From: Chloroflexota bacterium
Lineage (GTDB): Bacteria > Chloroflexota > Anaerolineae > Epilineales > SHYO01
Reading direction: 5' to 3'
Assembly (NCBI GenBank): GCA_009692745.1
Contig: SHYO01000032.1
Span: 1 to 32,350, forward strand
DNA: 32,350 nt
In this document: positions 1 to 32,350 of the stretch, piece by piece
Position numbering within the stretch: position 1 is the stretch's first letter
How the letters are laid out: every line of letters starts with the position of its first letter
Made by a program: the position numbers and the translations under genes
Notes under the pieces: generated by a model
What the model was told of the DNA's origin: nothing
Databases searched by the model: none
The model's input: only the letters and a program-made list of their open reading frames with translations

Positions 1-1
1 G

Positions 2-118
2 GTCCAGTCGGTGGAGGAGGCTTTGCAGTATTTTGCCACCCATGCCGCAGAAGTCCTGACGTTGTTCGGCTGCTATTGCCAAGAGCAGCTTGGCCTTCAA
101 CCCGAACACGCTGCCTAG
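2..118 (+). CDS. C-terminal tail of a transposase (partial, probably IS630-type)
   Basis: The reading frame is open from base 2 to a TAG at 116-118 and gives 38 residues, beginning VQSVEEALQYF and ending LGLQPEHAA. The pattern of a short Ser-Val-Glu-Glu-Ala-Leu helix, a Tyr-Phe and then an EVLTLFG stretch resembles the tail of IS630-family transposases. The stop lies two bases before a 26-bp terminal inverted repeat (120-145) that is found again as a MITE end at 20672. A transposase stopping just inside its element end is the normal arrangement. The family is an inference: the catalytic DDE core lies outside the window. The alternative is the tail of an unrelated upstream gene. Confidence 0.5.
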   Translation, partial: VQSVEEALQYFATHAAEVLTLFGCYCQEQLGLQPEHAA

Positions 119-3100
119 CTTTCTCAAAGCAAACCTATACATCTATAGTAGCGGAGCGACATCAACTTCTGCAAACTGAGGGTTACATATATCGTCAACC
201 TTACGTGGAGCTTATACCGCCTTATAAGTCTTCTAAAAAACGATTAAAGGAAGCAACCCAGAAACTCGGGTTATCAGCGGACTTAGCAGACTTCGCTGCC
301 GACGGTCTGTTCCCTGCAAAACGTCAATTATATGAACACCAGTATCAGGCCATAAAGTCTATCCAAGATGGAAGGCACGTTGTGATAACGGCCGGCACCG
401 GGTCGGGGAAGACTGAGGCGTTCCTTCTGCCTATTATCGGCGAACTTCTCAAAGAGGCGGAGACTTGGCCGCGACCCAATGCCCGGCGCGATGGATGGCG
501 TTGGTGGGAGCACGGTAATAAACGCATTCCGATACGTGATCACGAGACGCGCGATGCTGCGATCAGGGCGCTGATTTTATACCCTATGAATGCTCTCGTC
601 GAAGACCAATTGCAGCGGCTTCGTAGGTCCCTTGATGGTGATATGGCCCGAAAATGGCTGGATGAGCAACGGAACGGAAATCGCATCTACTTCGGTCGGT
701 ATACTGGCAAAACACCTGTTTCCGGCCGCGAATCTAATCCACAGAAGTGTGAAGAACTGCAAAAATTCTTCGAGAATGCCAGCGCGACTGCCGAGGCCGT
801 GGTATTCGATCCCGATCTGCGTTATTTCTTCCCGCAGGTGGATGGTTCGGAGATGCTCGCGCGCTGGGATATGCAAAATGACCCTCCCGATATCTTGATT
901 ACCAACTACAGTATGCTCAACATCATGTTGATGCGGGACAACGAAAGGCAGATGTTCGAGCAGACCAGAAAATGGCTTGAGGAAGATCCCAGCCACGTTT
1001 TTACCCTTGTCGTCGATGAGTTGCATACGTACCGAGGAACGCCAGGCACAGAAGTAGCGCTCCTACTTAGGAACCTATTGTTGCGACTTGGTTTACTCGA
1101 TAGACCTAATCAGATTCGATTCATAGCGGCTAGTGCCTCTATTGAAGATGATGATAAAGGGAGGGAGTATATCAGCCAATTCTTCGCTGCCCCACCCAAT
1201 CAATTCGATATTATCCCCGGTAAGCGCGCTTTGCCGGAAGAGCAGGACTCCCAGTCGCTCAGTATATATACTAAGCTATTCACCGATTTCCATAGAAAGG
1301 CGCAGAGAGAAGGATTGGAGCCAGCTACCAGCTATCTGGCCGAAAACCTGAAACTGACGCCGTCTGACATAGGTTATCGACGTACTTTGGCCCAGTGCTT
1401 GGAAGCGGTCAACTGTGTGCCAGCGCTACTGGCTGCATGTCTTGATTCGAAGAGCGGTACACTACATGCGAGGAGTTTCTCGGATTTAAGCATGAGGCTT
1501 CTTGGGATCGAAAACCGAGATGCACTAGCTGGGCTGCTTCTCGCACTTGCCGAGGGGCGGATTTGGGATTCAGAATTAGAAGAGGAAAAGGTTCTGCTGC
1601 CCGTCCGCATTCACTACTTCTTCCGTAATACCCAGGGTGTCTGGGCATGCTCGGACCCCAATTGTCCAAAAGTGCACTCCGACTTTCAGTGTACGGATCG
1701 CAAGGTCGGTAAGTTGTACCTCGAACCACGGATTCGATGTGATTGCGGAGCGCGAGTGCTTGACCTTCTATTCTGTCAGACCTGTGGGGATCTATTCCTC
1801 GGCGGATTCAAGAAGGCGGATCCCGACAATCGAAACACGCACTGGTATCTTTTCCCCGACTTGCCCGATCTTCAGGATTTGCCTGACGTTGCGAAGACTG
1901 CCAAGAATGCGTCGAATTACGTGATATACTGGCCATCAAAGAGTGATCCCAAGGATGATAAGCCGTGGACACGCTCGGAGCAAAAGCAGACCTACAAATT
2001 CAGCTTCCAACATGCAGAATTTAATCCATCTATGGCCGAGATACGTATTAAGAAAACAGGGCATACTGGGCGCGTATATGTGGTCGAGATGAATAAAAGT
2101 CAGGAGTTTCCCGAAGATTTTCCGCCGCTGCCCATAGAGTGCCCCCATTGCGGCGATAACCGTGAGTTTGGCAAAAAGGCAAAGGATGGGTCTTGGAGGT
2201 TGCTCATTGAGCGAACTCGTTCCCCAATAGAGGGTCAACGTACGGGTTTCACCAAAGTCAACCAGGTATTGGCAGATGCATTGCTCCGCCAACTTCCCGA
2301 GGCAAAAGAGCGCAAGCTGGTGCTGTTTTCAGACAGCCGCCAGGACGCGGCCAAGCTTTCCGCCGGCTTGGAGCAAGCCCATTATCAGGACTTGGTCCGG
2401 CAGGTAGCCTCCAGAGTCCCACTGCGATCTGGCGCCGAGATAGAAGCATATATAAAGTTTGAGCGCCGTGAGGAGATGACATCTGAAGAAGAGCGTCTTG
2501 CTGAGGAATTCAGCAATGATTATCCGCAAGATGCTAGAGCTATAAGGTTGTGGATTGAGGGTAGAGCAACAGCGGATCAGGTGAAGCGCGCAAATAAGAC
2601 TAGGCAGCGGATCGGTGGACCGGTGCGCGTATTGCAAGTGAGGGATGCCGTTGAGAAGGAGCTACTCCAGCTAGGTATTAATCCAGGAGGACCAGATCCC
2701 AAGCTACAAGGGTTTAAGGAAGAAAGGAGCTGGAAGAAATGGGTGGCACTTTACAACCTAGACCCGGAAAGGCCAGGGCGGAAACAGCCCGGAGAACTTT
2801 CCCGTGAAGCTATCGAGCACCTTCAGGATATCGATAAAGCTCTTCAAGACAATATCTCCAAGACCCTTGTTACTAGCATGCAGGGGGATTTTGAATACCT
2901 TGGGCTAGGGAGTTGCACCTTCGATCCGGATATTGATATTAAGCCTATGGCAGGCGGCCTTGACCCTGAAATACTCAAGCAAGTTTGCGATGGCACTATT
3001 CGTATGCTAGGTTCACACTACCGCCTTGAGGGTGACTTAGATGCCTCTCCCAGTGCTCCTCGTTATCTGAAACGCTATTGGCAAGAGGTGGCTAAGCTGA

Positions 3101-5538
3101 ACGGTTTCGACGCCAATCGGCTAGCAAGCACGGTACAGCATACCCTAGAACGAGCTGACGCAATAAGCGGATTCCTATTGAAGGTATCGAACCTATTTAT
3201 ACGACCCTCAGGCTCTGTAGTATGGAAATGCGTCAAGTGCCGACGTGTGCATTTGCACCCTGCTGGAGGTATTTGCACAGACGCGGACTGCTTGGTGGCA
3301 TTGCCAATAGAGGGTACTCCACTTGACGTCGGCAATCCGGCGGGAAACTACTATGTATTCTTGGTCAGAGATTCTAAGAAACCTTTCCGCTTGCACTGTG
3401 AAGAGCTAACGGGCCAAACCAACAGAGATGACGCACTTGATCGCCAACGTCTATTCCAGGGTGTCAGCCTCGCTGAGGAAATAAAGCATGTTGACGAGAT
3501 TGATTTGCTAAGTGTAACTACAACTATGGAGGCGGGAGTTGACATAGGCTCACTGCTAGCTGTCATGATGTCGAATATGCCTCCAATGCGATTCAACTAT
3601 CAGCAGCGTGTCGGGCGTGCCGGGCGACGAGGTGCTGGCGTTGCGGCAGCGCTCACCGTCTGCCGTGGTCGCAGCCATGACGACTATTACTTCCAGCATA
3701 TCGAGCGTATGACGAGTGAACCCCCTCCTCAACCATATCTTGATCTGAAACGCGAGGGAATCATTCGGAGAGTATTGAATGCAGAAATTCTAAGGCGGGC
3801 GTTTGCTCATCATTTTGCTAACACAATAAATGAGGGTCAAGACAACGTCCACGGTCAGTTTGGCCAGACCAAGGATTGGCCGGAACACAGGGACAGAATA
3901 GTCTCTTGGCTCACCGAAAATCGCCAACAGGTCAAAGAGGTGGCAGCAGCATTGCTGCGACAGACACCCGATGATATGAGGAGCCGGTGTGAATTCCTAG
4001 TAGACTATGTTATACAGGAGTTGCCGGTTGATATAGACAAAGCAATGGTAGATGAGCGCCTGACTCAGCCGGAGCTTAGTGAACGACTGGCAAATCATGG
4101 AATCCTGCCGATGTTTGGGTTTCCCACTCGTGTTCGCTTTTTGTATCATAGCAAACCTGCCCGCTATCCTTGGCCACCCGAACGGGGCGTCGTGGACCGA
4201 GTACTTGACATCGCGATTAGCCAGTTCGCTCCAGGAGCTGAGACAGTCAAAGACAAGGCCATTCATACATCAATTGGTGTGGCCAACTATCAACTCCAGG
4301 GTCCGAAACTCGTGCCTGACAGTAACCCCTTGGGACCAAAGCAGGTAGTTGGTGTTTGCCACAACTGCCATGCTCTTGACAATTCACAGGAGGACAATGG
4401 CTCCTGCCCGACCTGTGGAAGCCAGGAACAATATCATCGCCTTAACATAAGTGAACCGCGCGGTTTCCGAACAGACTATACATCAGGACGAAGCTTCGAT
4501 GGCCAATTTGAGTGGACACCACGCGCTAGCCGAGCCCGTATGTCGGCAGACTTCAATCCCAGTGAATGGATTGCCGCTCAATCCAGTCGTGTATTCTCAG
4601 GACAACAGCCTGTTTATGCTATCAACGATAAAGATGGAGACTGCTTCGAGTTTCACAAGCTAGCGGATGGCACAGGTTGGATAGATCCTACCGTCTTGCT
4701 AAATCGGGAGCGGTTTCCTCTCGACAAGTCAGTTAGACCAGAGGTGCGAGCATTAGCATCAATAACCAAGACGGATGTGCTTCTCGTGGGCCTCGACCAG
4801 AATAGGATGATGCCCGGCCTTGACTTGAGCCCCTTATCACTAGGTGGACGTGCTGCCTGGTACTCTTTCGGATTTTATATGCGTAGCGCCGCCACAAAGC
4901 TCCTTGATGTGGACCCCAACGAACTCCGAGTTGGTCTACGAACGGTGCGATACCGGGGGAAGGTAGAGGGCGAGGTCTTTATTGCTGATGCACTGGAAAA
5001 CGGAGCTGGATACTCAACACATCTAGGACATGCTGAGATATTTGCCGAACTTCTCAATCACATGCTTGTCAGCTATGGAATTGAGAGGCACGGTCCACAG
5101 CGCACACCCTGTGATAGTGCGTGCTACGACTGTCTCAAGGATTACAGTAACATGGCTTATCATGGTTTACTAGATTGGCGTCTGGCATTAGACATGACAC
5201 GACTTGCGGCAGGATTGGACATAGGATTTTTCCATCATTGGGAGGATGTGGCGGAAAAATTGATACAGGGTTTCTGCCGGGATTTCGGCTGGAGCGCAAA
5301 TCCATTTGGCCCACTCTCTGGCGCCGTCCATCCTGATGGGTCTATAGCATTAATAGCAATTCACCCTCTTTGGGATCGCAGGTTTGACCAACGGGGCGAT
5401 GATATGGCAGCGGCGGTTGTTGCTGCCGAGCAGCGCGGCTTTTTGGAGAATGGACCCAAGAGATGGATGGCGTTCGATGTCTTTGATTTATCACGTAGGC
5501 CATCATGGGTGGCAGCGCAAATATGGGAAAATTCATGA
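76..5538 (+). CDS. Giant DEAD/DEAH-box helicase with C-terminal DUF1998/MZB zinc cluster (DruE/Drm-like), 5' end cut by an insertion sequence
   Basis: This is a superfamily 2 helicase of about 1,800 residues. A region conserved in the family (QPYVELIPPYKSS, about 42-53) precedes motif I GTGSGKTE (107-114), a DELH Walker B (314-317), AASAS (about 350), and a second RecA domain with TTTMEAGVDIG and QRVGRAGRRG (about 1177). Several CxxC pairs suggest inserted zinc ribbons (about 535-570, 690, 1060 and 1430-1450). The C-terminus has the DUF1998 signature C1679-x3-C1683-x2-C1686 followed by DYSN and LLDW. Size and architecture match DruE of Druantia and the Drm helicases of DISARM, all antiphage proteins. 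The TTG at 76 is the only in-frame start before residue 44 but lies inside transposase and insertion-sequence sequence with no ribosome binding site. Native coding begins about base 148, so an unknown number of N-terminal residues is missing. It is coupled by ATGA to the nuclease gene. Frequent ATA, CTA and AGG codons suggest transfer. Confidence 0.88.
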   Translation: MPRAAWPSTRTRCLAFSKQTYTSIVAERHQLLQTEGYIYRQPYVELIPPYKSSKKRLKEATQKLGLSADLADFAADGLFPAKRQLYEHQYQAIKSIQDGRHVVITAGTGSGKTEAFLLPIIGELLKEAETWPRPNARRDGWRWWEHGNKRIPIRDHETRDAAIRALILYPMNALVEDQLQRLRRSLDGDMARKWLDEQRNGNRIYFGRYTGKTPVSGRESNPQKCEELQKFFENASATAEAVVFDPDLRYFFPQVDGSEMLARWDMQNDPPDILITNYSMLNIMLMRDNERQMFEQTRKWLEEDPSHVFTLVVDELHTYRGTPGTEVALLLRNLLLRLGLLDRPNQIRFIAASASIEDDDKGREYISQFFAAPPNQFDIIPGKRALPEEQDSQSLSIYTKLFTDFHRKAQREGLEPATSYLAENLKLTPSDIGYRRTLAQCLEAVNCVPALLAACLDSKSGTLHARSFSDLSMRLLGIENRDALAGLLLALAEGRIWDSELEEEKVLLPVRIHYFFRNTQGVWACSDPNCPKVHSDFQCTDRKVGKLYLEPRIRCDCGARVLDLLFCQTCGDLFLGGFKKADPDNRNTHWYLFPDLPDLQDLPDVAKTAKNASNYVIYWPSKSDPKDDKPWTRSEQKQTYKFSFQHAEFNPSMAEIRIKKTGHTGRVYVVEMNKSQEFPEDFPPLPIECPHCGDNREFGKKAKDGSWRLLIERTRSPIEGQRTGFTKVNQVLADALLRQLPEAKERKLVLFSDSRQDAAKLSAGLEQAHYQDLVRQVASRVPLRSGAEIEAYIKFERREEMTSEEERLAEEFSNDYPQDARAIRLWIEGRATADQVKRANKTRQRIGGPVRVLQVRDAVEKELLQLGINPGGPDPKLQGFKEERSWKKWVALYNLDPERPGRKQPGELSREAIEHLQDIDKALQDNISKTLVTSMQGDFEYLGLGSCTFDPDIDIKPMAGGLDPEILKQVCDGTIRMLGSHYRLEGDLDASPSAPRYLKRYWQEVAKLNGFDANRLASTVQHTLERADAISGFLLKVSNLFIRPSGSVVWKCVKCRRVHLHPAGGICTDADCLVALPIEGTPLDVGNPAGNYYVFLVRDSKKPFRLHCEELTGQTNRDDALDRQRLFQGVSLAEEIKHVDEIDLLSVTTTMEAGVDIGSLLAVMMSNMPPMRFNYQQRVGRAGRRGAGVAAALTVCRGRSHDDYYFQHIERMTSEPPPQPYLDLKREGIIRRVLNAEILRRAFAHHFANTINEGQDNVHGQFGQTKDWPEHRDRIVSWLTENRQQVKEVAAALLRQTPDDMRSRCEFLVDYVIQELPVDIDKAMVDERLTQPELSERLANHGILPMFGFPTRVRFLYHSKPARYPWPPERGVVDRVLDIAISQFAPGAETVKDKAIHTSIGVANYQLQGPKLVPDSNPLGPKQVVGVCHNCHALDNSQEDNGSCPTCGSQEQYHRLNISEPRGFRTDYTSGRSFDGQFEWTPRASRARMSADFNPSEWIAAQSSRVFSGQQPVYAINDKDGDCFEFHKLADGTGWIDPTVLLNRERFPLDKSVRPEVRALASITKTDVLLVGLDQNRMMPGLDLSPLSLGGRAAWYSFGFYMRSAATKLLDVDPNELRVGLRTVRYRGKVEGEVFIADALENGAGYSTHLGHAEIFAELLNHMLVSYGIERHGPQRTPCDSACYDCLKDYSNMAYHGLLDWRLALDMTRLAAGLDIGFFHHWEDVAEKLIQGFCRDFGWSANPFGPLSGAVHPDGSIALIAIHPLWDRRFDQRGDDMAAAVVAAEQRGFLENGPKRWMAFDVFDLSRRPSWVAAQIWENS
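120..145 (+). repeat. Right terminal inverted repeat of an insertion sequence
   Basis: TTTCTCAAAGCAAACCTA followed by TACATCTA. The reverse complement recurs at 20672-20697 with one mismatch, and a diverged copy lies at 20734-20759 with identical spacing. A TA dinucleotide (146-147) follows, as expected for an element of the IS630/Tc1-mariner group that duplicates TA. The repeat therefore marks the junction between the insertion sequence and the helicase gene. Confidence 0.75.
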
Positions 5539-6680
5539 GATCCCCAATATTGCTTAAAAAGCTCCCATTGGAATATGTCTCGCCAAGCCAGATCTCAACA
5601 TTGGAGACCTGCTTCCTGCAGACTGCTTTTGGGACTGCCCCCTGGTACCGCTCTCACACATTCGTGGGACCCAAAGCCCGATTGGGGCGGGTATGTCACA
5701 CGCTGTTAGAAAAAGTGCTTAAAGGCGAGTTAGACCATACTGACCGAGTCGAATGGCGTACCGAATTGGTCAAATCGTGGGATAGCCTCGTTAAGCAAGA
5801 GGAGAAGGCTGTCCAGAGTTCCCAGCTTGAAGGGCATCTTGGTCCTGCACAGAGATGGCCGGGTTACAGCATGCTACGAGCGAGAATCCTGGCTATAGGG
5901 CATGAACTGCTGGGACACCGGCAATCTGGATCGGTCGGGGGCGGCACGTTTCGTTCCGAAGTATGGTTCTCAGCATATGGGGGTAAACTACATGGGCGAG
6001 CCGATGTGGTACGCATCTCGCCATCTGGGGTCGAACTTGAAGACTATAAGACGGGCGAGGTTTACGAGCAGGCAGATAACCTATCCCAAATTGTGAAGCC
6101 GCAGTACCTTCGGCAGTTGCTGCTGTATGCGGCCATGTACCACGATACAGCAGGTGAATGGCCGGTGCGAGCCTATTTGGTCCCTCTGACCGGAGGCAAA
6201 ATCAGCATCACGATTGACCCAGCGGAAGCGGAGGGAGAGGCCCAGAAAGCCCTGATCTCGTTATCCGCCTATAACAAGAGTATTGCAGCCGCGCCTGCAA
6301 TGGAGTTGCTGGCCTCCCCTAGTGCTGCCAGTTGTCGCTTTTGTGCCTACAAAGCCTTCTGCGAGCCATTCTGGTCAGACGCTTCTGCCTCTTGGGAGTG
6401 GCAGTCCAGTATAGCTCTCGAAGGTGTAGTTCTTAGTAGTCGTTTAAGCCAGATTGGGGAATTCCTGCTAGAGGTGCAGGCGCATCGCGGTAGTGTGGTT
6501 AACGGTGTGTACAAGATCAGCGGGATTCGGACTCTCAATCTCGAGGTTGGCGAGTATGTTCGTCTTTTGAATCTATATCCCAATCAATCGGGAGGGGAGC
6601 GGGAACTAAGGATCACCGATTACACGGAGATATGGCGGCAGTCAGCATATCCTCAAAGCGCGGAAGATACACTACGGTAA
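5535..6680 (+). CDS. PD-(D/E)XK nuclease, Cas4/RecB-like, with Fe-S cysteines and an extra C-terminal domain
   Basis: The protein has 381 residues. It starts at an ATG whose last two bases form the helicase TGA stop (ATGA), with GGGAAAA upstream; an in-frame ATG at 5505 would add ten unlikely residues. The N-terminus SPSQISTLETCFLQ resembles the first Cys segment of Cas4/AddB-type nucleases. The core is HGRADVV, then an EDYK active-site strand (ELEDYKTGE), then a QLLLYAAMY motif IV helix. It ends in CRFCAYKAFC, so four Cys are available for a 4Fe-4S cluster. About 110 more residues follow (GVVLSSRLSQIGEFLLEVQ and onward) and look like an OB-type beta domain. DNA cleavage or end processing with the helicase is inferred from the coupling. 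I do not recognise a named defence system with exactly this pair. Confidence 0.85.
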   Translation: MRSPILLKKLPLEYVSPSQISTLETCFLQTAFGTAPWYRSHTFVGPKARLGRVCHTLLEKVLKGELDHTDRVEWRTELVKSWDSLVKQEEKAVQSSQLEGHLGPAQRWPGYSMLRARILAIGHELLGHRQSGSVGGGTFRSEVWFSAYGGKLHGRADVVRISPSGVELEDYKTGEVYEQADNLSQIVKPQYLRQLLLYAAMYHDTAGEWPVRAYLVPLTGGKISITIDPAEAEGEAQKALISLSAYNKSIAAAPAMELLASPSAASCRFCAYKAFCEPFWSDASASWEWQSSIALEGVVLSSRLSQIGEFLLEVQAHRGSVVNGVYKISGIRTLNLEVGEYVRLLNLYPNQSGGERELRITDYTEIWRQSAYPQSAEDTLR

Positions 6681-6982
6681 CCGATTATGCGAATTAGAAA
6701 GGGCGAGTAAGAGAAGAACAAGTTGGCAATGGGGTCTGAGCAGGATTTTCCTTACGGTTGCCAAACCAAGAAAGGATACCCTTCGGATGTTGGACAATTT
6801 GCCAAAATTGTCCGCCTTGAAAATCGTGCGGCCAGGAGACCGCACCTACAAAAGGTATTTCATCCATCATGGTGCCCGCCGCGGGCATGGCGACTACTAT
6901 GGATACTCTAGCGCCAGACCAATAGCCTTATCCTGAAGCTGGACGTGTTGATACACCTTATGGGCAAGTGTGGCGCATCCCC
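6681..6982. other. Gene-free stretch with two hairpin repeats
   Basis: No credible gene lies between the nuclease and the small protein encoded at 6983-7306. The stretch holds a near-perfect palindrome, GGACAATTTgccAAAATTGTCC (6792-6813), and directly after it a REP-like hairpin at 6826-6849. A relative of the first palindrome occurs at 7377-7397. Confidence 0.6.
6826..6849. repeat. REP-like hairpin, GTGCGG...CCGCACCTAC family, copy 1
   Basis: GTGCGG, the 8-base loop CCAGGAGA, then CCGCAC and CTAC. The same 24 bases occur at 26046-26069, and a third member with a different loop is at 26814-26836. Stem and CTAC tail are constant, which marks a dispersed genomic repeat and not a gene-specific terminator. 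Confidence 0.75.
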
Positions 6983-7306
6983 TTACTTCGCCCGCCTGGC
7001 CAAAAACTGAGAGCTATCCCCCGAATGGATTTTTATCCTTCCCTGGATGGTATCCGCGGGCTGCACTCTGAGCCAGCCGCTGCCAGTAGCTTCATCGGAT
7101 TCATCGCTGCCATCCCAGGTAAATTCAAATCTTTCGTCGGTACCGTCTTGGATGATTTCACCATCGATGGAGCCGGTAACCAGGCCGAATTGGAAATCTC
7201 CCATACCCTTGGCATCGATTTCCAGGAAGGCTTGCACTTCCATGTTGAAGTAATCTGCATCCCAGGTTTCCATCTCATAAATATGCCAGGTTCCCGCGAT
7301 GTTCAT
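6983..7306 (-). CDS. Small conserved hypothetical protein (107 aa)
   Basis: The protein begins MNIAGTWHIYEMETWDADYF and is acidic and rich in Trp, Phe and Gly, with no signal peptide or membrane segment. Alternating hydrophobic strands (VQAFLEID, FQFGLVTGSIDGEI, ERFEFTWDGSDE, GSGWLRV) suggest a small all-beta cytoplasmic protein. The same overall pattern occurs in a family of short uncharacterised bacterial proteins, but I cannot give a function. The start is the ATG at 7306 with only a weak AAGG upstream. It stands alone, opposite in strand to the helicase-nuclease pair. Shadow frames on the other strand lack its composition. Confidence 0.7.
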   Translation of the reverse strand: MNIAGTWHIYEMETWDADYFNMEVQAFLEIDAKGMGDFQFGLVTGSIDGEIIQDGTDERFEFTWDGSDESDEATGSGWLRVQPADTIQGRIKIHSGDSSQFLARRAK

Positions 7307-7761
7307 TTTTAGCCTTTATCCTCATCCAGGTCAAACACACAGCGCGGGTGGAAAGTGCCCCCGCGTTTTTAAGGCAGGACAATTTGGAAAAATGTCCTAC
7401 TGGTCCCCTCACCCAATCCTCCTTCGCTTCGCCACGTACGCCGTCCATCCCAGGCAGAGCAATCCCTTCTAACGAGGGCGCCGCAAACCAGGCGGCGGCA
7501 GGGTGTCTTTTATAGAGGGCTGGGCGGTGACAACCGTACCAGCCCCTCTATATATAATCTAATAAAATCTAGAGAAATTTAAGGTTGGCAGAGCCGCCAT
7601 TTCTATCTGTTTTGATGCTGTTTCAGCCGGATTTTTGAGCCGTTTTTACCCCAATGTTAAAAGGATTGCCTGCAACCCCCCGTAAATCTGCCTACAACCC
7701 CCCGTAAATCCCGGCGCCGGCGCACCCCGGCTGGAGCCGGGGGAGGGGATGTGGCTAACCC
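7307..7761. other. Intergenic stretch made largely of duplicated non-coding DNA
   Basis: This stretch holds the hairpin at 7343-7370, the palindrome GGACAATTTggAAAAATGTCC (7377-7397), a short third copy of the cyclotransferase gene end (TTCGCTTCGCCACGTACG, around 7424-7441), and from about 7450 the duplicated segment. Within that segment a 22-bp unit containing CAACCCCCCGTAAATC is present twice in tandem (about 7669-7712), where the other copy has it once. Confidence 0.6.
7343..7370 (+). terminator. Possible rho-independent terminator
   Basis: CGCGGG (7343-7348) pairs with CCCGCG (7360-7365) and five T follow on the + strand. No rightward gene ends close by; the nearest is the nuclease at 6680. 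It could also act in the leader region of the leftward small protein. Confidence 0.4.
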
Positions 7762-8083
7762 TCACCCTGTCAGCTTCTTCCGCTTCGCCACGTACGCGCG
7801 AGCGGCCTCCAGATCCGCGGCGCCGCCGGCTAGGCGGTAGGGCTCCGTCAGCGGGGTGACATGCCGTGGCGGATGGCGTCCGCCAGGTAACGGATGCTGT
7901 CCCAGTTCTACGGGTAGGTCTTGGCGGCAGGTTGCGCTTGGCCCACTCCGCCGACTGCGATCCTCTCTTGCGGAGAGGTATGGTCGTCGCACATGTCCAG
8001 ATAATTGGGCACTAGCACGGCACAGAGCACCTGGTCCATTCCAGCTAGCGGCCGGCTTTCGATTCCGACGGGGTCCCCTTGCG
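7450..8083. repeat. Direct duplication, copy A (degraded)
   Basis: From about 7450 the sequence follows 8581 onward almost base for base for roughly 300 bp (for example AATCCCTTCTAACGAGGGCG). It then runs on into a diverged copy of the cyclotransferase gene. The offset is 1,131 bp at the start and 1,109 bp at the gene stop codon; the 22-bp difference is the tandem unit present twice in this copy. Confidence 0.9.
7762..8083 (-). pseudogene. Degraded duplicate of the gamma-glutamylcyclotransferase-like gene
   Basis: The C-terminal part matches the intact gene at 8871-9524: both end in a YVAKRKKL stretch followed by TG or KG. Further upstream it retains recognisable pieces corresponding to TPLTEPY, to the VLYTVLQ region and to the segment read as GKDDAVVIESLA, but these are broken by stops, small deletions and a missing stretch. 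The 5' half is absent. Homology fades at about 8083, immediately beside the damaged end of the hicA gene. It is certainly non-functional. It appears to be a segmental duplication of the gene with its 3' flank, followed by decay. Confidence 0.85.
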
Positions 8084-8094
8084 CTAAATAGTAG

Positions 8095-8256
8095 CTATAG
8101 CGTGCCGATTTTCAGATCCTTACTACCCCAATCCGGTATAGGCGCAATTTTGCCATTGGCGGGATTGTGCCATTTGCGATGCGAGCCACCGCCTCGGCGT
8201 GGAATTTCCTGGCAGCCGAGTTTGTGGAGTTTCGAGCTTACTTCCCGGTACTTCAA
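8095..8256 (-). CDS. hicA: HicA-family mRNA interferase toxin, C-terminus lost
   Basis: This 53-residue frame starts at a TTG that overlaps the hicB stop as TTGA, so it is translationally coupled. It reads LKYREVSSKLHKLGCQEIPR, then RGGGSHRKWHNP, then ANGKIAPIPDWGSKDLKIGT and L before a TAG. GGGSH with its His is the catalytic motif of HicA, a small dsRBD-fold toxin that cleaves mRNA. Family members usually continue after KDLKxGTL with a final helix beginning R-A. Here that helix is missing. The next bases read GCT ACT ATT (A-T-I) after a one-base shift, which points to a frameshift next to the degraded duplication. The toxin may be weakened or inactive. The hicB-hicA order is common in Chloroflexota and cyanobacteria. 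Confidence 0.82.
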   Translation of the reverse strand: MKYREVSSKLHKLGCQEIPRRGGGSHRKWHNPANGKIAPIPDWGSKDLKIGTL

Positions 8257-8510
8257 GCTGAGGTCACCTGCACCAAAGTTTCTATCCAGAGAGGGGCGTC
8301 TGGGGATAAAGGTTGCAAGACCGGTGGCAGCGGCTGATGCAAATCTTCAAACGCTTCTATAATAGCCGCTAAGGCATCTGACACATTCGGTAATACGTCA
8401 TCTAGTGTATCGGCCTCCGTCACCAACTCAGGCAGCAGGGGGCAGGTGATGGTGTAACCGCCTTCTGGTTGTGGTTCCAAAACGAGCGGAAGTTTGTATA
8501 TATTTTCCAC
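8253..8510 (-). CDS. hicB: HicB-family antitoxin
   Basis: The protein has 85 residues beginning MENIYKLPLVLEPQPEGGYT. It has the HicB partial-RNaseH fold pattern: a strand LVLEPQPEGGYTITCPLLPE, then LVTEADTLDDVLPNVSDALA, then a helix AIIEAFEDLHQPLP. It is the short COG1598 type without an obvious C-terminal DNA-binding domain. The start is the GTG at 8510, with GGAGG seven bases upstream. It overlaps the hicA start by four bases. HicB binds and neutralises HicA and usually represses the operon; neither activity can be read directly here. Because the toxin is damaged, the antitoxin may be a relic. Confidence 0.88.
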   Translation of the reverse strand: MENIYKLPLVLEPQPEGGYTITCPLLPELVTEADTLDDVLPNVSDALAAIIEAFEDLHQPLPPVLQPLSPDAPLWIETLVQVTSA

Positions 8511-8580
8511 AGTATGCCTCCGGCAATGCTTATCTTTGCTGGCAATGGTAGCACAGGTCAGTCGTTTGTAAAAGGCTGAA

Positions 8581-9216
8581 CCTGGCAGGACAATCCCTTC
8601 TAACGAGGGCGCCGCAAACCAGGCGGCGGCAGGGTGTCTTTTATAGAGGGCTGGGCGGTGACAACCGTACCAGCCCCTCTATATATAATCTATTAAAATC
8701 TAGGGAAATTTAAGGTTGGCGGAGCTGCCATTTCACTCTGTTTTTATGCTGTTTCAGCCGGATTTTTGACCTGTTTTTACCCCAATGTTAAAAGGCTTGC
8801 CCATTACCCCCCGTAAATCCCGGCGCCGGCGCACCCCGGCTGGAGACTGAGAATGGGATGTGGCCAACCCTCACCCTTTCAACTTCTTCCGCTTCGCCAC
8901 GTACTCGCGCGCTGCCTCCAGATCCGCCGCGCGCCCTGCCAGGTGCAGGATGGCCTGCTTATAGGGCTCGGTCAGCGGGGTGACGATGCCGTGGCGGATG
9001 GCGTCCGCCAGGTAGCGGATGCCGTCGCGGTGCTCGGCGTAGGTCTCGGCGGTCACGCTGTTACGCGCCAATTTGGCCAGCTTCTCGGCTTTCTCTGCGA
9101 GGGATAAATTGGCATTCAGGATCTCGGCAAAGTTGAGCTGCAGCACGGTATAGAGCACCTGGGGAATCCCTCCCAGGGCCAGGCTCTCGATTACCACGGC
9201 GTCATCCTTGCCGCGC
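8581..9216. repeat. Direct duplication, copy B (with intact gene)
   Basis: This is the partner of 7450-8083. The non-coding part at 8581-8870 is close to identical to 7450-7761, and the homology continues into the 3' two thirds of the cyclotransferase gene. The 350-bp gap between hicB (8510) and the gene end (8871) holds only this repeat plus the hicB promoter region. Confidence 0.9.
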
Positions 9217-9524
9217 TGGCTGCCTTCATCGTATGAGTGATCCAGTTGCCCGACCTTATTGATCTCGCGCCGGTAGAGCATGTCGCAGGCGGCGGCCGCG
9301 GTGACGCTCCCGTCCAGCACCAGGATGTAGGCGGCCACCGAGCTGCCGTGCCCCGGCGGCACCTTGACCAGCGTGGGGGCTCCGCCGCGCGACCGGCTGC
9401 GGCGAGCGTACTCGACCGGGAAGGGGGTTTGGATGGGAATGCGCTTGATGATATGCGCCTCTAACTCGGCGCCAGGATCTTCGATTAATGAGCCGTACGC
9501 CAAAATACCCAGATTATCAGCCAT
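8871..9524 (-). CDS. Gamma-glutamylcyclotransferase-fold (GGCT/AIG2-like) protein
   Basis: The protein has 217 residues. The N-terminus NLGILAYGSLIEDPGAELE carries the YGSL signature of the GGCT fold, which binds substrate amino groups at the loop after strand 1. VEYARRSRSRGGAPTLVKV and VAAYILVLDGSVTAAAACDML match the next core strands. The C-terminal third is helical (LSLAEKAEKLAKLARNSV onward) and ends AREYVAKRKKLKG. The start ATG at 9524 follows AAGGAGATAGC. Family enzymes release 5-oxoproline from gamma-glutamyl compounds; the substrate here is unknown. A degraded duplicate of the gene lies at 7762-8083. Confidence 0.75.
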   Translation of the reverse strand: MADNLGILAYGSLIEDPGAELEAHIIKRIPIQTPFPVEYARRSRSRGGAPTLVKVPPGHGSSVAAYILVLDGSVTAAAACDMLYRREINKVGQLDHSYDEGSQRGKDDAVVIESLALGGIPQVLYTVLQLNFAEILNANLSLAEKAEKLAKLARNSVTAETYAEHRDGIRYLADAIRHGIVTPLTEPYKQAILHLAGRAADLEAAREYVAKRKKLKG

Positions 9525-9568
9525 GCTATCTCCTTTCCAAATAAAAAGAGCCCATCCACAGATTACCG

Positions 9569-9614
9569 CCCAATCTGGTTGGGCAAGATGTCGCAGATTA
9601 AAGAAAAATCTGCG
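9569..9614. repeat. Two small adjacent hairpins
   Basis: GCCCAAtctggTTGGGC (9569-9585) and CGCAGATTaaagaaaAATCTGCG (about 9592-9614). They lie in the divergent intergenic region upstream of the cyclotransferase gene. AATCTGCGCT or ATCTGCGCTA is repeated twice more just downstream, which suggests a short dispersed repeat. Confidence 0.5.
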
Positions 9615-9719
9615 CTTACCCTGGCAACGATCTGCGCTACGCTATATTATACTCATAAACTTCAGGGGGTGAAATGTAGTCACTCTGCCTTACCCGTGCG
9701 ATAAAGTGTGGGGGCAGAC

Positions 9720-10022
9720 ATGCGCCGTCTGAAACGATTTATTTTATGCGCCGCCCTGTTGGCCGGGCTGATGCTGACCTGGACGGCGCTAGCCAACCGG
9801 GGCGGCGATGGCAAAATCTCCTTCCAGGAAACGCTGGCGGGGGTATACCATCAACTGCGTAAATTGCAGGCGTCGGATTTGCCCTTCATCCTGCTGAACC
9901 TGGCCATGGCCGGTATCCTGGCCATTGTGGCCGTGGGTGATCTGAAGAGTTACTTTTACCCAGCAATTTGTCTTTCTCCGTTCGCTAATGTATATTACAC
10001 AATGGCGATAATCTTTCAGTGA
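9720..10022 (+). CDS. Small membrane protein, possibly a truncated gene
   Basis: From the ATG at 9720 the frame reads MRRLKRFILCAALLAGLMLT, a basic then hydrophobic signal or first membrane segment. A soluble stretch RGGDGKISFQETLAGVYHQL follows, then a second hydrophobic segment (LPFILLNLAMAGILAIVAVG). After DLKSYF the composition changes to PAICLSPFANVYYTMAIIFQ, which looks non-coding, so the original C-terminus may be lost. A purine-rich GGGGGCAG lies upstream of the ATG. An alternative GTG at 9708 adds four residues. I do not recognise the family. Confidence 0.4.
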   Translation: MRRLKRFILCAALLAGLMLTWTALANRGGDGKISFQETLAGVYHQLRKLQASDLPFILLNLAMAGILAIVAVGDLKSYFYPAICLSPFANVYYTMAIIFQ

Positions 10023-10186
10023 AATTGTTCAGTGATTGAACGTATTCTGCCGAAACCCTATGATGGTTGCAGCCCGCTCCGGTCTGGCTTGTGAACGCTG
10101 GTTCCCGTGTTGCATCTCCGCCAACCCTACACATTGAAAGCTCCCTGGAGACCAGATTCTGCTGCATCCCCATGGAGGATTGTCAG

Positions 10187-13100
10187 GTGTCCGTTTTAAG
10201 CATCCAGCTCCTCGGCGATTTCCATCTGCGTTACGGCGACAAGCCGGTGACGGCGGTCAAACAGCCGCGCCAGCAAGCCTTACTGGCCTATCTTCTGCTC
10301 CATCGCCACGCGGCCCAATCCCGCCAGCATTTGGCCTTTCTCTTCTGGCCGGACGCTTCCGAAACCCAGGCCCAGACCAATCTGCGCAACCTGCTCTATA
10401 AGCTGCGCCACGCCCTCCCGGAAGCGGACCGCTTTCTCTACACCGGCACACAGACGGTGCAATGGCAGCCAGATGCGCCCTATACATGCGACCTGGTCGA
10501 CTTTGAGACGGCCCACGTCCAGGCTGTAACCCGGGACGATCTGGAACAGGCGGTGAAGCTGTACCCAGGGGATCTGATGCCCAGTTGTTACGATGATTGG
10601 ATTCGGCCCGAACGAGAACGGCTACGCCATTTGGCCCTCAGCGGACTGGCCCGGCTGATCGATCTGCTGGAAGCTGAACGGGACTACCCGGCCGCCATTG
10701 GCTATGGGCAGCGCCTGCTCCAACTGAATCCGATCGACGAGGCGATGGTGCGCACGCTGATGCGCCTGTATGCCCTCAACGGCAACCGGGCCGGCGCGCT
10801 ACGTGTCTACCTGGACTGCGTGGCGACGTTTCAGGCGGAGCTGGCCGCTGAGCCCGCTACCGCCACCGCTGAGGTCTATCGGCGCCTGGTGGCTGCCGAA
10901 GTCGCTGCTCCATCCCACACACCACTAACGCAAAACCAACTGCCCCTGGTGGATCGCCAAGCCGAATGGCAAATGCTGCAGGGCCTCTGGTTTGCTGCTG
11001 TTAACGGCAAACCATCTGCTACCAGTAGCAGCAAACCCCAATGTATCGTTTTGTCCGGCGAGGCAGGCATTGGCAAGACCCGCCTGGCCGAGGAGTTGCT
11101 GGTGTGGGTGACACGCCAGGGATTTGCTACTGCCATCGCGCGCTGTTATGCAGCGGAGGGGGCACTGCCCTTTGCCCCTGCGGTGGCCTGGCTGCGCTCA
11201 GCGGCAGTTGCCCATTGGCTATTGGATCTGGAACCGGTCTGGCTAAGCGAAGTGGCGCGCCTGTTGCCGGAGCTGCTAGATCAGCAACCTTTCCTGCCAC
11301 GTCCTGGACCATTAACCGAAGTCTGGCAACGCCAGCACCTCTTCGAAGGGCTGGCCCGGGCACTTTGCCACCGCCATGAACCCCTATTGCTCTTTCTGGA
11401 CGATCTGCAACTGGCCGACCGCGATACGCTGGAGTGGTTGCACTTCTTACTGCGGTTTGACCGGCAGGCGCGGCTGCTGCTGGTAGTCACTCTGCGGACT
11501 GATGATGTGGCTACCAGTGATGCCTTGAATGCATTGCTGTCAGCCTTGCAGCGGGATGGGCAGGTAGTCGAGGTTGAACTCAACTCGCTGAACGCATCAG
11601 AGACCGCGGCAGTAGCCGCGGCTGTATCTGGACAGACCATCAGCCCAGAAGAGACCATCTGGCTTTACCAGGAAACCGAAGGTAATCCTCTTTTTATCGT
11701 AGAAACCGTACGGTCCTGGCTATCGAGAGATGGGACATGGGAGATTGAATCATCCTCGCGGCAATCTCCCATCTCTGATCCCCGCTCTCTTCCCGCCAGA
11801 GTGCATACCGTCATGCACACCCGCCTGTCCCAACTCTCCCCAAAGGCCCATGAACTGGCTGGTGTGGCGGCTGCCGTGGGGCGGGAGTTCACGTTTACTG
11901 TGCTCAATCGGGCGAGTGGACAGGACGATGACATGCTGGTACACAGCCTGGATGAACTGTGTCTGCGGCGCATTGTGCGCGAACGGGGTGGGGAGATCTA
12001 CGACTTTACCCACGATAAATTGCGGGAGGTAGCCTACAACAGTCTGAGTGCCGCCCGGCGACGGTTATTACATCGACGCATCGCCCAGGCGCTGGAAAAG
12101 GTGCATGGACAGGCGTTGGACACGGTGAGCGGCCAGGTGGCGACCCATTATGAACTGGCTGGGTTGCTGGAACAGGCTATCCCCCACTACCAGCGGGCTG
12201 GCGAGGTGGCCGAGCGCATCTACGCCCACACTGATGCTATCCACTACTTCCGGCGCGCCCTGGCTCTACTCAGGGGCCTGGCGGGGCAGACCCAGGTCGC
12301 GCTGGCTTTGGAAGAACGGCTGGGGGACATTTGGCACCTCACCGGAGAATATGAAAAAGCCAGGGACGTTTATCGGGAAGCGGTGAAGCAACACTCCGCT
12401 GCAGATCCTATCACCCAGGCCCGTCTCCTCCGTAAGGCCAGCAATACCTGGCGCGAACAGTATTGCTACCCGCAAGCCATGCAGGTGTACCTGGAAGCGG
12501 AAGGTGTCCTGGGCGAGTTTCCTGATCCAGCCGATGCACCGCACAGTGAGAGCCGCCAGCCGGGGCAGGCCTGGTGGCAGGAGTGGATACAGATTCTGTT
12601 GGAAATTAATTCGCTATATTACTGGCAGCACCAGGTGGAGGAAAGCGTGGCACTGTGCCAAAAGCTGCGACCAGTCGTGGAACAGCATGGTACACCGGTA
12701 CAGCAGGCCAGTTTCTTTCAACACGTAGCCTGGCGCGAGCTCCAGCGCAACCGCTACGTGGCGACCGATGAAATCGTCGCCTGGAGCCAAACGGCGCTGG
12801 CTGCATTGCAAGGGGCGGGATCTCAAACTGCAACAGCCATCCCCTCCGCCCAATTTGGCGCCGGATACGCCCTGCTGTGGCGCGGCCAGCCGGAGGCAGC
12901 CCTGAAACACATGGAGATTGCGCTGCAACTGGCTGAGCAAACGGGTGACATCAACCTGCAGGCACGGTGCCTTGCCTACATCACCATCGCCCACCGCCAG
13001 TGCTCCCGTTTGGCAGAGGCACAGCAGTACGCTCTACGGTGTCTGGCTGTGGCGACGCAGGCCCACATGCCGGAATATGCGGGTATGGCCGAGGCAAATC

Positions 13101-13441
13101 TGGCCTGGGTAGGATGGTGTGCCGGCGACGTTCGCGGGGTAGAGACCCACGGCCAGGCCGCCCTCACCTACTGGCAGCAATTACCCACCAGCCACCCCAG
13201 CTTGCCATTTCAGTGGACGGTCCACTGGCCATTGTTGGCGCTGTCCCTGGGCGAGGATGATTTGGCGGCTGCGATGGAGCATGGCAGGCGCCTGCTCGAT
13301 CCTTTCCAGCAACGTGTCCCCGATGCTCTACAAACGCTCCTCGAACAGGCCGCTCAAGCCTGGGAGCACAGCCAGCCAGAAGCGACCCGTGTCCGGCTGC
13401 AACAGGGGCTGGCCCTGGCACAACAAATGCATTATTTGTAA
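10187..13441 (+). CDS. Large transcriptional activator with winged-helix, BTAD, AAA ATPase and TPR domains (SARP-like)
   Basis: The protein has about 1,084 residues. It begins VSVLSIQLLGDFHLRYGDKP, the start of a Trans_reg_C (OmpR-type winged helix) domain (about 5-95) containing RQQALLAYLLLHRH and NLRNLLYKLRHALPEAD. A BTAD domain follows (about 100-245: LYPGDLMPSCYDDWIRPERE, then LRTLMRLYALNGNRAGALRVY-type helices). The AAA_16 ATPase has Walker A GEAGIGKT (about 291-298) and Walker B LLLFLDDLQLAD (about 398-409). The C-terminal 400 residues are TPR-like helices (AIHYFRRALALLRG, EYEKARDVYREAVKQH). The GTG at 10187 was chosen because ATGGAGGATT sits eight bases upstream and homologues start this way; an upstream TTG at 10067 adds 40 non-family residues. 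Such proteins activate neighbouring operons in response to unknown signals. No LuxR-type C-terminal HTH is visible. Confidence 0.9.
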   Translation: MSVLSIQLLGDFHLRYGDKPVTAVKQPRQQALLAYLLLHRHAAQSRQHLAFLFWPDASETQAQTNLRNLLYKLRHALPEADRFLYTGTQTVQWQPDAPYTCDLVDFETAHVQAVTRDDLEQAVKLYPGDLMPSCYDDWIRPERERLRHLALSGLARLIDLLEAERDYPAAIGYGQRLLQLNPIDEAMVRTLMRLYALNGNRAGALRVYLDCVATFQAELAAEPATATAEVYRRLVAAEVAAPSHTPLTQNQLPLVDRQAEWQMLQGLWFAAVNGKPSATSSSKPQCIVLSGEAGIGKTRLAEELLVWVTRQGFATAIARCYAAEGALPFAPAVAWLRSAAVAHWLLDLEPVWLSEVARLLPELLDQQPFLPRPGPLTEVWQRQHLFEGLARALCHRHEPLLLFLDDLQLADRDTLEWLHFLLRFDRQARLLLVVTLRTDDVATSDALNALLSALQRDGQVVEVELNSLNASETAAVAAAVSGQTISPEETIWLYQETEGNPLFIVETVRSWLSRDGTWEIESSSRQSPISDPRSLPARVHTVMHTRLSQLSPKAHELAGVAAAVGREFTFTVLNRASGQDDDMLVHSLDELCLRRIVRERGGEIYDFTHDKLREVAYNSLSAARRRLLHRRIAQALEKVHGQALDTVSGQVATHYELAGLLEQAIPHYQRAGEVAERIYAHTDAIHYFRRALALLRGLAGQTQVALALEERLGDIWHLTGEYEKARDVYREAVKQHSAADPITQARLLRKASNTWREQYCYPQAMQVYLEAEGVLGEFPDPADAPHSESRQPGQAWWQEWIQILLEINSLYYWQHQVEESVALCQKLRPVVEQHGTPVQQASFFQHVAWRELQRNRYVATDEIVAWSQTALAALQGAGSQTATAIPSAQFGAGYALLWRGQPEAALKHMEIALQLAEQTGDINLQARCLAYITIAHRQCSRLAEAQQYALRCLAVATQAHMPEYAGMAEANLAWVGWCAGDVRGVETHGQAALTYWQQLPTSHPSLPFQWTVHWPLLALSLGEDDLAAAMEHGRRLLDPFQQRVPDALQTLLEQAAQAWEHSQPEATRVRLQQGLALAQQMHYL

Positions 13442-13554
13442 CAAAACCATCTCGCAGCTTCCCCACAAACCCACCCCCAGGAAACGCGCTGGGAAACGCT
13501 TTAGAAACGCCACATCTGCTATACTGGGCATGATTGAATACCAGGGAGGAAGAC

Positions 13555-14574
13555 ATGGGAAACCAAACACAGTTGTTACGGATAGGGATCGTTGGTTGTG
13601 GGTATCAGGGGGGCGTCTTGGCAAATGCCGCCGCCAGGGTGCAGTCGATCCAGCTAACCGCTTGCGCCGATCCCGATCAATCTGCGGCGGAGCGGGTGGC
13701 CGCCTTGGTGGGTAATGTCGCCACGTATGCGTCTCTTGGCGCGATGCTGCAGGAAGCGGCCGTCGATGCCATCATCGTGGCGGTACCGCACAGCGCCCTG
13801 TACGAGTGCGCTCTCACCGCCATTCAGGCCGGCAAGCACGTGTTGGTCGAGAAACCCATTGGCATAGATGAAAAGGAGGCTATCCAGTTAGAGGAAGCAG
13901 TAGCCCGGTCGCAAATCTGCTTCATGTCGGGCTATTCATTCAGGCACATGCCGGCCTGGCAAAAGATACACGCATTGCTCCAGGCGGGCGCCGTGGGCGA
14001 GATCCAGGCCATCTCCGGCAGCATCGGCACTCGCCCTCTATCGACAGGTTGGAAGGCCTCACCCGAGACCGGCGGCGGCCCCCTCCTTTATATCGGCAGC
14101 CACCTGGTGGACCAAATCCTGTGGTATGTGGGAGATGATCCCATCGCGGTGTATGCTAACGTCCGCTACCGGGCAGACACCAGGGCCGAAGAAACCGCAA
14201 CCTTCCAGGTTCAATTTGCCAGGGGAGTAACGGCCCAATGCATAGTGACACAGAAGGGGGACAGCTTTTTCAACAAACTGGAGATCTACGGCAGCGAAGG
14301 GCGCATCAGTCTGCGTGGCGCAGGCTTCTCCGATCAGGTAGTGGAAGTGGAAAGCAACGCGCTACCGGCTTATGCGCAACCCACGACCATCCGCCCGCGC
14401 TTGAATGATGATCCCCGTATGATTAAGCATATGGCTCAACTGGCGGAGTTTGTAGCAGCGATCCATGAAGGGCGCCAGCCGGTCATCACCGTTGCCGATG
14501 GCCGGAGGGTGCTGCGGCTGTTGGATGGCGTCATCAAGTCCGACCGCCGCGGAGAGTCGATCCGCATTGGCTAG
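13555..14574 (+). CDS. Gfo/Idh/MocA-family NAD(P)-dependent oxidoreductase
   Basis: The protein has 339 residues. The Rossmann fold opens with IGIVGCGYQGGVLANAAARV, and HVLVEKPIGIDEKEA carries the EKP motif of this family, whose Lys binds cofactor and substrate. The C-terminal beta-sheet domain contains GWKASPETGGGPLLYIGSHL and VDQILWYVGD; its GGG-LL-GSH is the usual start of the substrate-binding helix with the catalytic His. The start ATG at 13555 follows GGGAGGAAGAC; an upstream TTG at 13534 adds seven residues and would bury that site. It is the second rightward gene after the BTAD regulator, 114 bp downstream, so regulator control is possible. The substrate, probably a sugar or inositol-type polyol, cannot be read. 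Confidence 0.9.
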   Translation: MGNQTQLLRIGIVGCGYQGGVLANAAARVQSIQLTACADPDQSAAERVAALVGNVATYASLGAMLQEAAVDAIIVAVPHSALYECALTAIQAGKHVLVEKPIGIDEKEAIQLEEAVARSQICFMSGYSFRHMPAWQKIHALLQAGAVGEIQAISGSIGTRPLSTGWKASPETGGGPLLYIGSHLVDQILWYVGDDPIAVYANVRYRADTRAEETATFQVQFARGVTAQCIVTQKGDSFFNKLEIYGSEGRISLRGAGFSDQVVEVESNALPAYAQPTTIRPRLNDDPRMIKHMAQLAEFVAAIHEGRQPVITVADGRRVLRLLDGVIKSDRRGESIRIG

Positions 14575-14650
14575 TCACCATCTGAATTGCCGGGCGTGTA
14601 ATTGAGCACCCCGTCCACCAAGATAGCAGACTTCACCCGAGGAGGGCAGC

Positions 14651-15028
14651 ATGTCAGTAGCAGAGAATAAAGCGTTGGTTCGTCGTTATATTGATGCAAT
14701 TAGCGGCAAAGCGAAGACCGCATCCTTGCAGGATCAGTATATCGCTGACAGTGACGAGGTGTTGAAGCAACACATCGCCAACTCCGAAGTGGGTTTCCCA
14801 AAATATGAATTTATCCCCGAAGATATGTTTGCCGAGGGGGATCGCGTGGCCGTGCGTTTCACGTTTCACGCCGCCCATCAGGGAGTATTTATGGGCATTC
14901 CCCCGACAGGCAAGCAGGTCAGCGTGCCAGGTATAATCATCTACCGCATCGCCGATGGCAAGATTGCCGAGCACTGGTTGCAGATGGATGCGATGGCACT
15001 GATGCAGCAAATTGGGGTGCAGCCTTGA
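14651..15028 (+). CDS. SnoaL-like (NTF2-fold) ester cyclase-type protein
   Basis: The protein has 125 residues. It begins MSVAENKALVRRYIDAISG, a typical first helix, and continues with EFIPEDMFAEGDRVAVRFTF, HAAHQGVFMGIPPTGKQVSV and GIIIYRIADGKIAEHWLQMD. This order (GD-VAVR, H-G-F-GIPPTGK, R-DGKI-EHW) is the SnoaL-like polyketide cyclase group of the NTF2 fold. The start ATG follows GAGGAGGGCAGC. Most such small proteins are uncharacterised, so the sequence gives no substrate. It is 76 bp downstream of the oxidoreductase on the same strand, and the hairpin at 15099-15138 follows it. Confidence 0.85.
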   Translation: MSVAENKALVRRYIDAISGKAKTASLQDQYIADSDEVLKQHIANSEVGFPKYEFIPEDMFAEGDRVAVRFTFHAAHQGVFMGIPPTGKQVSVPGIIIYRIADGKIAEHWLQMDAMALMQQIGVQP

Positions 15029-15098
15029 TCTGACCAACCGGTAATTTGGTGCGGCAGCTTGCTTGTCTTACCGCGCTTCATCCCATGTGAACCTCAAA

Positions 15099-15138
15099 CG
15101 GCGTCAGGGCGCCGCCATCATCCAACACCCTGACGCCG
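15099..15138. terminator. Hairpin between convergent genes, probable bidirectional terminator
   Basis: CGGCGTCAGGG (15099-15109) and CCCTGACGCCG (15128-15138) are perfect 11-bp arms around an 18-base loop. It lies between the ends of two convergent genes (stops at 15028 and 15160). T runs are short on both sides, so termination is probable but unproven. Confidence 0.6.
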
Positions 15139-15159
15139 AAATAGCTTTAACCCATCCCC

Positions 15160-15777
15160 TCATGGCTGCACTTTTGCGACGGGTTGGCGCACGATGGTCT
15201 TCAATTTCTCCGGGGCTGCCTTCTGCGGGTCCCCAACGTAAATCTCGTGGTGCCGCCCGCGGGGCGCGTAGCCGTGCTCCTCAATGAACGCATGGAGCCG
15301 GGCGATGGTGGGCGCTTCGGCCGCGTAGGGGCCGATGTGCAGCACCTGGGCGGCCAGCCCCTCGTGAAAGTTCTCCAGGCGCACCTGCTCCAGGGCGGCC
15401 AGCTTTTTCTTGGCTTGGGCCTCGACCAGAGCCTGGGACACCAATTCTGGCGTGACAAATTCCGGCTGCATGATCATCACAGTCCAGATCCACTGTTCTT
15501 TGTCGTTCAGGTGGGCCAGGTCTGGCGTCCACCACAGCCCTTCCAACAGCATTACCCCATAATCCACTCCCGCGGCGCTCTTTTTAACCTTGAACTTCAG
15601 CGTATAAGAGAGGGTATAGAGGGTTGAAATAGCATCCTTGTATGTCTGGGCCGTATTCGGGTTGCCCTGCCCATTGATCATCAGGAAGTTCATGGCAGGT
15701 ACCTCGACGGTGGTCACCGTTTTCGCAGAGGCGTCGTACAGGTGTTTGAGCTCTTTTTTCAGATCTATCTTGGCCAT
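15160..15777 (-). CDS. GyrI-like small-molecule-binding domain protein
   Basis: The protein has 205 residues beginning MAKIDLKKELKHLYDASAKT. The pattern VTTVEVPAMNFLMINGQGNPNT, then AISTLYTLSYTLKF, and near the end HEGLAAQVLHIGPYAAEAPT and GRHHEIYVGDP is that of the GyrI-like/SOUL-type domain family (single-domain, no HTH). GPY followed by HEIYVGDP is a family signature. The ATG at 15777 was chosen because TAAGGAG, which contains the upstream gene's stop, lies six bases before it; an upstream GTG or TTG adds six residues. It forms an operon with the toroid protein (10-bp gap). Relatives bind hydrophobic ligands; the ligand here is unknown. Confidence 0.85.
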   Translation of the reverse strand: MAKIDLKKELKHLYDASAKTVTTVEVPAMNFLMINGQGNPNTAQTYKDAISTLYTLSYTLKFKVKKSAAGVDYGVMLLEGLWWTPDLAHLNDKEQWIWTVMIMQPEFVTPELVSQALVEAQAKKKLAALEQVRLENFHEGLAAQVLHIGPYAAEAPTIARLHAFIEEHGYAPRGRHHEIYVGDPQKAAPEKLKTIVRQPVAKVQP

Positions 15778-15787
15778 CTCTATCTCC

Positions 15788-16789
15788 TTAACCATACCTT
15801 TTCAAGACCCGCAACGCCCGCAAGGTGAGCCACTTGCTGGGTTGGCCCAGGCGCTCAATGTTTACCTGGCAACGCCCGTTGTAGCTCTGCTCCAGCAACC
15901 AGCGCCCCTGCTGGTCCTGTTTGGCCATCACCAGGTCGACGACAGCCTGCATGCGCTCATCGCGGTATCCCAGGCGCGTCAGGATATCCAGCATTTCCAA
16001 CACGTCTATATTCCACATCAGGGGAAAGCCCAACTGCAGCCAGGCCGGTTTTGCCACCCGAGACAGGTTATGGCTGCGTTTGTAGAGATGGTGCTGCAGC
16101 AGATAGGCGGCGCCCCTCTCGATCGTGGCATTGATTTCTGCTGAACGCTGCCCGGGCGGGATTTCGGCCAGGGCTTTCAAGGCTTTCACCGCACCCATGT
16201 GGCAGGTATGCCTCCCCCAACATCTTTCCCGCAGGTAGGGCCAGCCTTGGGGGGCATGGGCGATGCGATCGTCGAAGCGCTGGTAGGTGGTGATCCAACG
16301 AATGCCTGACTGCACCTTGGGATCACTCAGACATCCCAGCCGGATCAGTCTCCATACCATATTGCCGGTCAAACAGGGCAGCACATTATCGTGCTCTCCG
16401 CCTTCCGCACTATTACCGAGATAGGCGAAAGCGCCGCTCTGCCGGTCCTGGGCAACCTCCAGGATAAACTCACAGGCCTGCCTGACGCGCGGATCTGTTC
16501 CGTCTGCCCCCAACTCGCCCAGGGTAATCAGTTGCCAGACCGTCCCCGAGTATTTCGACCTCATATAGAAATCTTCCGGCCGGCCCCAATGTCCTCCCGG
16601 CGCTTGCCGGGCCAGAATTATGGGAACCAGGCCAGATTGCATGATCGCTGCCCTGGCGTTGAGGACCTCGGGATCATCCGCGGGCCGGTCCAGCAGGTCG
16701 ACCAGGGTAAAATACCGGACGCTGGGATTCTCGGCTTCCAACAGCCAGGGGGTGGGATCAGCGTGCAAAACCGATTTCCAGGATTCCAT
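15788..16789 (-). CDS. Alpha/alpha-toroid protein (squalene cyclase/prenyltransferase-like repeats)
   Basis: The protein has 333 residues. PSVRYFTLVDLLDRPADDPE, QAPGGHWGRPEDFYMRSKYS with GTVWQLITLGELG, CLTGNMVWRLIRLGCL, and RWLLEQSYNGRCQVNIE with LGQPSKWLTLRALRVL are helix pairs with the QxxGxW-like pattern of terpene-cyclase-type toroids. There is no DxDD motif, so cyclase activity is not indicated. Databases often label similar proteins nitrogen fixation protein NifH, but there is no P-loop or nitrogenase Cys here. The start ATG at 16789 follows GAGGTAGGTAG. It is cytoplasmic, with no signal peptide. It is co-transcribed with the GyrI-like gene. Confidence 0.75.
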   Translation of the reverse strand: MESWKSVLHADPTPWLLEAENPSVRYFTLVDLLDRPADDPEVLNARAAIMQSGLVPIILARQAPGGHWGRPEDFYMRSKYSGTVWQLITLGELGADGTDPRVRQACEFILEVAQDRQSGAFAYLGNSAEGGEHDNVLPCLTGNMVWRLIRLGCLSDPKVQSGIRWITTYQRFDDRIAHAPQGWPYLRERCWGRHTCHMGAVKALKALAEIPPGQRSAEINATIERGAAYLLQHHLYKRSHNLSRVAKPAWLQLGFPLMWNIDVLEMLDILTRLGYRDERMQAVVDLVMAKQDQQGRWLLEQSYNGRCQVNIERLGQPSKWLTLRALRVLKRYG

Positions 16790-16895
16790 CTACCTACCTC
16801 AGTATCATATTGCGACAATTCTAATCTACCACCGAGAGGTATTAGATCCGGTCCAAATTTGGTCCAAAATCGGTGAAATTGTCTGCCGACGTACT

Positions 16896-17783
16896 TTACG
16901 CGGTGAAAAACGCCTCGAACTGCTGCCGGTCGACGGCATCCGGCAGGGTCGCAGGGTCGCGTTGGGTGGAGCTGGCGAAAATGCCCCAGCGCACAAAGCT
17001 TTCCTTAGCGGTCCAGACGGAGAGATCGACCGATTGCATCGACCAGGAGATGAAAGGCACCAGGGCGTTAAAGGTGGACCAGGCGGCTTCGTGATCGCCG
17101 GATACAAACAGGTCGTAGACGCGGGCGAAATCCGGGCTGAAGTTCGGGCCTGGCATGCAGCCGCAGGCGCCGCGCAGCAGCCCATCCCAAAAGCTCAGAC
17201 CGCCCCAACCGGCAAAGACACCCATCTGTCCCCCGGTCAGACGCAGAATTTCGGCAGTTTTAGGGCCGGCGGGCGTGCCTTCGATTTTGACATAGGTAAT
17301 ATTAGGCGCTTCTTGCTGCAAGCTGGCCAGGAAGGTGGCCGGTAAGACGACGCCGGTTAGTTGGGGAGCATCCTGGACCATCAGCGGCAGGTCCACGGCG
17401 GCCGCGATACGCCGGTAATAGCGCCGCAGGCTCTCGGCGTCGGGTTTAACGAAGTAGGGCGGCAGCACCATCAGGGCAGCGGCCCCGGCGGCGGCCGCTG
17501 CGATGGCCCGCGCCACTGCCGGGTCGGTGCCGGCATGATCGGCGCCGATCACCACCGGCACGCGCCTGGCGGTGGTCTCCACCACGATGCGCGCCACCCG
17601 GTCGCGCTCCGCCTCGGTCAGCTTGTAGCCCTCACTCGCGATGGCCAGGGTGGCCAGGCCGTGGACGCCGTGGGTTACCAGGTATTCGACCTCTCGGCGC
17701 AGGCCGGCTTCATCTATCTGACCCTCGGCGGTAAAGGGCGTCACGACGATGGGGATACAACCATGTAAAATGGCAGGGGGCAT
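16896..17783 (-). CDS. DapA/N-acetylneuraminate-lyase-family aldolase (class I), atypical active site
   Basis: The protein has 295 residues and is a TIM barrel of the dihydrodipicolinate synthase family. It opens ILHGCIPIVVTPFTAEGQID, and the Schiff-base lysine is K166 in TYVKIEG. Two hallmark positions differ from true DapA. The GTTGE loop reads AIASEGYKLTEAER, and the catalytic Tyr of the YNxP motif is Gln137 in MVQDAPQLTG. It is therefore probably not lysine-pathway DapA but one of the many pyruvate-dependent lyases or dehydratases of the family, acting on an unknown oxo-acid. It is divergent from the amidohydrolase (153 bp apart), which suggests a shared catabolic role. The start is the ATG at 17783. 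Confidence 0.85.
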   Translation of the reverse strand: MPPAILHGCIPIVVTPFTAEGQIDEAGLRREVEYLVTHGVHGLATLAIASEGYKLTEAERDRVARIVVETTARRVPVVIGADHAGTDPAVARAIAAAAAGAAALMVLPPYFVKPDAESLRRYYRRIAAAVDLPLMVQDAPQLTGVVLPATFLASLQQEAPNITYVKIEGTPAGPKTAEILRLTGGQMGVFAGWGGLSFWDGLLRGACGCMPGPNFSPDFARVYDLFVSGDHEAAWSTFNALVPFISWSMQSVDLSVWTAKESFVRWGIFASSTQRDPATLPDAVDRQQFEAFFTA

Positions 17784-17936
17784 AGCTCATTCTCCGGTTT
17801 GACATATGGCATACCAGGTTTTAACATAGATTGGCCCTGGTTGTCAAGAGTTTTCAGGAGGTTTCACAGGAGGCTCTGCCATATCCGCTGTTAATTCAAC
17901 AATTGAGCCGTGACCCGTTGAAATTGGAGGATTCCC

Positions 17937-18779
17937 TTGCGCATAATCGATGTCCATACCCATGTTGGCCGTCTGCGGCACAATCTGCCGCCCAATCGTG
18001 CGGAAGACTTGCTGGCGACGATGGACCGGGAAGGGATTGACCAGGCCGCCGTGATGGCGGTGGAGAATCCGGAGGAGCTAGATTACTACTTTACCACGGA
18101 GCAGGTGCTGGAGGTGTGCCGCCGGCATCCCGACCGGCTGATCCCCTTCTGCAGCCTGGACCCGCGCCACCGCTACCCGGATCAATTCGACCCGCGCCCC
18201 ATCATCCAGGAATATGTAGAGCGCGGCTGTCGCGGCTTCGGCGAGATTCTGGCGGGTGTGCCCATCGACCATCCCGGCTTACAGGCGATCTATGGCGTTT
18301 GCGGCGAGTTCAAGCTGCCGGTGCTCTTCCATACCGATTACCTGATCTGCGCCGATGAGCCGGGGTTGCCGCGGCTGGAGCGGATGCTGCAGCAATTTCC
18401 CGCTACCACCTTTATCGGCCATGCGCAGCACTTTTGGGCCGAAATCTCCGCCGATGGCGGCGCCGCCCAGACCCAGACCATTCCCTATCCGCAGGGTCCG
18501 GTCACGCCGGTAGGGGCGGCCGACCGGCTCTTAACCACCTATGCCAACCTGTGCGCCGATTTGTCAGCGCGCTCCGGTTACAATGCCATCACGCGCGACC
18601 CAGCCTTCGGCCTGGCCTTCATGGAACGCCACCAGGATAAGCTGCTCTTCGCCACCGATACGCTGCAACCGGGGCGCACCCCCGCCCCCATCGCCCCGTT
18701 GATCCGCACCTGCGCCATCAGCGAGACGGCGCGGGAGAAGATCTGCTACCGCAACGCGGTAAGGCTGCTGCGGTTGTAG
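17937..18779 (+). CDS. Amidohydrolase-family metal-dependent hydrolase (COG2159-like)
   Basis: The protein has 280 residues. The TIM barrel opens MRIIDVHTHVG, with the metal-binding HxH at residues 7 and 9. LPVLFHTDY, TTFIGHAQHFWAE and KLLFATDTLQPGRT supply the later His and Asp ligands (FHTD, GHAQH, ATD). The TTG start at 17937 is supported by GGAGG seven bases upstream. Members include ACMSD-type decarboxylases and lactone or amide hydrolases; the reaction here is unknown. The 3' end overlaps the convergent small gene by 34 bp. It is divergent from the DapA-like aldolase. Confidence 0.85.
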   Translation: MRIIDVHTHVGRLRHNLPPNRAEDLLATMDREGIDQAAVMAVENPEELDYYFTTEQVLEVCRRHPDRLIPFCSLDPRHRYPDQFDPRPIIQEYVERGCRGFGEILAGVPIDHPGLQAIYGVCGEFKLPVLFHTDYLICADEPGLPRLERMLQQFPATTFIGHAQHFWAEISADGGAAQTQTIPYPQGPVTPVGAADRLLTTYANLCADLSARSGYNAITRDPAFGLAFMERHQDKLLFATDTLQPGRTPAPIAPLIRTCAISETAREKICYRNAVRLLRL

Positions 18780-19120
18780 GCAACCGCCTCAAGATTGAAA
18801 TTGAAGAGATCATCTACCCGATCCAACTGATCCAAAAACCAGGTTTCATCAAACGTGTCGAGCCGAGCCAATGCATCACTTATGGGCAGAGAGGTACGAA
18901 TATAAGCAAAAAGCTGATCCGGTTCTTCAGCTTCGGGATTTCTAACAACTTCAAGAATGACTTCTGGCTGCGGACCAAAGGACTCTAACAAATGCGGATA
19001 AGCTTCCAGAAGGAGTCCCACCAATTGAGGATGGGATTCAAGAAAAGACTGGACACTGGACGAATCCCGCATCGCATAAATCTCCTGAATTTCAGGCAGA
19101 TATGTGGTTTCGATTGCCAT
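18746..19120 (-). CDS. Small conserved acidic hypothetical protein (124 aa)
   Basis: The protein begins MAIETTYLPEIQEIYAMRDS, followed by SSVQSFLESHPQLVGLLLEA. The conserved-looking pattern is a long first helix, then EVILEVVRNPEAEEPDQLFA, then LDTFDETWFLDQLDRVDDLF. Similar short proteins with DPE and LDxFDExWW motifs occur in cyanobacteria and Chloroflexota, often near toxin-antitoxin-like genes, but no function is known to me. The start ATG follows AAGGAGGTAGTAT. It overlaps the convergent amidohydrolase by 34 bp. The real frame is supported by its strong ribosome binding site and acidic, membrane-free composition. Confidence 0.7.
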   Translation of the reverse strand: MAIETTYLPEIQEIYAMRDSSSVQSFLESHPQLVGLLLEAYPHLLESFGPQPEVILEVVRNPEAEEPDQLFAYIRTSLPISDALARLDTFDETWFLDQLDRVDDLFNFNLEAVAYNRSSLTALR

Positions 19121-19327
19121 ATACTACCTCCTTAAAAATCTCATTACTTCCAGCCCTTTTGGTGAGAAGAGTATAATCCACCACCTTCAGTCTGTCAACG
19201 GCTTAGTGGTAAGCTATGTTAGTCAAATATTCCAGGATTCGACATGAATATCTAATGAGGTTGACATTGGCAGCAGTCCAAGTTAAGCTTAAGCGATAGT
19301 CATTTAAGAGATGTGTAGGAGAACGCT

Positions 19328-19615
19328 GTGGATAAACTCATAATCGAGGTTGAATTGCCCCGCGACCTACTTGTAGCGTTGAATGTGTCAGCAGATGAGG
19401 CCGCGCGTAAGGCGCAAGAATGGGTGGTCATTGAGTTGTTTCGCGAGGGGGAAATCTCATCAGGAAAAGCGGCTGAGATACTGGGCGTCACAAAGTTCCA
19501 ATTCATTCAGCTTCTGGATAGGCGTGGCATTCCCTATTTGGATAGTTCGCCTGAGGAGCTAGCTCATGAATTGGCAGTAGCCACGAGTGCAATTCAAAGA
19601 CCTAAAGGTGGATGA
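19328..19615 (+). CDS. UPF0175-family antitoxin
   Basis: The protein has 95 residues. IIEVELPRDLLVALNVSADE, then KAQEWVVIELFREGEISSGK, then AAEILGVTKFQFIQLLDRRG and IPYLD match the UPF0175 pattern, including the SxGKAAELLG(V)-type helix-turn-helix. The start is the GTG at 19328 after GTAGGAGAACGCT. UPF0175 proteins are antitoxins encoded just upstream of DUF3368 PIN-like toxins. Here the next ATG lies at 19616, directly after the stop, and begins a DUF3368 N-terminus, but that gene is broken. The antitoxin is therefore an orphan. Confidence 0.88.
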   Translation: MDKLIIEVELPRDLLVALNVSADEAARKAQEWVVIELFREGEISSGKAAEILGVTKFQFIQLLDRRGIPYLDSSPEELAHELAVATSAIQRPKGG

Positions 19616-19732
19616 ATGCAGGTCGTGTCCAATGCCGGACCGCTGATCGCTCTTGCCCGAATAGGTAGAGCTATTGCCACAATGCTAGGTCTTAACCCGA
19701 CAGGTACCATAGGAATTCTCCTGGCTGCTTAG
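19616..19732 (+). pseudogene. DUF3368 (PIN-like) toxin with internal deletion
   Basis: The frame reads MQVVSNAGPLIALARIGR, a classic DUF3368 start with the first PIN Asp/Asn region, and jumps directly into AIATMLGLNPTGTIGILLAA before a TAG. In complete proteins the LGLxxTGTIGxLLxAK segment lies roughly 80-100 residues in, so about two thirds of the gene has been lost between them. The C-terminal part after the motif is also missing. The remnant keeps the normal distance to the antitoxin. Confidence 0.8.
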
Positions 19733-19793
19733 TTTATAATTCTTCCCCTATCCAACCAGCGACCGGCGTCAGAGTGATAGGACCCCATCTGCT

Positions 19794-20148
19794 ATGAGCG
19801 AAACGATCCACACCGAATTCGATGTCCCTGCCTGGTGGATGTGCATCCCAACGGCTTTGCGCAGAACCTGACCGATGGCATCATCCGCGCCCGTTTCCGC
19901 CACGGAGGTCCCTCTGAGCCGCTGGTATCCGGCCGCCCCTACGAATTCACTGCGGTACTCCGCGATCGACCTGTGGTCTACTGCCAACCTTTTCCTACCG
20001 GGCCACGCCATCCGGTTGGATATCGCTAGCGCTAACTTCCCCCGTTGGGACCGGAACCCCAATACCGGCGCTGCGCCCGGCCCGCCAGACCATTTTCCAC
20101 GATACGGAGCATCCTTCCCATGTGGTGCTGCCGGTAATCCCCAGATAG
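19794..20148 (+). pseudogene. CocE/NonD-family hydrolase remnant (N-terminus joined to C-terminal domain)
   Basis: ATG at 19794 gives MSETIHTEFDVP, a typical CocE-type N-terminus, then the sequence passes at about 19830 into CLVDVHPNGFAQNLTDGIIR and ARFRHGG from the C-terminal jelly-roll domain, in another frame. It continues after a second frame change as AIDLWSTANLFLPGHAIRLD and IASANFPRWDRNPNTGAAPG. A third frame ends TIFHDTEHPSHVVLPVIPR with a TAG at 20146-20148. The whole alpha/beta-hydrolase domain with the catalytic triad is gone. These proteins are acyl-ester or X-Pro hydrolases of the S15 group. It is certainly dead. Confidence 0.85.
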
Positions 20149-20161
20149 TTGTTTCTTGCCA

Positions 20162-20839
20162 TTATCCCTTGTTCTGCTGCGCGGCACGCAAAGTGGATAG
20201 TTCCCGTTCGATGCGTTCCAATTTCTCTAACAGTTCCTTATGGCGCATCAATTCCAGCGGCGGCTCCTTCTTAGTAAAAGAAATCACGCCATCCGGCTCC
20301 AGGGTAGCCTTATCCACCTCGTCCAGGGTATCGAATCCCTGCTTATGGGCGGCGCTCTCCAGGTCAAGCCTGGTAATCAGTTCCTTTTCCAACCGATCCT
20401 GCACGATTTTCCCGTTTTCAATAAGCACCGTAGGTTCGCCTTCAACCACCTTTTCAAGCTGCTGATTCTGATAAACCAACCGCACCACCAGGTAGTTAAT
20501 AAGCAACAAGGTTGCGGCCCCGATGAGGCCGCCGATCACTGAAGTATCCTCACCAATGATGGCATTTTGGACGGTATTAGATAAGGTCAGCAGTACCACC
20601 AGGTCAAAGGGGTTAAGCTGGGCCAGCTCCCGCTTGCCGGACAGCCGCAAGGCGACAATCAGGAACAAATATAGATGTTTAGGTTTGCTTTGAGAAAATC
20701 TATTCAATTTTCGAGGCTAAAAGCTACCAACAGTTTCTCAATTCATTTCTGAACATCTATAGACAAGGACCGGCCGTAAAATTTTCTCCAATAGCGGGAT
20801 GCCCAACTGAAACATATCAGACCAAATTTTCGGGTCCAT
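20162..20839 (-). pseudogene. DUF421 (YetF-like) membrane protein gene split by a MITE
   Basis: The ATG at 20839 begins MDPKIWSDMFQLGIPLLEKI, then LRPVLVY, where the reading frame enters the MITE (20672-20759) and soon stops. On the other side LFLIVALRLSGKRELAQLNP continues with FDLVVLLTLSNTVQNAIIGE, a second membrane helix and the soluble DUF421 domain (EGEPTVLIENGKIVQDRLEK), ending in a charged coiled coil. Removing the MITE and one TA restores an unbroken ORF through VLVY and LFLIV. A TTG at 20707 inside the element could start a 181-residue protein lacking most of the first helix, but this is unlikely to be functional. DUF421 proteins are small membrane proteins of unclear function. Confidence 0.88.
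20672..20759. mobile_element. 88-bp MITE of IS630/Tc1-mariner type, inserted in the DUF421 gene
   Basis: The left end TAGATGTTTAGG (from 20672) and the reverse complement of the right end (from 20759), TAGATGTTCAGA, belong to 26-bp inverted repeats with 20 matching positions; both finish in TTGAGAAA. TA occurs at each side (20670-20671 and 20760-20761). Excision of the element with one TA restores the DUF421 reading frame. The 36-bp interior has no coding capacity. The left repeat matches the insertion-sequence end at 120-145 with one mismatch, so that element is the probable source of transposase. Confidence 0.85.
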
Positions 20840-20860
20840 TTGGGCCGCCCTTTTACTTTT

Positions 20861-21943
20861 TCAACTTATCGACTTCAAGTGGAATTCCCGCACCTTGGCC
20901 AGGTGGTCTTGCACGTTCCGCTCAGGTTGGCGGTTGGGGCCCAGGGGATCCTCGATGGCGCCGGCGCGCCCATTCATTACCTGCAGGCAAGCCAGCACCC
21001 CAAAAGCCAGGGCCTCTACGTCATAGCCCCCTTCCAGGGCGAAGACAATCCGGCCCTGGCACAGCTCATCGGCCAGGCCGCACAGCACCTCAGCGATCCG
21101 TGCGAAGCCTGTTATGGAAGCCCCCAGCGAAGCCAGGGGATCGCGCCAATGGGCATCAAAACCGGCAGAGACCAGGATGAGCTCCGGCTGATATGCCCGG
21201 GCGCGCGGCGCCAGGATCGTTTCATACGCCTCCAGCAGGGCGCTATCTCCAGAGAAGGGCGGCAGCGGCACATTGATCTTCGTGCCCGCCCCCGTCGCAA
21301 TTCCCGTATCGCGCCAATCTCCGGTTCCGGGGTAAAGGGGAGACTGGTGGGTTGAGAAGAAAAGCACCTGGGAGTCGCGCTGAAAAACAGCTTGCGTGCC
21401 GTTGCCGTGGTGTACGTCAAAATCCGCAATCAGGACTCGCTTCAAACCAAGTTCCCGCAGGGCGGTCCGGGCAGCAACCGCTACATTGGAAAAGAGACAG
21501 AAACCCTCGGCCTGCGTACCGCTTGCATGATGGCCGGGAGGGCGGACCAGGGCAAAGGCGTTCTGGGCCCGGCCCTGCAGCACCGTTTCCACCAGGGCGG
21601 TGATGGCGCCGGCAGCTTTCAACGCGGCCTCATAGCTTTCCTGTACCACATAGGTATCTGGATCCACGTGCCCACCCATCATCGAAAGAATGCGGATACG
21701 CTCGATTTGGGAGCGCGGATGGACCATCTCCAACCGTTCCAGGGAAATGGGGGGAGCAGGCACAAAAAAGGAGGTGGGCGACAGCACCGGCGACGGCACG
21801 CGGATATTCCCGGCCTGGTCCTCTATTTGCAAAAGATTTATGATAGCTCGCAGGCGGTCCGGAGATTCGGGGTGACCGGCTTCCTTGTGCTGCAGGAAGA
21901 TCGGATCGTATGAGATCGCTGTCGATGGAATCGCCGTCGCCAT
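20861..21943 (-). CDS. Histone-deacetylase-superfamily (class II-like) Zn-dependent deacetylase
   Basis: The protein has 360 residues. AISYDPIFLQHKEAGHPESP and DRLRAIINLL open the arginase/deacetylase fold. The catalytic motifs are RPPGHHA, IADFDVHHGNGTQAVF (Asp and His zinc ligands plus HHGNGT), LVSAGFDAHWRDPLASLG (second Asp ligand) and FALEGGYD. All expected residues are present, so it should be active. Bacterial members include acetylpolyamine amidohydrolases and AcuC-type protein deacetylases; the substrate cannot be chosen from sequence. The ATG at 21943 was preferred to a TTG two codons upstream. It lies downstream of the malic enzyme on the same strand, separated by the inverted repeat at 21980-22029. 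The stop lies 22 bases from the start of the DUF421 gene. Confidence 0.93.
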   Translation of the reverse strand: MATAIPSTAISYDPIFLQHKEAGHPESPDRLRAIINLLQIEDQAGNIRVPSPVLSPTSFFVPAPPISLERLEMVHPRSQIERIRILSMMGGHVDPDTYVVQESYEAALKAAGAITALVETVLQGRAQNAFALVRPPGHHASGTQAEGFCLFSNVAVAARTALRELGLKRVLIADFDVHHGNGTQAVFQRDSQVLFFSTHQSPLYPGTGDWRDTGIATGAGTKINVPLPPFSGDSALLEAYETILAPRARAYQPELILVSAGFDAHWRDPLASLGASITGFARIAEVLCGLADELCQGRIVFALEGGYDVEALAFGVLACLQVMNGRAGAIEDPLGPNRQPERNVQDHLAKVREFHLKSIS

Positions 21944-21979
21944 CCTCAACCTTTCGTCTATCTAAATGCCGCTCGGCTT

Positions 21980-22029
21980 GTAGTCTAGGGCCTCGTGCCC
22001 GTACCCACGCCCACAAGGGGCTAGACTAC
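21980..22029. terminator. Inverted repeat between malic enzyme and deacetylase genes
   Basis: GTAGTCTAG (21980-21988) and CTAGACTAC (22021-22029) are perfect arms. Pairing continues inward imperfectly (GGCCTCGTG against CACAAGGGG). There is no T run, so it may be a weak terminator, a processing site or an operator for the deacetylase gene that starts at 21943. Confidence 0.45.
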
Positions 22030-22060
22030 TGTCCAGCAGACGTCAGACCAGGACCAAGAC

Positions 22061-24661
22061 TTATGATTGCACAATCGGAACCTGGGTATCTATTGGCGGT
22101 GTAACCTTGGGCGTCTGATTAAACATCTCCTCCGCCCCACCCAGAAACCCTTCGTAAATGAAGTTCCGCGTGTTCTCTTCGATTATCTTGGGATCGACCT
22201 GTAAGCGGGCCTCGCCGGTATCCATCGCCGCTTGGGCCACTGCGGCAGCTACCTTGGGCGGCACGCGGAAATCCATGCCGCTGGGTATAATATAACCCGG
22301 CCGCAATTCTTTCTCGTCCACCAGAGCCGCAATCGCATAGGCGGCTGCAATCTTCATCGCATCGTTTATATTTGCGGCGCGCACATCCAACGCGCCGCGA
22401 AAGATACCGGGGAAAGCCAGGGAGTTATTCACCTGGTTCTCAAAATCAGAACGGCCGGTGGCAATAATGGCCGCGCCCGCTTCGCGCGCCAGGTCCGGCA
22501 TAATCTCCGGCGTCGGATTGGCCAGGGCATAGATAATCGGGTTCGGCGCCATGCTGCGTACCATTTGCTGGGATACCGCTCCAGCGGCGGAAAGGCCGAT
22601 AAAGACGTCGGTGCCTTTCATAACATCCGCCAGGTTGCCCTTCTGGCGGGACAGGTTTGTCACCTCGGCCATCTCCTCTTTGATCCAGTTCATGCCGGCC
22701 TTGCGCCCCTTGTAGATTGCGCCGTGCGTATCGCATAATATCACATCGGCCACACCGTGGGTTAGCAGCAGCTTCGTCACCGCTATTCCGGCTGCCCCGG
22801 CGCCGTTGACCACAATTTTGAGCTCGTTGGGCTTCTTCCCTATCAGCTTCATGGCATTGATAAGCGCTGCCAGGACGACTACGGCTGTGCCATGCTGGTC
22901 ATCGTGGAAAATGGGGATATTGGTCTCAGCCCTCAGCCTGGCTTCAATGTAGAAGCAACGTGGAGCGGAGATATCTTCCAGGTTGACGCCACCGAAAGTC
23001 GGTTCCAGGGCTTTGACGATCTCCACAATCTGATCCGGCTCTTGGGTTGAAAGACAGATGGGGAAGGCTTCCACCCCGGCGAAAGTATGGAAGAGCACAG
23101 CTTTGCCCTCCATTACCGGCAGGGCGGCCCGGGCGCCGATATTTCCCAGTCCCAGCACGGCGCTTCCATCAGTGACGATGGCTACCAGGTTCCCTTTGGC
23201 TGTGTAACTGTAGACCAGGTCGGGATTGGCATAGATCTCGGCGGCCGGTTCGACCGCCTGGGGAGGCAGGTAGAACATGCGCAAGATGTAGTTATCTTTA
23301 ATCGGCACCTTGCTGATAATCTGTAGCTTGCCCCGGTAGCGATTATGTAGCTCCAAGGCTTCCTCGGCGATAGAAATCTCCTGCCCCGCTACCCGCGGCT
23401 GGCGCGGGGCGACAGGCAGATGCCCTTCGTAGACGTAGCGGCGGGCGCGCTCGGCGATTTCATCCGGGTCCAGTTGCACCCGCGCCTCACCGGTCTTAAT
23501 GGCTACTTCGGCCACCGCCCGCGCCACTTCCGGAGCCACCCGGAAATCTAGAATCTGGGGAATGATATAATCGGGACGCAATTCCTCTTCGGTCACCAGG
23601 TTTGCCAGGGCTTTAGCGGCGGCAATCAACATCGCCATGTTGATATCCCGCGCCTGTACATCCAGAGCACCACGCAATATTCCCGGAAAGACCGAGGCCA
23701 CATCCATCTGGTTGGGATAATCTGTGCGCCCCGTGGCGATGACTGCCGCTCCGGCCTCGCGGGCATCTTCCGGCCTGATCTCCGGCGTGGGGATCGAGAA
23801 GGCGAAGACGATCGGGTCCTTGGCCATACTTTTTACCATCGCCGGTGTCACCGTGCTGCCGCTGGAGAATCCGATATACACATCTGCGTTTTTAAGCATC
23901 TCCTCCAACTGCCCTTTTCGCTGCGCCGGGTTGGTGTTGCGGGCCAGCTCCCATTTGGCCCAGTTCATATTCTGCGGCCGGTAGCGGTAGATGGCGCCCA
24001 CGTGATCGCAAACCACGATCTCCTGAACCCCGAATTCCTGCAGCAGATGGACCGTACCATAGCCGGCCGCTCCAGCGCCGTTAATTACCACCCGTAAATC
24101 CGCAAAGCCTTTCCCTACTACTTTCAAGGCATTCATCAGCCCGGCCACGACCCCCACCGCCACGCTGTCTTCGTGGTTGCTCAAGACGGGGATATTGATG
24201 GCCTTCCGTAAGTGGCTGGCGATGCTTAATATCTTCGGCGAAACGATATCTTCCAGGCAGATGGCGCCGAAGGTGGGAGACAGGTTGATCAACGTATCAA
24301 TGATTTCAAACGTGTCCTGGGTTTTAAGGCATATAGGCAGGGCGTCGATCCCGGCAAAGGTTTTGAAAATGACCGATTTGCCCTCCATCACCGGCAAGGC
24401 CGCCTCCGGTCCCACATTGCCCAGCCCGAAGACTGCTGAGCCATCGGTTACCAGGGCGACAGTATTTCCCCGGAAGGTATAATCGTAGGAAGTGACCGGA
24501 TCCCGTTCGATAGCCAGGCAGGGTTCAGCCACACCGGGGGTATAAATGCGGCTCAATACGCTGGCATCCCGGATAGGGATCTTACTCTCTACCCCGATCA
24601 CACCCTTAAAACGACGGCGGTACTCCCGCGCTTCTTCTGAAATGTTCCGGTGGTTGGCCAT
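22061..24661 (-). CDS. Tandem (fused) malic enzyme, two homologous halves
   Basis: The protein has 866 residues and two complete malic-enzyme units: 1 to about 425 and about 430 to 850. Malic enzyme oxidatively decarboxylates malate to pyruvate using NAD(P). Half 1 has SRIYTPGVAEPC (Tyr40), VMEGKSVIF (Lys95), LEDI and a Rossmann GAGAAG, but the DDQHGTA metal-ligand motif reads NHEDSVA, so the third acidic ligand is lost. Half 2 keeps HDDQHGTAVVVLA, LEDISAPRC, MEGK and GAGAAG, but its TPGV loop is LPPQAV. Half 2 is thus the likely catalytic unit and half 1 a regulatory or structural partner. The start follows AGGAGTACAAA. A soluble, cytoplasmic, pseudo-dimeric protein is inferred. The 97-bp gap to the nitrilase gene suggests one transcription unit. 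Confidence 0.92.
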   Translation of the reverse strand: MANHRNISEEAREYRRRFKGVIGVESKIPIRDASVLSRIYTPGVAEPCLAIERDPVTSYDYTFRGNTVALVTDGSAVFGLGNVGPEAALPVMEGKSVIFKTFAGIDALPICLKTQDTFEIIDTLINLSPTFGAICLEDIVSPKILSIASHLRKAINIPVLSNHEDSVAVGVVAGLMNALKVVGKGFADLRVVINGAGAAGYGTVHLLQEFGVQEIVVCDHVGAIYRYRPQNMNWAKWELARNTNPAQRKGQLEEMLKNADVYIGFSSGSTVTPAMVKSMAKDPIVFAFSIPTPEIRPEDAREAGAAVIATGRTDYPNQMDVASVFPGILRGALDVQARDINMAMLIAAAKALANLVTEEELRPDYIIPQILDFRVAPEVARAVAEVAIKTGEARVQLDPDEIAERARRYVYEGHLPVAPRQPRVAGQEISIAEEALELHNRYRGKLQIISKVPIKDNYILRMFYLPPQAVEPAAEIYANPDLVYSYTAKGNLVAIVTDGSAVLGLGNIGARAALPVMEGKAVLFHTFAGVEAFPICLSTQEPDQIVEIVKALEPTFGGVNLEDISAPRCFYIEARLRAETNIPIFHDDQHGTAVVVLAALINAMKLIGKKPNELKIVVNGAGAAGIAVTKLLLTHGVADVILCDTHGAIYKGRKAGMNWIKEEMAEVTNLSRQKGNLADVMKGTDVFIGLSAAGAVSQQMVRSMAPNPIIYALANPTPEIMPDLAREAGAAIIATGRSDFENQVNNSLAFPGIFRGALDVRAANINDAMKIAAAYAIAALVDEKELRPGYIIPSGMDFRVPPKVAAAVAQAAMDTGEARLQVDPKIIEENTRNFIYEGFLGGAEEMFNQTPKVTPPIDTQVPIVQS

Positions 24662-24758
24662 TTTGTACTCCTGATTTCTTAAGACGTAGCAAGAATTGAA
24701 TTACTACGACGCAACCGCGAGTACTCTCGCGCGCCATCTGCATGCAATTTTACTGAAA

Positions 24759-25571
24759 TCAATACTTCCTGACAATCGAGCGGTACGTTTGCGGCTGCCG
24801 GTATTGCAGCAATTGATATTCTTCGCGGACTTGCTTGACCGAATCCAAATCCACCCGCGCCACGGCGAATCCTTCCTGGGCTCCTTCCACAGCACCGTAG
24901 AGCTCACCCCGCGGGCCGATGACCATACTTTCACCGAAAAATTGATAGGTATACTCTTGCCCTACCCGGTTGGTGCCTGCCACAAAACAGGCATTTTCAT
25001 AAGCCCGCGCCACCAGGTAAGTGCGCCATTCTTCGGTATGGGGCACCTCCCAATTCGCCAATACGCAGATCAACTCGGCCCCGTCCAGGGCCAGGTTGCG
25101 CGCCGCCTCCGGGAAAGCCAGGTCCCAACCCAGCAGTAGCCCTACCGCGCCGAAGCTGGTTTCAAAGACGGGGAATTTATAACCCGGGCGGAAATTCAAG
25201 CGTTCTTCGCCGCGCAGGTGGACTTTATGGTATGGCCCCAACAGCTCTCCGTCGGGACCAAGCAGGATGGCGGTATCGTAAAGGATACTTTCTACCCGCT
25301 CTTTGGTGACCATACCGAAGGCGATATGGGTGTTATATAATCCCGCTCTCTGGGCCAGGGTATTGATGGTGGGGCCGGGGATGCGTTCGGCCAGGTCGGT
25401 GAAGCGTTTGCCGCACTCATATCCGGTGACGGCCAGCTCCGGGAAGATGATCAGGTCTGTTTTCTGGGTACGGCAAATCTCCTCGACCCATTCGGCCATC
25501 CGTCCCAGGTTCTTCTCGGGTTCATTCAACAAGGGTTGCATTTGAACGACAGCAATGGTAACTTCGCGCAT
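24759..25571 (-). CDS. Carbon-nitrogen hydrolase (nitrilase superfamily) with the nucleophilic Cys replaced by Gly
   Basis: The protein has 270 residues with a full nitrilase fold. The triad glutamate is E45 (FPELAVTGYE) and the lysine is K116 (GPYHKVHLRGEERL). The nucleophile segment reads VGLLLGWDLAFPEAARNLAL. In active members it is CYD or CWD; here the position is Gly148, and a TGT to GGT change accounts for it (the codon is GGT). The rest (ANWEVPHTEEW, AYENACFVAGTNRVG) is intact. As written, the protein cannot form the thioimidate or thioester intermediate, so it is either a non-enzymatic relative or carries a base error. The start ATG follows GGAGTCCAC. It is upstream of the malic enzyme. 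Confidence 0.85.
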   Translation of the reverse strand: MREVTIAVVQMQPLLNEPEKNLGRMAEWVEEICRTQKTDLIIFPELAVTGYECGKRFTDLAERIPGPTINTLAQRAGLYNTHIAFGMVTKERVESILYDTAILLGPDGELLGPYHKVHLRGEERLNFRPGYKFPVFETSFGAVGLLLGWDLAFPEAARNLALDGAELICVLANWEVPHTEEWRTYLVARAYENACFVAGTNRVGQEYTYQFFGESMVIGPRGELYGAVEGAQEGFAVARVDLDSVKQVREEYQLLQYRQPQTYRSIVRKY

Positions 25572-25712
25572 GTGGACTCCTCTCCAGGCGGGGAAATGAT
25601 TCTAACTTATGATAATCTCAGGATCTATAAGTAAAATGTTAACGTGGCTTGAGTATACTCCCGCATAGCCCATTTGTGCAACTAATGCTACTTCAGCCAG
25701 GCAGAAAGTCGG

Positions 25713-25961
25713 TTACAGCCCCAAGGCTGAGGGTACTGGCTGAGAGTACTCAGCATAGAGCTTGTGTATGCGGATAGCGCTGGGGGGCACCAACTCCAGG
25801 CACAGCTCACAGAGCGTACATTCGTCTTCCCGCTCCGGCATAACTTGTAATGCTCCTTGACCGGCCTTGAAGATATCCACCGGGCACATGCGGGCGCAAA
25901 CATAGATCAACCCTGGGGTTAACTATGCCTGGTCGACGATAATGGAAATAAATGTTCCCAT
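25713..25961 (-). pseudogene. Degenerate 2x4Fe-4S ferredoxin
   Basis: The ATG at 25961 (RBS AGGGG) begins MGTFISIIVDQA, the usual start of a small ferredoxin, but a TAG follows at once. After about seven non-matching residues the frame resumes as VCARMCPVDIFKAGQGALQV and MPEREDECTLCELCLELVPP. The first CxxCxxC is destroyed (only VCxxxCP remains). In the second cluster the last Cys is Val in LELVPPSAI. It is not functional as a two-cluster ferredoxin. The family resembles ferredoxin subunits that accompany 2-oxoacid oxidoreductases. A 65-residue frame from 25910 covers the C-terminal part only. Confidence 0.75.
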
Positions 25962-26239
25962 ACAAACCCCTATTCAGAGATGCAAGTTAGCAGGTTGGCA
26001 GGTTGAAAAATTGTAGGCTGCACGTCTGCGGTGCCTGCAACAAATGTGCGGCCAGGAGACCGCACCTACCACAGCCCCGGGCCAACAATTTCGTAGGGGC
26101 TGCCTCCGGCTGCGCGTTTTTGGTGCACCTGGAAGATATGCGGCAAGCTGTCCTGCAGACCGCCGAGACCGCAGCTACTTTCTCTGAAAACGGTCACCCC
26201 CTCACCCCCTCACCCCCTCACCTTGTCATCTTGTCATCT
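25962..26239. other. Intergenic stretch of repeats
   Basis: It holds REP copy 2 (26046-26069), a GTAGGGGCTGCC unit (about 26093-26115) and a simple repeat made of three CACCCCCT units followed by TTGTCATC twice (about 26199-26240). I see no gene. Confidence 0.6.
26046..26069. repeat. REP-like hairpin, copy 2
   Basis: Identical to 6826-6849: GTGCGG, loop CCAGGAGA, CCGCAC, then CTAC. Confidence 0.75.
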
Positions 26240-26869
26240 TCAGGGCGGCGGGACACGCTGCTCAGCGCGCACCTGCCCGGCGCTGTCTAACAAGCGCACG
26301 GCTTGCAGAAAATCCTGACCCGAACGCAGGTAGAGATAGCTGCCCTGAACGACAGGCACCTGGAGCTTGGGCGAATTTTCGAAAACCAGCTCAACCTGGG
26401 GGATGTCTGGATCGATAACCCGGCCCCAAAAAGCAGTATAAATGCGCACACCATCGCGGAAGGATTCGCCCGGCGGGGCAAAGACATGCACATCGGCGGG
26501 CAGACGTACCCATCCCTTAGACAACATGCTGGTAAGTTTCCAGGTGGCTTGCTCTTTCTGATAATAGAGAAAATTCAGGTTTGTCACATTCTGGCCCGCT
26601 GCAGCCTGGGGGTTACCATCCAGGTATTGGACGATCAGCACCCGCCCATTCAACAGAGCCGTATCTTGTAATATGCGGAAAGAATCCCGCGCCACCGTAA
26701 GATTGGCAGCATTCCGCACCATGTCTGCCTCTGCCTGAGCGGCCAGATTGGTAGAATTCTGGGAACTACAGGCCGCCATCCCCAAGGCCAGGAGCAGGAG
26801 AAAAACAAAAAGCGTGCGGTTTTTAACCGCACCTACAGAATTTCCTTCAATATTAGTTTGATGATCCAC
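26240..26869 (-). CDS. Putative lipoprotein (209 aa)
   Basis: The lipobox is LALGMAAC with Cys34, after a hydrophobic run LFVFLLLLALG, so it should be lipid-anchored outside the membrane. The mature part contains ADMVRNAANLTVARDSFRIL, NFLYYQKEQATWKLTSMLSK, WVRLPADVHVFAPPGESFRD and a C-terminal beta-rich region (PQVELVFENSPKLQVPVVQG). I recognise no domain. The frame can only start at the GTG at 26869. Between that start and the signal helix the gene crosses REP copy 3 (26814-26836), which encodes VGAVKNRT, so the original start region was probably altered by the repeat. It is the last gene of the surface locus and follows the LPTTG gene after a strong hairpin. Confidence 0.7.
   Translation of the reverse strand: MDHQTNIEGNSVGAVKNRTLFVFLLLLALGMAACSSQNSTNLAAQAEADMVRNAANLTVARDSFRILQDTALLNGRVLIVQYLDGNPQAAAGQNVTNLNFLYYQKEQATWKLTSMLSKGWVRLPADVHVFAPPGESFRDGVRIYTAFWGRVIDPDIPQVELVFENSPKLQVPVVQGSYLYLRSGQDFLQAVRLLDSAGQVRAEQRVPPP
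26814..26836. repeat. REP-like hairpin, copy 3, inside the lipoprotein 5' end
   Basis: GTGCGG, loop TTTTTAA, CCGCAC and CTAC. It has the same stem and tail as copies 1 and 2 with a different loop. It forms codons 12-19 of the lipoprotein frame. Confidence 0.7.
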
Positions 26870-26938
26870 TAGCTCGTTCCATTCTATTGCCGATCCATCA
26901 TACCATCATACCACAAGGTGATTTCCGGCTGCAAAGGA

Positions 26939-26967
26939 CAAGGACAGCCGGGTGAAGGCTGTCCTTG
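26939..26967 (-). terminator. Strong hairpin after the LPTTG gene
   Basis: CAAGGACAGCC (26939-26949) and GGCTGTCCTTG (26957-26967) are perfect 11-bp arms around a 7-base loop. It lies about 50 bp past the stop of the leftward gene at 27017. Read leftward, a short TCCTTT follows. It is probably a transcription terminator. Confidence 0.65.
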
Positions 26968-27016
26968 CCAGAGAGAGAGTGAGGAAGATGATGGCAATCG
27001 GGAATGAACTTTGATT

Positions 27017-27790
27017 TCAGATAAAGCGGCGCAAGAGTTTGAGCAAAGCCGCCCCCCCTAAAAATCCCAGGCCCAACCCTATAGCCGTCAAGATATCCAT
27101 GCTACCCGTGGTAGGCAGATACGTGACCAGCACGACGACGGTAGGCGAGGGCCAGACAGGCACAGGTGTAGGCAGGCGAGGTGTCGTTGGGGCCGGCTGG
27201 GGCGTGCGAGAGGGTTGCAATCGGATAACAATGGCCGGAGGTATCGGTGTAACCGTGACACTAGTGGTTGGCACAGGTGTGGAAGTATATGTAGGCGCCT
27301 CCGTCACCGTTGGCGTGGGCGGCAAAGTACCGGTGGGTGTCACGCTGGGTACCGCTGTGTTCGTGGGGGTCCATGTCACCGTGGCAGTAGGCACAAAGGT
27401 GGGCGTATTTGACGGCACAGGCGTAGATGTCTCCGTGGGTAGGGATGTAGGCGTCGCCGTGGGGCTATTAGTGGCGGTAGGAAAAGGTGTATGGGTAGGC
27501 TGTGGCGTATGGGTCAAGGTTGGCTGCGGCGTGAAAGTAGGTCGTGGCGTAAAAGTAGGCCGCGAGGTAGGCGTATCCTGCGGTGTCGATGTAGGGGTAT
27601 TACCACTGGGCGGTGTATCGATTACCGTTGGAGTGGTACCCACACTTACCACAGTAGGCGTCCTGGCCGGGGGCGCAGGCGTGGGGGACTCGGCCCAAGC
27701 CTTTCCAGGCCGATAGGACATCCCCAGGATAATGCAGCAGGTTAATGCCAAAGCCAGTTTAGGAATACGGATGAATAATTGCCGGCGCAT
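27017..27790 (-). CDS. Thr/Pro-rich cell-wall stalk protein with LPXTG sorting signal
   Basis: The protein has 257 residues. The start is the ATG at 27790 (RBS GGAAGGTGGC), giving [20 protein letters not shown] and ILGM, a signal peptide; a longer frame from 27853 buries it. The middle 170 residues are an almost pure stalk of Pro, Thr, Ser and Val with repeats such as TPTxTP and PTPT. The C-terminus is VTYLPTTG, a hydrophobic segment ([19 protein letters not shown]) and KLLRRFI, a textbook sortase signal. No sortase gene is in the window. The protease gene ends 60 bp upstream. It is probably a surface adhesion or spacer protein; function is inferred from composition only. Confidence 0.85.
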
Positions 27791-27849
27791 ATGCCACCTT
27801 CCCTTTACTCGATAGCTCCCCCATTCGAACGCGTTCTGCAGAGAAGATT

Positions 27850-29331
27850 TCACTGTCTCGGCTCCACCCGGCTAACGGAACAGTTGTTCATGGTGGTATT
27901 ACAATCGACAATCAAGCGCCAGCCCTGCAGACCCGGCGTAGCGGTAGCCGCAGGCGGGTACCAGTACGGCGTAGCCGTGGGAGGGGGCGACCAGGGCGTA
28001 GCAGTAGGTGGATAGGGGTTCCAACCAGGCGTCGCGGTAGGTTGCGGTTGCGGCGCATTGCTACCACCCTGCACGGCGCGCCCGGCATCGATCCGGCCAT
28101 GGCCATTTTCCTCATCCCAGCCATTGGGAATCAGATCAACTGCCGAATTCTGCAGAATGGCGAGAATCTCGCTATTGCTGCGCCCCTGGGAAGCCAGCAG
28201 ACCGGCAATTCCGGCTACCAACGGGGTAGACATACTGGTGCCACTGACATAGGCGTATTGGTTATTGGGCCAGGTACTGGCGATAGAATCCCCCGGAGCC
28301 GTCAATTTGACGTAGGGCCCGCTCGAAGTGAACCAGGCCGGCCGGTCATTCTGGTTGGTCGCGGCGACGGCGATGACCCCATTCAACGATGCCGGGATCT
28401 CTTCCGATTCGTGGTGACCGGAGTTGCCGGCCCCGGCGAAGATTAGGACGCCGCGGGAGACGGCATAACTGATACCATCCTGCAATGCCTGGGAGTTGGG
28501 TACCCCCCCAATACTCAGATTGATGATGCGGGCGCCGTTGTCGGCTGCCCAGGTCATACCGGCAATCAGCTTGGAAGCGTAGGCCACGCCCCGGTTATCC
28601 AAGACCTTAACCGGCATAATGCGACAGTTGGGGCAGGCCCCCGCGACGCCTTTGCCGTTATTAGTAGCGGCGGCGGCGATACCGGCTACGTGGGTGCCAT
28701 GGCCGTTATCATCCTGGGGGCGGCTGGGATCGCTGCGAACGAAATCATGGCCCTGCACCAACTTGCTGGATAGATCCTCATGGCTTAGATCCACTCCCGT
28801 GTCGAGGATGGCAATGATCACATTCGCGCTCCCTTGCGTGACCCCCACGGCTGTATCCCAGCCAATCTTGCTCAGACTCCATTGCAGGCTGCGTAAAGCA
28901 TCGTTGGAAGAGATAATGCTTTCACCATCCGGTTTCGGCCCGGCGTTGGGCGGGGCATGGCCGTCCGCCGCCGGTGTCTCAATCATGGTAAATTTTTCGC
29001 CAGGCGGCAGGCTAACCTGGAAATCGGGCTCGGCATAGCGCACTCCGGGAATTTTAGCGAGACGCTTGACCATATCCTCCACAGAAAGACCATCAGGGAT
29101 CTTGACTAGGTCCATGTTGAGCGCCTGATTATGATCGAGCACATCCAATTTATCCTGGCCATAAGCGTCCAGGCGCCCCTTCTCGGCGACACCGCGTTCC
29201 CATCGGACCATCACCTGGCGCGCGCTGGACACGCTTACTGCTCCGGTCATGCCCCGGCTCTGCTGGCTCACAGTCAATCCCAATAAAATTAAAGAAAATG
29301 CTACAAAACTTAACCGGATCAGGGTTTTCAT
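27850..29331 (-). CDS. Secreted subtilisin-like (S8) serine protease
   Basis: The protein has 493 residues. The start is the ATG at 29331 after GGGAGGGTCT, giving [20 protein letters not shown], a signal peptide. A prodomain ([10 protein letters not shown] to [14 protein letters not shown]) resembles inhibitor I9. The catalytic domain carries the full triad: Asp177 in IAILDTGVD, His211 in [13 protein letters not shown] and Ser366 in [12 protein letters not shown]. The oxyanion Asn is in GAGNSG. The C-terminal 65 residues are a Pro/Thr/Tyr-rich tail ([18 protein letters not shown]) with a final segment containing two Cys (CNTTMNNC). It should be an active extracellular or cell-wall-associated protease, lying between two surface proteins in a leftward locus. 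Confidence 0.93.
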
Positions 29332-29459
29332 AGACCCTCCCATCCCATAATCTATCAGTTTCAATCGGACTCACTGGATATAATGAGATTCCGAGGTCAA
29401 ATGCTACTGCACAGCAGGGGATACCGGGGAACTTTAACTTTATGAAGGTAGCGCGTTCC

Positions 29460-29596
29460 TGTAGGGGCGCCCCTGCGTGGGCGCCCGTGGCGGAGAGCGT
29501 GGCGGAGGGCGACCACATAGGGTCGCCCCTACGGAGAAGAGGTACGGCATTCCTGTAGGGGCACCCACACAGGGGTGCCCGCCCTGTGTGGGTGGG
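29460..29596. repeat. Three REP-like units of the GTAGGGGC family
   Basis: Unit 1 (about 29460-29487) is GTAGGGGCGCCCCTGCGTGG followed by GCGCCCG. Unit 2 (about 29507-29532) is in reverse orientation: GGGCGACCACATAGGGTCGC then CCCTAC. Unit 3 (about 29555-29596) is GTAGGGGCACCCACACAGGG then GTGCCCGCCC and a second GTGTGGGTGGG arm. Each can form a hairpin; each has a GTAGGGGC end. A partial unit is at about 26093. Confidence 0.8.
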
Positions 29597-29601
29597 AAAA
29601 G

Positions 29602-29653
29602 GCGAACCCCTGGCCGGAGCCGGATGATCAATCCGGCTGGGCCAGGGGTTCGC
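29602..29653 (-). terminator. Long hairpin after the 615-residue gene
   Basis: GCGAACCCCTGGCC (29602-29615) and GGCCAGGGGTTCGC (29640-29653) are perfect 14-bp arms with an inner CCGGAT/ATCCGG pair. Read leftward it is followed by CTTTTCCC. It lies about 50 bp beyond the gene stop at 29700 and is a probable rho-independent terminator. Confidence 0.7.
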
Positions 29654-29699
29654 TTACTGCGTAGACTGAGTAAGCTTAACCTTGCCGAGGGTTAAGGAA

Positions 29700-31547
29700 C
29701 TAATAAAGTTGACAGTTGGCCAGGAGCGACTCCGGTATGAAGTTGGTCAGGATTGGGATGGCAGTGAAGGCTTTACTTTCATCCCCCTGGATATCTGGCG
29801 CCGTAAGTATGCGGCCTATCCGTTCGACCTCTACCCCGGCCAGGGCATAACCGCCGGCCTGGGTGGTGCTCTTGGGAATGATCACCAGAGATCCCATGAA
29901 GTTGGCCGGTATAGCGCCCCAGGTCGAGATATCGATGTAATCTACCTGGCGGGAACCGAGCTTGCCGCAGAAGCTACTGATCGCGCCGTTCTGGTCATAA
30001 AGGATCGCAGCGTAATCGGTGAAACCAGGGTTCGGGTTCAAGTTGACGATGGAAATCTCCGAGTTGATGCCCTGGAAACCTTTGGCCAGGATCGGGTAGG
30101 CCAGGGTATAGGTCAGCGGGACGGTGCCCACCTGGAAGTCGAAGGCCTGCTGCTCAGGCAGTGCGTTATAGGTGGTGGCTTCCAGCGTATTGGACATGGA
30201 GGCATCTGCGTAGCGAATCAGGTTGACGATGGACAATATGTTGGGCACTTCGGTCAAGGGATCACCGGCGGCGAACCACTGCTGGGACTCGATCCGAGCA
30301 TACCCGACGTAATTTCCCGGTAGATTGTTGATGGTAGGCAGGAAGAAGGTCTGCGAACCCCGCGGGCAGATCCAATCCAGCAAGCTGGTGATGATATCAC
30401 CGCTCTGGTCGAAGAAGTAGACCCGTACCCGAGCCGGCAGGTGGCTGTTCAGGTTCTGCACCTGGATGCCAGCGCTCCAACCATTGTACTCCCGGTAGAT
30501 CAGCGGCGCATAGTTCACCGGCGAGCCGTAGGTGAATTGCCCGGCCGTCTGATTGTGGGCGGCCACTTCGGCCGGCACACCCACATAGGACATCATCATA
30601 TCCCGTCCGACGTTATCTACCACGATTCCCAGTGGCGTGGAGGAGCGTATCCAGGCTGATCCTTGGAAGCCCGGCCCGACGACCGTATTGGGATTGAAGG
30701 TATAGGTCTGACCGGGCGCCAGGGCGGGAATATCGCCGATCTTGTAGCGCAGACAATCGTTTTGCGACTGGAACCAGAGGACCACGTTGGCACAACCGGA
30801 ACCCAGGTTTTGCACGTTAATCAGGCTATTGAAATCCTGGCCCTGGGAAGCATCCCCCTTGCGGGCAAATACCAGGGGTGTGTAGTACATATAACCACCA
30901 AAGGTCGTGTCAAACTGCCCTGTCTGGCTCTTGGTGATACCCGTGTAGGCTTCGTTGGAGTCCACAAACAAGGTATTGTTGCCGGGACAACGCCGGTCTA
31001 CTACCACCGCCAGGGGTTGGAATCTTATCAGCCGGTCGCCCTGAGCGGTCAACAACGTGCCGGCCTGGTACTGGGCATCAAGCTTACGCCATTGGAAGTC
31101 ATTAAATGCTGTCTGGTAGAAAGTTTCGCAGACATCCGATAGCGAAAGTCCAGGAGGATCTAAAGCAGCACCCGAGGCGCTCAAGATAGCGCCAGTAGAG
31201 TAGAGAATAGCACTTTTGGCGCCCGGATTAAAGGAGGCGCTAGTAAAGGTCCAGGCTGAACCGGGCTTCATCAGACCGGTACACTTGATGGCAATCGGAC
31301 CGGTAGCCTGGGGGGCGCACGGCCCGGCATCTCCGAAGAGCACCAGGACGGCGCCTGTCGTGGCCGTACCCACGTTCTGGATCTGAATCAAAGTCTCGCA
31401 ACGATCAGTATCGGTATTCGGCAAGCCCAAGCGCGCCCCCTCTGGGGGAGCCTCGGCCAAGGCCACGCTAATGCCCAACCAGAAGCTGAACATGGTGAAT
31501 AATATTCCTAAAACTGCGCCCAAACCAACTTTTCTCGAAGTATTCAT
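29700..31547 (-). CDS. Large secreted surface protein with repeated beta modules
   Basis: The protein has 615 residues. The signal peptide is KVGLGAVLGILFTMFSFWLG ending in ISVALAEA. The mature protein holds at least four related modules, each opening with a strand and Asn-Leu turn: TLIQIQNVGT, SLINVQNLGSGCANVVLWF, AGIQVQNLNSHLPARVRVYF and SEISIVNLNPNPGFTDYAAI; each continues to a FDQSG or YDQNG-like loop and an LxxGQTYTF-type strand. This looks like a beta-sandwich array (CARDB-like), common in Chloroflexota secreted proteins. There is no membrane anchor or LPXTG, so it may be S-layer-associated or free. The start ATG follows AGGAGAAAAACGACC. The stop at 29700 is followed by the hairpin. No enzymatic motif was seen. 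Confidence 0.85.
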   Translation of the reverse strand: MNTSRKVGLGAVLGILFTMFSFWLGISVALAEAPPEGARLGLPNTDTDRCETLIQIQNVGTATTGAVLVLFGDAGPCAPQATGPIAIKCTGLMKPGSAWTFTSASFNPGAKSAILYSTGAILSASGAALDPPGLSLSDVCETFYQTAFNDFQWRKLDAQYQAGTLLTAQGDRLIRFQPLAVVVDRRCPGNNTLFVDSNEAYTGITKSQTGQFDTTFGGYMYYTPLVFARKGDASQGQDFNSLINVQNLGSGCANVVLWFQSQNDCLRYKIGDIPALAPGQTYTFNPNTVVGPGFQGSAWIRSSTPLGIVVDNVGRDMMMSYVGVPAEVAAHNQTAGQFTYGSPVNYAPLIYREYNGWSAGIQVQNLNSHLPARVRVYFFDQSGDIITSLLDWICPRGSQTFFLPTINNLPGNYVGYARIESQQWFAAGDPLTEVPNILSIVNLIRYADASMSNTLEATTYNALPEQQAFDFQVGTVPLTYTLAYPILAKGFQGINSEISIVNLNPNPGFTDYAAILYDQNGAISSFCGKLGSRQVDYIDISTWGAIPANFMGSLVIIPKSTTQAGGYALAGVEVERIGRILTAPDIQGDESKAFTAIPILTNFIPESLLANCQLY

Positions 31548-31605
31548 GGTCGTTTTTCTCCTGTACCCCTCGGCTAGGGAATAGACAATTTTAGTACTTA
31601 ACCTA

Positions 31606-31824
31606 TCAGGCGATATAGCGACGTTCGGTGCCCGTTACATTCCACTTTTGCAGCACCTCGTTGATGAACGTCGTCAAAGTCTCACTATCCTTGAAATAAC
31701 GCTTCTGCCCGGACTGGACATGTTCAATAGCGCCGCGCAATTCGGCCTGTTCCTCTTCACGTTCACGTGGTTCCTGCCAGACACGTACAAAGAAGGATGC
31801 ATATTGTTCTTGATCATTCACCAC
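31606..31824 (-). CDS. Small conserved hypothetical protein (72 aa)
   Basis: The protein is acidic and helical: VNDQEQYASFFVRVWQEPRE, then REEEQAELRGAIEHVQSGQK and YFKDSETLTTFINEVL. FFVRVWQEP, then AELRGAIEHVQSG, then YF-D-ETLTTFI is a pattern found in small Chloroflexota proteins of unknown function. The GTG at 31824 was chosen because GGGAGGAGG lies six to seven bases before it; a longer frame from 31854 would put that site inside the gene. No signal peptide or membrane segment is present. It lies upstream of the secreted protein and may be in the same transcript. Confidence 0.75.
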   Translation of the reverse strand: MVNDQEQYASFFVRVWQEPREREEEQAELRGAIEHVQSGQKRYFKDSETLTTFINEVLQKWNVTGTERRYIA

Positions 31825-32180
31825 GAAATTCCTCCTCCCGAGCTTAAACATCAAATATTCCCCTTGTAAAACACGCTGATGATGGGTTTGTATGATTGGC
31901 GAATCGTTTGTGAGATTTTTAGTTACCTTCGATCATGGGGAATCCCTTCCGGTTACTCGTTCGTTTTCTTTACTCCCGGACAGTATACCGGAGGGGCGTC
32001 ATCAGGTTGTGAACGGCATATCAGGTATGCGTCATTAGGGAAATTGGGGGAAATGACGCTGGGCTGACGCTGGAGTGGAGTGTCAGCCCAGCGTATCAGA
32101 GATGATTCGGATATATCCAATGGATCGTAGGTTAAGAAGGACCAATACTACTGGGAGCGCGGGCAGGATGCCTAATGGCA
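31825..32180. other. Intergenic stretch with a hairpin and one REP-like arm
   Basis: I see no gene in these 356 bases. A strong hairpin is at 32057-32093. CTGGGAGCGCGGGCAGGATG (about 32151-32170) looks like one arm of another dispersed repeat, next to the transposase stop. Confidence 0.55.
32057..32093. terminator. Perfect hairpin
   Basis: CGCTGGGCTGAC (32057-32068) and GTCAGCCCAGCG (32082-32093) are perfect 12-bp arms around 13 bases. There is no T run. It is either a terminator of the leftward transposase transcript or part of a repeat. Confidence 0.55.
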
Positions 32181-32350
32181 CTAAGATTTGGTAGGTTCCA
32201 TTAGTTGTTTGAGGAGAGCCTGCCGGGCAGCCTGGCGCGATCCTTTCAAGGGCGGGTAGGGTCTCGGGCGCTGGCGCACCGCGCGCGGCTCAAGACGCCC
32301 TGGCTGGCGGGCCGTCAAGAGACAGGCGCCCAAGCGATCCATCAAAGCTG
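32181..32350 (-). CDS. C-terminal part of an IS4-family transposase (partial)
   Basis: The leftward frame is open to the window edge and ends with TAG at 32181-32183. It reads ALMDRLGACLLTARQPGRLE, PRAVRQRPRPYPPLKGSRQA and ARQALLKQLMEPTKS. The pattern R-GRxEPRAVKRRPKPYPxLxxPR is the C-terminal signature of IS4-family transposases. The DDE core is outside the window. The element therefore begins beyond base 32350 and ends near 32160-32181; its terminal repeat was not identified. Confidence 0.88.
   Translation of the reverse strand, partial: ALMDRLGACLLTARQPGRLEPRAVRQRPRPYPPLKGSRQAARQALLKQLMEPTKS

What the first reader, a model, noticed from the sequence alone, without database searches (positions are those of the whole stretch)
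146..6680. Coupled DUF1998 super-helicase and Fe-S PD-(D/E)XK nuclease: candidate two-gene antiviral system
The sequence shows a helicase of about 1,800 residues with DELH, QRVGRAGRRG and a C-terminal C-x3-C-x2-C cluster, coupled by ATGA to a 381-residue nuclease with EDYK and four Cys. Established knowledge: DruE (Druantia) and the Drm helicases (DISARM) are antiphage proteins with DUF1998. Inference: the nuclease partner plus its C-terminal OB-like domain is a different pairing from the named Druantia types. AT-richer codons and flanking mobile DNA fit a transferred defence locus.
Basis: partly seen in the sequence, partly recalled or inferred. Interest (0 to 1): 0.78.

Follow-up and report, generated by a model that had tools for sequence, protein, structure and literature searches.

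The report
IS-truncated Druantia type IV-like antiphage locus
The two genes are the helicase (DruE) and the nuclease (DruK) of Druantia, an already named bacterial antiphage family, and a jumping gene has cut off the start of the helicase gene, so this copy is probably a broken remnant of a known four-gene system and not a new two-gene one.

Summary
A YprA/MrfA-type helicase of about 1,800 residues is joined by ATGA (5535-5538) to a 381-residue PD-(D/E)XK nuclease with four invariant Cys. Both match named PADLOC families: DruE4 (1895 bits) and DruK (88 bits). The pair recurs: 37 of 80 DruE loci drawn without regard to DruK, from at least ten phyla, carry DruK directly downstream. It is never a two-gene system there. 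All 36 with visible upstream DNA have a DruF- and/or DruL-like gene before druE, and the window's nearest kin are DruF-DruL-DruE, the gene set published as Druantia type IV. In the window those genes are missing because bases 1-148 are the end of an insertion sequence (found at four other contig ends), which replaces about 30 N-terminal codons of druE. DruF and DruL were not found elsewhere in the 83%-complete assembly. So this is a probably inactive remnant of a Druantia type IV-like operon. DruK has an uncharacterised but well supported Cas4/AddB/Dna2-like Fe-S nuclease fold with a C-terminal OB domain. The best reading is that DruE opens 3'-tailed phage DNA and DruK cuts the exposed strand. 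That mechanism is inferred, not tested.

The parts
1..148 (+). Right end of an insertion sequence: C-terminal 38 codons of a putative transposase (frame 2, stop at 116-118) and terminal repeat TCTCAAAGCAAACCTATACATCTATAG at 122-148
   Evidence: 97-99% copies at the ends of contigs C113, C99, C76 and C32, all diverging just after ...ATCTATAG
148..5538 (+). druE (DruE4-type YprA/MrfA helicase), 5'-truncated by about 30 codons; remaining frame open, about 1,796 codons
   Evidence: PADLOC DruE4 1895 bits over nearly the full profile; Pfam DEAD, Helicase_C, MZB; N-terminus compared with L036/L038
394..417 (+). Walker A, GTGSGKTE (RecA1)
   Evidence: invariant in alignment A2
1015..1026 (+). DELH (Walker B, motif II)
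3511..3633 (+). RecA2 motifs SVTTTMEAGVDIG and QRVGRAGRRG
   Evidence: mostly invariant in A2
5110..5133 (+). DUF1998/MZB cysteines C-x3-C-x2-C
   Evidence: C159, C163, C166 invariant in A6
5535..6680 (+). druK, Cas4/AddB-like Fe-S PD-(D/E)XK nuclease, 381 aa, start codon overlapping the druE stop (ATGA)
   Evidence: Pfam PDDEXK_1 8e-19; PADLOC DruK 1e-25
5610..5612 (+). First Fe-S cysteine (C26)
   Evidence: invariant in 37 homologues
5994..6050 (+). Catalytic GR-x-D and E-D-x-K motifs
   Evidence: G157, D160, D173, K175 (A5 numbering) invariant in 37 homologues
6333..6362 (+). C-x2-C-x5-C, the other three Fe-S cysteines
   Evidence: C270, C273, C279 (A5 numbering) invariant
6411..6641 (+). 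C-terminal OB-fold-like beta-barrel of DruK
   Evidence: AF2 strands at residues 296-372 of the model; Foldseek hits to RecO, Teb1, HIN, SSB

Best explanation
The pair is the 3' half of a Druantia operon of the type IV kind (gene order druF-druL-druE-druK in relatives), truncated by an insertion sequence that removed or displaced druF, druL and about 30 N-terminal codons of druE. In intact relatives the likely mechanism is: DruF and DruL sense or license; DruE, a YprA-type SF2 helicase, loads on 3'-tailed or branched phage replication DNA and unwinds it; DruK, a four-cysteine Fe-S PD-(D/E)XK nuclease of the Cas4/AddB/Dna2 sort whose OB domain can hold the strand, cuts the exposed ssDNA. Shown here: family membership of both proteins, conserved catalytic and Fe-S residues, recurrent start/stop-overlapped pairing, upstream DruF/DruL in relatives, and the insertion-sequence junction. 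Inferred: complex formation, substrate, role of DruF/DruL, and loss of function of this copy.
For: DruE4 1895 bits and DruK 88 bits. PADLOC-DB accessions of DruE4, DruF4, DruL4 and DruK models run consecutively, PDLC00051-60. 37 of 80 DruE loci, chosen by DruE alone, carry DruK next door; of all 43 pairs 41 lie within 60 bp and 16 share the exact 4-bp overlap. All five strong DruK hits in 400 genomes of the phylum sit beside DruE. All 36 named DruK loci with visible upstream DNA have a DruF- and/or DruL-like gene. DruE and DruK distances correlate, Mantel r 0.957, 0 of 2000 permutations. Catalytic and Fe-S residues invariant in 37 DruK. Fold: ACE1/Cas4, Dna2, AddAB, plus OB; the profile hits UvrD/Rep-type helicase-nucleases and Dna2. 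DruE resembles solved helicase 9wae, E 5e-175. Type III DruE unwinds 3'-overhang DNA (PMC13192584). IS junction.
Against: DruF and DruL were not found in the rest of this assembly by single queries or profiles, so membership of this copy in type IV rests on relatives. DruK is not in the text of the paper that defines type IV (PMC8565338) and no Druantia paper in the library names it. DruK is patchy: 11 changes on the DruE tree (27.9 for shuffled labels), and two of the window's three nearest kin lack it, so it may be an accessory and not a core part. No phage test of a DruK-bearing system was found.
Confidence: 0.82

Rival explanations
1. The locus is a genuine stand-alone two-gene helicase-nuclease defence system.
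For: The two genes are overlapped and co-diverge; DruF and DruL were not found in the assembly.
Against: None of the 38 DruK-bearing relatives with visible upstream DNA is two-gene; 36 have DruF/DruL-like genes and two have DruA. The window's druE begins at an insertion-sequence junction.
Confidence: 0.06
2. The system is functional in the cell: the contig end is only an assembly break and the missing 5' part lies on an unbinned contig, with druE expressed from another copy or from an insertion-sequence promoter.
For: The bin is 83% complete; all copies of the repeat lie at contig ends, a usual assembly break; the rest of druE and druK is open.
Against: The repeat ends exactly where druE homology begins, about 30 codons late, so the insertion lies inside the gene. 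The next in-frame start is GTG at 205, about 48 codons late.
Confidence: 0.12
3. DruE and DruK are a DNA-repair helicase-nuclease (MrfAB/AddAB-like) and not a defence system.
For: MrfA and YprA are repair proteins (PMC12458937); DruK resembles AddAB and Dna2 nucleases.
Against: The best models are Druantia ones by a wide margin; the DruE is patchy, with no close homologue in 59 related genomes, and AT-rich against its neighbours; relatives carry DruF and DruL, which have no repair role known to me.
Confidence: 0.07

Closest known systems
Druantia type IV (PADLOC; Payne et al. 2021, PMC8565338: DruE, DruF, DruL)
   Same: Best DruE model is DruE4; the nearest relatives L036 and L038 are DruF-DruL-DruE, and L036 has best hits to DruF4 and DruL4 models; DruK is a PADLOC-DB model
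   Different: DruF and DruL not present in the window or found in the assembly; DruK is not mentioned in the defining paper's text; druE is cut by an insertion sequence
Druantia type II (DruM, DruF, DruG, DruE; Bell et al. PMC12458937 call it Type IV CoCoNuT)
   Same: DruE2 models score nearly as high (1699 bits); Bacteroidota relatives carry fused DruF-DruL, DruE, DruK and a methylase-cluster gene (DruM-like in L060)
   Different: No DruM or DruG seen in the window
Druantia type III (DruH-DruE)
   Same: YprA-type helicase at the core
   Different: DruE3 scores are far lower; type III DruE bears its own PLD nuclease and pairs with DruH, which is absent here
Cas4 / ACE1 / AddAB / Dna2 nuclease family
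   Same: Four-cysteine Fe-S PD-(D/E)XK fold, GR-x-D and D-x-K motifs, nearly invariant Q and invariant Y
   Different: Separate gene overlapped to a YprA-type helicase, with an added C-terminal OB domain

Membership tests
Druantia (any type) | DruE: YprA/MrfA-type SF2 helicase with DUF1998/MZB domain | tested here: met
   DruE4 1895 bits, Pfam DEAD + Helicase_C + MZB
Druantia type IV | DruF encoded with DruE | tested here: inconclusive
   Not found in the window or the assembly, but the contig starts inside an insertion sequence in druE and the bin is 83% complete; present in the nearest relatives L036 and L038
Druantia type IV | DruL encoded with DruE | tested here: inconclusive
   Not found with the same reservation; present in L036 and L038
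Druantia type IV | Lacks DruM and DruG | tested here: inconclusive
   The other main window ORFs scanned with Pfam include no C5 methylase, but the upstream side is not visible and no DruG model was run on the neighbours
DruK (PADLOC-DB 2.0.0) | PD-(D/E)XK nuclease matching DruK models next to DruE | tested here: met
   PDLC00060 1e-25, PDLC00059 1.4e-25; adjacent by ATGA
Fe-S PD-(D/E)XK nuclease (Cas4/AddB/Dna2 type) | One N-terminal and three C-terminal cysteines plus D, D/E-x-K and Q/Y | tested here: met
   Invariant in 37 homologues apart from Q197, which is at 90% or more; fold match
Fe-S PD-(D/E)XK nuclease (Cas4/AddB/Dna2 type) | Binds an iron-sulphur cluster and cuts DNA | not testable with these tools
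   needs purified protein
Druantia type III | DruH partner and PLD domains in DruE | tested here: not met
   DruE3 models at most 447 bits in five pieces; DruK, not DruH, follows; Pfam shows no PLD domain
Stand-alone two-gene system | DruE-DruK recurring without other partners | tested here: not met
   0 of 38 relatives with visible upstream DNA

The most novel reading that the evidence does not exclude
DruK is a mobile nuclease module that supplies DNA cleavage in trans to DruE helicases lacking an active nuclease domain of their own. It crosses Druantia types (DruF/DruL-DruE-DruK, DruF2-DruE-DruK, and the hybrid DruA-DruE-DruK of L033 and L034) and so defines an undescribed Druantia subtype with a Cas4-like Fe-S effector.
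Probability: 0.4. Interest if true: 0.5.

Novelty: new member of a known kind. Interest (0 to 1): 0.3.

Why it matters
It corrects a tempting 'new two-gene system' to a truncated Druantia type IV-like operon. It also points at a component, DruK, that has a profile name but no description in the papers searched: a Fe-S Cas4/AddB-like nuclease overlapped to DruE in at least ten phyla. If DruK is the cutting arm of these systems, it would explain where nuclease activity comes from in Druantia types whose DruE nuclease domain is reported as inactivated (PMC12458937).

Tried and rejected
(1) The single DruK protein as a probe of genome contigs found nothing; an alignment of DruE worked. (2) The missing druF/druL were sought in the own genome by two proteins and two profiles: none. 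The tool gave no positive control for those empty answers; the same profiles do detect DruF/DruL in the relatives' loci, from which they were partly built. (3) The transposase C-terminus against plasmids: no match, so the insertion-sequence family is not named. (4) The fold of the DruE C-terminal 300 residues gave only MrfA DUF1998 hits and weak XisH hits at poor E-values, so the published 'inactivated Vsr' domain could be neither confirmed nor denied here. (5) DruK in plasmids: one record, Meiothermus taiwanensis, at the end of a DruE-like hit. (6) No tRNA or Rfam family in the window. (7) Literature: 'DruK' appears in no paper about Druantia in the library. (8) PADLOC scan of neighbours in L036 and L038 found one restriction enzyme beside L036 and nothing beside L038.

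Full report
What is there. The open frame from the contig start to 5538 encodes a YprA/MrfA-type helicase. It overlaps by ATGA (5535-5538) a 381-codon gene with a PDDEXK_1 domain. PADLOC-DB gives DruE4 at 1895 bits over nearly the whole profile for the first and DruK at 88 bits for the second. The frame stays open over about 1,800 codons, the DruE4 match is nearly full length, and DruK keeps its catalytic and Fe-S residues, which excludes chance.

The gene start is not a gene start. Bases 1-148 occur at 97-99% identity at the ends of four other contigs of the same assembly, and all copies diverge immediately after ...ACATCTATAG. Frame 2 of this stretch reads like a protein C-terminus ending at 116-118, followed by a terminal repeat, so this is the right end of an insertion sequence. 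DruE homology begins at the next codon. In L036 and L038, whose helicases share 48-49% identity with the window's, the matching residue is about the 31st, so roughly 30 N-terminal residues are missing. The best solved relative (9wae) aligns from its residue 49 to the third codon after the junction, which agrees. According to PMC12458937 the N-terminal strand of YprA helicases inserts into RecA2, so the truncation is probably damaging. The next in-frame start codon is a GTG at 205.

What it belongs to. Eighty loci were drawn from a public genome collection by DruE similarity alone. In 37 of them a DruK homologue lies directly after DruE. Named hosts include Bacteroidota, Actinomycetota, Bacillota, Ignavibacteriota, Acidobacteriota, Chloroflexota, Omnitrophota, Gemmatimonadota, Pseudomonadota and Myxococcota. 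In the converse test, all five strong DruK hits in 400 genomes of the window's phylum lie beside DruE. All 36 named DruK loci with visible upstream DNA have a DruF- and/or DruL-like gene before druE: separate genes in 11, a DruF-DruL fusion in 19, and a DruF2-type cluster in 6 (in L040 only DruL was called, and four of the last six rest on clustering with the PADLOC-confirmed L085 and L109). Two further loci, L033 and L034, carry DruA instead. The nearest helicases, L036 and L038, are DruF-DruL-DruE without DruK. DruE plus DruF plus DruL, without DruM and DruG, is the published definition of Druantia type IV (PMC8565338). The PADLOC-DB accessions of DruE4, DruF4, DruL4 and DruK run consecutively, PDLC00051 to PDLC00060, which suggests they were built as one set; the system definition file itself could not be read.

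In this genome. DruF and DruL were not found elsewhere by single queries or profiles; the bin is 83% complete, so loss and non-recovery cannot be told apart. The 59 nearest other genomes searched hold no close DruE homologue; the best is 38% over a fragment. GC3 is 0.51-0.55 in the pair against 0.66-0.70 in six other window genes. Both fit horizontal transfer. The rest of the window is ordinary metabolism: malic enzyme, a histone deacetylase family protein, subtilase, nitrilase family, DHDPS family, an oxidoreductase.

The nuclease. Across 37 DruK proteins as little as 15% identical to the window's, C29, H58, E145, D160, D173, K175, Y201, C270, C273 and C279 (A5 numbering; subtract 3 for the 381-aa protein) are invariant. 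A confident model (mean pLDDT 89.8) matches the Argonaute-associated Cas4 proteins ACE1, Dna2 and AddAB, and its C-terminal barrel matches OB folds. DruE and DruK distances are strongly correlated (Mantel r 0.957, 0 of 2000 permutations), though shared ancestry of the hosts contributes to that. DruK presence needs 11 changes on the DruE tree against 27.9 for shuffled labels: clustered, yet gained or lost repeatedly, so it is better called a recurrent partner than a universal core. Some 'no DruK' labels may reflect contig ends (L052 has a DruK cut off by one).

Mechanism. Type III DruE prefers 3'-tailed and forked DNA and acts on replication intermediates (PMC13192584). PMC12458937 reports that the C-terminal nuclease domain of type I and II DruE is predicted inactive. 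A separate Fe-S nuclease coupled to such a helicase is most simply read as the cutting arm. That is inference; no experiment on DruK was found.

Judgement. The finding is real but is a truncated member of a named defence family. The part worth following is DruK itself.

Noticed in passing
L033 (9024-16925, -) and L034 (7914-15873, +): DruA-DruE-DruK gene order: a type I-like DruA and DruE1-like helicase joined to DruK, a combination that matches no Druantia type I have read of.
   Followed up: partly
L060-L065, L067-L069, L075, L077-L082, L084, L090, L113: Bacteroidota and Ignavibacteriota loci with DruF and DruL fused in one gene, then DruE and DruK; most have a methylase-cluster gene next (DruM-like by profile in L060).
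   Followed up: partly
window 20669-20695 (-): A second, single-mismatch copy of the insertion-sequence terminal repeat, preceded by TTAGCCTCGAAAATTGAATAGATTT as in contigs C122 and C212: a related element end or MITE-like relic.
   Followed up: partly
window 7450-9052: Direct repeat of at least three blocks (239, 146 and 67 nt, 87-93% identical, spacing about 1.1 kb): a partial tandem duplication that includes part of the 217-aa gene at 8871-9524.
   Followed up: no
L035 1-120: The nearest DruK-bearing relative also has its druE cut off at a contig start, with no recognisable N-terminus; possibly the same kind of break.
   Followed up: no
PDB 9wae and 9tu7 series: Two sets of solved helicases (1970 and 2108 aa) match this DruE at E 5e-175 and 2e-44; no paper for 9wae was identified in the library.
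   Followed up: no
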